DNA of 64,000 nt from Sulfolobus sp. S-194. GTDB taxonomy: Archaea; Thermoproteota; Thermoprotei_A; Sulfolobales; Sulfolobaceae. Under the pieces are notes generated by a model. The model worked only from the letters and a program-made list of their open reading frames with translations. It did no database searches and was not told where the DNA came from. The position numbers were made by a program, and so were the translations under genes. The stretch lies in assembly GCF_012222305.1 (NCBI RefSeq), contig NZ_CP035730.1, positions 868,001 to 932,000 of the forward strand, read 5' to 3'. Of this stretch, positions 1-64,000 are shown piece by piece (position 1 is the first letter of the stretch; the number at the start of each line of letters is the position of its first letter).

Positions 1-1147
1 TACAGCTTCTCAAACAGTTAGATTACTGACACAAAGATATTATTTACCATCGATCTTCGCGGAGTTGATAGTTGGTATAATTCTTAGTCCTTACGCTGTA
101 GGTGGAATTATAAATGGAATATTTAAGGTAAATCTATTTGATATAAATTCCTATTTAACACTATTTGCAAACTTCTCGGTAATTTTGCTGATTTTTGCTG
201 CAGGTTTGTCACATGGCTATAAAAATTTAAAATCGTCTGGATTTCTAGGTTTTCTAGCTGCAACATTTGGGGCTGTTATACCAACTATTTTAGTTTACTT
301 TACCTTTAGTGTAATTTATCCTTCTCAAGTTTCCGCATTGATGGGTGCTGCTAGTGCTGCTACAAGCCTAGCTGCTACTTCATCAATAATAGAAGATTTC
401 AAATTATATAGAAGAAATTTCGCCAGAATAGTTATATCAGCAGCAGCAATAGATGATGTAGTCTCCTTAATAATTCTTTCTGTTGTGCTAGAAATATTAA
501 GTATAAAAATTCTATCATTCATAACAATTTTCTATAATATTTCATTAACTATAATTTCCTGGGTAATAATTCTATTTCTCTCAATAATTATAATTCCTCG
601 AATTTTGAAATACATAAGAGATGATCTAGTTAACGATGTATCTTTAGTTATTCTCTTTTTAGTTGTTTTCCTCATGATTTTACTAGGATTTGAACCAATT
701 ATAGCTGCTTTTATAGTTGGTATAGCTATAGCTGAAAGCGTTAAATCATCAAGAATAACATCCTTCACTTCTTCTCTGTTAGCAATTTTCGGTCCAGTAT
801 TCTTTATTTATGTTGGAATGGAAACACCAATATCTATATTTATAAACGTTGATGACGTATTATTAGGTCTTCTTATGACATTTCTAGCAATAACAGGTAA
901 AATTGCTGGTATATTTCCTTTCGCCTTTCTTTATACAAAAGACCTTAAGGAGTCGTTTTTAGCATCTGTAGGTATGTTACCAAGAGGAGAAGTAGGATTA
1001 ATTATTGCGACATTAGGTTTATCTTCTGCAATACTTGACATTAATCAATTCTCTCAAATAGTGATTATGGCTTTACTTACAACAATACTTGGTGGTTCAC
1101 TTTTCTCATATCTTGTAAGAAAATGGATTTTAGAGCGTTCAGCTTAA
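1..1147 (+). CDS. Cation/proton antiporter (Na+/H+ exchanger family), 5'-truncated by window edge
   Basis: The reading frame is open from base 2, and the residues before the first in-window start codon (TTG at 65) already look like antiporter sequence (...PSIFAELIVGIILSP). The gene therefore begins outside the window. About 380 residues are visible, nearly all hydrophobic, with about ten membrane helices. An Asp-Asp pair in a helix (AAIDDVVSL) matches the ion-binding site of electrogenic CPA2-type exchangers, and a later MLPRGEVGLI motif is typical of the Na_H_Exchanger family. Expected role: exchange of Na+ or K+ for H+ across the plasma membrane, relevant to pH homeostasis in an acidophile. 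Ion specificity cannot be read from the sequence. Confidence 0.88.
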   Translation, partial: TASQTVRLLTQRYYLPSIFAELIVGIILSPYAVGGIINGIFKVNLFDINSYLTLFANFSVILLIFAAGLSHGYKNLKSSGFLGFLAATFGAVIPTILVYFTFSVIYPSQVSALMGAASAATSLAATSSIIEDFKLYRRNFARIVISAAAIDDVVSLIILSVVLEILSIKILSFITIFYNISLTIISWVIILFLSIIIIPRILKYIRDDLVNDVSLVILFLVVFLMILLGFEPIIAAFIVGIAIAESVKSSRITSFTSSLLAIFGPVFFIYVGMETPISIFINVDDVLLGLLMTFLAITGKIAGIFPFAFLYTKDLKESFLASVGMLPRGEVGLIIATLGLSSAILDINQFSQIVIMALLTTILGGSLFSYLVRKWILERSA

Positions 1148-1221
1148 AGGAATTTCGTCACATTTCAGGTACGGTCGCACACATCACTAAGTTTTAATAT
1201 ATACCAGACTATAAAAGAATA

Positions 1222-2973
1222 ATGATTGCATGCACAAGAGACTGTTATGATACTTGTATATTTGATTCTAATTATAAACCTTTGAATATTTTCCCGGTAA
1301 ATGGTTTTACTTGTTCTAGGGGAATTACTGATTTAAAAAGAAATGAGATTAACAGAGTAGACTCAGCCTACATTGAAGGTAAGCCAGTTTCTATAGATGA
1401 AGCTGTAAAGTACGTAGTAAAAAAGATAAAAGAAGTTAGGAAAGAGGAAATTCTTCACGTTGATTATGATGGAAACCAAGGTCTATTAACGTGGTATTAC
1501 CCAGCAAGATTATGGAACGTAATAGGTGCAGCATCAACTGACTACTCAATCTGCTCTGCTGAAGGACATGAAGCTATTAAGATTCACTATGGTACTTCTT
1601 TTGGTGCATTACCAGAAGATTTTGCTAAGTATAATGCTGTAGTCTTTTGGGGATCAGAAGCTGTTTTCTCTTTTATTCATGGATGGAGAATTCTATCTAA
1701 CAAGTACAAGATAACAATTGATGTAAGAATGAGCGAGACTGCAAAAAGAAGTGAAAAGGTGTATATTATAAACCCTAGTTCGGACGCATTTTTGGCAATT
1801 GGTATTATTAAAACGTTATTTTATGAAGGTCTTTATGATTCTTCATTAATTGACGATATAGAAACCCTTAAGAATTATGTAAATTCTTATGATTTCTCTT
1901 CAATAGAAGAGGTTACTGGTTTATCTCAAGAAGAAATTGAAGAGTTAGCTGAACTTTATTACTATTACAAACCCTTAACAATAATTGGTTTCGCTTTAGG
2001 AAGAACATATAATGGTGGTGATGCTATTTCATTAATTTCTTTGATTCCCGCTTTATTGGGCATTAAAAGAGGCTTCTTCTACTCAAACAGTCAAGGAGGG
2101 GGAATAGACTTTTCTTATCTCCGTGGCCTACATATAGCAAAACCGAGCAGAATTATAGGTATGGCTGAGGTAGGGAAAGAGGTCGAAAAAGGTAATGTAA
2201 AGTTTCTATTTAATTGGAATTCTAATCCTATTCATTCTTTGCCCGGAAGTGATAAAATAAAAGAAGCTTTAGAAGAAGGAAAGCTGTTTTTGGTTTCTCA
2301 TGATCCTTTCTGGAATGAGACCACAAAAATAGCAAATGTTGTTATTCCAGCACCAACTTTTTTAGAAAAGTATGATGTAGTATATAGTTATTGGCATAAC
2401 TATATTGTTTACAACGAGCCTATTAGATCACAAAAAGGGATTACTGAAGTTGAATTAATGAAAAAGTTTGCCAAAGAATACGGGATTATTTCCCATCCTC
2501 TTATTGGAGAAAACGAATGGAGTGCTGTAAATAATGCAATAAGAGGTACTGGAGTTTCTTTACAAGAATTAAAAGACAAGAAGATAGTTAAAATAAATAA
2601 GACTATTGAAGTTAACAAAGTTAAAGTCGAGCCTTTACCTAAACTAACTCTCCCTCCTAAGGGAATTTACTTAGTCTTCTCTTCGCATCCTAACCATACA
2701 AACTCCCAGTTTAAGGAAATATATTCTCAAATGCCTATAGCATATAATAGTCAGTTTGATGGTATAGGTTATCTAGAAAATTCTAACGGTAAAGTTAAGG
2801 TACTTCTGAAGAAAGACGAGAGCATACCTAACAATGTAGTTTTCATGTTTAAGAGTTCCTTGATTGGATTAGATAATAATCCAGTTAACTCGCTTATTGG
2901 TAGTGAAAAGGGAAGATACGGAGGAACTCCATTACTTAACGGATATACTGTTAATATTAGATTAATAAAATAA
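1222..2973 (+). CDS. Molybdopterin-dependent oxidoreductase, DMSO-reductase superfamily
   Basis: A 583-residue protein with an N-terminal [4Fe-4S] motif: Cys4, Cys8, Cys12 and Cys31, the C-x3-C-x3-C-xn-C pattern of the Molybdop_Fe4S4 domain. Bis-MGD-binding segments follow (ICSAEGHEA near residue 110; [15 protein letters not shown] near 375; a C-terminal molydop-binding domain from about 470). There is no twin-arginine signal, so it is probably cytoplasmic. It is shorter than most family members (about 700-900 residues). No iron-sulfur or membrane-anchor subunit gene is adjacent, so the electron partner and substrate are unknown. A TATA-like stretch (gttttaatata) lies about 25 bases upstream of the ATG. 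Calling it a formate dehydrogenase or a sulfur-compound reductase would be a guess. Confidence 0.85.
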
Positions 2974-3027
2974 ATGTTATACTATTGAATAACTATTATA
3001 TTGTAATACCACAAATAAAAGCATAAT

Positions 3028-3037
3028 CTTAATTAAT
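3028..3037 (+). promoter_or_regulatory. Putative TATA box of the sso7d-like gene
   Basis: The AT-rich stretch cttaattaat is centred about 35 bases before the ATG at 3068, giving a short leader of roughly 8 bases. It is one of several possible AT-rich placements, so the assignment is tentative. Confidence 0.35.
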
Positions 3038-3061
3038 TACTGTAGTCAGACATAATCTTGA

Positions 3062-3265
<204 letters not shown>

Positions 3266-3266
3266 A

Positions 3267-4775
3267 CTAAATTATTTTTTGCTCTCCTTCTCCTTCTGCT
3301 TTGTCTTCTCTAAATATACACTTAAACAATTTTCCTTCTCCAAATAGTCTTATCTTATGCCCAGGATTATTCCCAGATCTTAGTTTAATCTCCTTTAATC
3401 TCCCCTCCCTAGATATGGTTAGAATGACTTCTTCATTAACTTCTATTTGCTTTTTAATCCCATCTATGGCAATTATTTCGTCTCCTATATTTAACCCAGC
3501 TAAGTCAGCCGGAGAGTTATCTTCAACAAACGTAATAACGTTATTCTCAACTCTTATACCATAGTAGGGTTTATCTTTATCGGTAAATATTATTTTCATA
3601 TAACGGCCTAGGTACTCGAAAATTGGTGGATTTCTTTTATGTACTAATTCGTCTAGGTTTTCAAATCTTAAGCTCTCAGCAACTCTTTTTACATCGGCAT
3701 ACGTATATTCCCTTATCTTATATAATTCTCTAAAGAAATCTATTATACTCTTTTTACACTCACTATTTTCTCTTATAACGAAATCCATTAAAAGTCCTAA
3801 AATAAAACCTGAATCGTAATAGGAAATGCCGATATTAGGATAGTTCTCATCTTTTTTATAAAGTTTAATCCACGTAAGCTTTGATGATTCTGCAATACTC
3901 ATTCTCTTAAATCCTGGGAAAGTGAGGTTTTGAAGAATATTTGCTATAACTTTCAGTGCATCAGTAGCATTTAGAACTCCGCTTTCTATTAGAGATAAGA
4001 AGGCTATATAGTCAGTTAAACCTTCAGCAACCCAAAGTAATTCAGTATAACTTTCATGTTCGTAGTTGATCTTTAAATCCTTCGGTTTAATTCTCTTTAT
4101 ATTCCATCTGTGAAAGTACTCATGAGCAAATAGCCATATAAGGTCTTTTCTATCCCAGGTAGTAACTATCGCAGAAGAATCTTTGTGCTCTATTCCCCCT
4201 AGGTTTTTATCACTTCTTCTAAAAAAGAAAATATAATTTGGCAAAGAATCTGATATATAAGAATCTAGTATATGTATAACACTTTTTAGCTTTTCCACTT
4301 CTTTAAAATCATCTATTGTTGAAATTGAGTGTTTTTCGTCAATCTTAATTAGTTTTAGATGTGGTGATGCTTGGATAGGTGAGTCAGCGAATTCGTCATA
4401 GTTATCTCCACAATACCATTCACCCTCCCTTCTCAAAGTAGTATGAATAGACCAGTTAACATTAATTTTTACACAATATTTTTCATTTAGATCTTGGAAT
4501 GGGAATAAGGACACCGGGTTTATGAAAAGATAATCTGAGAGTGAAATAACCTCTCTCTGATCCTTTGAGTTGGCGTAATAAGTGTATTTGAACTTTCCGT
4601 TTATCCAAAATTTATTTTTTGAAATTTGATATCCATAATCATAAAATATCACGTTTCTTTCTTGATCTCTTATAAAATATGAGCCAGGAACCCATGTGGG
4701 AAAAGTTATTATCCCTTCTCTACCTTCTCCTTCAACTTCGATATATCTATTTCTAGGTGTTATAATAAACCTCAT
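3267..4775 (-). CDS. M61-family aminopeptidase with C-terminal PDZ domain
   Basis: A 502-residue gluzincin-type metallopeptidase. The zinc motif HEYFH has ligands His218 and His222 with catalytic Glu219. The third ligand is Glu251 in EGLTDY. A GGIEH segment (residues 193-197) corresponds to the GG-x-E-H motif before the catalytic helix in the M61 glycyl-aminopeptidase family. The N-terminal 150 residues form the beta-rich M61 N domain. A PDZ domain at about residues 395-475 (NSPADLAGLNIGDEIIAIDG) probably guides substrate or oligomer contacts. No signal peptide is visible, so it is probably intracellular and finishes peptide breakdown. It is convergent with sso7d, one base apart. Confidence 0.9.
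   Translation of the reverse strand: MRFIITPRNRYIEVEGEGREGIITFPTWVPGSYFIRDQERNVIFYDYGYQISKNKFWINGKFKYTYYANSKDQREVISLSDYLFINPVSLFPFQDLNEKYCVKINVNWSIHTTLRREGEWYCGDNYDEFADSPIQASPHLKLIKIDEKHSISTIDDFKEVEKLKSVIHILDSYISDSLPNYIFFFRRSDKNLGGIEHKDSSAIVTTWDRKDLIWLFAHEYFHRWNIKRIKPKDLKINYEHESYTELLWVAEGLTDYIAFLSLIESGVLNATDALKVIANILQNLTFPGFKRMSIAESSKLTWIKLYKKDENYPNIGISYYDSGFILGLLMDFVIRENSECKKSIIDFFRELYKIREYTYADVKRVAESLRFENLDELVHKRNPPIFEYLGRYMKIIFTDKDKPYYGIRVENNVITFVEDNSPADLAGLNIGDEIIAIDGIKKQIEVNEEVILTISREGRLKEIKLRSGNNPGHKIRLFGEGKLFKCIFREDKAEGEGEQKII
3271..3280 (+). terminator. T-rich terminator after the sso7d-like gene
   Basis: A run of six T's (attatttttt) begins ten bases after the stop codon. Sulfolobales terminate transcription at T-rich stretches. 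Here the signal lies inside the 3' end of the convergent peptidase gene. Confidence 0.45.
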
Positions 4776-4942
4776 TTGGTATATTCTGACAACCTCAGAA
4801 GCTTTAATGTTTTATCTATAACAGATATTGCGAAGCCATGCTTGTATATATACTCGTACTAAACAGTAATGCTAGTTATAAAACTCAGAGGTTCAGTGAG
4901 CTAAAATCTCGCTTTTATTAATATAAAGACAATGTAGCTTTA

Positions 4943-4952
4943 GTTTATAATT
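4943..4952 (+). promoter_or_regulatory. TATA box of the PaREP1 gene
   Basis: gtttataatt is centred 25 bases before the GTG at 4973, the spacing expected for a leaderless transcript. It supports the GTG start and suggests the frame-broken gene is still transcribed. Confidence 0.5.
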
Positions 4953-4972
4953 TCGCTTTCTTAAATTTACTC

Positions 4973-5454
4973 GTGGAGGAACTGATTAAAAGAGCTAAAG
5001 AGAAAGGTATTGACGTAGAAGATGTGTTAATTAGAGAAATATCAAAAGAAGATCCACAAGAAGGGATTAAATTAAGACTAGAAATTGCTGAAAAATATAT
5101 GAATGAAGCATATGAGTACTTGAAAAAGGTGCTCCTGTTCAAGCATCTGAGAAAGCTTATAAGGTTGCCGAGGAGATTGCAAAAGCTTTAGCCGAGAAAT
5201 TTAACACTGAAGAGTATAAACAAGCTATGGTTGAAGGAAGATTGTATGCATATTTACTTGCAAATACTACTAACGATCTGTCAAAAAGATTAGGTGATTG
5301 GGTTGCTGATGGGTGGAACGCGGGTTATGTCCTACATGTCTGGGGATTTCATGAAAGCAAATTGACTGTTGATAAAATTATCGTAAATATAGAAAAAGTG
5401 AAGAAGATGTTAGAAAATGTAAGGAGTATATTAATGCTTAATTTCAAAGAATGA
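4973..5454 (+). pseudogene. PaREP1-family protein, split into two frames at an A5 run
   Basis: Two consecutive frames together encode one complete PaREP1-type protein of about 160 residues. The first frame (GTG at 4973) gives MEELIKRAKEKGID...EAYEYLKK. It goes out of frame at the five A's at 5123-5127 and stops at 5191. The frame one base back continues GAPVQASEKAYKVAEEIAKALAEKF from 5128 and ends at 5454 with the family's C-terminal signature (WNAGYVLHVWGFHES). PaREP1 proteins are helical, of unknown function, and multiply in thermophilic crenarchaea; their fold has been related to HEPN. Adding one A restores the frame, and so would -1 slippage on AAA-AAG. Pseudogene, sequencing error and recoding cannot be separated here. 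Confidence 0.75.
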
Positions 5455-6053
5455 TTGAGAGAGTAACCAATTTCATAGGATTAAGATTTTGAAACAGAAA
5501 TATAGTAAGATCAGGTTAGGTCTAGGGCGATTCAGTGCTCCATTGCGAATTCATTTTATTTAGAAATAATGAAATAAATTAATTGAATCTCCCTTATATT
5601 TTAAGTGGAGAAACAGTGATAACACCATTGAATATTGTACCATCAAGGTGAGTTATTACAATTCGTAATGGATCCGTGAATCGCCCTTGTAAATCCTCTG
5701 TTTAAGATCTCTAAATACTTCTCTATTTAAAGTCTTCTATCTCATAATAAAAATTATATAGCACTTATTAGGAAAATTATTACATTTCAAAATTTATCTG
5801 AAGATTTCCGCAACTACTCATTCGTAATTTTAAGATATAGATGTTTTAAGATGGGAAAATCATAATTTTAGAATTTATTAAATATTTTTGAAAACCGTTT
5901 ATTTCTACAACTTTCCGTAAAATGTTAATATTTGGTTTACCTTAAACTTCTTTTTCCATAGACAGTTTATCGATAACTTTTCTAAACTCAATCATGAATA
6001 GATTGAAATGAAAGTGTAAAGAGTCAGAGTATTGCATTAATGAAAGCAAGAAC
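5455..6053. other. Intergenic region
   Basis: About 600 AT-rich bases between the PaREP1 gene and the convergent MFS gene. Apart from the MITE-like unit at 5524-5687, I see no gene, RNA or strong dyad. Confidence 0.6.
5524..5687. mobile_element. MITE-like element with imperfect terminal inverted repeats
   Basis: A 164-base non-coding unit starts with agggcgattca (5524-5534) and ends with its exact reverse complement tgaatcgccct (5677-5687). The similarity continues inward to about 28 bases (tccatt and cgaatt blocks shared). No coding frame lies inside. This is the structure of a miniature inverted-repeat element mobilised by a transposase elsewhere. No clear target-site duplication is visible. 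Confidence 0.55.
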
Positions 6054-7178
6054 TCATTTACTCTTCTGTGGAGTTTTTCTTATTGTCATTATAAATACAG
6101 CTAAAAGTGGTAAAACTCCTATTAAACCGCAAACTACTGTATAAATTTCAGAATATACTAGTCCTAGTTGATAAATTATAGCAAATATCACACTTCCTAA
6201 TGCTCCGCCTAAGGCTTTTCCAGTATATAAAATTCCACTGTTTATTGTAGAGAATCTAGTTCCGAAAATCTCACCAGAAACGTTAAAATACAAGGTTATC
6301 ATGGATCCACCAGCAAATCCTATTAAAACTACTGATATTGGTAATTGGTTAAGAAGAAGGAAACTAGCACCTATTGTTATAATAATATTAAGTAGTAATG
6401 TGGTCTTCACTATTCCTAATCTATCCGCAATAAAACCAAATAAAGGTCGTAATCCGCCACTTAACAGAGGCAATATTGAAATTAATGCAATCAGTTCTTG
6501 TTGTGGTAAATTTTTACCTAACACTGGCAATTCTGACGACATAACGGTTAAGGGTGTAACTGCACCTACAAATGAGATGTATATTAACCAAAATTTAAGT
6601 GATAAGATAACTTGCTTTGGTGCCTGCCCGGCTAAATTTTGAGGATATTCTGAGAAATAAAGGAGTAATGGTAATAAAATAACTTCTATTAAACCTATAG
6701 TTAGAGTGACTGTACGGTAATTTTCAGCAAGGGATATAAAAGGATTTGCAATTGCCGACCCTAGACCAAAGCCCATTGATACTATACCGGTAGCAAAACC
6801 CATTTTATCCCTAAACCATTTCATTGCTAAATTTGCCGCTATTCCATAAAGTATTCCCTCGCCTATACTTCCTAATGACCATACTAAATAGAAAAAGTAG
6901 ATGTTTGGTGAAAAGTAAGTCCCTAAGAATCCAATAGCCGATAGTATTGCTGAAATAAGCCCAATTTTTCTAGGTCCATTTTTATCAGCAAAATGTCCTC
7001 CAACTGGTTGAAATCCAGAGGAGAATATGCTAAATAATGTAAATCCTAATGCAATTTGTACAAGGCTGACGTTAAATCCTTCTTTAAGTAAAGGTTCAAG
7101 AGCATTCCATGAGTATTGATATAAGGAATTAAAACACATTACAACGAATCCTATAGCTAGGTACTTGCTCCTTCCCAT
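6054..7178 (-). CDS. MFS transporter, OxlT-like (oxalate/formate antiporter type)
   Basis: A 374-residue protein of about 12 membrane helices with Major Facilitator features: the helix 2-3 loop [14 protein letters not shown] matches the G-x3-D-R/K-x-G-R/K signature, and a related [11 protein letters not shown] copy sits in the second half. The [13 protein letters not shown] segment resembles OFA-family (oxalate:formate antiporter) proteins. It probably moves a small organic anion. It stands alone between two gene-poor regions, so context gives no substrate. At 374 residues it is a little shorter than usual (about 400-430), but both halves are complete. Confidence 0.82.
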
Positions 7179-7906
7179 AGTTAAAAAGTTGAATATTAGG
7201 TAATAAACCTAATTTATCTCATTTGTTTAAATTTAGACGAATAACATGACCATAGTTATCAGTAAATTTATCTGCGAACATTTAGATCGTGATTAAGTAC
7301 TTTAATCATAGAGAAACAACATTTAATTCAGAACTTATAAGTTAATAGTGGCATTATGACCATACTGATAATTACGCAATTTGCATATAAACTCATTAAT
7401 TACGGATATTTCTATTCTGGGCATACGCTTAAAATTAGATTTTTGTATAGTTTAATTAAATATAAAAACTTCCTTGTTAATTAACAATATAATGTCTTCA
7501 TTTTTGTATAAATTTATTAATTTAGGCTAATCTGTATCTGGGAAGATACTAAGATGAATTTCTTATTTTTAATGTAAAAAATATAAGTAGCTTAACGATA
7601 ACATTATTTCACACTTAGTAAACTTGAACATAGATTTATTGGATTATTTGAACTATGACGATCTCTTTATAGAAAGTAGTAACAAGCCTCATGGCCTATG
7701 TTGATAAGAGCTCACACCTAAAAATGCTCAAGATTATTTGACAAGGACGATTAAGTAAGAAAGGAATGTACGATCTAAGGGATAGAATAATTGTAGAGTT
7801 AAGGAGTTTATGATTTCAACTACAAACCGAGAAAAAGGTAGTTGATTAGAAGTGAACAAATTACGTTATTTAAACTTTTATTTATGGTTTTTCAAAATTT
7901 TATCTA
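7179..7906. other. Gene-poor intergenic region
   Basis: About 730 bases with no convincing gene. A 19-base dyad (tgattaa-gtact-ttaatca, 7290-7308) and a repeated atgaccata motif are present. Between about 7620 and 7840 short stretches translate without stops (for example NLNIDLLDYLNYDDLFIES) and then break, which may be gene remains. I do not recognise the family. Confidence 0.4.
7876..7886 (+). promoter_or_regulatory. TATA box of the small membrane protein gene
   Basis: cttttatttat is centred 26 bases before the GTG at 7907. This is consistent with a leaderless transcript and supports that start. Confidence 0.45.
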
Positions 7907-8311
7907 GTGAAGGCCCCACTGATGTTGAGAATACGCACTGAGAGAGGGGAGAAGTTATTCTTTTACGGGCAACTCATCTTAGGCCTCATATATATTGTTG
8001 ACATTTTTGGGGTAATCACGAATAACTTACTCTTAATGTTTACAATAGCGTCGGCATTAGGCATAGTTTTAATTCTTCTAGTTCTAACGTCATACTCCTA
8101 TTTTAACGCCAATATAACACCAGAACGAGTTGTGATAGGTAAGTTGAAGATACCACTAGATCAAGTAATGGAAATAAGAATATTGAAGAGTAATGATACT
8201 ACAACTAACTTAATAATAGTTTATGAAGGAGGGGAGATAACTATAGAGGAAGTTAAGAACTGGAAAGAAGTTTTAGAGACGTTCCAAAGATATAAGGAAA
8301 ATATAATCTAA
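7907..8311 (+). CDS. Small two-helix membrane protein of unknown function
   Basis: 134 residues, not recognised. Residues about 18-38 and 42-65 are two hydrophobic helices joined by a short turn. The rest (about 70-134) is a soluble, mixed beta/alpha tail that would lie on one face of the membrane. This layout resembles small PH-like (bPH_2/DUF304) membrane proteins, which have paired helices followed by a beta domain, but I see no diagnostic motif. GTG start, 26 bases from a TATA box; an ATG 15 bases later is an alternative. A hairpin follows the gene. It is isolated, with no operon partner. Confidence 0.65.
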   Translation: MKAPLMLRIRTERGEKLFFYGQLILGLIYIVDIFGVITNNLLLMFTIASALGIVLILLVLTSYSYFNANITPERVVIGKLKIPLDQVMEIRILKSNDTTTNLIIVYEGGEITIEEVKNWKEVLETFQRYKENII

Positions 8312-8343
8312 AGTACAAAGGATTGCTGAAACATTAACCAAAA

Positions 8344-8367
8344 ACCCTAAACTGCAAAGCTTAGGGT
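8344..8367 (+). terminator. Hairpin downstream of the small membrane protein gene
   Basis: Perfect 7-bp stem accctaa/ttagggt (8344-8350 with 8361-8367) around a 10-base loop, starting 33 bases after the stop codon. It may be a 3'-end processing or termination structure. Confidence 0.35.
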
Positions 8368-8605
8368 AACTCATGAGTAATAATGATACATTATAAACTT
8401 GATTTAAATTATTTATAACCTATAAGCTTATGTCCTTAAAATGGAAGGAAAATACTATGAGCTATATTATTTTATTTAGGCTCTATGACTAGAAAAGATA
8501 TTGAAATGATATTTAATAGTATAATCTTGGTTAGTCTAAACAAATTAAAAATAGAAAAGGTACACCAATTATCAAATCATGTTTATACTCTAAATTTATA
8601 TAGTT

Positions 8606-9316
8606 ATGGTTAAAGAAATACGTATGCCTCAATATCAAATTTTTGGAAATGATTTACAATATCTAAAAGTCATCTTAGCTCCAGGGGAGGGAATATATGC
8701 TGATGCTGGACATATGGTAGCAAAACAGGCTTCTGTTACGCTTCAAACAAAACTAAGAGGCGGAATACTCAGTGGATTGAAAAGAGTTTTAACTGGTGGT
8801 TCATTTTTTGTTACTGAATTTTACGGTCCTGGAGAGTTATATTTATCTGGTATTTTTCCGGGCAAAATTATTCAGATCCCTTTAGAGGGAAGGGGAATTT
8901 TAGCTGAAGCACACACTTTTCTAGCAGCTGAAAATACTGTGAACTACGATACACAATTGGCAAAGCTTACGGCTGGATGGCTAGGTGGAGAGGGACTTTT
9001 TCTAGCCAAATTTAGAGGATTTGGGAATGTATTTCTACATTCTTACGGAGATGTCATAGTTAGAGATCTTGCCCCTGGAGAAATTTTACAAGTTGAAGCA
9101 TCTCATCTGATGGCATTTCAAGAAGGAATGAACTATGATGTTCAGTTAGTGGGAGGGTTAAGATCAATATTCTTTGCACATGAAGGCTTATTCTTTGTGA
9201 CTATTCAAGGACCTGGTAGAGTATGGTTACACACATTAACAGCAGAACAATTGGCTTCAGCATTAATACCGTTTTTGCCTCAAGGACAACAAGGAGGAAT
9301 TAATTTACCATTTTAA
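8606..9316 (+). CDS. AIM24/TIGR00266-family protein
   Basis: A 236-residue all-beta protein of the AIM24 (DUF124) family. The family's repeated glycine-rich strands are visible: GEGIYADAGHMV near residue 27, GGSFFVTEFYGPGELYLSG near 70, GLFLAKFRGFGNVFLHSYGDV near 130 and GLFFVTIQGPGRVWLHT near 195. They form internally repeated jelly-roll-like barrels. Bacterial and archaeal members have no settled function; the yeast namesake is mitochondrial. No signal peptide. The gene ends 31 bases before proC on the same strand and may be co-transcribed, although proC has its own AT-rich upstream stretch. Confidence 0.85.
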   Translation: MVKEIRMPQYQIFGNDLQYLKVILAPGEGIYADAGHMVAKQASVTLQTKLRGGILSGLKRVLTGGSFFVTEFYGPGELYLSGIFPGKIIQIPLEGRGILAEAHTFLAAENTVNYDTQLAKLTAGWLGGEGLFLAKFRGFGNVFLHSYGDVIVRDLAPGEILQVEASHLMAFQEGMNYDVQLVGGLRSIFFAHEGLFFVTIQGPGRVWLHTLTAEQLASALIPFLPQGQQGGINLPF

Positions 9317-9347
9317 AATTTTTAATTTTCCCATGTTTTGATAGCTT

Positions 9348-10127
9348 ATGAGAATAAGTATAATAGGAGTAGGTAAGATAGGTTATGCTATATTAAAAGG
9401 AATAAAAAGTCTTAATGTTGAAATTATAGGTACTGGAAGAAGTGAAGAGACCTTAGATAAAATTAAAAAAGAAGGCATAGAGGCTACTAGAGATAATGAA
9501 TACGCTATAAAAAAGAGTGATATAGTTATATTGGCTGTAAAACCTCAACATTTTTATTCTATCTTAGATAAGGTTAGTAAAGCTTCATGGGATGGTAAAA
9601 AAGTTATTTCAGTTATGGCTGGCATAAGGATTTCTACGTTAACGAGACTGACAAATGCCAAGGTGTATAGGGCAATGCCTAACATAAATGCAGTCATTGG
9701 TAAAGCTACAACAGCATTAGCTGAAGAAAGAGATGAAGAAGTTGAAAGAATTTTTAAGACTATAGGAAACGTTTACTGGATTCCAGAGGAACTGTTTGAT
9801 GTGTGGACGGCAATAATTGGTAGTGGTCCAGCGTTTGTCGCAGAGATAATAGATGCTTTCGCGCTAGGTGCTGTAGCATGTGGAATGCCAAGAGAACTTG
9901 CCTACCAAGCAATATTAGATATGGTAGAAGGCACTGTATATACTTTAAGAAAGGATAAGACTCATCCAGTTCTATTGAGGGATCAAGTAACTACTCCCGC
10001 TGGAACCACTATTAGGGGGCTAATGGTTATGGAAAGTGAAGGGATAAAATCAGCTATTATTAAGACTATAGAGGCTGCATATCAAAGGTCAATGGCCATT
10101 GGTAAAGAGATCGATAAAATGTATTAA
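9348..10127 (+). CDS. proC: Pyrroline-5-carboxylate reductase
   Basis: A 259-residue protein that reduces 1-pyrroline-5-carboxylate to L-proline with NAD(P)H, the last step of proline synthesis. The N-terminal Rossmann motif is GVGKIGYAILKG (residues 7-18). The middle holds AVKPQHF and VISVMAGI. The C-terminal dimerisation domain carries the P5CR signature TTPAGTTIRGL (about residues 210-220). Length is normal (about 260-280). No other proline-pathway gene is nearby. The following gene starts about 30 bases later on the same strand. Confidence 0.95.
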   Translation: MRISIIGVGKIGYAILKGIKSLNVEIIGTGRSEETLDKIKKEGIEATRDNEYAIKKSDIVILAVKPQHFYSILDKVSKASWDGKKVISVMAGIRISTLTRLTNAKVYRAMPNINAVIGKATTALAEERDEEVERIFKTIGNVYWIPEELFDVWTAIIGSGPAFVAEIIDAFALGAVACGMPRELAYQAILDMVEGTVYTLRKDKTHPVLLRDQVTTPAGTTIRGLMVMESEGIKSAIIKTIEAAYQRSMAIGKEIDKMY

Positions 10128-10158
10128 GCTTATTAGTAATAAAAGCGAGTATTACCTT

Positions 10159-10497
10159 ATGATAGTCATATCATCACTTTTAGATAAAAGAATGAGTGAT
10201 CATAATCTTAATGCTAAAGATGTTATTGACGAAATTCTGCCAAAGTTGTTAAATTCTGTTCATATGTTTAGAAGCAAAGGCGTTATTTATGCTGCTACGT
10301 TCACTAACAAATACATATGGACTATGAAGATAAACACTCAAATGTTTTCTGTCGAAATTTGTAAATACAAGTATAAGTACTGGGAGCTTCCAGATCTTAA
10401 TATTAGAAAAGTTGAATGCTATAGACTAATGGGAGAATTACTTGATTATGTTAGACAGAAATTAAACTCAGTAATCGCTCCTAGCAATATCTCTTAA
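10159..10497 (+). CDS. Conserved hypothetical protein
   Basis: Not recognised. I prefer the ATG at 10159 (MIVISSLLDKRMSDHNLN) over an in-frame ATG at 10099 that would overlap proC, because the extra residues are lysine-rich and uncharacteristic. This gives 112 residues, mixed alpha/beta, without membrane segments. Aromatic residues cluster near positions 60-80 (KYKYKYWELP). It follows proC by 31 bases and may share its transcript. The last 30 bases overlap the end of the convergent nadM gene. Confidence 0.6.
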   Translation: MIVISSLLDKRMSDHNLNAKDVIDEILPKLLNSVHMFRSKGVIYAATFTNKYIWTMKINTQMFSVEICKYKYKYWELPDLNIRKVECYRLMGELLDYVRQKLNSVIAPSNIS

Positions 10498-10986
10498 TCT
10501 TTCGTCCCCTTTAATCTCTTTTATATAATTATAAACACTTTTAGGTACTAGTTCGCCCCAACTTTCATTATTTTCCAACATTAGCTTCCTTATTTTAGTG
10601 GCGTTATACGTTTCTCTGTTAAACATTGGAGGTAGATCTACTATATATCCAGCTTCTCTTGCATCAGATATAACCAATGGGTTTCCGCTTACTACTACGT
10701 CAAATTTAGGTGAGTATAATTCTAAGTTTCTAATCCATAATCCGCTAGTAAATGAATCCATTATTGGAAAGAATATAACTCTGATGAAATCTATGTTAAA
10801 TTCTTTGAGTCCTTTTTTAATCATAAGTATCCTTTCTCCTGCTGTAAAAGGATTATAGATAGTATGGCTATCTTTTCCACTTCCTACAACTATAATTAAT
10901 TCATCATATTTACTGAGTAACCACTCTATTACAGCTAAATGACCTAAATGGAATGGCTGAAATCTCCCTGGAAATACAGCTCTCAT
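10468..10986 (-). CDS. nadM: Nicotinamide-nucleotide adenylyltransferase (archaeal NadM type)
   Basis: A 172-residue nucleotidyltransferase that joins NMN and ATP to make NAD+. The N-terminus carries the archaeal NMNAT signature [10 protein letters not shown] (residues 7-16), whose His-x-Gly-His binds ATP phosphates. The usual ISxxxxR-like motif appears to be replaced by [10 protein letters not shown] near residue 130. The ATG at 10986 overlaps the stop of the upstream oxidase gene as ATGA, which implies translational coupling and is preferred over the GTG at 10998. It is the last gene of a four-gene minus-strand operon. Confidence 0.93.
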
Positions 10987-12305
10987 TTCTTTTCCCACGA
11001 TTTATATGCTAATTCAACATACTTATTAGGGTTCATAATATCGTAAGGATCTATTAGATCTTTAATTCCCTTCATTATTTTAAGTACTTCTTCACCATTG
11101 TGGCTAGCAATTTGCTCCGCAAGTAGTCTAGCTTTCTGATACCCAATACCATGTTCACCAGATATTGAACCTCCAAGATCTATAGCTATTTTCGCTACTT
11201 CTTCAAAGATTTGTTCAGCTAAAGAAGTATCGTCAAGCATAATGTTAGGGTGAAGATTTCCATCTCCTATGTGAGCAATTACGGGCATTCTAATACTATA
11301 TTTTCTTTCAATCTCTTTTATCCTCTTTATAGCATCTATTAGTTTAGATACTGGGACAACTATATCTTCAACAAACATATATCTGCTCTCAGCCCTTAGT
11401 GCTATAGCTGATTGTGCTCTAATAGAATAAATTTTTTCAGCTTCCTCTCCTTCAGCAATAATGTATTCTCTTCCTTTTAATATATCTTTCAGGTCATTAA
11501 GATAATCCTCCTCAACGGATATGATAAAGGCACCTCCTTCACTTTCTTTCAATCCGGCATTTAAATTCTTATTTAAAGCTCTTATCACATCCACGTCAAT
11601 ATATTCCGAAATTTCTGGTAAAATTCTTCTCTTCCTTAGTTCAATTATGGTCTCTGCTGTATCTTCAAGGCTTTTCATATAAGCTAAAACTGTATATATT
11701 TTCTTTCTTGGTAAAGGCGTTATCCTTAACCATATTTCCGTTATAATTCCTAAAGTTCCTTCGCTTCCCACAAAGAGATGTACTAAATCATATCCCCCTC
11801 TATTCTTCCTTAAGGGTTCACCAACCTTAATGATCTTTCCGTTAGGTAAAACAACTTTTAATGCTAAAATCCAATCCCTAAAAGTTCCGTATTTTACACC
11901 TCTCATTCCTCCAGATGAGTTTGCTGTAGCACCTCCTACAGTACATAAGAAAAAGCTAGCTGGATCTGGAGGAAAGAAAAAGCCTTTCTTATTCAATTCC
12001 TTATTTAGATATTCTAGGTTAACTCCAGGTTGTACATGAGCATACCAGTCTATTTCATTTATTTCTATTATCTTATTCATGTATTTGCTCATATCGAGAA
12101 GAATACATCCATCACACATTAAATGCCCAGATAGACTTGTTCCAGCACCCCAAGTTACAATAGGTGTTCTAGTTTCTCTAGCATAATTAACTACTTTTAC
12201 AATCTCTCCTTCATTCTTTGGATAAACAACTATTTTAGGCTTAACCTTAAATCCTACAAAATCTTCTCTTTCTTCTCCTTGTGTATACTCAATTCCTTCA
12301 AGCAC
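10983..12305 (-). CDS. FAD-linked oxidase, GlcD/D-lactate dehydrogenase type
   Basis: A 440-residue flavoprotein of the FAD_binding_4/FAD-oxidase_C family. The PP-loop FAD-binding region is near residues 55-65 ([11 protein letters not shown]), with further FAD contacts at [22 protein letters not shown] and [12 protein letters not shown]. The C-terminal half contains [13 protein letters not shown], whose histidines bind substrate or metal in D-lactate and glycolate oxidases, and the end carries [12 protein letters not shown]. It probably oxidises a D-2-hydroxyacid (glycolate or D-lactate) and feeds electrons to a carrier. No iron-sulfur GlcF partner is adjacent. It sits two bases from the upstream PaREP1-like gene and overlaps nadM. 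Confidence 0.9.
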
Positions 12306-12307
12306 AA

Positions 12308-12751
12308 TTAATCATTATAATACTTTGTAATAATTTTTTTGATGTTTTTGATACTCTCTGTTATTTCCTTTTCGCTAGGTTGTTTATCTAACAATGAGTA
12401 TACTGATAATAAATAAGAGCTTAAACCCAATTTTTCTGCTACTTTTTCTATGCTTTTTGGTGTCCATTTACCCGTGCTTTCATTTTTAACTGCTTCATCA
12501 ATTTTTTTAGATAGAGCTAGTGAGCGTATTATAAGTTCTACTGATTTGCAAAGTTTATCAACGGCTTCACTTAAATTTCCTTCTTTAAGAAGTTCACATG
12601 CTCTCTCTAAAGTCATTTGACTTAACTCAGAATAAATTTTGGGCTTCAAATCATCGTTAATATTAAATGAGTTTAGAACAACTTCTGCAATATCAGCCTC
12701 ATCAACGTTCATTCGTATTAACTCTTTAACGAGTGTTGGCGGTAATCTCAC
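12308..12751 (-). CDS. PaREP1/HEPN-like helical protein
   Basis: 147 residues, all-helical, GTG start. The segment from about residue 50 ([32 protein letters not shown]) followed by [16 protein letters not shown] has the spacing of PaREP1-family proteins, as in the broken gene at 4973-5454 (QASEKAYKVAEEIAKALAEKF). Function unknown; a HEPN-like four-helix fold has been proposed for the group. I see no R-x4-6-H nuclease motif. It lies within the minus-strand operon, 34 bases after the FAD/NAD oxidoreductase gene and 2 bases before the GlcD-type oxidase gene, so it is co-transcribed with redox enzymes. Confidence 0.68.
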
Positions 12752-12785
12752 AGAATAGTAAAAAAATACCGGAATTAAAAAGCGT

Positions 12786-13913
12786 TTATACCGTTAAAGA
12801 TGCATGATAAGGGACATTAAAGGCTGAATTTACAAGTAGTCTACTATATATTTTTTTAATTAAAACATAATTTCTGTTAAAATTTAGTAATAATTTGACT
12901 CCTTCTTTTCCCTTATCAAATCTCAGTATACCGCTATCATCACCAGCCTCCATGATGCACAGAACACCTTGAGAATAATATTCTCTATCTAGATGAAGAA
13001 AATGAGTTACAGCATTCTCAGCTGAAATCATAGCACTCCTGGCCGTTTTAGCCGGAATCATACCCTTAGCTAAGTCACCTAGGGCATAAATTCTGTCACT
13101 ATGTAAAAAGTAAGGTAATTTTACTGGGACAAAAACAGAATCGTCAGTTAAACCGGCTTTTTTTACTACTTCTGGGGCTGAAAGAGTTGGAAGTACTGAT
13201 ATTATGTCAGCCTCAATTTCTTGCTCATTACCTAAAATGACCTTGTTCTTCTTTATTTCCTTTACATAATTACCCTTTATCACTTTTATTCCTCTTCTCT
13301 GAAAATACCCGTTTGCTTTTTCAATAATCTTATCATTTTGTAAAATCCCAAATATCCCCTTAGGACTTTGAGTAACTAAATATACCTCTCCCTTTATACC
13401 TCTCTTTCTTAAAATATATTCAGAAATAAGGGCAACTTGATAAGAAGGTCCCTCAATTGGACTATTTTTAGCGTTACCAACTAAAATTCTGACGCCATCT
13501 TCGGCATTTTCCAAAGCTCTTTTCAATCCTAAAAAACCCTCAAGTGTATGGTGCATAAACGCAAATTCATGTCCCAGTATTTTCTCAAAGTTTTCCTCAT
13601 AGCCACCACCCAATGCAATAAATAAATAATCGTAATCGAAAGTACCCTTAGTGGTTTTAACTTCTCTAGATTGTGGTAAAATTTCAGTTACTTCTCCCTC
13701 AATAAAATCTATGTTTTTTCCTCTCAATACTTCTTCAGCATTAAATTCAGTATCCTCAATTTTAACCTCGTTAGTAAGTAATAAGGGGAAAATGGTATTC
13801 TCTCTGATTATTTTGCTTTTTGAGATAACTGTGATTTCAGCGTTTAAAAACTCCCTAATCCTATGTGCAACTGTTAATCCAGCATAACCTGCACCTAAAA
13901 TTAGAATTTTCAT
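12786..13913 (-). CDS. FAD/NAD(P)-dependent oxidoreductase (NDH-2/SQR-like)
   Basis: 375 residues of the pyridine-nucleotide-disulfide oxidoreductase superfamily, NDH-2/sulfide:quinone reductase branch. The N-terminal FAD Rossmann motif is LGAGYAGLTVAHR (residues 6-18). A second FAD contact is YDYLFIALGG near 100, and RIYALGDLAKG near 280 binds the flavin ribityl/pyrophosphate. The redox-active cysteines of true sulfide:quinone reductases are not seen: the usual site reads GPSYQVA, without Cys. It is more likely an NADH-type dehydrogenase or a divergent flavoprotein. First gene of the operon leading to nadM. Confidence 0.8.
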   Translation of the reverse strand: MKILILGAGYAGLTVAHRIREFLNAEITVISKSKIIRENTIFPLLLTNEVKIEDTEFNAEEVLRGKNIDFIEGEVTEILPQSREVKTTKGTFDYDYLFIALGGGYEENFEKILGHEFAFMHHTLEGFLGLKRALENAEDGVRILVGNAKNSPIEGPSYQVALISEYILRKRGIKGEVYLVTQSPKGIFGILQNDKIIEKANGYFQRRGIKVIKGNYVKEIKKNKVILGNEQEIEADIISVLPTLSAPEVVKKAGLTDDSVFVPVKLPYFLHSDRIYALGDLAKGMIPAKTARSAMISAENAVTHFLHLDREYYSQGVLCIMEAGDDSGILRFDKGKEGVKLLLNFNRNYVLIKKIYSRLLVNSAFNVPYHASLTV

Positions 13914-14058
13914 ACTTTAACGATTTTTTATGAAATTAATAAGCTAAACGGTATGTGTAGATTAAAAAATAGATCTAGTCATTCCTCTACCTCTTGGACG
14001 ACTTTTCCCGTTTAACTATAAAAGCTTTATGTAATTTGGCAAAAGTTTAAATTAGTTC

Positions 14059-14066
14059 GGGAGGAT
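14059..14066 (+). promoter_or_regulatory. Strong ribosome-binding site
   Basis: gggaggat lies eight bases before the ATG at 14075. Clear Shine-Dalgarno sites are uncommon in first genes of Sulfolobales operons, so this one is notable and fixes the start. Confidence 0.6.
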
Positions 14067-14074
14067 ACTAGTTT

Positions 14075-14929
14075 ATGAATAAACTCGCAACGGTAATTAT
14101 AGGAGTACTATTAGTAGGAATAATCGCTGGAGTTCTTATTTTTTCGGTAGGAAAGGCTAATATTGTAAAAGCAAATAATTCAAACACGATTAACTACCGA
14201 ACTTTGGGAACAATAAAAATATATAATGTATCAGCATTAACACCATTTCTTTCAAATTATGTAAACTCATCTTACGTTAAGTTAGCTTCAGATGTGGTTG
14301 AGTATGGTATACTTAATTTTATTAAAATAAACACTAGTAAAGGTGTAATAGGCTATTTCAGGGCTGGTCCTTTATCTTCATTAGCTTTCTATCAAATAAA
14401 TTCTACATTAACCTCTCACGGTTTTAAGTATGCCGAATATAAGACCTTACTTTATGACTATAACTCAACAACTGCTGTAGGGTTTGATGGAAATTACTTT
14501 TATCTAGTACATCAAAATTCCTCAAATAAGAATTTAACAATAACCTTACTCTATTACCTTTACACTAGTAATAAGACTTTCTCTCCATCATCGACAAACA
14601 TAATAGCAAGTGGTGCTTTTAATAAAGGTAACTTTACTGCATATTCGAAAAATTCCTCAATAATAATTCAAGGGTATTTTAGTGCAAATTATAACAATTT
14701 AACAAAGATACTGAGATTCTTCAACTTCACAACTACAAACTTTACAGTAGAAGGCAAAATTATCTTTGAGAACTCCACCGTTGCCGTATACTCGATTACT
14801 ATGTCTTATAACAATAAATCAACTTATGTTATGATAGGTTTTAGGGAGATAAATTCGAGCCTTGTGTATTCTATAGGAATTATATCGTCTCAAGAGATAA
14901 GTGAGAGTGAGGTTTTGAGTTTACTATAA
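14075..14929 (+). CDS. Membrane-anchored extracytoplasmic protein, Asn/Ser/Thr-rich
   Basis: 284 residues, not recognised. One hydrophobic helix at about residues 5-26 is a signal anchor or uncleaved signal peptide. The remainder is extracytoplasmic and rich in Asn, Ser, Thr and Tyr, with many N-x-S/T sequons (NSSNKNLT, NKSTYV), suggesting a glycosylated cell-surface protein. It precedes a multi-helix ABC-2-like permease by 33 bases on the same strand, so the two probably form one transcript, perhaps an export or envelope unit. Confidence 0.65.
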   Translation: MNKLATVIIGVLLVGIIAGVLIFSVGKANIVKANNSNTINYRTLGTIKIYNVSALTPFLSNYVNSSYVKLASDVVEYGILNFIKINTSKGVIGYFRAGPLSSLAFYQINSTLTSHGFKYAEYKTLLYDYNSTTAVGFDGNYFYLVHQNSSNKNLTITLLYYLYTSNKTFSPSSTNIIASGAFNKGNFTAYSKNSSIIIQGYFSANYNNLTKILRFFNFTTTNFTVEGKIIFENSTVAVYSITMSYNNKSTYVMIGFREINSSLVYSIGIISSQEISESEVLSLL

Positions 14930-14962
14930 TAAATATTTTAGTCTCTTTTTTGATATTTAACT

Positions 14963-16291
14963 GTGAATTTCAAAGTCATAAAGTATTTTCTTCTTTCTAG
15001 GTTTACTAAGCCTTTTATTCTAGGTACTTTAATATTTCTATTCTTTATTATTATTACATATTTAGCGTTGGCTAATAGTATTTTTGAACCCAGAATTTTT
15101 AATGGCTTAAAAATAAATTTTGCTGAATTTGTGACTTTCTTTGTTATCTTTAGTGGTTTTTCTTCTACAGTACAAAAAGCTGATTATGATTTTCTTTTTA
15201 CATCCCCTCTAAAGAAAGGTGAAATATCGTTACTATATATGATAGCCTCAATACTCCTAGGTGGAGGATATTTTATTGTTCTAGGGATTATGTTTTTGTT
15301 TATTTATCCTATGCCATTAAGTATTTTAACGCTTTTGTCTTTTTCTATCTTCGGTATTGCCGTCAGTAGTTTGTCTCTAGTTAGAGAGAAAATATATCTC
15401 ATCGTATTTACAGCAATTTGGGTTTGGTTCCCATTTTTCGGAATACAATTTTCACCGGCATCAATATTATTTGGAAAACCGTATCTAGGAATCATTTCTT
15501 CTCTAGCATATTCTATCCCAGTTATATATAGATCACTGTCAGATCCTCAAATTCAAATTTCAAGCCAAAAAGGGGAAATGACAAGAAGTATTATAAAATA
15601 CGGTAATGGTAAAAACTTTCTTACAAAGTATTTCATTTTAACTTATGAATTTGCTTGGGGCTATGGAAATTCGTTATCTGGAAGAAAACTTTTCTATTAT
15701 GTTCTATATTTTCCAAAAGTAATTGCCATATCTGTTTTACTCGCAGTAGTATATTATGTCATTTTTAAACTAGTTGATTTCACATTTTATGATATTATAG
15801 CACCATCTATTGTAATTTTAGCATTTCTAATGAGCATAGGAATTTACGCGATATCTCAAGAAAGACCTTGGGTTGTTTTTGTTTCATTAGATAGGGGATC
15901 ATATTTGTCTCAAAGAATTTTATTTAAATCCCTTCAGAATTCTCTAATTGCACTACCCTTTGCTATCTCAGATATAGTGTTAGGGTATCCTTCTTTAGGA
16001 ATCACATTGTTTTTCGGATCATTAATGGGTTACTCTCTCATTTCTTACCTCTCTAGTAAATTAAACCCTATACAGTTCAGAGGTGAGGTGTACAATTATA
16101 GAGCTGGGAGCGGCATGTTACTAATTATATTTTCTGAATACATGATAATGGGAGTTTCAGTTATCTCTGCTTTATCTTTAACATCCTCACTTATTTTTTC
16201 TCTTATCTCTATTATTATCGCTATCTTAGTTGTCAGAAAGAAAAACTGGGAGACAATTTCCTATGAGTTAATTGAAAAGGGTTTTGTATAA
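14963..16291 (+). CDS. ABC-2-like multi-helix permease
   Basis: 442 residues with about 10-12 predicted membrane helices. The N-terminal region, with a helix followed by KADYDFLFTSPLKKGEI near residue 75, matches membrane subunits of ABC exporters whose first cytoplasmic loop reads D-x-D-F-L-F-x-x-P. No ATPase gene is adjacent, so the ATP-binding partner must be encoded elsewhere or the protein is not an ABC subunit. GTG start at 14963, 33 bases after the preceding surface-protein gene. The stop codon is followed within seven bases by a perfect 10-bp hairpin. Confidence 0.6.
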   Translation: MNFKVIKYFLLSRFTKPFILGTLIFLFFIIITYLALANSIFEPRIFNGLKINFAEFVTFFVIFSGFSSTVQKADYDFLFTSPLKKGEISLLYMIASILLGGGYFIVLGIMFLFIYPMPLSILTLLSFSIFGIAVSSLSLVREKIYLIVFTAIWVWFPFFGIQFSPASILFGKPYLGIISSLAYSIPVIYRSLSDPQIQISSQKGEMTRSIIKYGNGKNFLTKYFILTYEFAWGYGNSLSGRKLFYYVLYFPKVIAISVLLAVVYYVIFKLVDFTFYDIIAPSIVILAFLMSIGIYAISQERPWVVFVSLDRGSYLSQRILFKSLQNSLIALPFAISDIVLGYPSLGITLFFGSLMGYSLISYLSSKLNPIQFRGEVYNYRAGSGMLLIIFSEYMIMGVSVISALSLTSSLIFSLISIIIAILVVRKKNWETISYELIEKGFV

Positions 16292-16297
16292 CTATAT

Positions 16298-16321
16298 AAA
16301 CTATATATCATTATATAGTTT
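16298..16321 (+). terminator. 10-bp hairpin after the ABC-2-like permease gene
   Basis: Perfect stem aaactatata/tatatagttt with a tcat tetraloop, beginning seven bases after the stop and followed by ttatagttt. It is AT-only, so weak at high temperature. It could instead act as a DNA-level dyad. Confidence 0.4.
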
Positions 16322-16407
16322 TTATAGTTTATTTAGGGGTATCTATTTATCCGTTAAAGAAACTTTAGACATAAGATATAAAAGAAAAAGGAATAACACT
16401 ATATCTT

Positions 16408-16962
16408 ATGATGAAGATTCTTTTTTTAACTAATGATAAAAAGTTCTACTATAATGGCAAAAGAATAAAAGAAGTAAAACATGTAAAAGACTTAAACGGA
16501 GTTGAAGTTAGGTTTGCAAGGCCAATGATAGTATACGATACTGATTTACCTCTTTCATATTTCGTAGAAGAGTTGGGAAATTTTACTTTGGGAGATTATA
16601 CCCTTACTCAACTCACACAAATACTTTACTTTAATAATTCTATAGTATATGTAAATCATGAAAAAAAGGATATTGAAATATTCGTGGAAGGTGGAAAAGT
16701 AATAAAACTTCCTTACTCTTTACTTTCCTTCTTGAGGTATTACTTAGCAAAGATCGGGAGAATATTACTAGAGAGCACTTCATTCGAATATCTCGAAACT
16801 CTTTCCGACTCCAAAATCGATGAATTGTTCCTTAGTGACGAGGCTCTTAGCGAGATTACCACTACAGTGAGCGGGAGCAATTTTAGAAGCTTGAGAAGAA
16901 AGCTTATTAATAACATCCTTAACGTGTTGATCATCAGAAGAAAGCAAATGAAATCCTCCTAA
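16408..16962 (+). CDS. Conserved hypothetical protein with long convergent overlap
   Basis: 184 residues, not recognised. The first 124 codons are unique and have ordinary mixed composition (MKILFLTNDKKFYYNGKRIK at the start; a hydrophobic stretch LPYSLLSFLRYYLAKIG near residue 105). The last 61 codons lie antisense to the 3' end of the MBL gene at 16780-17622, whose C-terminus is conserved. The tail may be a read-through extension rather than a functional domain. A TATA-like stretch (gatataaaag) lies about 30 bases before the ATG. Confidence 0.55.
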   Translation: MMKILFLTNDKKFYYNGKRIKEVKHVKDLNGVEVRFARPMIVYDTDLPLSYFVEELGNFTLGDYTLTQLTQILYFNNSIVYVNHEKKDIEIFVEGGKVIKLPYSLLSFLRYYLAKIGRILLESTSFEYLETLSDSKIDELFLSDEALSEITTTVSGSNFRSLRRKLINNILNVLIIRRKQMKSS

Positions 16963-17622
16963 AACAGCATATATTTTATCTACACCAGTAACTTCTTTTG
17001 CATAATTTATAATATTCAAGACGTTAGAATGACCACAACCAGTTAAAATTACAAGTCCCCTAGGAGTATTTATGAATAATGCAATATCGTCATATAATTT
17101 ATCCTCCTCAATACCTTCTTCAGATGCTTTAAATAACCCGGAATTATATTCTTTGTATCCATACCTCTTTACTTCACCGCTAAACATAACTCCCTTAGTA
17201 AACTCTAATGGCTTTTTGGTAAGAATTAAATTGAAATTTTCCTCTAATTCCTCTCTTGTTAAAGGTAATCCTATGTATTCTAATCTTCTATTCCAGTTTA
17301 AAAACTTCTTCTCATCGATAGAAGGATGAGCAATTAATGTTTTTCTCTTTAGAAGTTCAAGAAGTTCCTTATTTCTCAAACCGCCAGTATGATCTGAATG
17401 ACCGTGACTCAAAACCACATAATCAACTTTTGATAAATCTATATCTAAGAATTTAGCATTATGAAGTACTGGTAATCCAGAATTTCCTACATCGTATAAT
17501 ATTCTGACTCCATCAGCTTCAATATACGCCGAAAAACCCCATTCACCAATTAGCGGAGGAATTATTGTACTAGTGAAATTGTCACTCAAGACCGTTATTT
17601 TTAACTTTTTAACTTGTTCCAT
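16780..17622 (-). CDS. Metallo-beta-lactamase-fold hydrolase, RFAP-synthase-like subgroup
   Basis: A 280-residue MBL-fold protein. The metal motif is LSHGHSDHTGG near residue 72 (H-x-H-x-D-H). Further ligands lie in TGCGHSNVLNI near 195, GGFHLLSS near 222 and PAHCSGNLA near 252, ending in FGVGKSFEI. The cysteine in GCGHSN and the C-terminal HC-x-G pattern define the subgroup annotated as 7,8-dihydropterin-6-methyl-4-(beta-D-ribofuranosyl)-aminobenzene-5'-phosphate synthase, a methanopterin-like step. Most members are untested, so that substrate is only a hint. Its 3' end overlaps the convergent gene by 183 bases. Confidence 0.85.
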   Translation of the reverse strand: MEQVKKLKITVLSDNFTSTIIPPLIGEWGFSAYIEADGVRILYDVGNSGLPVLHNAKFLDIDLSKVDYVVLSHGHSDHTGGLRNKELLELLKRKTLIAHPSIDEKKFLNWNRRLEYIGLPLTREELEENFNLILTKKPLEFTKGVMFSGEVKRYGYKEYNSGLFKASEEGIEEDKLYDDIALFINTPRGLVILTGCGHSNVLNIINYAKEVTGVDKIYAVLGGFHLLSSDDQHVKDVINKLSSQASKIAPAHCSGNLAKSLVTKEQFIDFGVGKSFEIFE

Positions 17623-17652
17623 AAACTTTTTTCTCTTTGATAGTTTATATTT

Positions 17653-18324
17653 CTAAAACCCTGGAAGTTTTGCTTTTATCTTTAATTTATTTAACGCTTC
17701 CCACATTGCAGCAATATTTTCTGAAATCACTGGAATGCCTAGATCCTCATATAAATATTGAACAGCTTCATAAGTTGAGAGTGCAGTACAAGCTATATAC
17801 ACCGCATCAGCTTTAAGAACCTCATCTAAATGTCTTTTCACTAATCTATATATTGTGAAGATCGGTGTATTTGAGATATCGATTCCTCTTATTTTCCCTA
17901 ACCCGGCATAACCAACTATTTCAAATCCGTTCTCTTTCCACCATTCCACTTCTTCTAAAGTCCTCTCCTTTATGTAAGGAGTTCCTATCCAAAGTTTTCT
18001 TACGTTTAATTTCTTAAGAAGTTTGTACGCAGATTCTTCTGGTATAATAACATCTTTTATTACTCTCTTTATAACGTGAGCATGTTTGTGAGTGCCATAA
18101 GTTCTACCGTAAATAATTATGTCTGAGACTTCAGCTAATAGAGAGTACGTATATTTCAATTCATTCTCAAATTCCCCTATATTCTCTGGTTCACACCCCT
18201 TAGTGGGCTTCATTCTCGTTGAGTGTATAGAAACCCCTTCTGGTGCCATTTTCCATAAATCATATTCCATTCCTGCATTATTAGCTGGTAATATGACTCC
18301 TATCCTACCCCTTCCTCCAGCCAT
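17653..18324 (-). CDS. Asp/Glu racemase-superfamily protein, maleate isomerase/AMDase-like
   Basis: 223 residues from the ATG at 18324 ([16 protein letters not shown]), preferred over an upstream in-frame start because it sits 26 bases from a minus-strand TATA box. [10 protein letters not shown] and the later GTPY plus [13 protein letters not shown] segments match the maleate isomerase/arylmalonate decarboxylase branch. The C-terminal Cys (IACT) is present, but the N-terminal catalytic position (YGRTYG) lacks Cys. A paralogue lies at 31492-32124. Probable role: isomerisation, racemisation or decarboxylation of a small carboxylate; the substrate is unknown. Confidence 0.78.
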
Positions 18325-18329
18325 TGTAA

Positions 18330-18357
18330 CTTTTTTATTGCATGTAACTATAAAAGT
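18330..18357. promoter_or_regulatory. Divergent, near-overlapping leaderless promoters
   Basis: Only 36 bases separate the two start codons. A minus-strand TATA box (acttttatag, 18357 to 18348) is about 26 bases from the ATG at 18324. A plus-strand AT box (cttttttatt, 18330-18339) is about 26 bases from the GTG at 18361. Both genes would be leaderless and their pre-initiation complexes would compete. Confidence 0.5.
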
Positions 18358-18360
18358 TCT

Positions 18361-19062
18361 GTGAGTATTAAGACAAAAATTAGAAAAGAAATAAAGGGCT
18401 TTTTTCAATATGAGAAAGAAGGAGATAAGAAGATCTTAAAGAAGGCTTTATCTCATATTAAGTATGAGGATGGTTATCTTATTATTAGAGATGAGAAAAT
18501 TAAGGTGAATAGAGAAGAAGATGCAATTGGAATCTTTCTTGCTAATATACCATATATAGTACTAGGGAAAGGCGAGCTACACTGGGATTTACCAGATAAA
18601 GTGATAAAAATTCAAAATAGCGCATTGAAACTTCTGGAATGTGGAATAAATGATGTTGCAACATTAGAAATCTATTTAGTTATGGAAATGGCCTTGAGAT
18701 CTTTATATTCAGAGTATGTTAAAAGCGGGGTAATTATTCAATATAAGGATAAGAAAATAAAAATTAATAACATAGATTATAGACGATTAAAACTCTATAT
18801 AAGAAGAAAAAGGTGGGGTAAGTATAAGGTTAAAGTCAACGGGGAGGCTTTTCCTTATTCCCAAGGTTCATTATTAAGTTGGGCTGAGAAATTTATGGAT
18901 GAAAAATTAAGTTTTGCTTTTAGGCTATCTGTAAATATTAGGAATCTTTTAGCTCACGGAGAGGTAGAATGGAACTTATTTCCTACAATAAGAAGTCTAG
19001 AATCAGCTTCCCATGCTTCATGGTTAGTATTTCAGAAACTAAAAACTTACATGAAATCTTAA
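18361..19062 (+). CDS. HEPN-like protein with R-x4-H motif
   Basis: 233 residues, GTG start at the predicted transcription start. The first 85 residues are basic and charged. The C-terminal half is helical and ends with [14 protein letters not shown] (Arg-Asn-Leu-Leu-Ala-His), an R-x4-H motif preceded by a helix ([13 protein letters not shown]) and followed by another ([16 protein letters not shown]). That order and the RN-xx-AH form are typical of HEPN-domain ribonucleases. The N-terminal region is not recognised. No minimal nucleotidyltransferase or CRISPR gene is nearby. RNase activity is inference from one motif. Confidence 0.55.
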
Positions 19063-19243
19063 CTATTTTTAAAATATGTTTTCCTTAACATATTATGAAA
19101 TGGAAATAAATAAGTTTGTTTAATACTTACTTATATATTCGCTTAAAAAATCGTAGTACCATTCTCTTGTTTGTATATAACTTAAATTGAAGGAAAAGAG
19201 TTTCACTGAAATTCCTTTTAATAACGGTGGGATTTAGAAGTAA

Positions 19244-19253
19244 AATTTATAAG
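19244..19253 (+). promoter_or_regulatory. TATA box of the Sso10a-like gene
   Basis: aatttataag is centred about 28 bases before the ATG at 19277, supporting that ATG over the TTG immediately before it. Confidence 0.55.
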
Positions 19254-19276
19254 TTTCTTTCGGTTATTAGTATTTG

Positions 19277-19582
19277 ATGACAGAAGCCCAAGTTGGAAGA
19301 AAAAAGAGGACTAGGTATGAAATAATACATGATATACTATCTCAATGCGAGAATGGAGCAAAGAAAACTTGGTTAATGTATAAGGCAAATCTAAGCTATG
19401 AACTAACAAACAACTATATAAACAAGTTAGTAGAAAAAGAGCTAATCGTGCAAAAGGATGGTCTATATTATTTAACTGATAAGGGCAGAAAATTATTAGA
19501 TCTCCTCAAGGACTATAAGGAGAAGAAATCTGGTTTAGATAAGGTAGTTGCTCAAATAAAGGAGATCTACGGAGAAGACTAA
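19277..19582 (+). CDS. Winged-helix DNA-binding protein, Sso10a/Sto12a family
   Basis: 101 residues of the Sso10a-type family of abundant archaeal DNA-binding proteins. A basic N-terminus (GRKKRTRYEIIHDILSQC) leads into a winged helix (TWLMYKANLSYELTNNYINKLVEKELI, then a wing KDGLYYLTDKG). A long C-terminal helix (residues about 70-100) forms the antiparallel coiled-coil dimer in this family. The TWLMYKANLSY segment is the family hallmark. It probably binds DNA as a dimer in chromosome organisation or gene control. The ATG at 19277 is preferred over TTG at 19274 on TATA spacing. Confidence 0.88.
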   Translation: MTEAQVGRKKRTRYEIIHDILSQCENGAKKTWLMYKANLSYELTNNYINKLVEKELIVQKDGLYYLTDKGRKLLDLLKDYKEKKSGLDKVVAQIKEIYGED

Positions 19583-19629
19583 GTTTTTTAAAACTAAGCT
19601 TTTTATTTTTTCTTTTTAAATATCCCTTT

Positions 19630-20208
19630 ATGAAAATTGTAATTTTTGCCTCAAGCAGAGAAGCGGATATGGAAGAACCAGTCTTTTGTGACAGAGATAG
19701 TGTTAAAGTGGATGCAAGTAAATGTACGGGGAGAAGCATATCTGTTGCGCCTTTTATAGCTAGGTATCTAAAAGACCTCGGATTCTATGTTACCGTTATT
19801 GATCCTTTTGCTGATGAGACTCCCTATGAAGCTGATAATGTAATAAAAGGTACCAGTTTTCAAGTACCCGATGAAGTAGTAAAGGATGCTTATGTAATAG
19901 TAGCTACCAGGCATGTCTATGATACCTGGGCCATAATGAAATCTGTTTTAGGAGGAGCTAAAGAGACTTTTGTTATTATGAGCATAAAAAGAGCTAAAAT
20001 AATAATGAAAAGGCTTTTGCAAGCTGGAATTACTAAGGAACAAATAAAAAGATTAAGAATACCGGCTGGATTAGATATTGGTGCAAAGAATGAAAAAGAG
20101 ATCGCTTTAAGCATAGTTGCAGAAGTTCTAGCTGTATCGAGGAATGCCAGTGGTAGACCCCTTTCTGAAGTTAAGGAATTCAGTAAAGTAGTAGAGGAAT
20201 TAGAATAA
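19630..20208 (+). CDS. XdhC-like Rossmann-domain protein
   Basis: 192 residues. The C-terminal half matches the XdhC/CoxI Rossmann domain: ATRHVYDTWAIMKSVL near residue 95, MSIKRAKIIMKRLLQAGI near 118 in place of GSRRKRA, and RIPAGLDIGAKNEKEIALSIVAEVL near 145. XdhC proteins insert or sulfurate the molybdenum cofactor of xanthine or CO dehydrogenase-type enzymes. The N-terminal XdhC_CoxI domain is replaced by a short region with two cysteines (CDRD, KCTG). No xanthine or CO dehydrogenase genes are within the window; the only Mo enzyme is far off at 1222. Confidence 0.8.
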   Translation: MKIVIFASSREADMEEPVFCDRDSVKVDASKCTGRSISVAPFIARYLKDLGFYVTVIDPFADETPYEADNVIKGTSFQVPDEVVKDAYVIVATRHVYDTWAIMKSVLGGAKETFVIMSIKRAKIIMKRLLQAGITKEQIKRLRIPAGLDIGAKNEKEIALSIVAEVLAVSRNASGRPLSEVKEFSKVVEELE

Positions 20209-20694
20209 TTTTGTACCGCAGTTAAGGCAGAATTTAGCTCCAGGAGGATTTTGATAACCGCATTGTGGACATCTAACCCCAGCAGTTTGTGCCATTGGTT
20301 GGCTCATGGGTTGTTGAGGAGTTGGCATAGGCTGTTGTTGCATTGGTAAAGGCATATCATACATCCCATCAGTTATTTGCTTATCAATTGTTCCAAACAA
20401 TCTATGGTTTATTAGTTCTCTACCTAAAGGTCCTATGTGTTCTTCTTCTACAATAATCGAAAACTCATTTGGATAACCTCTAAGCCTTACTATAACATTT
20501 TCAACGTGATGAAAGTGACCTTTTTTCATAGCCCTTATTTCATAATCATAATACTGCGGCATACCAGGCTGCATCATCATTGGTGTAGTTAATTGCATAA
20601 CTTGACTTTCCCAACCTTCACTTAGAAAAAGGTTATTAATTTCTTGGGCTAAAAGGGGTATGTTAACATATCTACCAGTATAGGTCTTCTGCAT
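20200..20694 (-). CDS. Protein with C-terminal zinc ribbon
   Basis: 164 residues. The last 24 form a zinc ribbon (CPQCGYQNPPGAKFCLNCG, two CxxC pairs). A Pro/Gln/Met-rich linker (about residues 115-138) joins it to a 110-residue N-terminal domain of mixed alpha/beta character (NNLFLSEGWESQVMQL, then KGHFHHVENVIVRLRGYPNEFSIIVEE). This layout recurs in archaeal zinc-ribbon proteins of unknown function; DUF-type SPFH or PH-like roles are possible but unsupported. The end overlaps the convergent XdhC-like gene by nine bases. Confidence 0.75.
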   Translation of the reverse strand: MQKTYTGRYVNIPLLAQEINNLFLSEGWESQVMQLTTPMMMQPGMPQYYDYEIRAMKKGHFHHVENVIVRLRGYPNEFSIIVEEEHIGPLGRELINHRLFGTIDKQITDGMYDMPLPMQQQPMPTPQQPMSQPMAQTAGVRCPQCGYQNPPGAKFCLNCGTKLF

Positions 20695-20901
20695 AAATAA
20701 GAATAATGTGCAAAGTAAATAAACCTTTCCCTTTCATAAAACCTTATGTTTACTTATACTTTACTATCAGAATATTTTTAATTAAAACATTTGAAATAAA
20801 AAAAGATTAAAGTAAGGCTCTTATTTGTAATTATTAATTCGAAAAGTGTTTCGTTATATTACGTTAAAAAACTAAAAAGTTTTAATGAAAATATCAAAAA
20901 T

Positions 20902-20911
20902 GCTTATAACC
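20902..20911 (+). promoter_or_regulatory. TATA box of the ammonium transporter gene
   Basis: gcttataacc is centred about 27 bases before the ATG at 20935. A leaderless transcript is expected. Confidence 0.55.
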
Positions 20912-20934
20912 AATTTAGAATTAAATGGTTATCG

Positions 20935-22491
20935 ATGGAAATTCAAAAAACCTTTTCCCAAACTAATCTTATAAAGTTATCAATAATACTAATTAGTTTT
21001 TCCGTCATTCTATTATCATTGCACTCGTTCGGACAAACATCATCAAATACTACAGCAGAAATACAGAGTTTAAACCAAAGTATTTTAGCCTTAGAAAATC
21101 GTACAGCAGATTATCCATCTGCAGCGGTTCCTAGCTGGTTAGATACTGGAAGTAACGCATGGATGCTTACGGCTGCAACATTCGTAGGTCTTCAAAGCGT
21201 TCCGGGTGTAGCACTATATTATGCCGGATTATCTAAAAAGAAATATGCTGTAAATTCCGCATTAATGGTATTTTATGCTTTTGCTGCGGTTTTAGTTGTT
21301 TGGATGATAGCTGGTTATAATGCTGGTTTTGGTCACCCGGCATTATTTAGTATCAATGGTTATGGAATTTTAGGTTATCCGATTCCAGCGTGGTTAGGTC
21401 ACTATGAAGCTAGTCAAACAATATTCGGCCCTACTGGAACACCAGTAGATATTCCAACATCAACTTACATATTCTTCCAATTTGTCTTTGCCGCAATAAC
21501 TCCAGTATTATTAGCTGGTGGAGTATTAGAGAGAATGAATTTTAAAGCATGGATGATATTTGTGCCTTTCTGGAGCTTATTAGTATATAGCCCAGTAGCT
21601 TATTGGCTATTCGCTGGAGGATGGTTAAACCAACTAGGAGCGGTAGATTTTAGTGGAGGTTATGTAATTCACGTAGATGCCGGAGTTGGTGCGTTAGCTG
21701 CTGCATTAGCAATAGGTCCTAGATTAGCATCTGAAAGAAAATTAGAAGCTCACAGCTTACCACTAGTTCTTGCAGGTGCTGGGCTAATTTGGTTAGGATG
21801 GGATGGGTTTAACGGTGGTGATCCGGGTGGGGCAACAATTGATGCTGCTATAGCAGTATTAAATACAAATATTGCAACAGCAGTTAGTGCAATAACTTGG
21901 ATGTTGATGGATATGGCATTCTTTAAGAAACCAACATTAGTGGGTGCAACAAGCGGTGCAATAACCGGGTTAGTAGCTATTACACCGGCAGCAGGTTATA
22001 TAAATGGTTGGGAAGCAATGCTCATAGGAATTGCATCTGGAAGTATACCATGGTTATCTCTATATAAATTTGAACCTAGACTAAAAGTTGATGATACATT
22101 AGGAGTATTCTCTACTCATGGTATTGCTGGAATTTTAGGAGGATTATTAACCGGTGTGTTTGCAGATCCCAATGTAACTAAGTATGTACTTCCGGGTTTA
22201 ACTGGTGCATTATATGGTAATTGGTATCAATTAGGAATACAAGCAGCAGCTGCCGCTATAGTATTTGTTTATGATTTTGGAGTAACTTTTGGTTTATTGA
22301 AGCTAATAGGAATGTTCATACCATTGCAAGCACCACCAGATACGCTGGCAATTGGCGATTATGCAATGCATGGAGAAGTAGCATATTCTGAACTATTAGC
22401 TACTTTACCAGAGTCACAAGTAAAGAAAGAAGAAATTGAAGAAGAAGCGGCAGAAGAGAAAGAGGATCCAGATAAGAAAAAATCAAAATAA
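20935..22491 (+). CDS. amt: Ammonium transporter (Amt family)
   Basis: 518 residues with about 11 membrane helices after an N-terminal signal-like helix (residues about 14-30) and an Asn/Thr-rich extracellular lead. The Amt hallmark is [23 protein letters not shown] (near 240), containing the first pore histidine region. The second conserved histidine lies in [22 protein letters not shown] (near 385), and [10 protein letters not shown]-like loops fit the family. A Lys/Glu-rich cytosolic tail (about the last 35 residues) ends the protein. It conducts ammonium across the membrane. No GlnK/PII gene, a common partner, is adjacent. Confidence 0.96.
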
Positions 22492-22536
22492 TTTTTGTCG
22501 AAATATTTCATCTTTTTCCTTCTTTTCTACTACAAA
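22492..22536 (+). terminator. T-rich termination region after amt
   Basis: The 45 bases after the stop are strongly T/pyrimidine-rich (tttttgt, ctttttccttcttttct), the usual archaeal terminator form. Confidence 0.45.
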
Positions 22537-22636
22537 TAATTCTTTTCCATTTTTTATTTCCTATAGTATGTAATATACTTTAAAAATCTATAGTATTTGA
22601 CCCTAGATCTCCAAATTCATTTTACAAAAAATAATT

Positions 22637-23420
22637 TCATAGAATATTTATTCCAAATTCAGAAAATTTTGTAATTAGAGAAAAAGTTAAATCGGATAGA
22701 GTAATCATTCTATAAGACGTCTCAATGGGACTCCTAACCTTGTTGTACAACCTTGTAATTAGGCAAATCAAGATTAGTTCCCTTAGCAAAATACGTCCCC
22801 TTACCCTATGATGAAAGTATCCCCTATCCTTCCCCTTATTCTTAGTACCATCAAAATTATGATGAATCTTAACATCCCCCAAGGGCACAGAAATCTACAA
22901 AATTAAATTGCGACAAATATTTCAAGATATCAAAGGAGCAGGACATCGAGCTAACGATATTTTAACTTCTAAGGCCAGTACTTGCTCTATCAAGATTTTA
23001 ACAATACTCTCCCTACTAATCCCCTTAGTTACGCTCGTGAAGGCTAGCACGAGCGTTTTCCCATTTACTTGAGTTGTTGCAGTAGCGTAGTTCCAAGCGT
23101 ACCTATGTTGTGGCCTTCTATTCCTTCCTCTGGTTTTTTCGTCATATTCCAGAAATCTTCAATCTATATATTTTTACTTTTTTCTTTTGCCTGGTCCTTT
23201 AGTGGAGATTGTTTTTATTACGTTTAGTATTTGGTATATTACTTGTGGTTGTTTTCCACGTAGTTTCTCACTGTTTGTGGTGATATTAAGAATTCTTTTG
23301 CCTTATTTTCTATTGGGTCTCTGCTGTGATAAGTGTAGACTTCTTAAGCCTTTCTTACCTTTATGATTGAAAGTGTTTTTTCTTGATTTGTGTAAGTGTT
23401 TGGTGGATGGAGTTTTGTTA
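22637..23420 (-). pseudogene. Decayed DDE-type transposase gene
   Basis: On the minus strand, several frames carry pieces of one transposase. The segment at about 23158-22945 reads KTRGRNRRPQHRYAWNYATATT and continues NGKTLVLAFTSVTKGIS. After a frame change near 22940, the 83-residue frame ending at 22637 reads VKIHHNFDGTKNKGKDRGYFHHR, then SPIETSYRMI, the E-x6-type C-terminal catalytic region of IS4/ISH3-like DDE transposases. Further upstream remnants include VIYQILNVIKTISTKGPGKRKK. Stops and frame changes make it non-functional. The exact IS family is uncertain and the element ends were not found. Confidence 0.7.
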
Positions 23421-23874
23421 TTGTCAAGTGTTACTTATCCTAAGGTAATACTAAGTCTTTCTCGGTTAGCATTTTACGTAAAAATTTTAGGTTGAAATGA
23501 TTTTTAAATAAATACGATTTTATAGTATAAAATTTTCATCTAATAGTGATAAATCTATTCTCTTTGAAATGAAGTATAGTATAAATATCTACGATATCTT
23601 TTAAAATAATTATTCACTGCCAGGATTTTCCGATAAATGCTACTCGGTTTTCACGCCTTCGAGAAGTTGGTTTTCGCTTTTTCATCTTCGTTTTAGCTAC
23701 ACTTATTTAGTTGTTGTTTATTTTTGTCAATGGGAAGATGTCTAGGGAAGTCTTCCCACTTGTTCTTATTCATGTTATTTTTTATTCAATAATACAAATT
23801 ATTAAAATTCTATGCGAATTCTTGAGTTGCCCTTTAAATTAAGGGGTAAGGAAAAAAGAAACTAGAGTATATCT
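23421..23874. other. Intergenic region with a hairpin
   Basis: No gene seen. An 8-bp perfect stem tgggaaga/tcttccca (23731-23738 with 23751-23758) lies about 120 bases past the 3' end of the thermopsin-like gene, and a short cttcgagaag palindrome lies near 23655. Either could belong to the decayed insertion element. Confidence 0.4.
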
Positions 23875-26148
23875 TTATTTTCTCCTTAACAAAAGTAGTA
23901 ATGATATAATGAACAAGAGGATGATTAAGGATATAATTATTATGTTAACCCAGTTATAATTGCTATATACTATAATAGTCCTTGTAGCCGTTATACCTAA
24001 TGAGTCCTTCATTATTATAGTAACATTATTCTCGCCAAGCTTTAACGGGATATTTAGAGATAAGTTATTACCGGTGTAGTATTCCTTACCGTTAACGTAA
24101 ACTGTGTATGTATATGGTGGTATACCTCTACTTCCCTCACCCGATAAATTAATTGACGTAGTTTTGACTAAGAAGTTATTTTGACTAGTCCAATTTATAG
24201 TCAAAATTGGGTCTTGGTTAAATCTTAGTATAACGTCATTACTTAATTGGTAACCTACGGAGTCTGTTAATGTTATGTTTACCAAATAGGTACCATATGG
24301 TAAGTTAAGTGGTAACTCAGTCTCGGACTTTATAATAGATGAGTTCACTATAGTTCCATTTACATATACCTTTATCATGTAAGGCGGAACACCGTAACTA
24401 CTATTAACGTTCAAGGCTATAGGAATACCTTCATCGCTTTCGGTGGCGTTTGTAGTTACTACTAAAGTAGGATCTTTATAAACGATCAGCATAGCTGAAT
24501 CTTCTACTGTGTAATTTACAAAGTCTGTAAGTTTTACGGTTATGTTATAAACGCCGGCAGACGTAAACGTGTAGTTAAATGCTGTTTTACTAGATACTGC
24601 TGTTCCATTGATAAACCATGTTTCCGTGTATGGTGGGGTTCCTCCTTTAGGATGTATAGTGAAAACCACAGGTAATCTCACGTCTGTAACATTTCGTAAG
24701 ATTGTAATATTCACAGAGGGGTCTGGATTAACTTCCAATGAATGATTTAATTCCAGAATTGAGCCGTATAAATCTCTTATTATAATAGAGCAAGTTAAGT
24801 TCCCCACCTTATTAGGGGTTATAGGGTAGTAAGTGTTGCCTATAAATAAGTCTACAAAAGTCTTATTACCTATCTCTACTATGTAAGGAGGTTCTCCTCC
24901 CGTTACGTTGAGTTCAATCTCACCCCTTTGCCCTATGTCAATAACCTTAGAACCATTAATAATTTTTGCCTTAAAAGGTGAACTTGTATTAGGGATAAGT
25001 AATTCTTCACCTTCGCCTACTTTTACTTGATAAGCACCTTGATATGGAATTGTAACTAGGTTATCCGAGGCTTCGGCTGTGTCTATACCGAACGGTAGTA
25101 GGGATTTAGGAATAATTATAGTATTATTATTTAAATAAAACATATAAATTAATGCGTTAATCTGATTAAATTTAGTTATTTCGCCCCCGTATTGACCACC
25201 GAACACGAATTCCGTGTCATAAGCATTTCCACTCCCTGTATTGTTATAGCCGTCTACCAGAAGGTAGGCCGAAGTTATACCTTGGACTTTAATCGTAACG
25301 TTATCGTAGTAATTAAAGGACGTCTCATTAAGGTAACCAAAGAGTATGTTCACGCCTTGAGGAGTAGAGTTTACTCTTATAATTAAAGCAGTATATAATG
25401 GGTAAGTCAATTTGTAAAATTGGGTGTCATAAGCATAGTAATCGTTTAACGTTATTCCAACAAAAGTTGAATATATAGATCCTTCTCCAATGACAGATGT
25501 AGTATTGAGAACACTAGTGGATGAGGTAAAGTTCCATACGTTATCTTCATAATAGTATTGGCTGGTGTTTGTAATGAACTCTATCACATTTTGTAACCAG
25601 TACTGTTGGCTGCCATATTTAGTATTTACTTGTAAAACTGTATTAAGTTGGAGAGACGCCCCGTAGCTATTTAAGGAGTTATTATAAGCCGAGATATAAT
25701 AGATCTGAGCCACACCAACTACCTCATTAAACTTCTCAATGTAAGGAGAAACTACACCTTTTACAGATTCTATACCGTAATCCGCTATGCCTGTAGGAGA
25801 AGGTCTGCCATTTCCTATGTAAGTCTGGATCGTTACGTTAGTATTTGTCATGTTGTTAACGAAGAGGAGTTTATATTCACCTGACGATAAATTAACGTAT
25901 CCGTAATATGACGATCCTTGGAAAGAGAATACTGTATATCCTCCTAAAGTTTGTATAACGAAATATATTGGGGCCGTGGAATAATAAACTACGTAAAGAC
26001 CGTTATTCACATTCTCGTAGATGCACTCATAGTAGCCCGGTGGTAGGTTAACCATATGATAAACGGATATATAACCTAGACTATTTAAGGACATAATTAG
26101 ATAAAAAAAGATAATTAGCACTAGTATAAACATTGTCTGGCTTCTCAT
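23875..26148 (-). CDS. Thermopsin-family surface protein with PKD-like repeats and C-terminal anchor
   Basis: 757 residues. An N-terminal signal peptide (hydrophobic residues 6-24) precedes a thermopsin (peptidase family A5) domain of about 330 residues, with family segments PTGIADYGI near 117, the SYGASLQLNTVLQV stretch, and YWLQNVIEF near 183. Three or more Ig/PKD-like repeats of about 85 residues follow (GGEPPYIVEIGNKT, GGTPPYTETWFING, SYGVPPYMIKVYVNG, SRGIPPYTYTVYVNG). A final transmembrane helix and basic tail (RRK) anchor it outside the cell. The family consists of acid proteases active at high temperature. Many sequons suggest glycosylation. Confidence 0.85.
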   Translation of the reverse strand: MRSQTMFILVLIIFFYLIMSLNSLGYISVYHMVNLPPGYYECIYENVNNGLYVVYYSTAPIYFVIQTLGGYTVFSFQGSSYYGYVNLSSGEYKLLFVNNMTNTNVTIQTYIGNGRPSPTGIADYGIESVKGVVSPYIEKFNEVVGVAQIYYISAYNNSLNSYGASLQLNTVLQVNTKYGSQQYWLQNVIEFITNTSQYYYEDNVWNFTSSTSVLNTTSVIGEGSIYSTFVGITLNDYYAYDTQFYKLTYPLYTALIIRVNSTPQGVNILFGYLNETSFNYYDNVTIKVQGITSAYLLVDGYNNTGSGNAYDTEFVFGGQYGGEITKFNQINALIYMFYLNNNTIIIPKSLLPFGIDTAEASDNLVTIPYQGAYQVKVGEGEELLIPNTSSPFKAKIINGSKVIDIGQRGEIELNVTGGEPPYIVEIGNKTFVDLFIGNTYYPITPNKVGNLTCSIIIRDLYGSILELNHSLEVNPDPSVNITILRNVTDVRLPVVFTIHPKGGTPPYTETWFINGTAVSSKTAFNYTFTSAGVYNITVKLTDFVNYTVEDSAMLIVYKDPTLVVTTNATESDEGIPIALNVNSSYGVPPYMIKVYVNGTIVNSSIIKSETELPLNLPYGTYLVNITLTDSVGYQLSNDVILRFNQDPILTINWTSQNNFLVKTTSINLSGEGSRGIPPYTYTVYVNGKEYYTGNNLSLNIPLKLGENNVTIIMKDSLGITATRTIIVYSNYNWVNIIIISLIILLFIISLLLLLRRK

Positions 26149-26579
26149 AAGAAACTTTTGATTTTAATGCTTTATAAGCCTATCTTATGTTAGGTAGTCT
26201 TTTTTCATAGCTAGACAGTTTTTAATAAGTCCAATGATAAATTTGGTTATTAGACAAGGTAACGAACTATACTTTGTAAAAAACTTGGCATGATAAACTG
26301 TAAAAACAAAAAAGAAAAATAATTTTAGTAAGCTAAAAAAATCACATCAATAAAATTTTGATTTTTAACGTCGTTAAAGTTCGAAATTCGCACTATATCT
26401 TATAATGTATATAGGGTATTTTAAACAAGTCCTCATATCTAACTCACCTTTTCTCTCTGAAAGGGTAAAGGGTTCACCTCATTAATACACTCTTAAATTT
26501 AAGGGATGAATCCTTTTTCGTGTTAATAGAAATCTCTTTTTTACATCATGTTTATGAAGAATTTTTCTTATATATGATT

Positions 26580-26710
26580 ATCCCTCGCACCGATGTGAGC
26601 TATGCCCAAAAGAGTGAAGGTGATTGTGGAGATATGAGCCCTGTGCTGTTGGCTCGAAGGAGTCTCATGACCCACCTAAAAGGTGGTTGAGGGCTAAGTC
26701 CCCTATATTT
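26580..26710 (+). ncRNA. Candidate structured RNA (possible IS605-type transposon end/omega RNA)
   Basis: By my count 63 of 120 bases at 26581-26700 are G or C, far above the AT-rich surroundings, a known mark of structured RNA in AT-rich thermophiles. Consecutive hairpins are visible: ctcgca/tgtgag (26584-26599), gagcc/ggctc (26636-26655), ccacct-aaa-aggtgg (26672-26686) and aggg/ccct (26690-26704). The plus strand also encodes a 38-codon frame (26574-26690) containing CGDMSPVLLARRSLMTHLKGG, which could be the tail of a lost TnpB gene. Either a free ncRNA or a decayed IS605-type right end would fit. The strand is provisional. Confidence 0.45.
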
Positions 26711-26851
26711 GATCATGATTGAATATAAAATGAGCGAAAATTAAAGTGTAAGGACAAACAGGCATAAAGAGGACTATAGACTCGTTACATTAACTCGCTT
26801 AATTCCTTAAAGTCAGGGTCCTACAAATTGGAAAAGGTTCCATGTAAAGGA

Positions 26852-26861
26852 ATTTATACCT
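26852..26861 (+). promoter_or_regulatory. TATA box of the tldD-tldE operon
   Basis: atttatacct is centred 25 bases before the ATG at 26881, consistent with a leaderless transcript. Confidence 0.55.
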
Positions 26862-26880
26862 TAGTATACACTTATCATTT

Positions 26881-28266
26881 ATGGATTTAAATGTAATTTT
26901 GAAAAAGTTTTCTGAATTTAATTATGTTGAGGTAAGAGAGCATAAAATAAATTCTACTCACTTCTTTATCATTAATGGTTATCCTGCTGGGTTAGCTAGC
27001 ACTATTCATTCTGGTTATAGTGTCAGAGCATTTAAAGACTCTGCTATGTACTTTACTTCTTCTTCTAATTTTGAAGATCTGTCTCCTTTATCTTTTTCTC
27101 TAAAAGAATGGGAAAAAGGCTACTCTACGGATCAAAGAACAAGTGGGGAATATGTAGTTAATGAAAAAGAGAAAATTAGTGATGTGTCGCTTGAGGAGAA
27201 ACAAAAAATTTTAGTTGAAATTTCTAATAATCTAAAAAATATAAATATTAACTCAAAGATAGTTTCTATTAATTTTATTTATTCTGAGTCAATAGAGGAG
27301 AAGAATATTTTGTTTGAAGATGGCACTACTATTCATGGTCTAGTACCAAGGATTAATGTATCAGCAAGTGTTTCAATGGTTAGTGATAAGGCTAGCGCAA
27401 CATTTTATGAGGAATTTGGAGGTAGTGGAGGTTTTGAATTAATAAAAAATTGGGATATACAAAATACATTAGCTGAGAAGATCAGAAATGTTGATGAAGT
27501 GCTTACAAAAGGTAAAGGAGTTACTCCAGGAAGAAAAGATGTAATATTTAGTAATATGTTAACAGGTATAATGGCTCATGAATCTGTTGGGCATCCATTC
27601 GAGGCTGATAGGGTTTTGGGTAGGGAATTTGCTCAAGCGGGTTTAAGTTATTTAGTAAACAGAAATTTTGGTGAAAAAATTGGTTCTGATATTGTTAATG
27701 TTGTTGATGACCCAACTCTTCCTAACAGTTCTGGATTTTATCTAATTGATGATGAAGGTATTAAGGCTAGGGCTAAGTTTTTAATAAAAGATGGAAAGAT
27801 AAATGAGTTACTACAAGATCGTTTTTCGGCATACAAATTCGGTGTAAGTAGTAATGGTTCGGCTAGGGCTGCGAATTTCGATAGGGAACCTTTAATTAGA
27901 ATGTCTAATACTTTCTTTATGCCTAGTAATTTCACATTTGATGAGCTTCTTGAAGATGTTAAGGACGGTATTTATCTAAAATCCTATATGGAATGGAATA
28001 TCGACGATTTAAGAATTGGCCAACGCTACATAGGTTTGGAGGCTTATGAGATTAAAAATGGTGAAATTAAAGAACCATTGTTGTTCCCAGTCATTGAAGG
28101 TACGACTTTTGAATTCTTATCTTCAATTGACGCTATAGATAACACTTTAAAGTTTTATTACGGTACTTGTGGAAAAGGAGACCCAGATCAAGGTATACCT
28201 GTTTGGCTAGGTGGGCCTAATATGAGATTGAGAAATGTTTCTGTAAAGGTGAGAGGTTATGAATGA
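26881..28266 (+). CDS. tldD: TldD-type metalloprotease subunit
   Basis: 461 residues. The zinc motif HESVGHPFEADR (HExxxH, near residue 238) identifies the catalytic TldD subunit. The C-terminal zinc-binding region carries the TldD ending (FYYGTCGKGDPDQGIPVWLGGP), with the Cys that serves as third metal ligand. With TldE it forms a heterodimeric protease; in bacteria it trims microcin B17 and related peptides and unfolded short peptides. It overlaps tldE by eight bases, so expression is coupled and in 1:1 ratio. Confidence 0.93.
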   Translation: MDLNVILKKFSEFNYVEVREHKINSTHFFIINGYPAGLASTIHSGYSVRAFKDSAMYFTSSSNFEDLSPLSFSLKEWEKGYSTDQRTSGEYVVNEKEKISDVSLEEKQKILVEISNNLKNININSKIVSINFIYSESIEEKNILFEDGTTIHGLVPRINVSASVSMVSDKASATFYEEFGGSGGFELIKNWDIQNTLAEKIRNVDEVLTKGKGVTPGRKDVIFSNMLTGIMAHESVGHPFEADRVLGREFAQAGLSYLVNRNFGEKIGSDIVNVVDDPTLPNSSGFYLIDDEGIKARAKFLIKDGKINELLQDRFSAYKFGVSSNGSARAANFDREPLIRMSNTFFMPSNFTFDELLEDVKDGIYLKSYMEWNIDDLRIGQRYIGLEAYEIKNGEIKEPLLFPVIEGTTFEFLSSIDAIDNTLKFYYGTCGKGDPDQGIPVWLGGPNMRLRNVSVKVRGYE

Positions 28267-29515
28267 GGAACTAATTAAGTTAATGGAAAATTTAAAAGGC
28301 TTTGATGAAATTGGCGTTCTTCAAGTCAGGAGTAGGAAATTGTTAGTTAAGTTTGTTTACAGTGAAATTGTAGAAGTTCAAAGGCTTGTGAATACTGAAT
28401 TAAATGTCATAGTAAGAAAAGGGAATAAATATTTAGCAGTATCTTCAAATGGTGATATAGACGTTGAAAAAATTAAGGAAATGTTTAATGTAGTTAAAGA
28501 GTCTTTCTTAACACCAGTTTTTAGTGATAATGACAGAGAGTTAAAATCTGTTAGTTATTCTGATCTAAAGGATATTATTGAGAAAGGCGATATAAGTTCT
28601 ATTGCTAAAGATATTTATTCTTCCGAGTTTCCAATATCTGGAATATTTGAGGTAAATGAAAATTCTATCTCTTTAGTTACTTCGAAAGGTTTTAATGGAC
28701 TAACTGTGAAATATTCAGCGGATGGTTACTTCAGGGCTTTTAATAACAACTATTCCGGTCAATGGGCTTTCTACTCAGATTCTTTATCACCTTTGAAGGA
28801 TAGTATAAAACAAGCTAATGTCTTAGCTTCAATAGATGGAGAGGCAAAAGTTTATGATGGAAGATACGATGTGATACTTTCACCGCTTGTTGTTGGAAAC
28901 TTGATGAGTGACTTCAGTTATTTTGCTTCAGCATTCAGTGTATATACCGGTTCATCATTCCTTTATAACGTAAAGCAAGGTGATAAGATTACTAGTGAGA
29001 GATTAAGTATTTACGATGTTCCTAATAAGTTAGGTACTAGAGAATTTGATGATGAGGCTACATTTACGTACGATAAACCCCTAATAGAAAATGGTATATT
29101 TCAAACGTTGCTTTATAATAATGAGCTGGCAAAATTAATGAATGCTAAGTCAACTGGAAATGCTGGTATTATTAATCCAACTTCTTTCGGAATTGAGGTT
29201 AAGAGTGGGGATGTGAAGTTTGATTCTCTTCTTTCTGGTAATGTAATCTTTATCAATAATAATTGGTATACTAGGTATCAGAATTACTTAGAAGGAGCTT
29301 TCTCAACGGTTTGTAGAGATGCTGTAATTGTCTACAAAGATGGTAAACCCATAGGTAATGCTGGAAGGATTAGGATTTCTGATTATATTCCTAGAATATT
29401 GAAAAACATAGAAGAAGTTTCTAAAGAGAGTTTTGCTGTGAAATGGTGGGATGCTCCATTACCGACAATAGCTCCCTTTATTTTAGTTAAGGATGTAAAT
29501 ATAACTAGGGCTTAG
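28259..29515 (+). CDS. tldE: TldE/PmbA-type protease subunit
   Basis: 418 residues of the PmbA/TldE family, the non-catalytic partner of TldD: it has the family fold but no HExxxH. Typical segments are VYDGRYDVILSPLVVGNLM near 198, SIYDVPNKLGTREFDDEATFT near 250 (with the DDEG-like turn) and the C-terminal APLPTIAPFILVKDV. It covers the TldD active-site cavity in the heterodimer. The start overlaps the end of tldD by eight bases. The two genes form a clear two-gene operon with a single promoter before tldD. Confidence 0.92.
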   Translation: MNEELIKLMENLKGFDEIGVLQVRSRKLLVKFVYSEIVEVQRLVNTELNVIVRKGNKYLAVSSNGDIDVEKIKEMFNVVKESFLTPVFSDNDRELKSVSYSDLKDIIEKGDISSIAKDIYSSEFPISGIFEVNENSISLVTSKGFNGLTVKYSADGYFRAFNNNYSGQWAFYSDSLSPLKDSIKQANVLASIDGEAKVYDGRYDVILSPLVVGNLMSDFSYFASAFSVYTGSSFLYNVKQGDKITSERLSIYDVPNKLGTREFDDEATFTYDKPLIENGIFQTLLYNNELAKLMNAKSTGNAGIINPTSFGIEVKSGDVKFDSLLSGNVIFINNNWYTRYQNYLEGAFSTVCRDAVIVYKDGKPIGNAGRIRISDYIPRILKNIEEVSKESFAVKWWDAPLPTIAPFILVKDVNITRA

Positions 29516-29545
29516 TATTTTTTTAATAGTTCAGACTCGAAACAC

Positions 29546-29555
29546 TTATTAAATA
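29546..29555 (+). promoter_or_regulatory. TATA box of the MFS exporter gene
   Basis: ttattaaata is centred about 24 bases before the ATG at 29574. This favours that ATG over the one at 29559. Confidence 0.5.
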
Positions 29556-29573
29556 ACTATGAGAGAATATTTT

Positions 29574-30995
29574 ATGGATAAAAGGAACATAATTCTTGCT
29601 ATAGTAATGCTTGGAACCATGATGGCTGCTGTTGATAGTACTGTAGTAATTTTAGCTTTACCAGTAATAGTCCAAGATTTGCATACAGATTTTTTCACCG
29701 CAATTTGGATAATAATTCTTTACATCTTTATAGTCCTAGTCCTAACAACACAGTTAGGCAGACTAGGTGACAAAGTAGGTAGGGATAAAGTGTATAATTG
29801 GGGATTCGTTGTCTTCACTATTGGTTCTGCATTATGTGGTGCTTCACCAAATATTGGTTCTCTAATAACTTTTAGGGGTATCCAATCTTTAGGCGGAGCT
29901 ATGATGCAGTCAACAGGTGGTGCAGTTATTGCAGATAACTTTCCTCCTAATGAAAGAGGTAAGGCTTACGGTTATACATCAATAGGTTGGAATGTTGGGG
30001 CAATGCTTGGTATAATTTTAGGCGGGATTATAACTACGTTCATCGGTTGGAGATATATCTTTTATATTAACATTCCAATAGGAATAGTGGCATCTATCTT
30101 AAGTTTTAAATTTGTAAAATCAAAAGAGGTTAGTGAAAGAGGATTTGATATTGCTGGAACAGTTCTTCTTGCTTCTTCCTTATCTCTAGTAAGTTATGGC
30201 GCGGCTGATATTGCGGGAGAAGGTCTTGTTCTTAAAAATGAGATAATGGTGGTTATCGGATTAATAATCTTCATAGGATTTCTTTTTGTAGAGAAAAGAG
30301 TAAAGAATCCTATAATCGATTTCTCTGTATTTCGAAACAGAGTTTTAACTTATTCGCTATTTGCTTCATTTTTCCAAAGTCTTGGCTACCTCTCAGTCGC
30401 GTTTATTATAATAATGTATTTACAAGGTGTTAGAGGACTAACTCCCTTTCAAGCTTCACTTTTACTAGTCCCTGGTTATGTAATTGCCAGTCTAATTGCA
30501 CCATTCACTGGTAGGCTATCCGATAAGATTGGCTCGAGAATTCCCGCAACAATAGGAATGGGGCTAATGATTGTTGCAATATTCCTTTATATAAGTATAG
30601 CTACTGGTGTAAACACTCCCTTAATTAACATAATATTTGCTAGCCTAGTAGGAGGTGTCGGTTCATCATTTTTCTATCCAGCAAACAATAGTGCTATAAT
30701 GGCTAATGCGAGAAGAGGAATCTATGGTGGAGTTTCTGGTTTACAAAGAACTTTAGCGAATATGGGCTTACTTTTAAGTTATGTGCTAGCAATAACTATC
30801 TCATCTCTTACAGTTCCAAGATATGTGGCATTTGAAGTATTCTTAGGGACTTATAATGGTAAGATACCAGCCCAATTCATTTCTGGTATACATTCGGCAT
30901 TAATATTAGGGGCTATTATTCTATTCGTAGGATTAGTATTATCAGCATTAAGAGGAAAAGAGATAAGAAGCAACCTGGCCTCATCTACACTTTAA
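29574..30995 (+). CDS. MFS transporter, DHA2-type (14-helix drug exporter-like)
   Basis: 473 residues from the ATG at 29574 ([12 protein letters not shown]), chosen because it is the expected distance from a TATA box; an in-frame ATG lies 15 bases earlier. About 14 membrane helices. Motif A appears as [13 protein letters not shown] near residue 65, and motif C-like [16 protein letters not shown] near 142 is typical of H+-antiporting drug exporters (EmrB/QacA branch). Motif D1-type [17 protein letters not shown] occurs in helix 1. Probable role: proton-driven efflux of organic compounds. It stands alone. Confidence 0.86.
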
Positions 30996-31491
30996 ACTGT
31001 GACTAAGTGTTTACCCGTGACGTAACTTCTTCTTACTTCTAATTCCTCTACGGGCACCTATGTAAAAGACTTACAGTTTTAATATAATGTAGCGAAAACA
31101 TACTAGCAAGGAATGAAGGTATAAGGGCGCGTATCTGTATTGTAACTTATATTTACTTTCAGTTTTCATATTATGCATATCCACTTAAAAGGATCTTTTA
31201 CTTTTCGGATGTAGTCTAAATTGTCATTCTTTGCACGTACTAAATGTTATTTTTAACTATTTAAATTATACTTAGATTTTTGCTTTTTTGCAGAAAATTT
31301 TATTTGCAAATAATTTTTCGTTTAGTGTCTTGTTATATCTTAAAATATACCTTTATTTTCTATTAACTCTAGTTAATATTAAAATAAACTTTAAAAAGTA
31401 TGTCACAGTTATTGTACTAGTACTAACAATCGGGATATAACATAAAATTGTATAAGAAAAAGATAAATCAATAAGACAACATGGATACTTT
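30996..31491. other. Intergenic region
   Basis: About 500 AT-rich bases. A weak 6-bp pairing (acccgt/acgggc near 31012-31055) is the only structure seen. No gene or RNA recognised. Confidence 0.5.
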
Positions 31492-32124
31492 ATGATTTCA
31501 TTAATAATTTCTGAAGAAAATCCTATACTGCCTAGAGATGTTAATGACCTATATCCGGGCAAGTTTAGGATTTTCACGATGAAATACTATCCGGGGCATG
31601 GCATAAAAAAAGATGAACAGGTAAGGATGTTTAAAGAATTAGAGAAAATCAAGAAACAAATTGAACAAGCTGATGCTATTTTTTACGCTAGATCATATGG
31701 AGTTTTTTACAGACCTGGAATGGAAAAGATGAAAAAGTTCTTTTCTAAACCAGTTCTTATTGCTACTGAGACAATTATTACTAGGCTAAGAGAATTAAAT
31801 GCAAAGAATCTATACGTTATAACCCCTTATAATCAAAGAAGACATCAATACGAAATTAAATGGCTAAGAGATTGGGGATTTGATATTGTTGGCTCTATAA
31901 GTCTAGGAAGAACTGGTGGCGAGGCGATAGCTTCTACTCCACACGAATTAGTTATAGAAGCCACAAAGATAGCTCATAAATCTTCAGCTGATGCTATTTA
32001 CATTGCTTGTACCATTCTTTCTACTCTTCCAATCCTTAAGGAATTGGAGGGCAGACTTCCTGTTGTTACTGCTTCCTCTTCTCTCTTTGAAGTCGCAAGG
32101 GAAAAGAAGCTCATTGATTTCTGA
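31492..32124 (+). CDS. Asp/Glu racemase-superfamily protein, second AMDase-like paralogue
   Basis: 210 residues, clearly paralogous to the protein at 17653-18324: shared YARSYG versus [30 protein letters not shown] versus [31 protein letters not shown] versus GLGKIRG, and [13 protein letters not shown] versus [13 protein letters not shown]. The C-terminal Cys of the catalytic pair is kept; the N-terminal position is again not Cys. It probably acts on a small dicarboxylate or related acid by isomerisation or decarboxylation. Its 3' end overlaps the convergent gene by 141 bases. Confidence 0.75.
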
Positions 32125-32871
32125 AAGGATCATCAACAAATCTCTCGCCCAAATTGTGAAAACCACATTCTTATTAAGGTTTGTAAAACCATAGGGGTGA
32201 AGAATCCTAGAAAGATTAGCATAAATTTTTAAGAGAGTATTAGAATTTTTACCTATTGTTTCACAAGCTAAGGCTATTAGTGCACTAGCTTTTGGCATGG
32301 CTAATATAAAATATTTTGCATCATTTTTACAATATTTGCATTTTATCTCCTTTTTATTCTTCTTCATTCCTAATTCTGAAAAAATCTCATGGAGAGACAT
32401 TGCATATTTCTCCCATTTTAGATGTTTCTCACAAACGGGTACACCAGTAAAGTAAATAGTAGTAGCATTCACTTCCCTTATTCCAGCATATTTTCTTATT
32501 TTGGTTAATGCTTCTCCACCAGAACGAATTATAAAGCCATCATCTACCAGCTTATGCCAATCCATGTTCTTTAATGCTTCATAATAAGCAGTGGTTGTAT
32601 GAGTAATAAATGTTGAAAGAGATGCTCTTTCTATCAGAAACCGGTTATTCTCTTCAGCAGAATGAAGAAAACCTAAAATGGCATTTTTATAACCAACTTT
32701 CATCGCATTAATCATATCATCTCCAAGGAGAACATTCTCAACAAGCTTAGATTCATCTATAATTACTTTTTTTATTAATTTCTTGAATTTATCTTCTGAT
32801 GGAGGTGCTTTCTTTATAACGCTCACTGTTCCTTCTGTTGTCGATAAGAATTTTATCAACTTTTTATCCAT
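31984..32871 (-). CDS. Conserved hypothetical protein, helical, with a CxxC pair
   Basis: 295 residues, family not recognised. It is mainly helical. A C-x11-13-type region and a CKYCKN pair near residue 180, preceded by [12 protein letters not shown] near 148, could make a zinc site (Cys/His, then CxxC). [13 protein letters not shown] near 222 loosely resembles the Ser-x-x-His-Pro corner of some HEPN-like proteins, but there is no full R-x4-6-H motif. The last 47 codons are antisense to the 3' end of the AMDase-like gene, so the C-terminus may be a read-through tail. Function unknown. Confidence 0.55.
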
Positions 32872-32919
32872 TGGTTTAGTAGAGGAAGAAATAAATTTTA
32901 ACTTTATTTACATTTTCAT

Positions 32920-33600
32920 ATGATCTGTATAGGACATAGAGGAGCATCAGCTTATGAGCCAGAGAACACTATAAGGGCTTTTAAAAGAGCTATTGAAATG
33001 GGTTGTGAAGGAATAGAAATGGATCTAAGAAGGACAAAAGATGGAAAGATAATTGTAATTCACGATGAAACTGTTGATAGGACTACTAATGGTAAGGGAA
33101 AAGTAAGTGAAATGACTTTAGAAGAGATTAAAAAACTCGACTCTCGTGGAGAAAAAATACCTTTACTTTCTGAAGTATTAAGTGAAGTGAAAGCAAACCT
33201 ATATCTCTTAGAAATAAAAGAAGGTGGATATGAGGAGCAAATTGTGAATGAGGTAAAAGGCTTTAATCTATTAGATTCAGTTATATTTATTTCATTTAAT
33301 TATGACTCTTTAAGGAAAATTAAGGAAAGCGGAGGAAAAAGAATAGGACTAATTTATTCTTCTCTTCCTTCACCGATAAAGATTGCTAAGAACATGAATG
33401 CTTATGCTATGTTACCTAAGTATAATCTGTTGAATAGAACAGAAGTCCATGAACTGAAAAGAAATAAGTTTTTCTTGATACCATGGGTAGTTAATGACGT
33501 CAGTATCTTAGAAAAAATGGTTTACTATAGGGTTGATGCAATTGCTACAGATAAGCCAGATATTATGAAACAACTAAAAATCATTCTTTCCAAAAAGTGA
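32920..33600 (+). CDS. ugpQ: Glycerophosphodiester phosphodiesterase
   Basis: A 226-residue TIM-barrel enzyme that hydrolyses glycerophosphodiesters to glycerol 3-phosphate (in archaea possibly glycerol 1-phosphate) and an alcohol. The catalytic signature is complete: IGHRGASAYEPENT (His6-Arg7; Glu15), then CEGIEMDLRRTKDGKIIVIHD (metal ligands Glu and Asp; general-acid His). The C-terminal PWVVNDV and AIATDKP segments close the barrel as in the GDPD family. No signal peptide, so it is intracellular. It ends 41 bases before the metallophosphoesterase gene on the same strand, a likely pair in phosphodiester or lipid turnover. Confidence 0.92.
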   Translation: MICIGHRGASAYEPENTIRAFKRAIEMGCEGIEMDLRRTKDGKIIVIHDETVDRTTNGKGKVSEMTLEEIKKLDSRGEKIPLLSEVLSEVKANLYLLEIKEGGYEEQIVNEVKGFNLLDSVIFISFNYDSLRKIKESGGKRIGLIYSSLPSPIKIAKNMNAYAMLPKYNLLNRTEVHELKRNKFFLIPWVVNDVSILEKMVYYRVDAIATDKPDIMKQLKIILSKK

Positions 33601-33641
33601 AGATAGATTAAATATTTAAATCTAGAGGGGAAATTTATCCA

Positions 33642-34619
33642 GTGGGGCTTTTTAGAAGAAAATCTGAACCTCAAGTTGACAAAAAACAAATGGTAAAAAT
33701 CTTATATACAAGTGATTTACACGGCTCTGATATTGTATTTAAAAAGTTCTTGAATGCTGGATTACAGTTCAAAGTTGATGTCTTCATAATAGGGGGCGAT
33801 TTAGCTGGAAAAGCGTTATTTGCAATTGTTGATCTAGGTAATGGGAAATATAGGTTAGAAAACCAAGAATTTGGAAGGGACGGATTACAAAAAGTTATTG
33901 ATGAGATTAGAAATCAGGGAAACTATTATACTATAGTTGATCAGAAGGAATTTGAAGAGATGCAGAGTAATAAGAGGATTGTAGATGAGAAATTCAAACA
34001 AGCTATGAGTGAAGTTGTCAGAGGATGGATAAAAATTGCTGAGGAGAAACTTAAAGGAGCAAATATACCAATTTACGTTAATTTAGGTAATGACGACCCA
34101 GAATTCTTATTCGACGTTATAGCTGAAAGTGATATAATGCATAAGGCTGAAGGAGAAGTGATAAGAATAGGAGATCATGAGATGGTATCTTATGGTTATG
34201 TAAATCCGACTCCTTGGCACACACCAAGAGAACAAGATGAAGAAACACTTTATAAAAATTTAAAGGAAATCGTAAATAAAATAGAAGATCAAAGTAAAGC
34301 TATTTATAACTTTCATGCTCCACCATTTAATACACATCTTGATAATGCTCCACTCTTAGATGAAAATCTTAAACCAGTAGTAAAAGGAGGAGAAATAGTA
34401 TTTACTCATGTAGGTTCAAAGAGTGTTAGAAAGATAATAGAGGAATATCAACCACTAGTTGGGCTTCACGGACATATTCATGAATCGAGAGGTTTTGATA
34501 AGATAGGTAGGACAATGGTATTTAATCCAGGCAGTGAATATAGTGAAGGCATATTACATTCACTGTACTTGGTTCTTGAAGGGGACAAAATAAAAACATA
34601 TATGTTTAGGAACGGATAA
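33642..34619 (+). CDS. Metallophosphoesterase (calcineurin-like)
   Basis: 325 residues with the calcineurin-like phosphoesterase motifs in order: YTSDLHGSD near residue 24 (D-x-H), [12 protein letters not shown] near 47 (GGD), [10 protein letters not shown] near 147 (GN-D, the usual GNH/E variant), [11 protein letters not shown] near 227 (H) and [11 protein letters not shown] near 278 (GHxH). Two metal ions are expected. It starts with GTG, nine bases after gagggg, a reasonable ribosome-binding site. Substrate unknown; proximity to a glycerophosphodiesterase suggests phosphodiester breakdown. Confidence 0.85.
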
Positions 34620-34775
34620 TATTTTATAAGAGTAATATAATAAATTAGGACTTCTTCTTATATATAGGAGTTCTTTCACTATTTCATGTTAATTTTCTAA
34701 AAAAAGTAATGATAAATTAGTTAATTCTTTCTGTTGCTTAAATCTAACTATTAACTTATATAAAATATAGTTTTC

Positions 34776-35363
34776 TTATTGGCTGAAGTTCTGTAATCTT
34801 TTTCTTATCCAATTATCTATTATATTCCAGATTGTTGAATACTGCTGTCCTAATGGCGTATGCTTCATATTAGGGATAATATGCAGTTCGCAATTACCAC
34901 CATATTTCTTTATCTCCTCACACATTATAATTGAATGTTCCTTAGACACTATTTCATCATTCTCTCCGTGAATTAATAATACATCTTTCAATCTGTTAGC
35001 ATATTTTAGAGGAGAGTAATCGAATTCGTATTCTGGCAGTTTTATTAAATCTTCGTAAATCTTATGCTGTATAGTTCCTTGAGGGAACTTAGAAAGATAC
35101 TCCTTTTGTTTTTTTCTATCTGAAGGTGCTGAAACTGCAATTACGCAACTACCTCTTAACGCTCCGACAATTAGTGCAATAGTTCCACCTCTTGAATGAC
35201 CAGCAATACAGTCAAAACTGTATTGTAAAGCTTTTTCAACACCTTCCTTTACTTCAATTTCAAAATCTGGTACAATTACCTCGCCAAAAGACCTTAATGG
35301 TTTAGCTAACCATTCTACTTTCTCTGGTGAAGATCCCTTTCCATGAATAACTAGACTTCTCAT
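34776..35363 (-). CDS. Alpha/beta-fold hydrolase
   Basis: A 195-residue compact alpha/beta hydrolase. The nucleophile elbow is AGHSRGG near residue 57 (Ser). An Asp follows in [14 protein letters not shown] (about 135-138), and a His in NMKHTPLG (about 172). The N-terminal strand [15 protein letters not shown] resembles the oxyanion loop HG. It probably cleaves an ester or related bond. It overlaps the upstream hotdog thioesterase gene by ATGA (35360-35363), so the two are co-translated and may act on the same acyl compound. Confidence 0.82.
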
Positions 35364-35740
35364 TCATTAACCCTCTTCATAAACTCATTCAAATCTACAA
35401 TAACTCTTTCATGAATTCCCTCACCTATCTTTTTATCCTTATAATACGCTTCAACCTTAAATTTAAGCTTCTTACCATTTAGTTCAATTAGTGTTGATTT
35501 TACCCTAACTTCACTTCCAATAGGTGCCGGAGCCAAATGTTTAACATCAACATGATATCCAACCGTAGTCTTACCCTCTTCTAAATACTTTTGGGCTAAG
35601 GTAAAAGACACATCCTCCATAAATGCTATCATCATCGGAGTTGATAATACGTTAACTGCACCGCTTGAGACAGCAGATGCTGAATGTTCAGGCTTTACGA
35701 TAAAAGTTTTTTCTAACCATTCTCCAACATTCACAATCAC
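35360..35740 (-). CDS. Hotdog-fold thioesterase, FlK-like
   Basis: A 126-residue hotdog protein resembling fluoroacetyl-CoA thioesterase-like proteins: [14 protein letters not shown] near residue 33 (central helix with Glu), [17 protein letters not shown] near 62 (strand with His), and a final [11 protein letters not shown] (His near 107). It probably hydrolyses a small acyl-CoA. It is the first gene of a two-gene operon with the alpha/beta hydrolase, with ATGA overlap. Whether it detoxifies a particular acyl-CoA is unknown. Confidence 0.8.
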
Positions 35741-35817
35741 AGATAAAAACTTACTTTTTTAAATCTTTCACAAAACGAGTAATAAGAATAATTAATCTCT
35801 ACTCTAAATAATATTTA

Positions 35818-36510
35818 ATGTTAGTTACTGCACCATTTGCTGGTCCAGTATCTTTTCCCTTATTAGTTGCTAAAGTACTAAGTAAAGTAAACTTTGAACT
35901 AAAAAACAGTTGTGAAACAAACAAGATTGGAGATGTGGTGCTTGATTCAATTATAAATGTGGCAAAACTAGGTTTAAAAGAATACAGAATCGTAGCAGGC
36001 GTATACGTTAAAATGTATTCTTTAATAGGTAATAAGAACTCTGATGTAATTTACACAATTAGACAAGGGAGTTTAGCCTACTATAATGCTAGAGTTTACG
36101 CAAAACTAACAAACAAAAAGGAAGTGATTAATACTACTCCAGAAGAAGCTCTAAAGAAAGCGGAAGAGGGTAAATTAGCGTTAGTAGGTATTGAAATCAA
36201 ACTAGGAGAACTATTCGAAGATGAAATGATAAAAATTAATCGTTTTGTGCCACAGTGTGTAATTTATTCAAAGACTTATCCAACAGAAGTAATTGAGACT
36301 TATGAAGAGGGCATCAGATTAATGAGGGAAAGACCAGAAGAATCTGCACTAATAATCGCTTCAGCAAGCAAATATTATTCACAACAAGTAATGAGGGATA
36401 TTATCCATGTTTATGATCATAAATTGACCAAAAGGAAAGAGGATTTAAACAAAAGTATTGAATTATATAGTTTAGTTAAACCGGAAGTGAAAGACCTTGA
36501 AATTTACTAA
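35818..36510 (+). CDS. DUF3834-like protein, possible periplasmic-binding-type fold
   Basis: 230 residues. The start ([21 protein letters not shown]) and the later arrangement of short strands and helices resemble a small family known mainly from Sulfolobales (DUF3834-like), which I associate tentatively with a class-II substrate-binding fold related to MqnA-type or ABC-binding proteins. There is no signal peptide, so it would be cytoplasmic. It overlaps the next gene, an MBL hydrolase, by 14 bases, so the two act from one transcript. I am sure it is a gene but not of its function. Confidence 0.6.
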
Positions 36511-37282
36511 AAATATAGAAGTTATTCCAGGAAGTCCTAATACTCTAATTTATGATAATAGAATTGTAATAGACCTTGGAGGTAAAAACTCAAACCTCGA
36601 TATAAACGCTGAAGTCCAATTAGCAACTCATGGACATAGCGATCATATTGCTGGGTTATTAAAAAAAGCTAAGGTTAAGTATTTACCTAAAGAAGACTAC
36701 TGGGCTTTAACATTAATGGGAAGAAGGGCTATGATTTACGGTTTTAGTTCTAAAGACTCGCCCTTGTTCATATATGATTTCATAAAAGAGGACTTGAGCG
36801 AAGATTTTAAAGATGTAGAAATACAGAAAATAAAATTGCCCGGTCATACTCCAGGCCATACAGCTTACATAATAGATAACTTGCTTTATGCCGGTGATGC
36901 GTTCTTTGGACAAAAAGTGCTTGAAAATTTTGGAGTACCTTTTTATACTGACTTTTGGGAAGCATTAAATTCTCTTTATAAACTAAAAGAGTTGATTAAG
37001 AGTGTTGATTATGTGGTTATAGCTCATGGTCCAATTTATACCAATAAGAAGAAGATGGAAGAGTTATTAGATTTTAATATCTCGTTTAATGAGAGGCTAG
37101 TTCAAAAAGTCAAAGATCTGATCACTGGAAACGAAATGACTGCTGAGGAGGTAACTTATCGTATTTCTGGTAATAAGGATGTTGGAAATATTCTTTTAAA
37201 TTCAGTTACGATAAAATCTATTCTATTTCAAGTAGCTAAAAACGTTAAGGTTAGCGATAAAGGAATTTTGTTTTCAGCTTGA
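36497..37282 (+). CDS. Metallo-beta-lactamase-fold hydrolase
   Basis: 261 residues. The metal-binding core is [13 protein letters not shown] near residue 43 (H-x-H-x-D-H), then [25 protein letters not shown] (His and Asp near 116-135) and VIAHGPIY near 175. A C-terminal helical region (about 195-261) resembles the winged-helix-like tail of glyoxalase II/LACTB2-type proteins. It probably hydrolyses a thioester, phosphoester or nucleic acid. It starts with TTG inside the end of the DUF3834-like gene (14-base overlap). Confidence 0.85.
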
Positions 37283-37390
37283 TTTATCATATTTCATAAA
37301 TTTCATAAATTTTTGATATACTATAAATGTATAATTTCACCAAAAATTTCATAATGCAAATTTTTAATATAGCAATTTAACTCTGTTCAC

Positions 37391-38959
37391 ATGAATGGTT
37401 TAACAAAATTCATCGTGAACCTATTCCAGTTAGATAAAGACTGGGTAACAAAAATAACAATGGCTATGATTGTGCTAAGTCTTATCTGGGGATTACTGGG
37501 AGTTATTGACGCTCTAATGGTTAGAGTACAAGAAGCAACCTGGGGTTTAATGCAGTTATTACCCTTAACACCACAGGAGTATTATGCTTCTATAACGCTT
37601 CATGGTATGAGAGACTTATTTGGTTTCGCACAGCAACTTGAATTTGCAATTTTTACTTATTTCACATTTAAAATGCTAAATATACAACCAAGAGCAAAGT
37701 GGATATACAATCTTGCATTTATACTTTTCAACATCTCGTTTATGTTACTTGAAGGACCAATTCTAATAACAGCAGCTCAGGGATTTGATAACTATTTTCC
37801 CGCTGAAGGCTGGTATTATTTATCACCTCTTGGAATCCCCAATTACTCACTCTATGTAGTTTCACCATTATGGTATTATGGTTGGATGTTAATTGACATA
37901 GCAACATATATGCAGACTATCTGGCTGATCTATCATTATTACATAGCAAGTAAGACTACTAAAGAAAAGTTGCCAATATTTCTAGTGTTTGTGTTAATGG
38001 ATATATTACTCTATGCTATAGGATACTCTGGTGAAACTGTTGCTAATGTTTGGGATATATTAGCTTTCGCTGGTGTTGTTGGATTAAATGTAATTGCTAA
38101 CCAAATTGCATTTGGAATCCTCTGGCATGCTGTAGTTTATATGGCCTGGCTACCAGCTGTTGCTGCAATGTATTTATTAATTCCAACTTTAGCTAATAAA
38201 CCTCTTTACAGTGATAAAATGGGTAGAGTATCTGCAGTACTTTACTTAATATTTTCCAACAACGTACCCATTCATCATTTATACATGGTCGATTTGCCAA
38301 TAGCAATAAAGGTTCTTACTGAGATACTTACTTATGGGGTAGTTTTACCTTCATTAATGACGTTCCTTAACTTATGGGCTACGGCTAAAGGTGCACAAGT
38401 TTCATGGAATATTCTTACAGCATTTACTGTTATGTCATTTACTGGTTCAATATTCTCTGGAGTAACTGGAATCTCTAATGCAACAATAACTTTTGATGCC
38501 GTGATCCATGAAACTATGTGGGTTGTTGGTCATTTCCACGGTTTTATATTACTCTCTATAGTTCCAGCTGGTTTTGCAATACTATATTTAATGGTACCAA
38601 TGATGACTGGAAAGCAATGGTATTCCACAAAGCTAATGTGGATTCATTTTTGGGGTTATCTGATTGGTTCTTCAATGGTAGTTATAGGGTTTGATGAACT
38701 AGGTCTAACCGGTTTAATTAGAAGAGCCGAAACTTATCCTTTAACTCCTACATTCATTTCTGGTGAAGTTTTATCAGCTCTTGGTGCAATAATAGCTGAT
38801 TTAGCTACAGTTGCTTGGTTATTTAATGTTATTTTAACTTTAACTAGGGGAAGGAATGCTGTAGTCACAAGTTTACAAGATTCAATCAATATTGTTATGG
38901 CTCAATCTACTGTATCTAGGTTAGAAATTGAAAAAATAACAAGAAAATTAAAAATTTAA
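37391..38959 (+). CDS. Heme-copper oxidase subunit I, SoxB/DoxB type (terminal quinol oxidase)
   Basis: 522 residues with about 12 membrane helices. Cofactor ligands are in place: His71 (LHGMRD; low-spin heme), His246 with Tyr250 (WHAVVY; CuB His and the cross-linked Tyr, normally HPEVY), His295-His296 (IHHLY; CuB), His381 and His383 (GHFHG; high-spin and low-spin hemes). The LWHAVVY variant is typical of the divergent B-type quinol oxidases SoxB and DoxB of Sulfolobales. It reduces O2 with electrons from caldariella quinone and pumps protons. No subunit II, cytochrome b or Rieske gene is adjacent, unlike known sox and dox clusters. Confidence 0.9.
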
Positions 38960-39017
38960 GATACTTTTTTATTTCTTCTTACTCTTAATTTCTTTAGTGC
39001 TGAAGTGCCGCGGAACT

Positions 39018-39096
39018 GACTAATGATGACGTTTGACTTTCTGAGTATGAATTGGAATTTTTGTATGATAATAAACCCTATAAGCCTGAGTGAGTC
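39018..39096 (+). ncRNA. Candidate C/D-box guide sRNA
   Basis: In the order expected of archaeal C/D sRNAs: C box atgatga (39023-39029), 11-base guide, D' box ctga (39041-39044), degenerate C' box tatgata (39064-39070), about 15 bases, D box ctga (39086-39089). The ends can pair (gact at 39018-39021 with agtc at 39093-39096) to form the kink-turn stem. The C' box is poor and the D'-C' spacing (about 19 bases) is long, so this is only a candidate. Target not identified. Confidence 0.35.
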
Positions 39097-39253
39097 TTTC
39101 TAAATCACTACGTGGATTGAAAGATAAACATGTTAATCTTAGCTAACGTCATATTTGAAGTTCGACCAAAAATTATTACTGAAAGCACAAGTCGCAAAAA
39201 AGCTAATAAAAAGATAGGAAAAATTTATATTAAACAATTATAAATGGATTTTT

Positions 39254-39841
39254 ATGACCATCGGAAAGCTAACTTATATAGCTGTTATAATATCTATAAT
39301 AGTTATAGCTTCCTTGATTTGGGTAAACTTTCCATCACTATTCCCTCCTAGCATTAAGGAGATGAGGAATATTTTTACTGCAAGTATTACAACACCTAAA
39401 GTTAACGTTTACGGAGTAAACAGCACATCTTTTAGTCTATGTTTTTCCATTAAGGTTTCAATTCCAGATTACTCTGGAAGAGTTCTTCTTGCAACTGGAG
39501 CAATTCCATTAGGAGCAAATCCTTGTACTTATCTCCCTCCGTCCTTCTCACCAAACATTACACCACCAGCGATATATAGTAGTTTTTCAGCTAAAACTTT
39601 CTGGGTAATGTTCTTAAACTCAACAGTATATACGGAAAACAAAACCTTTAGAGTAAGTTTAGATGCTATGTCAACTCCAAACAATAACTGGGTCCGTTTA
39701 AGCCAAGGCTTTAACCTAAACGAGACGCCAGTAGTGTGGATTATGGTATTTGAAAACCATCACATTTACAGAATAGGAATAATAGAATTTGAAAGAATTG
39801 GAGACGGTTTACTTTATATGCCAAAGATAAAAAGATGTTAG
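39254..39841 (+). CDS. Single-helix membrane-anchored protein, possibly DoxA-like
   Basis: 195 residues: an N-terminal membrane helix (about residues 6-28) and a beta-rich extracytoplasmic domain with sequons, including two Cys in its first half (SLCFSI and NPCTYLPP) that might form a disulfide. Size and layout resemble DoxA, the small subunit of thiosulfate:quinone oxidoreductase, and the gene follows a DoxB-like oxidase subunit, but I cannot see a diagnostic DoxA motif and no DoxD gene is present. It may be an accessory protein of the oxidase. The last codons form one arm of a perfect hairpin. Confidence 0.5.
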   Translation: MTIGKLTYIAVIISIIVIASLIWVNFPSLFPPSIKEMRNIFTASITTPKVNVYGVNSTSFSLCFSIKVSIPDYSGRVLLATGAIPLGANPCTYLPPSFSPNITPPAIYSSFSAKTFWVMFLNSTVYTENKTFRVSLDAMSTPNNNWVRLSQGFNLNETPVVWIMVFENHHIYRIGIIEFERIGDGLLYMPKIKRC

Positions 39842-39856
39842 AATGTCTAACATCTT
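39832..39856 (+). terminator. Perfect 11-bp hairpin across the stop codon
   Basis: aagatgttaga (39832-39842) pairs with tctaacatctt (39846-39856) around a 3-base loop. The TAG stop at 39839-39841 sits in the stem. It probably marks the 3' end of the transcript. Confidence 0.5.
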
Positions 39857-40407
39857 AAGAAATTCTAAAAGATCACTTTTGAACATATGTACTTCGTTTT
39901 AACTTCTATTACATTACATAGAAGATTCCAGAACATATTAATACCCTAAAATCGAGTAATTCAGATTTAAATTTAATTTTCTTTTACACTCCATTAGATT
40001 TTAAATACCGAGTTCTTAGAGCAGTTTTTGGTATTTGTTATAAACATATACTGCATTAAGTTTCATCCACGATTTAAACTTATTTATTCTTCTTAATCAA
40101 GACTGTTCCTCTTAGGGATTTATATAGATCAATATATCAGTACAATAGCCTATAAATTTTTATAGGAAAAGTATATTAGAAAGAATAGATTAAATTAAGA
40201 GACATTAGTCCAATTCATTACTCTAGGACTTCGGCCTTTTGTCCCTATTATTGTGAGTCATATGTTTAAGTTCTCCTTAGTTTATACAAACTTTCCTCGA
40301 AAAATTAGAACTTACTGGATTTTTATGAGTTTCATTTATCTCATTTTTTGCGCAAAAATTTCCCGTACTGAGTAGCACTTTTTAGGTATTATTTCTAATA
40401 ATTACTT
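39857..40407. other. Intergenic region
   Basis: About 550 AT-rich bases with no recognisable gene, RNA or repeat. Confidence 0.5.
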
Positions 40408-41241
40408 ATGAGTGAAATATACTTTGAGAAAAAGGAGAACAGAGTTGTTATCTTTGCTGGGAACTACTATGCAATCTTTGAAGGAAATAATGTAAAGGGA
40501 AAAATCGAAATACAAGGGCTAAAGGTAGAGTTTGAAGGCAAAATAGATAAATTACCAGAAACTAAAGAGGAAGCAAATGAGATAATAAAATCATTATTCT
40601 ATCAAACACCTAAAAAAGTAAGTTATGGTGCGGTAGTTGAGGCGGAAAATGATAAAGTCCGGATTAAAGCTTGGGGGATTACAATAAATGATATAAATGC
40701 TTTGTTTAATCGTCTTTCAGAAATGAAACCTTTGCCTATTGATGTAACTAAGCTTTCATTACAGTATGATATGCCCTTACATAAGGTAAAAAAGATAGTA
40801 AAGGATAATCCTTTAAAACTTCAAGAAGAGGCCTACAAATTTGCTATTTCAAATTTTGGTAATAGGTTACCGCGAATTGAAGAGAAAGATAACTTCAAGG
40901 TCATTTTAGATGTAGTAGAAGATGGTGGAATTTTAATTCTAGTATATAAAGGAGAACAAATTTATAAAGCTAAAATAAGTTTTGCTACCTTATATAAATA
41001 TTTAGAAATGAATTCGAAAGAACTAATAGAGGAAGCTTTTAATTTACTTGAGGGATTAATTAATTTACAAGGAAAAGTACGTAGTGATAGTAATATACTA
41101 CCGGGAATAGTTGAAGGGCAAAAAAAGAATGGAAAGTTTGTAATAAAGAGTGAGAACGAAGAGGCAGAAATACCAGGAGAAAGTTATGATGAAGTAAAAA
41201 GGTTCCTTTCCTCTCTTCGTAGAGAAGTATATTTATCATAA
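40408..41241 (+). CDS. Conserved hypothetical protein
   Basis: 277 residues, not recognised; soluble, highly charged, mixed alpha/beta. Two similar-looking beta-rich segments (VVIFAGNYYAIFEGNNVKG near residue 13 and ILILVYKGEQIYKAKISF near 175) flank a helical centre with a possible helix-turn-helix-like stretch (LSLQYDMPLHKVKKIVKDN near 112). That suggests a duplicated domain around a DNA- or protein-binding core, but it is only a visual impression. It is followed 38 bases later by a 99-residue gene on the same strand. Confidence 0.6.
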   Translation: MSEIYFEKKENRVVIFAGNYYAIFEGNNVKGKIEIQGLKVEFEGKIDKLPETKEEANEIIKSLFYQTPKKVSYGAVVEAENDKVRIKAWGITINDINALFNRLSEMKPLPIDVTKLSLQYDMPLHKVKKIVKDNPLKLQEEAYKFAISNFGNRLPRIEEKDNFKVILDVVEDGGILILVYKGEQIYKAKISFATLYKYLEMNSKELIEEAFNLLEGLINLQGKVRSDSNILPGIVEGQKKNGKFVIKSENEEAEIPGESYDEVKRFLSSLRREVYLS

Positions 41242-41279
41242 AAAATTATTAATAGCCTATTTTTATACATTATCCTAGT

Positions 41280-41579
41280 ATGGATGTAAAAGTTATTCAT
41301 GAGAAAATAAGATCACTTGTTGATATAGTAGATGAGGAAAAGCATGAACTTAGAGGTAGGACTAAGAACGTTTATATTATTCAGAGATACACAAGAGATA
41401 ATAATAACGAAATTGAAGAGATCTATATTTCGTCACCTCAAGTTAACATTAGTTTAGTTATAAATACAAGAGGAATTTCGTCAGTAACTTATGTAAAAGA
41501 TGGAAAAATAGAAGGTAAAAATCTAAATGAAGAGGAAATTCAAAAAATAATAGATGATATAATAAAAATCCTTTCCTAA
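41280..41579 (+). CDS. Small conserved hypothetical protein
   Basis: 99 residues, not recognised. A helical N-terminus (DVKVIHEKIRSLVDIVDEEKH) is followed by three or four strands (NVYIIQRYT, EIYISSPQVNISLVI, ISSVTYVKDGK) and a C-terminal helix (NEEEIQKIIDDIIKIL), a compact alpha+beta domain. No Cys, no membrane segment. It lies 38 bases after the 277-residue gene and may share its transcript. It overlaps the end of the convergent carbonic-anhydrase-like gene by four bases. Confidence 0.6.
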   Translation: MDVKVIHEKIRSLVDIVDEEKHELRGRTKNVYIIQRYTRDNNNEIEEIYISSPQVNISLVINTRGISSVTYVKDGKIEGKNLNEEEIQKIIDDIIKILS

Positions 41580-42139
41580 ATTTGCTTACAATTACCAGTT
41601 GAGCAATCATAAATTTCCTTAAATCCTAACTTTTCTTTAGCTATGTAAATATCAGCAGAAACATCACTTAGGGAGGACGATTGCAATATATATGCACCAA
41701 CTTCTTTTGCTCTCATGTTTGGTAAATAGAAATAAACCTTTGTTATTTTATTAGGCCATTTTAATTTACTTACGTCTATTAACTCAGTCTTGATATTATT
41801 TGTAATCTGTTTTAACATCTCCTCATTTATTGAAACATTTATTCTTTCCAATTCCTCTAATGTCTCAAACTTGACTTTTCTAAACTGCTCAACTAACTTA
41901 TTTTCGGCCTCTTCATTTACTTTATCATTGTTTTTTATAACATTAAACACCAGTTTCATTGCCGCGCAATCAGTATGTGGTAAATATATTATTTCATCTG
42001 GTTTAATCTCCTTTAATCTATTTATAAATTCCTTCACATTTGCACCAGCATTTCTAAATATTAATGTATTATTGTCAGCTCTTTTTTGTATTTCTTCAGT
42101 TAATCTATAATCCATACAAGAAATTATTACTTTTACCAT
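41576..42139 (-). CDS. Beta-carbonic-anhydrase-like zinc protein
   Basis: 187 residues. The beta-class zinc site is recognisable: Cys8 with the Asp10-Arg12 dyad (SCMDYRL), then His55 and Cys58 (PHTDCAA). True beta carbonic anhydrases hydrate CO2 using exactly this Cys-His-Cys/Asp-Arg arrangement. The gap between the halves is short and is followed by an unusual charged helical insertion (about residues 68-118) before an alpha/beta end. Some members of this archaeal branch are uncharacterised, so CO2 hydration is probable but unproven. A CSTGNC motif near the C-terminus is an extra cysteine pair. Confidence 0.72.
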   Translation of the reverse strand: MVKVIISCMDYRLTEEIQKRADNNTLIFRNAGANVKEFINRLKEIKPDEIIYLPHTDCAAMKLVFNVIKNNDKVNEEAENKLVEQFRKVKFETLEELERINVSINEEMLKQITNNIKTELIDVSKLKWPNKITKVYFYLPNMRAKEVGAYILQSSSLSDVSADIYIAKEKLGFKEIYDCSTGNCKQI

Positions 42140-42293
42140 GAGTAGAAATTAATCGTTATAACCTTTATCTTTTATTATTATTAATTAATAAAATTGATAT
42201 AAATAAATGTACTCAAAATTAAAATTAATCTAAAGGACAACTAATAGTAATGATAGATATTTATTTTAAACATGAAAAAGAAAGAAGAGTCTA

Positions 42294-42572
42294 TTATTTA
42301 TTACAAAAACATATCATACAAGAATTTTCTTTTAGATCGATGGAGTAAAATATCCTAACTTTATTTTTTCCAATATCCTTTATTATTTTTTCCAATTCTC
42401 TATTACTACTAGGTAAAATTATTATAAATTTTGTATTTTCATTATCAAATATAAATTTGAAAAATCTATATATATCTTTAATAAGTATAAAATTAACAAT
42501 ATGGCAATCTTTACATTCATAAAGCTTCAAAAGTTCAGCAATACTAGACTCTATGGATTCTACGTTTACCAC
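42294..42572 (-). CDS. CxxC-containing small protein, tandem paralogue A
   Basis: 92 residues, not recognised. It is similar to the neighbour at 42663-42956: an N-terminal helix ends in CKDC (Cys20, Cys23), followed by FILIKDIYRFFKFI, a hydrophobic strand FIIILPSSNRELEKI and a final strand CMICF. The CxxC could bind zinc or act in redox. The fold looks like a small alpha/beta (Toprim- or Rossmann-like) unit, but this is a guess. It is 90 bases downstream of the paralogue on the same strand, probably one transcript. Confidence 0.6.
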   Translation of the reverse strand: MVNVESIESSIAELLKLYECKDCHIVNFILIKDIYRFFKFIFDNENTKFIIILPSSNRELEKIIKDIGKNKVRIFYSIDLKENSCMICFCNK

Positions 42573-42662
42573 TACAGTTCACCTAATGTAAAATTTAATA
42601 GAACTAAAATATAAATATTTCTTTCTCTGTTTTCTCTTAAATAAATTTAAAGGAGAATGATT

Positions 42663-42956
42663 CTATCTACTATAACAGATTATGAAACTGTCTTCCCTTA
42701 ATAGATCACTCAGAAAAGCATATAATGATATATTTTTGCTTCTTGCGATATTTTTAGATATTGATATAAGCACTTCACGATCACTTCTACCGGAAGGTAA
42801 AATAATAGCTAAAGTCTTTTTACCAGAGATAATAAAATTTAAAAATTTTGAATAATCTAAAATTAAATTAAATTTATATAAATAACATTCATTACAACCA
42901 ACTATTTTAACCATGTCCTTAATGTTTATTTCAACGTAACTGTCTAGGTTGATCAT
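42663..42956 (-). CDS. CxxC-containing small protein, tandem paralogue B
   Basis: 97 residues, aligning with the preceding entry over the whole length: CNEC versus CKDC, FNLILDYSKFLNFII versus FILIKDIYRFFKFIF, LAIILPSGRSDREVL versus FIIILPSSNRELEKI, and SFIICYS versus SCMICFC. The divergence is substantial, so the duplication is old and both copies have been kept. The ATG lies 43 bases from the divergent RNA methyltransferase gene, whose promoter must overlap. Function unknown. Confidence 0.6.
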   Translation of the reverse strand: MINLDSYVEINIKDMVKIVGCNECYLYKFNLILDYSKFLNFIISGKKTLAIILPSGRSDREVLISISKNIARSKNISLYAFLSDLLREDSFIICYSR

Positions 42957-42999
42957 TACTTGCTATAAAACTTTTATGAAATAACTTTAAAAAGACTAT

Positions 43000-44112
43000 A
43001 TGAAAATACACAATGATTTTTCCCATATGAACAGAAAAATAGAAGCTTTTTCTCTAGCTATAGAACTCATTAAGAAAATGAAAATTCAGCCTGAAAAAGC
43101 ATTTGATATTTCATTTAAGAAAATGAAACTAAAAGATAATAGAGGAACTTTGTATCAAGAATTTTTGCGGGTTATTAGAAATTATTATTATTATTCCGAA
43201 TTATATCCCGATAAAGAAATAGAAGAGATTGTGAGATATTCACTTAAAGAAGATAAGATAACATTACCACAATGGGTTAAGGAAAGATTATCCTATATAA
43301 AATCAGATGATTTCTCGAAACTTTTTTACAAAAAAACTTGGATTAGGGTTAATACTTTGAAGGCTAATGTTAAAGAGATTATTAGTTCATTAATGAAAAA
43401 AGGCTTTGAATTAGTAAAAGATGACTTTGACTTTCTATTTCAAATAACTCGTTCCCCTTTTAGAATATCTAGGACTGAAGAGTTTCAGAAAGGCGAAATT
43501 GTAATACAAGATAAGGCTAGTGTTTATGTTGTTACACTACTTGATCCTAAACCTTATGAAAGAATTTTAGAAGTAGGTAGTGCACCGGGAATGAAGACTT
43601 CTTTAATACAACAGCTAACTAATAATAAAGCTTATGTCATAGCCCTAGATATTTCTAAAAAGAGAATATTAGTTCAAAGGGAACTAATGGAAAAATTGGG
43701 TGTCGAAAATTATGAGTTAATCGTTGCTGATGGAGAAAATTTGCCAATAAAAGAAGTTGACAAAATTCTTATTGACGCTCCATGCAGTAATAGTGGGACT
43801 ATAAACGCTGATCCTAGCGTTTTCTTAAGATTAAATAAGAATGATGTAATTAAACTTTCAAGATTACAAAAGGAAATTTTAAGAGAAGCTTCAAAGTTGC
43901 ATAAACCAGTAGTGTACTCGACATGTTCTCTATTCCCGGAAGAAGGAGAAAAAATAGTAGAGAAATATTCAGATTATTTAATTAAGCTTACGGATGATCC
44001 TACCCATTATGGTTATATGAGAAGTAAAGTTTGGTTAAGAGTAATGAGATTTTATCCTCACATTCATGGTACTGAAGGATTTTTTATATCAAAAATAGAT
44101 TTTTCTAAGTGA
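43000..44112 (+). CDS. NOL1/NOP2/Sun-family RNA m5C methyltransferase
   Basis: 370 residues. The N-terminal third is a NusB-like/helical RNA-binding region. The SAM-binding motif I is ILEVGSAPGMKTSL near residue 187. The two catalytic cysteines sit in DAPCSNSGT near 258 and YSTCSLFPEEGE near 308, the pattern of RsmB/Trm4-type 5-methylcytosine enzymes. It methylates cytosine in tRNA or rRNA; archaeal members are usually tRNA-specific. Its stop codon overlaps the start of tenA (TGATG), a coupled pair, although the two functions are not obviously related. Confidence 0.9.
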   Translation: MKIHNDFSHMNRKIEAFSLAIELIKKMKIQPEKAFDISFKKMKLKDNRGTLYQEFLRVIRNYYYYSELYPDKEIEEIVRYSLKEDKITLPQWVKERLSYIKSDDFSKLFYKKTWIRVNTLKANVKEIISSLMKKGFELVKDDFDFLFQITRSPFRISRTEEFQKGEIVIQDKASVYVVTLLDPKPYERILEVGSAPGMKTSLIQQLTNNKAYVIALDISKKRILVQRELMEKLGVENYELIVADGENLPIKEVDKILIDAPCSNSGTINADPSVFLRLNKNDVIKLSRLQKEILREASKLHKPVVYSTCSLFPEEGEKIVEKYSDYLIKLTDDPTHYGYMRSKVWLRVMRFYPHIHGTEGFFISKIDFSK

Positions 44113-44726
44113 TGAGATTTTCAGAATTCTTGAGAGAAAACTCACCTTGGGAGGAATATGTTAACCATGAATTTGTAAGAGAAATGATTGACGGTACACT
44201 TCCACAGAAGAAATTTAGATATTATTTATTGCAAGATGCTAAATACGTTGAGGAAATGTTAAGAGCTCTATTAAGGGCTTCTGCTCTAGCCCCCCTAGAT
44301 AAATCATTGAGACTATTACATGTAATTTTATCAAGTAGAGATAAAGGGACGGAAGTTAATAACTATCTTTACTCAAGGCTTGGGATAACTCAAGACGAGA
44401 TCAGAAGAACTAAAATGAATGATGTAAATTACGCTTATACAAGGCATTTAAACTATTGGGCAGAAAGAAGTTGGGAATTATTTCTAGTTGCATGGACTCC
44501 TTGCATGTGGGGTTATTTTGAGATAGGTAAAAAAGTAGTAAATTCTAGTAACGAATTGTACAAAGTCTGGGCTTCTTTCTATTCTTCAGATGATTACAAA
44601 AAGAGAGTTGACATAATATTAGAAAATCTAAACTCAATTGAAGTAGATAAGGATTTGTCCTTAGAAATATTTAACAGAAGTGTAAAATATGAAATACAAT
44701 TTTGGGATTCAGCATTAATGATTTAA
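44112..44726 (+). CDS. tenA: TenA-family thiaminase II/HMP-salvage protein
   Basis: 204 residues, all helical. It carries the TenA core: FRYYLLQDAKYVEEMLRAL near residue 36 and the catalytic-cysteine helix WTPCMWGYFEIGKKV near 130. TenA hydrolyses aminopyrimidine breakdown products of thiamine so the pyrimidine can be reused. The ATG at 44112 overlaps the upstream TGA by one base; a GTG three bases earlier is possible but less likely. Other archaeal relatives act in unknown salvage reactions. Confidence 0.88.
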   Translation: MRFSEFLRENSPWEEYVNHEFVREMIDGTLPQKKFRYYLLQDAKYVEEMLRALLRASALAPLDKSLRLLHVILSSRDKGTEVNNYLYSRLGITQDEIRRTKMNDVNYAYTRHLNYWAERSWELFLVAWTPCMWGYFEIGKKVVNSSNELYKVWASFYSSDDYKKRVDIILENLNSIEVDKDLSLEIFNRSVKYEIQFWDSALMI

Positions 44727-44750
44727 GTTTTTACAATCTATTTTCACCTT

Positions 44751-45452
44751 GTGAAATTAAAAAACGTAATTATTCTATCGGCTGTAACACTTTTTATCTT
44801 ACTATTGATTCTTCCATATTTACTTCAACCTTTTGAAGTACCTCTTAATACTTTCTTTAAAGTGAGTAATATAGATTATGCAGAAGGTAATTTCACATGT
44901 ATCGTTTTTATTAGCTGGTATGGTTGTCCTTATGGTGCTACGGATAGTTGGATACTCTATGCTTTTTTATCTCATTATGGAAAAATTTCTTTTAACATTT
45001 CATATTCAGATCCAAACGATATTTATCCAAATACTCCAGCAATAATTTTCTTAAACTTTACTCCAAAATCATTTATTCACTTCAAGTTCCTCTACCTTTA
45101 TAACCGTTACCTCAACGCTACTGCTAACGGAACTATAGTGAATAATTTCGTATATTATGGTCTTGAGATGATAAAAACAGAATTTCCACAATTCTATCCT
45201 TATGTAAGAGAATATATAACTGAAAAATGGGCCTCTGGAAGTTTCTTTCAACCAGTAGCTTATATGGGAAATCCACCTCATATTCCAACTTTTATAATTA
45301 TTAGCGATAAAAAGGGGACTTATATGCTAATAGGACATATTGTAAGTCCCAGCTATTTCTCTGAATATAATGCAACTTATTTGCTTAAGAACTATAATGA
45401 CTTATCATTTATACAAGAAGGAGTTAATATACTGGAAGAATACATAGGTTAA
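44751..45452 (+). CDS. DUF929-family membrane-anchored thioredoxin-like protein
   Basis: 233 residues: an N-terminal membrane helix (about 6-26), then an extracytoplasmic domain with the DUF929 hallmark CIVFISWYGCPYGATDSW (near residue 52). Its WYGCP-like strand-to-helix turn recalls a thioredoxin active site with a single Cys. The rest continues with PAIIFLNFTPKSF and PHIPTFIIISDKKGTYMLIGHI, where IPTF sits in the place of the cis-Pro loop. The family is known mainly in Sulfolobales and its role is unknown; redox work outside the membrane is plausible. GTG start, 24 bases after tenA. Confidence 0.75.
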   Translation: MKLKNVIILSAVTLFILLLILPYLLQPFEVPLNTFFKVSNIDYAEGNFTCIVFISWYGCPYGATDSWILYAFLSHYGKISFNISYSDPNDIYPNTPAIIFLNFTPKSFIHFKFLYLYNRYLNATANGTIVNNFVYYGLEMIKTEFPQFYPYVREYITEKWASGSFFQPVAYMGNPPHIPTFIIISDKKGTYMLIGHIVSPSYFSEYNATYLLKNYNDLSFIQEGVNILEEYIG

Positions 45453-45685
45453 ACAAGGTATGCATTAAGGTATCTATAATAATTTAATACCCTTTGAGAG
45501 TATCTTGAAGAAAAATTATTCGTTTAATAATTTATATAAATAATCTTTTATTTTATAGATAATTAAATCTACTATTTTAAGATAGATATTGTTATCTAAT
45601 CGATAATCTTTTAAAAACTTAGAATTTCAAGAAAAATGCATACAATTTAATGAACACACGGAACTCGTTACATTAAACTTATATA

Positions 45686-47620
45686 ATGATAAGAAAAGTT
45701 TTATCCATGAATAGGGAATTACTTGCTACATCTATTTTAGCCACAGCTGGTACGATTATCATATACATAACTTCTTCCAGTTTCCTCTTTCTATACCCCT
45801 TACTTCTTCTTGGTCTTCTATTTTCCTATATAGGTTCATTTTACAGATACGTAACTCCAGCTGCATTCTTACTTTCCCTAATCCCTTTATTTTTTATTAA
45901 ATCTATTTATACATTAATTGGAATTGCTATAGGAATTCTAGGTATACTAATTCCTTGGGTATGGGAATTAGTTGCTCTAATCGGTTATTTAATATTACTT
46001 TTATTCCCTAATTTAGGATCAAGCATTAATATACAACCTATAATATTCGCTTACGCAATTTACTCAACTCTCGGCTTTGCAAATGTTAGAGCAATTACTG
46101 GAAAAGGATATCCTGCAGTTGTAAAAATTGAAGGCTTAAATAACTGTTATGCAGAAGTTAACGGTGTCTTTACGAAAATTAATAGCATTGTAAAGGACAA
46201 AAAAAGAGTTGAAATGAGATTATGCCCTCAGTACTTTAATGGTACATATTATATACCAGACACTGCAACAATAACAGCTAAAGAAGGTCAAGTTAAAGTG
46301 GTAAAGTTTTCAGCTACCAGTAACTTACCAATAGATAAATTTCCTCATTGTTTCTCGTACTTTTATGCTAAAGGTTTACCAATGAATGCCTCATGGTCTA
46401 TAATTATTAATAATATAGAATATACTTCGAAGGACTCTAATTCACCAATAATAGTCCCAATGCCAAATGTTTTAGAAGTTATATGGAATGCAAAGGATAT
46501 AATAATAGGCAATATTGTATTTAAGCCTTTAACTTATTCGGGAGTTGCAAAAAGGGGAGAGAAGATTATTATCGAGTATAGTAGTTACGTTACACAACAA
46601 CAAGTTGTTTTACCATCTCAACAGCAAAAGAATTTACCACCTTTAGATAAGTGGGATCCTAATTTGTGGATCGGAAAAGAACTCTATGGATATAGAGTTG
46701 TTTCAGTCATTGGTTCTGGTGGTAGTGGTTATGTTTTAAAAGCTGAGAAAGATAATGTTTTCTATGCAGTAAAGGTTTTCTCCCTATCCCAATTATCGCG
46801 TGCACAACTCACTATATCTGCTTCTTCAAGTTTTGATGAAATGTTTAAAGAGTCTGAGACATTAAAGCAACTGTCAAGAAATCCAAAATTTGTAACAATT
46901 TTAGGTTTTTACATAGATTCGAATAATATTAAATCAGCATTAAAGGGAGACGTTAATACATATTATAACTATCCACCCGCAATAGTGATGGAGTTTATGG
47001 AAGGAGGTACAGCAAAGGACTTATTGACAACAGCAATTATATACTCTACGTATTGGTCTCTTATTGTTAAAGAGATTATTAGAGAGATTGCATATGCCTT
47101 GGACTTTCTCCATTCAAAAGGGTTTGTACATCTTGATGTAAAACCGGAAAATATTTTCTTTTCTAGAAATTTAGGAAATAATCCAGAAGAAATATATAAG
47201 AATATTTCAAGTTCAATAAAATTAGGAGATTTAGGCTCTGCTGTAAGAATAGGCGAAAAATTTTATCAAGCTACCCCTTCTTATTCTCCTCCAGATCAAA
47301 TAGAAGCTATAATTACAGGTAAGGGAGCTGATCCTAAAATGGATATATTTGCACTAGGAATGACAGCTTATGTATTACTCACTGGTAAAAATGATAACCC
47401 TGTTTCTGACTATCTAAATAAGGCGATCGATGCATATATGGTTGGCAATATTGGAGAAGCATTAAAACTTATACAGAATGCCAAGCAAATACTAATTTCC
47501 TGGAGGCCTATATTGCCTCAAAATGCACCAAATGAACTTACTAAAGTGATAGCATATAGTATAAACATTAATCCGGCAAGTAGGCCTTCAGCAAAACAAA
47601 TAATTGACTTACTTAGATAA
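45686..47620 (+). CDS. Membrane-bound eukaryotic-type Ser/Thr protein kinase
   Basis: 644 residues. Residues 14-130 hold four to five membrane helices; residues about 135-300 form a beta-rich domain containing a few cysteines. The kinase domain starts near 334: glycine loop GSGGSG (343-348), ATP-binding Lys363 (AVKVF), catalytic loop HLDVKPEN (Asp484, Lys486) and metal-binding DLG (Asp515). A Pro-rich activation-segment end (YSPPDQIEA) and an Arg in the final helix (NPASRPSA) complete a typical active ePK. It would phosphorylate cytoplasmic targets under control of a membrane or extracytoplasmic sensor. Confidence 0.88.
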   Translation: MIRKVLSMNRELLATSILATAGTIIIYITSSSFLFLYPLLLLGLLFSYIGSFYRYVTPAAFLLSLIPLFFIKSIYTLIGIAIGILGILIPWVWELVALIGYLILLLFPNLGSSINIQPIIFAYAIYSTLGFANVRAITGKGYPAVVKIEGLNNCYAEVNGVFTKINSIVKDKKRVEMRLCPQYFNGTYYIPDTATITAKEGQVKVVKFSATSNLPIDKFPHCFSYFYAKGLPMNASWSIIINNIEYTSKDSNSPIIVPMPNVLEVIWNAKDIIIGNIVFKPLTYSGVAKRGEKIIIEYSSYVTQQQVVLPSQQQKNLPPLDKWDPNLWIGKELYGYRVVSVIGSGGSGYVLKAEKDNVFYAVKVFSLSQLSRAQLTISASSSFDEMFKESETLKQLSRNPKFVTILGFYIDSNNIKSALKGDVNTYYNYPPAIVMEFMEGGTAKDLLTTAIIYSTYWSLIVKEIIREIAYALDFLHSKGFVHLDVKPENIFFSRNLGNNPEEIYKNISSSIKLGDLGSAVRIGEKFYQATPSYSPPDQIEAIITGKGADPKMDIFALGMTAYVLLTGKNDNPVSDYLNKAIDAYMVGNIGEALKLIQNAKQILISWRPILPQNAPNELTKVIAYSININPASRPSAKQIIDLLR

Positions 47621-47663
47621 TAAATTCTTCACTTAACTTTAGTTACTATAAACTGTTCGAAAG

Positions 47664-47673
47664 CTTTATAGAT
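47664..47673 (+). promoter_or_regulatory. TATA box of the dihydrolipoamide-dehydrogenase-like gene
   Basis: ctttatagat is centred about 26 bases before the ATG at 47695; a leaderless transcript is expected. Confidence 0.55.
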
Positions 47674-47694
47674 TAGTAATTAAAGAAAAGTCTT

Positions 47695-49062
47695 ATGAAA
47701 TATGATGTAACTGTTATTGGTGCTGGAGGCGGGGGTTACCCCGGTGCATTTAGACTAGCTAAATCTGGATATAATGTATTAATGGCTGACCCTAAGGGAG
47801 AATTAGGAGGAAACTGCCTTTATAGTGGTTGTGTCCCATCAAAGACTGTTAGAGAAATGGCACAATTAATTTGGAGAATAAATAGAGTACTAAAGCAAGA
47901 AAGTAAAGTAAATTTTGAAAGAATACAAGACCATAAAGATTTTGTTCAAGAGACAAGATTTAGACAACATAAAAGAGAACTTTCTGAGTATAGTACTATA
48001 ACATTTTATAAAGGAGTGATTAGGATAAAGGATCCTAATCATGTAATCATAAAGACCGAAGATAAAGAAATAGAAGCAGAGACAAAATATATGATCATTG
48101 CTTCGGGTAGTGAACCATTTAAACCACAATTCCCTGGTAACGAATATTGTATAACAAGTGACGATTTATATAGTTATAAGACTTCACTAAGAAAATTACC
48201 GCAAGACATGGTTATAATCGGTGGTGGTTATATTGCTATTGAAACAGCTTCAATATTTAATATTTTAGGTGTCAAAACTCATTTGTTAGTTAGAGGCGAC
48301 AGAGTACTAAGAGGGTTTGAAGACGAAATAGTTAATACCTTGTTACCAATTATAAAACTTGATATAATTTATAACGCACCAGTTCTTGAAGTAAGGAAAA
48401 TTAAGGAAGATGAATTTGAAGTCATATATAGTAGTAAAGATGGTGCAAAGAAAAGTATTAGAACAAATTTAGTCCTACTAGCTACTGGTAGAAAACCAGT
48501 ATTGCCAGAAGGAATAGAGAATACCGGAATTGCTTTAGATAAAAGAGGGTATATAGTTGTTGATAACGCAATGAGGACAAATCTTCCGGGTGTTTTTGCT
48601 ACTGGTGACGTTAATGGTAAAGCACCATACTTTCATGCCGCAGTAAGAATGAGCATCGCTGCAGCCTATAATATTATGGCAAATGGTTCTCCCATAGATT
48701 ATGTAGATTACAAAAGCATACCAGTTACAATTTATTCAGTTCCTTCAGCTTCTTATGTAGGAATAATGCCAAGCGAGGCTAAAAGGATGGGAATTGATAT
48801 CATGGAGGCAACATATAATATGGAAGATGAAGTAATGGCACAGATGTATGATGAGAGAGAAGGTATGTTAAAACTAATCTTTGAAAAGGGTAGCTTAAGA
48901 TTAATAGGTGCTTGGATGGTTGGAGTACATTCTCAATATCTAATTAATGAACTTGGACAAGCAGTACTTCATGGTTTAACTGCAAAACAGTTAGCAAGTT
49001 TTGCAGACCAACACCCTTCAACAAATGAGATTATTGCATATGCTGCAAGGAAAGTTCTATAA
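47695..49062 (+). CDS. Dihydrolipoamide dehydrogenase-like flavoprotein disulfide reductase
   Basis: 455 residues of the class I pyridine nucleotide-disulfide oxidoreductases. FAD motif VIGAGGGGYPGA (residues 8-19), redox-active disulfide CLYSGC (Cys41, Cys46), NAD(P) motif VIIGGGYIAIE near 175, and FATGDVNGKAPYFHAA near 302. The C-terminal dimer domain ends with the active-site His of the HP-E pair (DQHPSTNEI). Residues between the two Cys match lipoamide or mercuric/CoA-disulfide reductases. Neighbouring 2-oxoacid dehydrogenase genes are absent, so the true disulfide substrate is uncertain. Confidence 0.88.
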   Translation: MKYDVTVIGAGGGGYPGAFRLAKSGYNVLMADPKGELGGNCLYSGCVPSKTVREMAQLIWRINRVLKQESKVNFERIQDHKDFVQETRFRQHKRELSEYSTITFYKGVIRIKDPNHVIIKTEDKEIEAETKYMIIASGSEPFKPQFPGNEYCITSDDLYSYKTSLRKLPQDMVIIGGGYIAIETASIFNILGVKTHLLVRGDRVLRGFEDEIVNTLLPIIKLDIIYNAPVLEVRKIKEDEFEVIYSSKDGAKKSIRTNLVLLATGRKPVLPEGIENTGIALDKRGYIVVDNAMRTNLPGVFATGDVNGKAPYFHAAVRMSIAAAYNIMANGSPIDYVDYKSIPVTIYSVPSASYVGIMPSEAKRMGIDIMEATYNMEDEVMAQMYDEREGMLKLIFEKGSLRLIGAWMVGVHSQYLINELGQAVLHGLTAKQLASFADQHPSTNEIIAYAARKVL

Positions 49063-49317
49063 CATAATTTTTTATCTCATGATTTCCCCAGAACTAAAAG
49101 AAGGCACTATATCAGCATATATTTTAGCTTATAAAGACAATTTACTTATAAAGCGCATATAAATTAAAGAGAAATGTAAAGAATTTTATTATTGAAAGTC
49201 TATTAGCATAATTAATCAGGGAATTTCATAAACACGGACACTAACAAAATTTTTCTATTCAATCTCTTCAGGTTTTATAACTACTCTAGGATATTTACAA
49301 ATTACAATTCCTCTATA

Positions 49318-49972
49318 TCAATCTGTTTTCTCCAAAGAAGTTTCTCTGAAGAAAATCTTGCATAATCCTAACATTTCTGCAAAATCCCAGAACTTCAAGC
49401 CTATATTAGCTCTCTTTCCACTAATTAAATCTATGTAAACTCTCCTAACTGTTCCCTTAATCTCATCATAACCTACATGTAATGAAATTAGTATCTTATT
49501 ATCAGTTACCTTTTCTAGCAAAACATGCTTATAACCTACGTTAATAATATGCAAAAACATGGTCATGCCCTGGATTAATAAAATTCCGTCATCTTTAAGG
49601 CTTAGAGATGCAGAAGAGAGGAACTTAATCATATCTAAAGTTGAAAAGTGTGGATGAGAATTACCGGACATTAAAATTACATCAGCCTTAACTCCTAGCT
49701 TATGAATTTCTCTTGCATCTAGTACATGAGTTTCAGCCTCAAAACCTAATTCCTTCCTTGAGAATTCTTTCGCTTTCTCTAATGCTTTTTCTCTTAAATC
49801 CGTAATAATTAACTTGTTTACCTCAAAATTTCTATCTATTAACGACTTTGCTAGTGCAATACCATCTATACCTGTTCCCCCAGTTATTTCTAAGATTTTT
49901 TTTTCTGGGAAATTGATTTTTGAAAAGATTTATAGCTACTTCGAATCTTTTCTTGCCTATTTCACTATCCAT
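49318..49972 (-). pseudogene. SAM-dependent methyltransferase gene with a frame break at an A9 run
   Basis: On the minus strand the first frame runs from an ATG at 49972: MDSEIGKKRFEVAINLFKNQ followed by FP. At the nine-A run (T's at 49896-49904 on the plus strand) it shifts. The next frame then reads KILEITGGTGIDGIALAKSL (SAM motif I) and KLIITDLREKALEKA, and continues to 49318 with VILMSGNSHPH and ILLIQGMTMFLHI. Eight A's instead of nine would give one continuous protein of about 218 residues. Substrate unknown. A recent mutation, a sequencing error or slippage at the run would all explain it. Confidence 0.75.
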
Positions 49973-50161
49973 ATCTTCTTGCCATTCTATTAGCTCAAAT
50001 ATTTTAGATATGTCTTTTCCAGTATCAGAAGTTATTTGGAAAATTTTAATTAACTAAGTATTATAATTTTTTATAATGTATTAGATAAGTCATATATTAT
50101 AACCGTTTCGAACTTTATATTGAAATCTAAAATAACCTTATATATTAAATTTTGTTAATCA

Positions 50162-50179
50162 AAATCTTTTAAAAGATTT
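50162..50179. repeat. Perfect 18-base palindrome
   Basis: aaatcttttaaaagattt is its own reverse complement. It could be a regulator operator for the methyltransferase gene upstream region, or a recombination site. Confidence 0.45.
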
Positions 50180-50181
50180 AG

Positions 50182-50209
50182 GTCGTATATCTACAGTCGT
50201 ATATCTACA
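50182..50209. repeat. 14-base tandem duplication
   Basis: Two adjacent exact copies of gtcgtatatctaca (50182-50195 and 50196-50209), three bases after the palindrome. Confidence 0.7.
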
Positions 50210-50321
50210 AATGGCGTTTAACATTAGAGTTATATAATACTAGGAATTTCTCCTATAACCAAGTGTGGCGTTCAGTAATAAACCTTTCGGTCAAACTTCA
50301 AGCATAGTGTCAACTAAGGTT

Positions 50322-50350
50322 GCCACGTGAGTCCTTTCAACCCACGTGGC
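50322..50350 (-). ncRNA. Hairpin in IS110 non-coding end (possible bridge-RNA segment)
   Basis: A perfect 8-bp stem gccacgtg/cacgtggc (50322-50329 with 50343-50350) with a 13-base loop, 25 bases past the transposase stop. IS110-family elements carry a structured guide (bridge) RNA in a non-coding end; in the IS1111 branch it is on the 3' side. The link is inference, and the full RNA would be longer than this stem-loop. Confidence 0.35.
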
Positions 50351-50374
50351 GATTAAGGGGAAGGGTTTCTTTAA

Positions 50375-51448
50375 TTATTTGGCCTCATAAGGCTTATTAT
50401 TATACCAAACACTCCACACAATCCTAGCCAACTTCCTAGCTAAGGCAGTGTACAACTTCTTACCCCTAAGCTTATCCTTATGAGACTCATAAAACTTCAA
50501 TAAGGTTGGGTTCCTAGAATAATTCATCTCTGCAAGAAAATAAAACAAGCTACGCAAGTATCTATTACCCCTCTTGGGAATTCCCTTACTTATCACAGCC
50601 CTACCGCTCCTCTCCACAACGGGATCAAGACCACAATAAGCAACAAATGATTCTGGCTTGGGAAAACGCCTAACATCACCAACAACACCAATAATAACCC
50701 CAGCTGCAAGCCTCCCAACACCTGGTATCGTTAATAGGACGTGGTCTTGAGGGACTTGCCCCTCAATCATCCTCCTAACCTCCTTCAACCTCTCTTGAGT
50801 TTCTAGGAGGTTTTTAGCCAGGATTTTGATTTCCTCAAGTACTAAGGGGGTGTATTCAAGTTGGTATAGTTCTTCTTGTGTAAAGTCGCCCATTGCAAGT
50901 TTTTCCAGCCTCTCCTTGCTTATCTTATCATTATCACTTACTAGGAATAGTGCCCTTTTTAGCCTATTCTTGTATTTCGTCTCTATGTCCTTTAGGAAGA
51001 GGTAGAGTGTTACTAGTTCTCTTAAGGGGTTATACTCGTACTCCTTTGCCTTGTCGACCATGTTTTCTAATTTTTCTGCGTCGTAAAAATCTGTTTTCTT
51101 TTCCCTGAAGTCCTTTTCCCTTGATAGCACGTTTGGGCTTACTTGTAGTACTCTTATTCCTTTTTCCTTGAAGTATTGGGAAGGCTTTATTGAGTATACT
51201 CCAGTTGGCTCTAGGACTATTGTGCAAGGTTTCATTTCAAGTATTTCCTCATAACCCTTCAAGTTGTTCTCGTATTTTCTCACCCTCCCCCTACTTGTAA
51301 TTAAATAATCTTTTGATACATCTATTCCTAATACCCCTACCTCTTTATCACACCTATATCCGTGAATTTTATCACAATGTTCAGTCCGATGGTAGGGGTA
51401 GGTCACGCCACACTCCGAAGACTGTGCTTCAGATAATGTCTCGACCAT
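50375..51448 (-). CDS. IS110-family transposase/recombinase
   Basis: 357 residues. The N-terminal DEDD (RuvC-like) domain shows LGIDVSKDYLI near residue 40 (first Asp), IVLEPTGVYS near 77 (Glu) and KKTDFYDAEKL near 117 (Asp-Asp). A helical middle leads to the C-terminal Transposase_20 domain, with IPGVGRLAAGVIIG near 240, SFVAYCGLDPV near 270 and SGRAVISKGIPKRGN (conserved Ser near 283). All catalytic positions are present and there are no frame breaks, so the element may be active. It recombines DNA through a Ser and the DEDD site, guided in family members by a structured RNA. Confidence 0.93.
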   Translation of the reverse strand: MVETLSEAQSSECGVTYPYHRTEHCDKIHGYRCDKEVGVLGIDVSKDYLITSRGRVRKYENNLKGYEEILEMKPCTIVLEPTGVYSIKPSQYFKEKGIRVLQVSPNVLSREKDFREKKTDFYDAEKLENMVDKAKEYEYNPLRELVTLYLFLKDIETKYKNRLKRALFLVSDNDKISKERLEKLAMGDFTQEELYQLEYTPLVLEEIKILAKNLLETQERLKEVRRMIEGQVPQDHVLLTIPGVGRLAAGVIIGVVGDVRRFPKPESFVAYCGLDPVVERSGRAVISKGIPKRGNRYLRSLFYFLAEMNYSRNPTLLKFYESHKDKLRGKKLYTALARKLARIVWSVWYNNKPYEAK

Positions 51449-51497
51449 ATTTCCCCAGCTGAGGAGTATTACTCTCCCCGACTAATAAACCTATATA

Positions 51498-51630
51498 GGA
51501 CATAATGTCGTCATAATGGTATTTATATTTCTACGTCAAATAAGGTATACAATAACTTTATCTTAGCATCTTCTCTAACTAGAGATAAATTCCGCTAATG
51601 AATTTATAACATAATGGCGATATTATGTCC
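51498..51630. repeat. Inverted-repeat pair (MITE-like) beside the IS110 element
   Basis: ggacataatgtcg (51498-51510) and cgatattatgtcc (51618-51630) are inverted copies with one mismatch, and the similarity continues inward for about 25 bases. The 133-base unit has no coding frame. It may be a miniature element or the 5' structured end of the IS110 element. Confidence 0.45.
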
Positions 51631-51885
51631 GCATTCTCAATATAAGAACTTTGAATTTTGATACACATTAATACCTTGTATAGGGCATGTGGATAACTTC
51701 ACTAAGTTTTAGTATCTGTCTACCTTTATCTAGTATTCGTAAAGACCTAGAACAATTAAACTTATCTATACTAAAAATTATAGCTTGTTTTTCTATGTAT
51801 TTTCTCAATTTCGGATATATTATATTTTATCCTATAAATTCAATAAATATAGATTAGTATTACCGCTATGTGCTTACATTACTTA

Positions 51886-52257
51886 TTATATGAGCCTAAG
51901 GCCATATTCTTCTAATCTTCTAAAATGTCTTTTGTTGTTTGTTCTTAAAGCTAAGTTATTTGCTATGCATATGGAAGCTATGAGTAGATCGGGGTCTTCT
52001 ATTAAATTCCCTTTTTTCTTTAGATCTGCATAAATCTTTGAGGCTATTTTTAAAGAACTATTATCTATACATAGTACGTTAAGACTAGTCTCTATCCAGA
52101 CCTTAAAATCATCTACGCTTTTCCCTATAAAAGCTAATCCCCTTAAGAATTCATAGAGATTTACGCATGTGGTATAGTAACCTATAATCTCTCTAGGGTC
52201 TCTCTTAAAAGAGTCAATAAGTACATCCGTATCTAAACAAATTCTCTTATTCTCCAA
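51886..52257 (-). CDS. vapC: VapC-type PIN-domain toxin
   Basis: 123 residues of the PIN-domain ribonuclease family. Expected acidic residues: Asp9 (CLDTDVLID), Glu36 (NLYEFLRG) and Asp90 (DPDLLIASICIA), with the C-terminal TNNKRHF where the fourth position is Asn. Free VapC cleaves RNA, often tRNA, and stops growth; VapB blocks it. The start is TTG at 52257, inside the end of vapB (25-base overlap), so synthesis is coupled to the antitoxin. Such pairs are abundant in Sulfolobales and linked to heat stress. Confidence 0.9.
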   Translation of the reverse strand: MENKRICLDTDVLIDSFKRDPREIIGYYTTCVNLYEFLRGLAFIGKSVDDFKVWIETSLNVLCIDNSSLKIASKIYADLKKKGNLIEDPDLLIASICIANNLALRTNNKRHFRRLEEYGLRLI

Positions 52258-52454
52258 TTCTTCCTATCCTCCAATACTAGCTTTTTCAGAGTTTCTGCTT
52301 CCTCTTCAGTCAATTTAGGTATATTCTCCTCTTTAAATACCTCCTGGAAGAATTCATCCCAGGTTAAAGGTTTATCCAATTTAATTTCCATTTCCTTCTT
52401 CTTCCTCTCAAGGACTTCCTTGACTTTTTTACTGACAGTTATTGTTGACTTCAC
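52233..52454 (-). CDS. vapB: VapB-type antitoxin
   Basis: 73 residues, GTG start. The N-terminus STITVSKKVKEVLERKKKEM looks like a ribbon-helix-helix DNA-binding domain (strand TITVS, then two helices). The acidic, helical C-terminus (EEEAETLKKLVLEDRKNW) would wrap the toxin. VapB neutralises VapC and represses the operon. A 24-base inverted repeat over the promoter (52461-52484) is the probable operator. Confidence 0.85.
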   Translation of the reverse strand: MKSTITVSKKVKEVLERKKKEMEIKLDKPLTWDEFFQEVFKEENIPKLTEEEAETLKKLVLEDRKNWRIREFV

Positions 52455-52460
52455 ACATAG

Positions 52461-52484
52461 TTATATAATTACATGATTATATAA
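52461..52484. promoter_or_regulatory. Inverted-repeat operator over the vapBC promoter
   Basis: ttatataat-tacatg-attatataa: perfect 9-base arms and 6-base spacer, beginning seven bases before the vapB GTG. The arms contain the TATA-like sequence, so a bound VapB(C) complex would block transcription. Confidence 0.6.
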
Positions 52485-52830
52485 GGTTAATGATAAAGTG
52501 AACGTCAAACTTGATTCCTTCTACAGCGGAGTAATTTTTTAAAAATTCTGAATAGCCTAAAGTATTATAGAGTATAAACCAACTATGCATATGAAAAACC
52601 TATATAGCTACTGTTTCGTATGGATCTAAAAAGAGATGTATTAATCAGAAGATATCCCTAAATACAATAAAACTGTCTCTTGAAATCTATTACCATAGAG
52701 TTTAAGTTGCGGTTTTATAGCCCTGGAAGTAATACTAAACCGTGCTCATCTCTTCTTTAACGAATTATGCATAATATTCTTAGAATGAAGGTTTCCTTCT
52801 TATTAATAAATACTACGAAAAATTTATAGC
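52485..52830. other. Intergenic region
   Basis: About 350 bases, no gene. A weak 5-bp hairpin (gaagg-ttt-ccttc, near 52787-52799) lies just past the 3' end of the minus-strand MFS gene and may help end its transcript. Confidence 0.45.
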
Positions 52831-54171
52831 TTATTGATTATGTCTTAAAGAAGGCTTTATAATTTCATCGAGTTCTTTCCCTTTAGTTTCTGGTACAAAT
52901 AACATTGTTATTAAACTAGATAAAAACGCTATACCAGCATAAACACCTACCATTGCCCCTAGTCCTACAATATTGACTAATGATGGGAATAAGGAAATAA
53001 CAGTAGCTGAGGCAAATCTATCGACAGCAACACTTATTGCTTGTCCAGTTCCTCGAACTTTCGTATAAGTTAACTCTGGGGTTACCATAGCTGAACCGAT
53101 TATTGAAGCAGGCCCTATTGCAGAGAAGAAGTAATTTAACATATAAAATGAAAAGCCTAGAAATGCAGCTTCTCCTACCAATTTATTCATTGGTTGAAAT
53201 CCGAATAAGTAAGGATCTAGTAGTAAAAGTGAATACATGACTAACCATATAGCAACACCGGCATAACCAATTGTTATCAATATCTTTCTTCCTAATTTAT
53301 CAATAAGGTAAATGCACAGTAACTGGCCTGGTATTCCAGCAAAGAATTGCGCAACATAAGTGAATGTTATTGGTGTCAAACCTAAATTTGATGCAATTAC
53401 AATAGGTCCATAAATCGCGAATGTTGAAGAGTAAATATCATATAACAACCATAAAACTGAAGCAACAATAATAAATGGTAAGGATGCCTTTAGCCTATTT
53501 ATAAACTTCTCCTTATCCACATTTATTCCTAAAAGTAAACCGTAGTTAGTTTTAATTTTCTGTAATTCATTTTCATCTGGTTTAACTTTCGTTAGAAACT
53601 GTAAAGTTTCTGTGAGTTTTCTTCTTGCCATTATTACTGAAATTGCTGGAATAGCTCCGACTCCTAAGACAACCCTCCAAACTAGACTTGAAGGTAGAAA
53701 CATTGAGGAAATTTGATCTATAAAAGCCGCAAATACTGCTCCCAAACCCCATAAAACAGCAAAAGTTATGACCATTAGTTTGCCCCTATTTTTAGCCTCA
53801 GCATTTTCAGCAACAATTATCGGTGATAATACATAATCTGCACCAATACCCATTCCCAATAATAGTCGGGAAATAAACAATTCAATATAGTTTTGAGATA
53901 TAGCTTGAGCAATAGCACCTATACTCATCAGTGTAACGTCTATTCCATACATTCTTTTCCTTCCTTTAAAATCAGAGAGAATTCCAAAGAGTAATGCCGC
54001 TATACCGGCACCAAAATATGACCCAGCAACTAATATTCCTTCAGTAACTGAATTTAGTGATATATAGTTTGATATTAGGTATATTGTTAAAGAAAGGGAG
54101 TAAAGATTATAACCATCGGTAAATACTCCCATACCAGAAACTAAAACCGATGTCCAGCTGAGTCTCATCAC
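52831..54171 (-). CDS. MFS transporter, sugar-porter/phosphate-symporter (PHS)-like
   Basis: 446 residues with 12 membrane helices and a central cytoplasmic loop (about 185-225). Typical motifs: [14 protein letters not shown] near residue 62 (motif A), [16 protein letters not shown] near 106 (the G-x-G-x2-D-Y-x-L-S pattern shared with PHS phosphate permeases and aromatic-acid symporters), and [12 protein letters not shown] near 288. The C-terminal [12 protein letters not shown] is the sugar-porter PETKG signature. It probably imports an organic acid, sugar or phosphate with protons. Isolated gene. Confidence 0.87.
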
Positions 54172-54291
54172 TGAATAAGTAAATACTCGAGTATAAAAAT
54201 TTTAATTAAAAATTTGAGGTAAAAGAAAAGTAATTCCAGTAGCGAATAGCCGTTTAATCACCTTTATTATTTTGCAATATTAATTACTTAT

Positions 54292-55704
54292 GTGCTAGTG
54301 AGAAAACCAATAAGAATGCTATCTGGTGTTACAATAGTCTCTATTATGACTCATCCTCATAGGTGTCCCCACGGTAAATGTATATTCTGCCCAGGTGGTG
54401 TAGAATACGGGACTCCACAAAGTTATTATGGTAATGAACCAACATTAATGAGGGCTATAGAAAACAATTATGATCCATTTTACCAGGTTCATTCTAGGTT
54501 AAAGCAATACGAAGCAAATAGTCATATTCCTAGTAAAGTCGAGTTAATAATAATGGGTGGAACTTTTCTTTCTACACCTATTGATTATCAGGAATGGTTC
54601 GTTTCAGAAGCATTAGAAGCAATGAACAGATATCCCTCTGACGAAAAACCTAAATTCGTTTATTTAGAAGATGCACAGTTGAGAAATGAAACAGCGAACG
54701 TAAGATGTGTAGGGATGACTGTTGAGACAAAACCCGATTGGGCTAAGGAATGGCATGCAGATCAAATGCTAAGATTAGGAGCGACTAAAGTTGAATTAGG
54801 AGTACAAACAGTTTATGATGATATATTGAAAAAAACTAATAGAGGGCATACAGTTAAGGACTCAATAGAGGCAACTAGGATTCTAAAAGATGTCGGTTTC
54901 AAAATTGTATATCACGTTATGTTAGGCTTACCTGGGTCAGATCCAGATAAAGACTTAGAAGCATTTAAAACACTATTTGAAGACCCAGATTTTAGGCCAG
55001 ATATGCTAAAAATTTACCCAACTCTGGTTGTTGAAACTGCCCCTTTAGCTGAGCTTTGGAAAAAAGGACTTTACAAACCCTATGATACTGAAACATTGGT
55101 TGAACTAATTTCTGAAATGTATAGATATATTCCCCCATGGGTTAGGGTAATGAGGATACAAAGGGATATTCCAGCTAACATAATTCTTGACGGCAACAAA
55201 AAGGGGAACTTACGAGAATTAGTTGAAAAAAGGGTAAAGGAAAAAGGTATTAAAAATAATGAAATTAGGTTTAGGGAAGTTGGGATAAGATGGTTCCATG
55301 ACGGCATTTTACCAAAAGAACCAAGATTAAAGAAGATTGAATATGAGGCAAGTGAAGGTACTGAAGTTTTCCTTTCTTTCGAGGATGATGATAGTATTTT
55401 AATCGGTTATTTGAGATTGAGGCATCCATCTAGTAAAGCTCACAGATCGGAAATTAATTCAAAGACTACGATTGTTAGGGAGTTACATGTATATGGTCCA
55501 GAAGTTCCAGTCAATATGTTAGATGATTTCTCTTTCCAGCATAAGGGTTATGGAAGTAAACTATTAATGGAGGCGGAAAGGATTTCAGTGGAAGAATTTG
55601 ATGCCAAAAGGATTTTAGTTCTTTCTGGAATTGGTGCAAGAGAATACTATAGGAAAAAAGGATATTATAAGTTAGGTCCTTATATGGCAAAAGACCTAGC
55701 GTAA
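54292..55704 (+). CDS. elp3: Archaeal Elp3: radical-SAM/acetyltransferase tRNA uridine-modifying enzyme
   Basis: 470 residues. The radical-SAM cluster motif is Cys25-x4-Cys30-x2-Cys33 (CPHGKCIFC), followed by GCN5-type acetyltransferase sequence near the end (FQHKGYGSKLLMEAERIS, then GIGAREYYRKKGYYKLG). Elp3 makes the cm5-type modification on wobble uridine of tRNA from acetyl-CoA; archaeal Elp3 works alone. Compared with many archaeal Elp3 proteins (about 520-550) the N-terminal tRNA-binding extension of some 70 residues is missing: here the protein begins directly at RKPIRMLSGV. GTG start; no in-frame extension is possible upstream. Confidence 0.92.
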   Translation: MLVRKPIRMLSGVTIVSIMTHPHRCPHGKCIFCPGGVEYGTPQSYYGNEPTLMRAIENNYDPFYQVHSRLKQYEANSHIPSKVELIIMGGTFLSTPIDYQEWFVSEALEAMNRYPSDEKPKFVYLEDAQLRNETANVRCVGMTVETKPDWAKEWHADQMLRLGATKVELGVQTVYDDILKKTNRGHTVKDSIEATRILKDVGFKIVYHVMLGLPGSDPDKDLEAFKTLFEDPDFRPDMLKIYPTLVVETAPLAELWKKGLYKPYDTETLVELISEMYRYIPPWVRVMRIQRDIPANIILDGNKKGNLRELVEKRVKEKGIKNNEIRFREVGIRWFHDGILPKEPRLKKIEYEASEGTEVFLSFEDDDSILIGYLRLRHPSSKAHRSEINSKTTIVRELHVYGPEVPVNMLDDFSFQHKGYGSKLLMEAERISVEEFDAKRILVLSGIGAREYYRKKGYYKLGPYMAKDLA

Positions 55705-56052
55705 AGAATTGATAATACTTTCTACAAATGATATTATTTCTTTAGCATCATCCCTAGAGATATTAACAAGTGAAGAATACCTAAACATAATTCTTATTTG
55801 ATCCAGCATTTTTACAATCTTCCTATTCTTTCTAAATTCGCTTATCCTATTATCGTGTTTTTCAAGAATTCTTAAAAGTCCATCAAAGTCTAAATACCAT
55901 GGTATAGATATATCATGGTTAATTAAGCAAGTAACAAGATATAAGTAAAGAGCTTCTTCAGCAAGTACCGTTGCAATGTCATAAAAACCATGTTCGAAGT
56001 TAAGCTTAGACGCATTTAAATACTCTAATGCCTTACTTCTATGTTCTTCCAT
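55696..56052 (-). CDS. HEPN-domain protein
   Basis: 118 residues from the ATG at 56052, chosen over an earlier in-frame start because a ggag site precedes it and it avoids overlap with the dehydrogenase gene. The helical pattern HRSKALEYLNASKLNFEHGFYDIATVLAEEALYLYLVTCLI near residue 3, then LRILEKHD and RIMFRYSS, matches HEPN proteins of the MNT-HEPN type. The catalytic R-x4-6-H is not clear, so it may be an inactive or binding member. No MNT nucleotidyltransferase gene adjoins. The end overlaps elp3 by nine bases. Confidence 0.75.
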   Translation of the reverse strand: MEEHRSKALEYLNASKLNFEHGFYDIATVLAEEALYLYLVTCLINHDISIPWYLDFDGLLRILEKHDNRISEFRKNRKIVKMLDQIRIMFRYSSLVNISRDDAKEIISFVESIINSLR

Positions 56053-56065
56053 AAGACTCCCTGGC

Positions 56066-56959
56066 TTAGATATAATCCTCAATTTTCACCTTATTTTCTC
56101 CTTCACCTTCATTAAGTATCCTATATACATTTTTGCATGCTTGTATAAGTGCATTAATTAATACCCTTTCATTGGCCGTAGCCCCAGCTATATGAGGTGT
56201 TCCGATAAAATTCTCTAATTCCCATAATTTAGACGTAGAAAAATTCTCCTTTCCATCAGTTCTCCAAAAAACATCAGTACCGAACCTTACTCCCGGTTTT
56301 TCCTTCAAAACCTTATATATATCGTCTTCTACGATAGTCTCGGCCCTGCCCACATTTACAATTATACATTTTTCCCTAACTTTTGATAAAACAGAGTAAT
56401 TCAGTATACCTCTAGTCTCTTTATTTAATGGAAGTGTATCAACTATAACGTCTGCTCTTCCTATAACTTTTTCAAGATCTTTCAGCGAATATTTTTCATC
56501 GTAATGAGTTCCTTTAAATGATCGTGAAACACCAAGAACATACATATTAAAACCTAGTTTTGCTATTTTTGCTATTTCAGATCCAATACCACCAGCACCT
56601 AGAATTAATATCGTAGAATTATTTAGTGGATAAGTCTCAACTCTTTTCTTTACTCCAACACCTTTAGCTAATGCTAAAATAAGTGCAAACGCGTGTTCAG
56701 CAACTGATATAGAATAAGCACCTGCATTAGAATATAACATTTGATTTTTCTTTAGTAATTCAAAAGGAAAATCGTCAACTCCAGCGGAAAAAGTTTGAAT
56801 TATTTTAACTTTTTCAGCTTTAGGTAAAATTTCCCTAGCTTGAGATGGCCATAGCATTATAATTTCAGCATTTTTTATATCATCTTCTGTAATACCTTCA
56901 TCTTTTACTGGGATTAATCTTTTACATTCCTCGGGTAATTTGACTGTAGAAATAATCAT
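56066..56959 (-). CDS. D-2-hydroxyacid dehydrogenase, NAD-dependent
   Basis: 297 residues of the D-isomer 2-hydroxyacid dehydrogenase family. The NAD Rossmann motif is LGAGGIGSEIAKIAK (near 118). Catalytic residues: Arg in NVGRAETIVEDD (near 202), Glu about 29 residues on, and His in GTPHIAGAT (near 254), the Arg-Glu-His triad. The N-terminal domain contains QTFSAGVDDFP, the usual substrate loop. It probably reduces a 2-oxoacid (glyoxylate or hydroxypyruvate) to the D-hydroxyacid. A HEPN gene follows 13 bases after the stop on the same strand. Confidence 0.9.
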   Translation of the reverse strand: MIISTVKLPEECKRLIPVKDEGITEDDIKNAEIIMLWPSQAREILPKAEKVKIIQTFSAGVDDFPFELLKKNQMLYSNAGAYSISVAEHAFALILALAKGVGVKKRVETYPLNNSTILILGAGGIGSEIAKIAKLGFNMYVLGVSRSFKGTHYDEKYSLKDLEKVIGRADVIVDTLPLNKETRGILNYSVLSKVREKCIIVNVGRAETIVEDDIYKVLKEKPGVRFGTDVFWRTDGKENFSTSKLWELENFIGTPHIAGATANERVLINALIQACKNVYRILNEGEGENKVKIEDYI

Positions 56960-57033
56960 TGTTAATAAATTAGCATAAACATATTTATTTGGAAGGAGAA
57001 CTTGTAGTTTTTATAATTTAGAACTATACTCGA

Positions 57034-57047
57034 CGAACATAAGTTCG
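57034..57047. promoter_or_regulatory. Small dyad before the amino-acid permease promoter
   Basis: cgaac-ataa-gttcg, immediately upstream of the TATA box at 57048. It could be an operator for an amino-acid-responsive regulator; short, so tentative. Confidence 0.3.
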
Positions 57048-57058
57048 CTTTTTATATT
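57048..57058 (+). promoter_or_regulatory. TATA box of the amino-acid permease gene
   Basis: ctttttatatt is centred about 25 bases before the ATG at 57079, leaderless spacing. Confidence 0.5.
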
Positions 57059-57078
57059 AGTCTGAGAATTAAGACATA

Positions 57079-58608
57079 ATGTCCCAAAGGAAATTATTCC
57101 TTAGAGAAAGTTCTGGATTAGTAAAGAATGCATCTCTCAAAGATTTAGTTATGCTTAACGTAGCTAATATGGGTGCCGGTTTAGCAGTATTTGAAGGAAT
57201 TTCACCTTATGCGGTTCAAGGATCATTACTTTGGTTAGCAAGCTTAATAACATTTTTAATAACCTTACCTTTAGTGTTTACTTATACCTACTTACTTTTA
57301 AAAATGCCTAGGACTGGTGGGGATTACGTTTGGATTTCAAGGAAATTGAACGGAGCTATAGGCTCTATAATGGGTGTTGCATTTGCTTTTAACATGCCAC
57401 CTTACTTTGCTTTATCAGCATTCTTCTCAGTCGCCTCAATCAACTTAGTATTCTTAGAACTAGGCACATTACAACATATTTCATCTTTGACATATTTGGC
57501 AAATAATGTTTTTGTAAACCCTTATGGTGTTTTAACACTTTCACAAGAGCTATTATTCTATGCTTTAGCCGCAATTTCATTCTTAGTAATTATTCTTGTC
57601 AATATATTTAGACCGAAATGGGGTTTCACGTTAACTACAATTTTAGGAATAATATCTTCACTTACTCTCATAATTGCTATGATTGTTGTGGCAATTAATA
57701 TCCCAGACTTCCATGAAAGAATACCGCAATTTTTAACAACTTTTAACATATCTGGTACAATAACTCCTTTCCACTTTAGTCTACCAGCAACACTTTATAT
57801 GGTACCATTCTTTATGTCTTATGCATACATCTGGCTTTATGGTGGCCCAGCAGTTGCCGCTGAGGCTAAAGAAGGCTCATTAAAACTTAACTTAATTTTA
57901 GGTAGCGTATTAACGTTTATAATGATAACATTCCCCTTCCTAATTATGGATTTAGCAGCCGGTCCAGCATTTAATCTAGCTTACTACCCGTCTTTCACTT
58001 ATAACTTCTGGAGTGTTGCAATTTATTTAGCATCAAATCCGATCCTTCAGTGGATTTTAGGAATTGGCCTGATAGCCTGGAATTACTTCATAATGGCTTT
58101 TGGCGTAGTAGTATTTGCTAGATATATTTTTGCCTTCTCCTTTGACAGATTATTTCCAGCAATTTTTGCTAAACTTAATAAGTACTCTTCACCAGTTTAT
58201 GCCCATATACTTGATTTAATAGCAACCCTAGTTTTCCTGTCTTTGCCATTAATTTCTCCAGGTGGTGCAATAGCACTTTATTCCTATACTCCATTAGCGA
58301 TTGCCTATCTCTTTATCGTATCCTTAGCTGGAATAAAAGTGGGTTTAAACGATAACGATATGAAGCTTCTTATAATGGGCATAATTTCTGCCATAATAAT
58401 GGCTGTTGTAGAGGCTGAGTTGTTAATACCCAGTAACAATTACTCTTTCAGTGTTGTATCAAGTTCTGGTGTGAATTGGATTGCAACTGCTTATATAATT
58501 TCTCTCGTAGGTTTAGGAGTAATGTCATACTTTTTAGCTAAATATTATAGGATGAAAAAGGAAGGAATAGATATATCACTTATCTACAAAGAAATCCCAC
58601 CAGAATAA
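57079..58608 (+). CDS. APC-family amino-acid permease
   Basis: 509 residues with about 12 membrane helices in the LeuT-fold 5+5 arrangement. The first helix has the broken glycine-rich core [16 protein letters not shown] (near residue 30) that binds the substrate carboxyl and amino groups. [18 protein letters not shown] near 80 is the conserved APC loop, with GGDY and [13 protein letters not shown] near 255 is the helix-6 region. A charged cytoplasmic tail ends the protein. Substrate unknown; likely proton-coupled amino acid uptake. Confidence 0.9.
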
Positions 58609-58617
58609 GCGAAATTC

Positions 58618-58627
58618 TTTTTTAAGT
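58618..58627 (+). promoter_or_regulatory. TATA box of the gene at 58650
   Basis: ttttttaagt is centred about 27 bases before the ATG at 58650. It also supplies a T-run that may end the permease transcript. Confidence 0.4.
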
Positions 58628-58649
58628 ATTACTTAACAAAATTAGAATC

Positions 58650-59219
58650 ATGCTAAGTATCACCCTCACAGTAAATAAACTTTCAGCACTATCGTATTTA
58701 TCAAGTGTTAAGGTACTTGAAAATTTTAAGATAAAAGTACTTAATGAGTACGAAGTTGAGATCGATGATAAAAAGTATAATATAAAAAAGAAGACTAGTT
58801 TAACAGAAGTTATATACAGTTTTGAGAAAAACTCTCTCTTTGGTAGAAAGAATATGTACTTAAAATTCTCTATCTTACCTAGAAAAGATGGAGTAACTAT
58901 TTCTATTGATGGAGATAATAAGCTTCTTGAAAGATTTGATGAAAAAAGTTTTATAAATGGTATAATGGTTGAAGATGCAGAGAATGTAGCGTCTTCTAAA
59001 ACGTTAATGACTTTAAGGGTAAAAAGAGATGATATAAGTGAAGTTATAAATATGGCATTAAGTAAAAGTATAAACTCTACCTTACTTTTATGGTTATCAT
59101 CGGAAAATAAATACGTGAGGATGAAAATTAAGAACGGAGAACTAGTGGAAAAGGTAGGAGAATTCTCTATTCTTGGAGAAAATGTTGACGTTCTAATCAA
59201 ACAATTAGCAGCAACTTAG
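58650..59219 (+). CDS. Conserved hypothetical protein
   Basis: 189 residues, not recognised. Soluble, mostly beta strands with two helices. The N-terminal half has alternating strands (EYEVEIDDKKYNIKKKTSLTEVIYSF, MYLKFSILPRKDGVTISIDGD). A middle helix (NMALSKSINSTLLLWLSSE) and a C-terminal helix end in LIKQLAAT. The plus strand is chosen over an equally long minus-strand frame (58622-59200), because that one is Ser/Ile/Leu-rich without charged structure and lacks a promoter. Confidence 0.65.
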   Translation: MLSITLTVNKLSALSYLSSVKVLENFKIKVLNEYEVEIDDKKYNIKKKTSLTEVIYSFEKNSLFGRKNMYLKFSILPRKDGVTISIDGDNKLLERFDEKSFINGIMVEDAENVASSKTLMTLRVKRDDISEVINMALSKSINSTLLLWLSSENKYVRMKIKNGELVEKVGEFSILGENVDVLIKQLAAT

Positions 59220-59485
59220 TACATCCCTCCCCACCTCGTGAAATTTGTTATTTAAAATATCTCTATTACCTTTTAAGGAATTTTTGAAATAAACCATCAA
59301 TTTTATAATCTCACTCTTCACTTAATATAGTTTTCACAATAATACTTAAAAACTTTTTAAAAAACTCATCAATGATATTATACACTATTTATAATTATTG
59401 AATTAAATCGAACGTAATTTTACTATATTGTTTAACAAATCATAAAAAAGGGTAAGTGAGATTAACATGAGTTAATTTTATAATC

Positions 59486-59710
59486 TCATCTCTTCCACAA
59501 GGTTTTACCTTTTTCTCTTATTTCAATAACCCTATGCAGGGGGATTACAGTTTCACTGTCATTTAAGTAGACATAATAGTTATCTATTCTTTCAATATTT
59601 GAAAAGGGAATCTCACTTATTCCCTTAACTCTATCTCTAATTATTAAGTAAATCTCACTTACATCCTTGCGAGTGTAAAAAATCTTGTTGATAGCATCCT
59701 TTATTCGCAT
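59486..59710 (-). CDS. DUF504/MJ1316-family protein
   Basis: 74 residues matching the DUF504 (UPF0248, MJ1316-like) family: N-terminal [15 protein letters not shown], a central strand pair, and the typical ending [20 protein letters not shown] (family form MIPYHRI-x-IR). The domain is thought to recognise RNA ends or cyclic phosphates in eukaryotic relatives. Length is normal for the archaeal family (about 75-85). It is preceded on the same strand by the nitroreductase gene, five bases away, probably one transcript. Confidence 0.85.
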
Positions 59711-59715
59711 AAATC

Positions 59716-60270
59716 CTAGTTCTCCTTTATCCTAATTAACATATTGCCCCACTTATTTAGGAACATTACATTCTCCGGATTTTTCACATTCTTCTCTCTA
59801 GGCTTATAATTAGGATCTGGGTAGCCTACGGAAAGTAACGTAACTAGGACTTTATTGTCTGGTATTCCTAAGATCTCTTTAGCCTTTTTATTTTCATAAG
59901 CTGCAATCCATCCAACTCCCAAACCTACAGAATATGCTGCTAACACAAAGTACATAGTAGCATTTACGACATCGACCATCCATGTTTCTGGGCTAATATC
60001 TGGCTCAGCCACTACAGCTATGCCTATAGGTGCTAAAGCTATATGTGAAGCCCCTTTATGTAAAGTGGAAAGTTTCTTTTTTATCTCCTCATCTGTTATG
60101 ATGATAAATTTCCAAGGTTCATTATTCATTGAATTTGGTGCATGATTAGCTACATATATTAATTGTTTTATTAACTCTAGATCTACAGGTTTTTGTTGAA
60201 AACTTCTCACACTTCTTCTCTTTATTAGAAACTCAAGAATGTCGTTCATATCGTTAATTTTCCAATCCAT
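59716..60270 (-). CDS. Nitroreductase-family FMN oxidoreductase
   Basis: 184 residues. Typical nitroreductase features: [17 protein letters not shown] near residue 11 (FMN phosphate-binding Arg cluster), [16 protein letters not shown] near 37 (Asn and Pro-Trp substrate loop), [10 protein letters not shown] near 115 and a final LLSVGYPD near 145. It probably binds FMN as a dimer and reduces nitro compounds, quinones or an unknown flavin-linked substrate with NAD(P)H. The DUF504 gene follows five bases downstream. The promoter is shared divergently with the gene at 60320. Confidence 0.88.
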
Positions 60271-60290
60271 CTTAAGAATTTAACTAAAGA

Positions 60291-60300
60291 GTTTTAAACT
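60291..60300 (+). promoter_or_regulatory. TATA box of the PEP/pyruvate-binding domain gene
   Basis: gttttaaact is centred 25 bases before the ATG at 60320, leaderless spacing, within the 49-base divergent gap to the nitroreductase gene. Confidence 0.45.
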
Positions 60301-60319
60301 AAAAATCAAATGCTTAAAT

Positions 60320-61249
60320 ATGAATTATACATACAAGCTAGACGAAATTAACCTAAATATGATATCAGTAGTAGGAAGGAAGAGTGCTTACTTAGGAGAA
60401 CTATATAAAATGGGATTTGATATACCGTCTGGATTTGTTATTTCATCAATAGGAGTTAACGAAATACTAAAGGATATTCAATCAGATATAAATTCAATTT
60501 TATCATCAGTGAATTTAAATAATCAGACTGATTTAGAAAAGAAAAGTAGGGTTATCAGAAGTCTGATTTTAAATTCTAGAATAAAAGAAGAAATAGAGGA
60601 AGAAATTTTAGAGAGATTTAATTCTTTAAATTCTAAGTACGTAGCAGTAAGAGCTACTGTAACTTCTCCTTTAAGTGGGACTAGTTTTGCTGGAGAATAT
60701 GAAACAGACCTCTTTGTAACCAAAGATACTTTAATAGAGAGTGTGAAAAAGGTAATAGCTTCTTATTATAGTCCTAGGGCTATAGCGTATAGGCTTTTAA
60801 ATCAAGATAGTTCTGGCATAGCAATTCTCGTTCAGAATATGATAAATCCTACAGTTGCTGGAACAGCATTTTCGTTGCATCCTTTAACAGAAGAAACTGG
60901 TTATGTGTTTATAGAATCTGCATTCGGCTTAGGGGAGAGTGTTACAAAAGGACTTGTAACTCCAGATCAATATATTATAAGTAAAGCTACAAGGAGTTTA
61001 GTTTCAAAGAGAATATCAAAAAAAGTTGTTAAACTCGTTTATGACTATGGAGAAAAAAGAATAAAGACGATTGAGATACAAGAAGATTCCGAAAGTTTAA
61101 AGGAAAGAGATGCTGTTAGAGTTGCAAATATGACAATAGCTGTAGAGGAAATATTCAAAAGGAACGTAAACATTGAATGGGCTATTGATGGAAATAAGCT
61201 TTATTTACTAGAAGTTAGAGGTGTAAGAAAAATTTACCCAGAAGTTTAA
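60320..61249 (+). CDS. Stand-alone PEP synthase/PPDK N-terminal ATP-binding domain
   Basis: 309 residues that match only the N-terminal, ATP-grasp part of phosphoenolpyruvate synthase: VGRKSAYLGELYKMGFDIPSGFVI near residue 18, AVRATVTSPLSGTSFAGEYET near 112 (family form AVRSSA), VQNMINPTVAGTAFSLHPLTE near 170, and a final NIEWAIDGNKLYLLEVR near 288. The swivelling phospho-His domain and the C-terminal PEP/pyruvate TIM barrel are absent (full enzymes are about 780-900). It may use ATP to phosphorylate another protein or act with a partner, or it may be a relic. Confidence 0.82.
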   Translation: MNYTYKLDEINLNMISVVGRKSAYLGELYKMGFDIPSGFVISSIGVNEILKDIQSDINSILSSVNLNNQTDLEKKSRVIRSLILNSRIKEEIEEEILERFNSLNSKYVAVRATVTSPLSGTSFAGEYETDLFVTKDTLIESVKKVIASYYSPRAIAYRLLNQDSSGIAILVQNMINPTVAGTAFSLHPLTEETGYVFIESAFGLGESVTKGLVTPDQYIISKATRSLVSKRISKKVVKLVYDYGEKRIKTIEIQEDSESLKERDAVRVANMTIAVEEIFKRNVNIEWAIDGNKLYLLEVRGVRKIYPEV

Positions 61250-61485
61250 TCTTTATTTATTTTATAACATTCTTCAATTTCAGTTAAGGCATAAAGTCTT
61301 TCTCTAGCATCTTCTAAGCAAGGTAAAACCTTTATAAGTCCCATTTCTTTCAACTCCTTTAATGCGTAACGTAAAGTTCTAGTTGAAAGTCCAGTTATTT
61401 CTTTCAACTCTTTAAACTTAACAATCTTACGACTAGATATTATCTCAAGAACGAGTTTGGTTGAAGGGGAAAGTCTTTTCATCAA
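61246..61485 (-). CDS. Small winged-helix transcription regulator
   Basis: 79 residues, a compact winged helix-turn-helix: LSPSTKLVLEIISSRKIVKF (helix 1), KELKEITGLSTRTLRYALKELKEMGLIKVLPC (HTH with recognition helix TRTLRYALKEL), then a wing (DARERLYALTEIE). It resembles MarR/ArsR-type regulators without an effector domain. The ATG follows a second in-frame ATG; either is possible. It overlaps the end of the PEP-binding-domain gene by four bases, convergently. It may control the neighbours, but no operator was seen. Confidence 0.75.
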   Translation of the reverse strand: MMKRLSPSTKLVLEIISSRKIVKFKELKEITGLSTRTLRYALKELKEMGLIKVLPCLEDARERLYALTEIEECYKINKD

Positions 61486-61606
61486 AAAGATTTTTGTAAA
61501 ATTTTATCTTAAAACTTTTGATAGATGCAAGAAAATCGAATATTTTATCAACATTTTCTTACATTTAAGCAACACTATATCCCTTTATGCATGGGCTTTA
61601 CAATAT

Positions 61607-62113
61607 CTATTTAATTTTAAATCCATATTCTTTGATATATAATTCTTGATCTATTTCTTCCCACACTATAAAACTATATAATTTTCCGTGAAAACTATTC
61701 TCTATAGTATAAAATAGCAATTGAATTAGGATATTACTTAATGGCCAACTACCTACTATTCCGATTGCTATACTTAAATTAATTGGGATTGGCACTAGAT
61801 AAAGGGCTAAAAGAGGAAGTATAATAAGTAAGAAAGTTACAATTTGTGTTGTATTAGACTCCTTCTTTTGTAGACTCATTTTAGGTTTTACCTTATATTC
61901 TCTAGCTATTCTCAATATTTTAATTGCCTTTAAAAACAAATATTCTCTTACTATTAATAAAATTATTGCAATTATGATTGATGGAATAATAAATGCAATA
62001 AAATTTATAAATACAGAAATAAGTGATAGTATTATAAAAATAATAATAGAAATAAAAAAGATTCTATCTAATTTAAATAATCTTTCTTCATCAGTATAAG
62101 TGGCATGCGACAT
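61607..62113 (-). CDS. Membrane protein following an Opp-type ABC ATPase
   Basis: 168 residues from the ATG at 62113 (MSHATYTDEER), preferred over a TTG at 62128. Four predicted membrane helices: two close together near residues 20-60 and two near 95-145, separated by a basic loop. Not a recognised transporter subunit. It overlaps the end of the ATPase gene by 23 bases, so it is translationally coupled to the peptide-importer operon and may be an accessory part. Confidence 0.6.
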   Translation of the reverse strand: MSHATYTDEERLFKLDRIFFISIIIFIILSLISVFINFIAFIIPSIIIAIILLIVREYLFLKAIKILRIAREYKVKPKMSLQKKESNTTQIVTFLLIILPLLALYLVPIPINLSIAIGIVGSWPLSNILIQLLFYTIENSFHGKLYSFIVWEEIDQELYIKEYGFKIK

Positions 62114-63023
62114 AATGTTCTGGCTCAATTTCCTTTAATTCTGGCTCTTCTTTCCTACATATCTCTTTCCTAAATGGACATCTTGGATATAATGGACAGC
62201 CATTTTCTGGGACCGGTGAATCTGGCTCAGAAAGTTTAGCTTGAATAACGTAACCAGGTTCTGGAATTGGAATTGAGGAAATAAGAGCTTGAGTATATGG
62301 ATGCCTTGGGTTATCAACTATTTGATCTGTTCTTCCATATTCTACTATTTTACCTAAATACATTACATAAATTCTATCGGCAACATAAGCTGCCGTAGCT
62401 AAGTCATGAGTAATCATTAGTATTGAGGTACCTTGATTTTCCCTCAAATTAAGAAAAATATTAAGTATGTCTGCTCTTATAGATACATCTAACATTGATA
62501 CTGGTTCGTCAGCAACTACAAAGTCCGGATTTAAAACAATAGCACGTGCAATTGCAACTCTTTGTAATTGTCCTCCAGATAGTTGTGTAGGATATGCAAT
62601 ACTAAATTGCTCAGGTGGTGATAAGCCGACAGATTTTAAAATATTGTAAACCATTTCTCTTTCTTCTTGTTTGCTTTTAGCTAATTTATGGAGCCTTATT
62701 CCTTCAGCAACTACATCATAAACTCTCAGTCTAATATCAATTGCATCGAAGGGATCTTGATATATGATTTGATTCTTTAATCTAAATTCCTTTAAGTTTT
62801 TTCCCTTTAACTTTGTTATCTCTTTACCATTCCAAAGAATTTTACCATCTGTAGGTTTAATTAACCCTAAAATTGTTTTACCTAATGTTGTTTTTCCACT
62901 CCCAGATTCTCCTACTAAGGCTACAATCTCTTTTTCCCTAACGGATATATTTACATTATCTACTGCACGAACAATTCCTCTTGGCGTTTTATAATAAACT
63001 TTAAGGCTTTTAGTTTCAATCAT
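62091..63023 (-). CDS. Oligopeptide/dipeptide-type ABC importer ATPase (OppF/DppF-like)
   Basis: 310 residues from the ATG at 63023, chosen because gaagtga precedes it by five bases; a start at 63047 would overlap the upstream gene. Walker A GESGSGKTT (near 41), ABC signature LSGGQLQRVAIAR (near 152), Walker B VVADEPVSMLD, H-loop THD. The C-terminal oligo_HPY domain has four cysteines (CPLYPRC, ICRKE, VACHLY), reported in Dpp/Opp ATPases to hold an iron-sulfur cluster. It pairs with the next ATPase to energise peptide or oligosaccharide uptake. Confidence 0.93.
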   Translation of the reverse strand: MIETKSLKVYYKTPRGIVRAVDNVNISVREKEIVALVGESGSGKTTLGKTILGLIKPTDGKILWNGKEITKLKGKNLKEFRLKNQIIYQDPFDAIDIRLRVYDVVAEGIRLHKLAKSKQEEREMVYNILKSVGLSPPEQFSIAYPTQLSGGQLQRVAIARAIVLNPDFVVADEPVSMLDVSIRADILNIFLNLRENQGTSILMITHDLATAAYVADRIYVMYLGKIVEYGRTDQIVDNPRHPYTQALISSIPIPEPGYVIQAKLSEPDSPVPENGCPLYPRCPFRKEICRKEEPELKEIEPEHYVACHLY

Positions 63024-63028
63024 TTTTT

Positions 63029-63994
63029 TCACTTCCTTAAATGACAAGCCACATAATGAGTAGGACTCACATTAATTAATTGAGGTTCTTCTCTCTTACA
63101 TATATCCATGGCTAATGGGCATCTAGGATAAAATCTACATCCTTGTGGTGGATTAACCAGGTCTGGTGGTTCACCTGGAATTCCTTGCAATTTTTCTTTT
63201 CTTTTTCTAATATCTGGGATTGACTTTAGTAATAATTGTGTATATGGATGAAGAGGAGACTTAAACACTTCTTCAGTCCTTCCCATTTCAACAACCTTAC
63301 CAGCGTATAGGATAACAATATAATCACTTATCCCAGCAAGTAGTGCTAAGTCATGAGTTACAAAGATCATGCTAAATTTTCTTTCATTCTTAAGATTTCT
63401 AATAATATTTAGTATCTGAGCTTGAACAATAACGTCCAGAGCTGTAGTAGGTTCATCTGCTATTACTAATTCTGGGTTTAATAGTAAAGCAGTAGCTATA
63501 ATAACTCTCTGTTTTTGTCCTCCAGAAAGTTCAAATGGATATCTGTCTAAAATTTCTAAAGGTAAGTTAACGGCCTTTAATTGATTAACAATCAACTCCA
63601 TAGCTTCTGCCTTACTCATATCTTCATGAGCAAAAATAGTCTCTAAAAGTTGGTCTTTAATTTTATACACTGGATCTAAAACATCCATTGATACTTGTGG
63701 TATCCAACTTATTTTCTTCCATCTAATTTCCTTATTGAAGATTTTTTCATCTATTTTAAGTATATCCTTACCTTCAAATTCTATCTTTCCATCTTTGATT
63801 TCAGCGTTTCTAGGTAAAACTTTGAATATGCTCTGAACAATGGTAGATTTACCAGATCCAGACTCACCAGCAATACCTACAACAGAACCTTTAGGAACAT
63901 CAAAACTTACATCATCAACAGCTTTTACATAACCATCTCTAGTTTTATAATATGTTTTTAATCCTTTTATCGAAAGAATAGCACTATCAATCAT
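63029..63994 (-). CDS. Oligopeptide/dipeptide-type ABC importer ATPase (OppD/DppD-like)
   Basis: 321 residues. Walker A GESGSGKSTIV (near 41), Q-loop WIPQVSMDVLDPV, signature ELSGGQKQRVIIATAL (near 159), Walker B VIADEPTTALDVI and THDLALLAGIS. The C-terminal oligo_HPY domain again has four cysteines (CRFYPRC, ICKRE, VACHLRK). ATPase pairs of this kind occur in Opp/Dpp importers, which in Sulfolobales also carry cellobiose and other sugars, so substrate cannot be told. The permease genes are probably outside the window, upstream of this gene. Confidence 0.93.
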   Translation of the reverse strand: MIDSAILSIKGLKTYYKTRDGYVKAVDDVSFDVPKGSVVGIAGESGSGKSTIVQSIFKVLPRNAEIKDGKIEFEGKDILKIDEKIFNKEIRWKKISWIPQVSMDVLDPVYKIKDQLLETIFAHEDMSKAEAMELIVNQLKAVNLPLEILDRYPFELSGGQKQRVIIATALLLNPELVIADEPTTALDVIVQAQILNIIRNLKNERKFSMIFVTHDLALLAGISDYIVILYAGKVVEMGRTEEVFKSPLHPYTQLLLKSIPDIRKRKEKLQGIPGEPPDLVNPPQGCRFYPRCPLAMDICKREEPQLINVSPTHYVACHLRK

Positions 63995-64000
63995 CTTTAT

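Follow-up and report, generated by a model that had tools for sequence, protein, structure and literature searches.

The window examined here, a 64-kb stretch of a Sulfolobus chromosome, contains a block with an unusually high content of G and C, for which a first-pass annotation had offered two readings: an undescribed noncoding RNA, or an RNA from a transposon end that overlaps what is left of a TnpB COOH-terminus. The question raised by this locus is which of these it is. Our recount gave 64 G or C residues for the 120 positions 26583–26702, close to the 63 counted earlier, compared with a G+C content of 32.4% for the whole window, and no other 120-mer sampled across the window equalled this value. 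The block is the centre and right-hand part of a decayed copy of SMN2, a Sulfolobus miniature noninverted repeat element, seen here as a dispersed repeat of ~259 bp (26503–26761, plus strand), and it is not a new class of RNA. Its odd composition is thus accounted for as that of transposon debris. More specifically, we put the probability at about 85% that the block corresponds to the right part of a degenerate SMN2 mini-transposon, one that derives from an ISC1926-type IS607 element and carries a predicted omega-RNA scaffold.

A dispersed repeat of the SMN2 family

With a 155-nt probe from the block, we detected 8 copies in its own 2.79-Mb chromosome at E<=1e-14. Matches came from 22 of the 60 related genomes compared, mainly from the same family, with up to 14 per genome among the matches listed. 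A longer query placed the limits of the repeat at ~26503 and ~26761 (the match spans window positions 26501–26762). The copies start with GGGCTGAATCC and finish with GGGACAAACGG, and outside these limits the flanks of different copies are unrelated. The BLASTN comparison with relatives that had been suggested earlier thus yielded both dispersed copies and tnpB-bearing parents.

The window element, aligned with ~45 other copies, is 259 bp long, dispersed and devoid of a long ORF, in agreement with the ~250 bp by which SMN2 is defined. It is 82% identical from left end to right end to another copy (L003), which is itself 93.3% identical over its full length to the annotated SMN2 of the virus SMV1, and it is therefore a member of this family. 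Intact relatives carry the annotation "MITE-SMN2" in SMV1 (HG322870); the elements of SMV1 and of plasmid pMGB1 (NC_021914; PMC3839810) belong to the same family as the window copy, which compared with them is older and mutated. The possibility of an undescribed noncoding RNA gives way to a block that forms part of an already named transposon family.

Several individual copies deserve mention. The intact SMN2 elements on SMV1 (L164, 1501–1753, corresponding to HG322870 33927–34177) and on pMGB1 (L165, 342–595, NC_021914) have both a complete promoter-like left end and a complete scaffold, and any guides read from them would consist of viral or plasmid sequence. A sublineage in one genome, G030 (L005, L027, L129, L130 and L135), shares a 9-nt deletion (GGGCTCGAA) that erases one scaffold hairpin, yet it has multiplied. 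The same old, degraded insertion with the same flanks was found in two species (L143 in G002 and L156 in G003), and some SMN2 copies must therefore be older than the species split.

Parent element and retained segments

Both ends of the window element match both ends of ~1925-bp (1.93-kb) elements in the related genomes G002 and G003, in which the left-end matches lie 1.9 kb from the right-end matches. The left end (GGGATGAATCCTTTTTCGTGTTAATAG..., 26503–26539, plus strand) is 86% identical over 42 bp to those of the full-length elements. The full-length elements encode a TnpA of 213–218 amino acids with HTH_17 and Resolvase domains, a serine recombinase, and a TnpB of 412 amino acids with a Cas12f1-like TNB domain. 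The closest PDB entry for this TnpA is that of ISC1926 (6dgc, 279 bits). Judged by these sequence similarities, the parent is a member of the IS607 family, of the ISC1926 type. The earlier reading as a transposon-end RNA overlapping a TnpB remnant was thus right in substance, the element being of IS607/ISC1926 type, and the right end is unambiguously that of a known insertion sequence, an outcome that had been named in advance as speaking against a novel RNA.

GG dinucleotides are reported at the termini and target sites of IS607 elements, including ISC1926 (eLife study, PMC6188088). As in IS607, GG is present at the borders of SMN2 elements, in 38–42 of 43 copies at the left and in 66–67 of 69 at the right. 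At the left, GGG directly precedes CTGAA (38–42 of 43 copies per position), and the GG expected under the IS607 exchange rule corresponds to 26503–26504 of the window (plus strand). The right border of the window copy reads CAGG and is therefore ambiguous by one base.

Compared with complete elements, the mini-elements retain the left end as far as TTTTTATAT upstream of tnpA and have lost tnpA and most of tnpB. From the part of tnpB that encodes the zinc finger they keep a hairpin homologous to CCAACCCGATGGGGGCAATGCCCCAAGGGTTGG; the next ~88 nt of tnpB are absent, and at the right the last ~45 codons are kept, reaching ~10 nt from the right border. The window element likewise keeps the parental ends without tnpA and without tnpB, save for the hairpin of the zinc-finger region and the final ~45 codons. 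Its left part includes a presumed archaeal BRE/TATA promoter region (26530–26546, plus strand; consensus AGAAATCTTTTTATAT, here mutated to AAATCTCTTTTTTACAT) that is common to the regions upstream of tnpA and to the mini-elements. The homologue of the tnpB hairpin, identified by alignment with tnpB, lies at 26582–26620 on the plus strand (consensus pairs 15-53 to 33-37) and is partly broken. The remnant of the tnpB tail (26627–26750, plus strand) has two frameshifts, a lost G near 26650 and an extra C near 26700–26703; one plus frame reads ..VGSKESHDPPKRWLRAKSP.. compared with LGSKESHDPPKRWLRAKSLHSIMNDHKM in intact TnpB, whose tail, aligned to the plus frame of the window, also reads LGSKESHDPPKRWLRAKS. 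A 38-codon frame had been proposed as possible remains of the TnpB COOH-terminus. The tail of tnpB does overlap the block, but the frame named is on the wrong strand, a minus-strand ORF (26600–26716) unrelated to tnpB. The right end (26698–26761, plus strand), which is conserved in full-length elements, comprises a terminal helix, GTCC..CTATATT/AGTGTAAGGAC, around TTGATCATGATTGAA and ends with GGACAAACAGG.

Constraint on the tnpB tail and consensus fold

We scored synonymous conservation in seven complete tnpB genes as identical codons where the amino acid is identical. It reached 92% in the tail that contains the scaffold codons and 86% in the surroundings of the hairpin, compared with 67% in the rest of the gene; the best other upstream window of 45 codons gave 78%. 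RNAalifold analysis of 49 distinct mini-elements gave a consensus energy of -84.3 kcal/mol, compared with -53.1 ± 4.9 kcal/mol for column shuffles, a difference of ~6 SD. Several pairs varied on both sides, as at alignment pair 16-52 (TA 15, CG 14, TG 13) and pair 161-199 (TA 41, CG 4), and in one copy (L148) the apical stem has been swapped for a different complementary stem, CCTTGTGGAC/GTCCACAAGG. Copies with a broken reading frame (L009, L148, L137, L013 and L011) kept 35–37 of 38 scaffold pairs. The last codons of tnpB are therefore under an additional, non-protein constraint in complete elements, and the fold is common to the mini-elements. An open tnpB tail is still present in most fresh mini-elements, and some of the structural conservation may stem from recent descent from coding copies.

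According to the consensus and its per-pair counts in the 49 copies, the putative scaffold core of the window copy (26637–26695, plus strand) consists of a long-range pairing (26637–26643/26688–26695), a hairpin (26651–26655/26660–26664) and an apical stem (26672–26677/26681–26686). Only one of four hairpins previously proposed for the block, that at 26672–26686 (CCACCTAAAAGGTGG), belongs to this consensus. The proposed hairpin at 26584–26599 is superseded by a larger one, in which 26582–26591 pair with 26612–26620 and, further inside, 26596–26600 with 26604–26608. Those at 26636–26655 and 26690–26704 could form locally, in competition with the long-range pairing and with the terminal helix at ~26698–26709/~26744–26755. 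Folding of the single sequence was unexceptional for the plus strand (z = -1.44) and somewhat unusual for the minus strand (z = -2.91); the case for structure stands on the family alignment, not on the folding of the window copy.

In IS200/IS605 and related systems, an omega-RNA is known to overlap the 3' end of tnpB (PMC10640517, PMC11061315). The constraint and the fold described above look as such an RNA should, and the retained part of SMN2 is predicted to correspond to the omega-RNA scaffold of TnpB. The Rfam/Infernal search suggested for the block was run and assigned it to no family: across the window there was no hit at the gathering threshold and no credible one at a relaxed threshold, and RAGATH-18 was not matched. 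A scan with ARAGORN found no tRNA or tmRNA, and a scan for sigma-70 promoters and terminators, with models ill-suited to archaea, returned nothing beyond chance. Matching of scaffolds to a resident full-length element of the same genome (98–99% in G002, 97% for one copy in G024) was set aside as evidence, the pattern not being general, as in G003. Separately, synonymous conservation was also raised, 84% compared with 67%, at protein columns ~210–240 of tnpB (L063, 971–2209, and the other full-length genes).

Mobility, putative guide function and alternatives

The L003 element is precisely absent from an otherwise alignable site in the genomes G024, G022 and G016, all three from a single related genus, and the SMN2 of pMGB1, which lies inside plrA, has an empty counterpart in four related plasmids. 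The empty sites of these two independent insertions read GGGG/AGGG (L172, L173, L176, L166 and L167); both exceed by two bases the length expected if the flanks were joined by strict exchange at a single GG, a difference for which simple one-GG exchange does not readily account. For the window copy, the element is absent from the corresponding region upstream of tldD in two related species, in both of which the flanks are too diverged to yield a clean empty site. A G003 match to a further copy (L031) covers the insertion site, with flanks that fail to align up to the junction.

SMN2 elements were most likely moved in trans by an ISC1926-type TnpA and encoded a stand-alone guide RNA with its guide in the right flank. 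In intact copies, the presumed left-end promoter would transcribe the putative scaffold directly, and the guide would be the DNA immediately to the right of the element, past ACAAACGG. GG sites would be the targets at which a resident ISC1926-type TnpA mobilises the element. Once loaded with SMN2 RNA, a resident TnpB would cut sites that have lost the element, so that retention of the element would be favoured. We offer tentatively, as one possibility, that intact SMN2 elements, including the insertions in SMV1 and pMGB1, are stand-alone guide-RNA genes: the omega-RNA made at each insertion would take its guide from the insertion site itself and direct, in trans, a TnpB of ISC1926 type encoded on the chromosome, so that the gene-less element would defend its own locus.

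An account that we consider less likely than not is that the mini-element is mere transposition cargo, its tnpB 3' end kept for the long right end needed by the IS607 TnpA or through recent descent, with no RNA made or used. The terminal helix and right-end motif do lie near the border where TnpA must bind, and recent deletion from coding copies explains part of what is retained. Such an account leaves aside that a hairpin more than 130 nt further upstream in tnpB was kept while the intervening ~88 nt, up to the scaffold, were deleted, that the promoter region was kept as well, that frame-broken copies still hold the scaffold pairs, and that synonymous constraint covers all of the last 45 codons, beyond the extreme end. 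When SMN2 was described on pMGB1 in 2013, the passages concerned called IS200 its likely mobiliser (PMC3839810), and pMGB1 does carry IS200/IS605 elements with a Y1 TnpA and TnpB. Mobilisation by such a Y1 transposase is nevertheless very improbable: both SMN2 ends are homologous to those of serine-recombinase elements, the borders obey the IS607 GG rule, and the parent lacks the Y1 HUH TnpA by which IS200/IS605 is recognised, its TnpA being a serine recombinase. We give still less credence to an independent host noncoding RNA, regulatory or catalytic. The block is GC-rich, folded and unmatched in Rfam, but it is multi-copy, homologous to the 3' end of tnpB and missing upstream of tldD in two related species, and its transposon borders already contradict such a role.

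Among known systems, SMN2 shares with ISC1926 and its relatives the left end, the right end and the GG borders, and differs from the ~1925-bp parent with its serine TnpA and TnpB in that the window element, at 259 bp, has no tnpA and only a small remnant of tnpB. Like the IS607 element ISFba1, whose TnpB uses a reRNA with RAGATH-18 (PMC11061315), it has a right-end guide RNA, here predicted, and a G-rich left flank. The ISFba1 reRNA lies outside the tnpB ORF, whereas the SMN2-family scaffold lies inside its last ~45 codons, with the stop codon ~10 nt before the element end; it is recognised by no Rfam model. According to the passages on a PATE-like, end-only IS605 element of Halanaerobium (PMC7290912), that element is also gene-less and keeps the left end, a tnpB tail (the last 58 nt) and the whole right end; those passages present it as a single copy and contain no RNA analysis, in contrast to the multi-copy, IS607-derived SMN2. 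SisTnpB1 of Sulfolobus islandicus (PMC10640517) is likewise a Sulfolobales TnpB with an omega-RNA, predicted in our case, at the tnpB 3' end, but it is of the IS200/IS605 type with an AT-rich TAM. The TTTAA to the left of the window copy was rejected as such a TAM, given that other SMN2 copies do not share it.

The SMN2 family itself was already known; parentage, RNA-level constraint and the promoter-plus-scaffold anatomy are added here. For an archaeal mini-element that already has a name, the likely parent is corrected from the IS200 of PMC3839810, whose passages on SMN2 contain no description of a guide-RNA scaffold, to IS607, and many gene-less elements with a promoter region and a putative TnpB guide-RNA scaffold are brought to light. 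Our search of the open-access literature found no paper joining ISC1926 with a MITE and no report of gene-less TnpB guide-RNA elements, which is weak evidence of absence. If the mini-elements are transcribed, guide RNAs acting in trans from chromosomes, viruses and plasmids can be tested in Sulfolobales.

The window copy itself is probably an inert relic, mutated and in a genome without a cognate TnpA/TnpB pair. Of the 55 consensus pairs it retains 48, whereas the best copy of its genome (L026) has all 55. Mutations are also present in the TATA-like box and the right border of the window copy. In that genome, the best TnpB is 32% identical to the cognate TnpB in full-length comparison, and the TnpA proteins, of another IS607 subgroup, are only 48–50% identical to the cognate TnpA; with no TnpB above 32% and no TnpA above 50% identity, we expect neither movement of the element nor use of its guide there at present. 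The other IS607 subgroup might still act on the element in trans. Cognate TnpB is found in G002, G003 and other relatives such as G016 and G028. The predicted guide position of an omega-RNA from the window element, after the right border as for TnpB generally, is 26762–26781 on the plus strand (flanking DNA GCATAAAGAGGACTATAGAC); a search with 16 nt of this putative guide found one other site at <=1 mismatch, G000:2376502, which is not preceded by GG. The element lies between a divergent gene of 757 amino acids and a tldD-like gene starting at 26881. From a reading of the sequence, the overlapping gene pair downstream (26881–28266 and 28259–29515) resembles tldD and pmbA/tldE.
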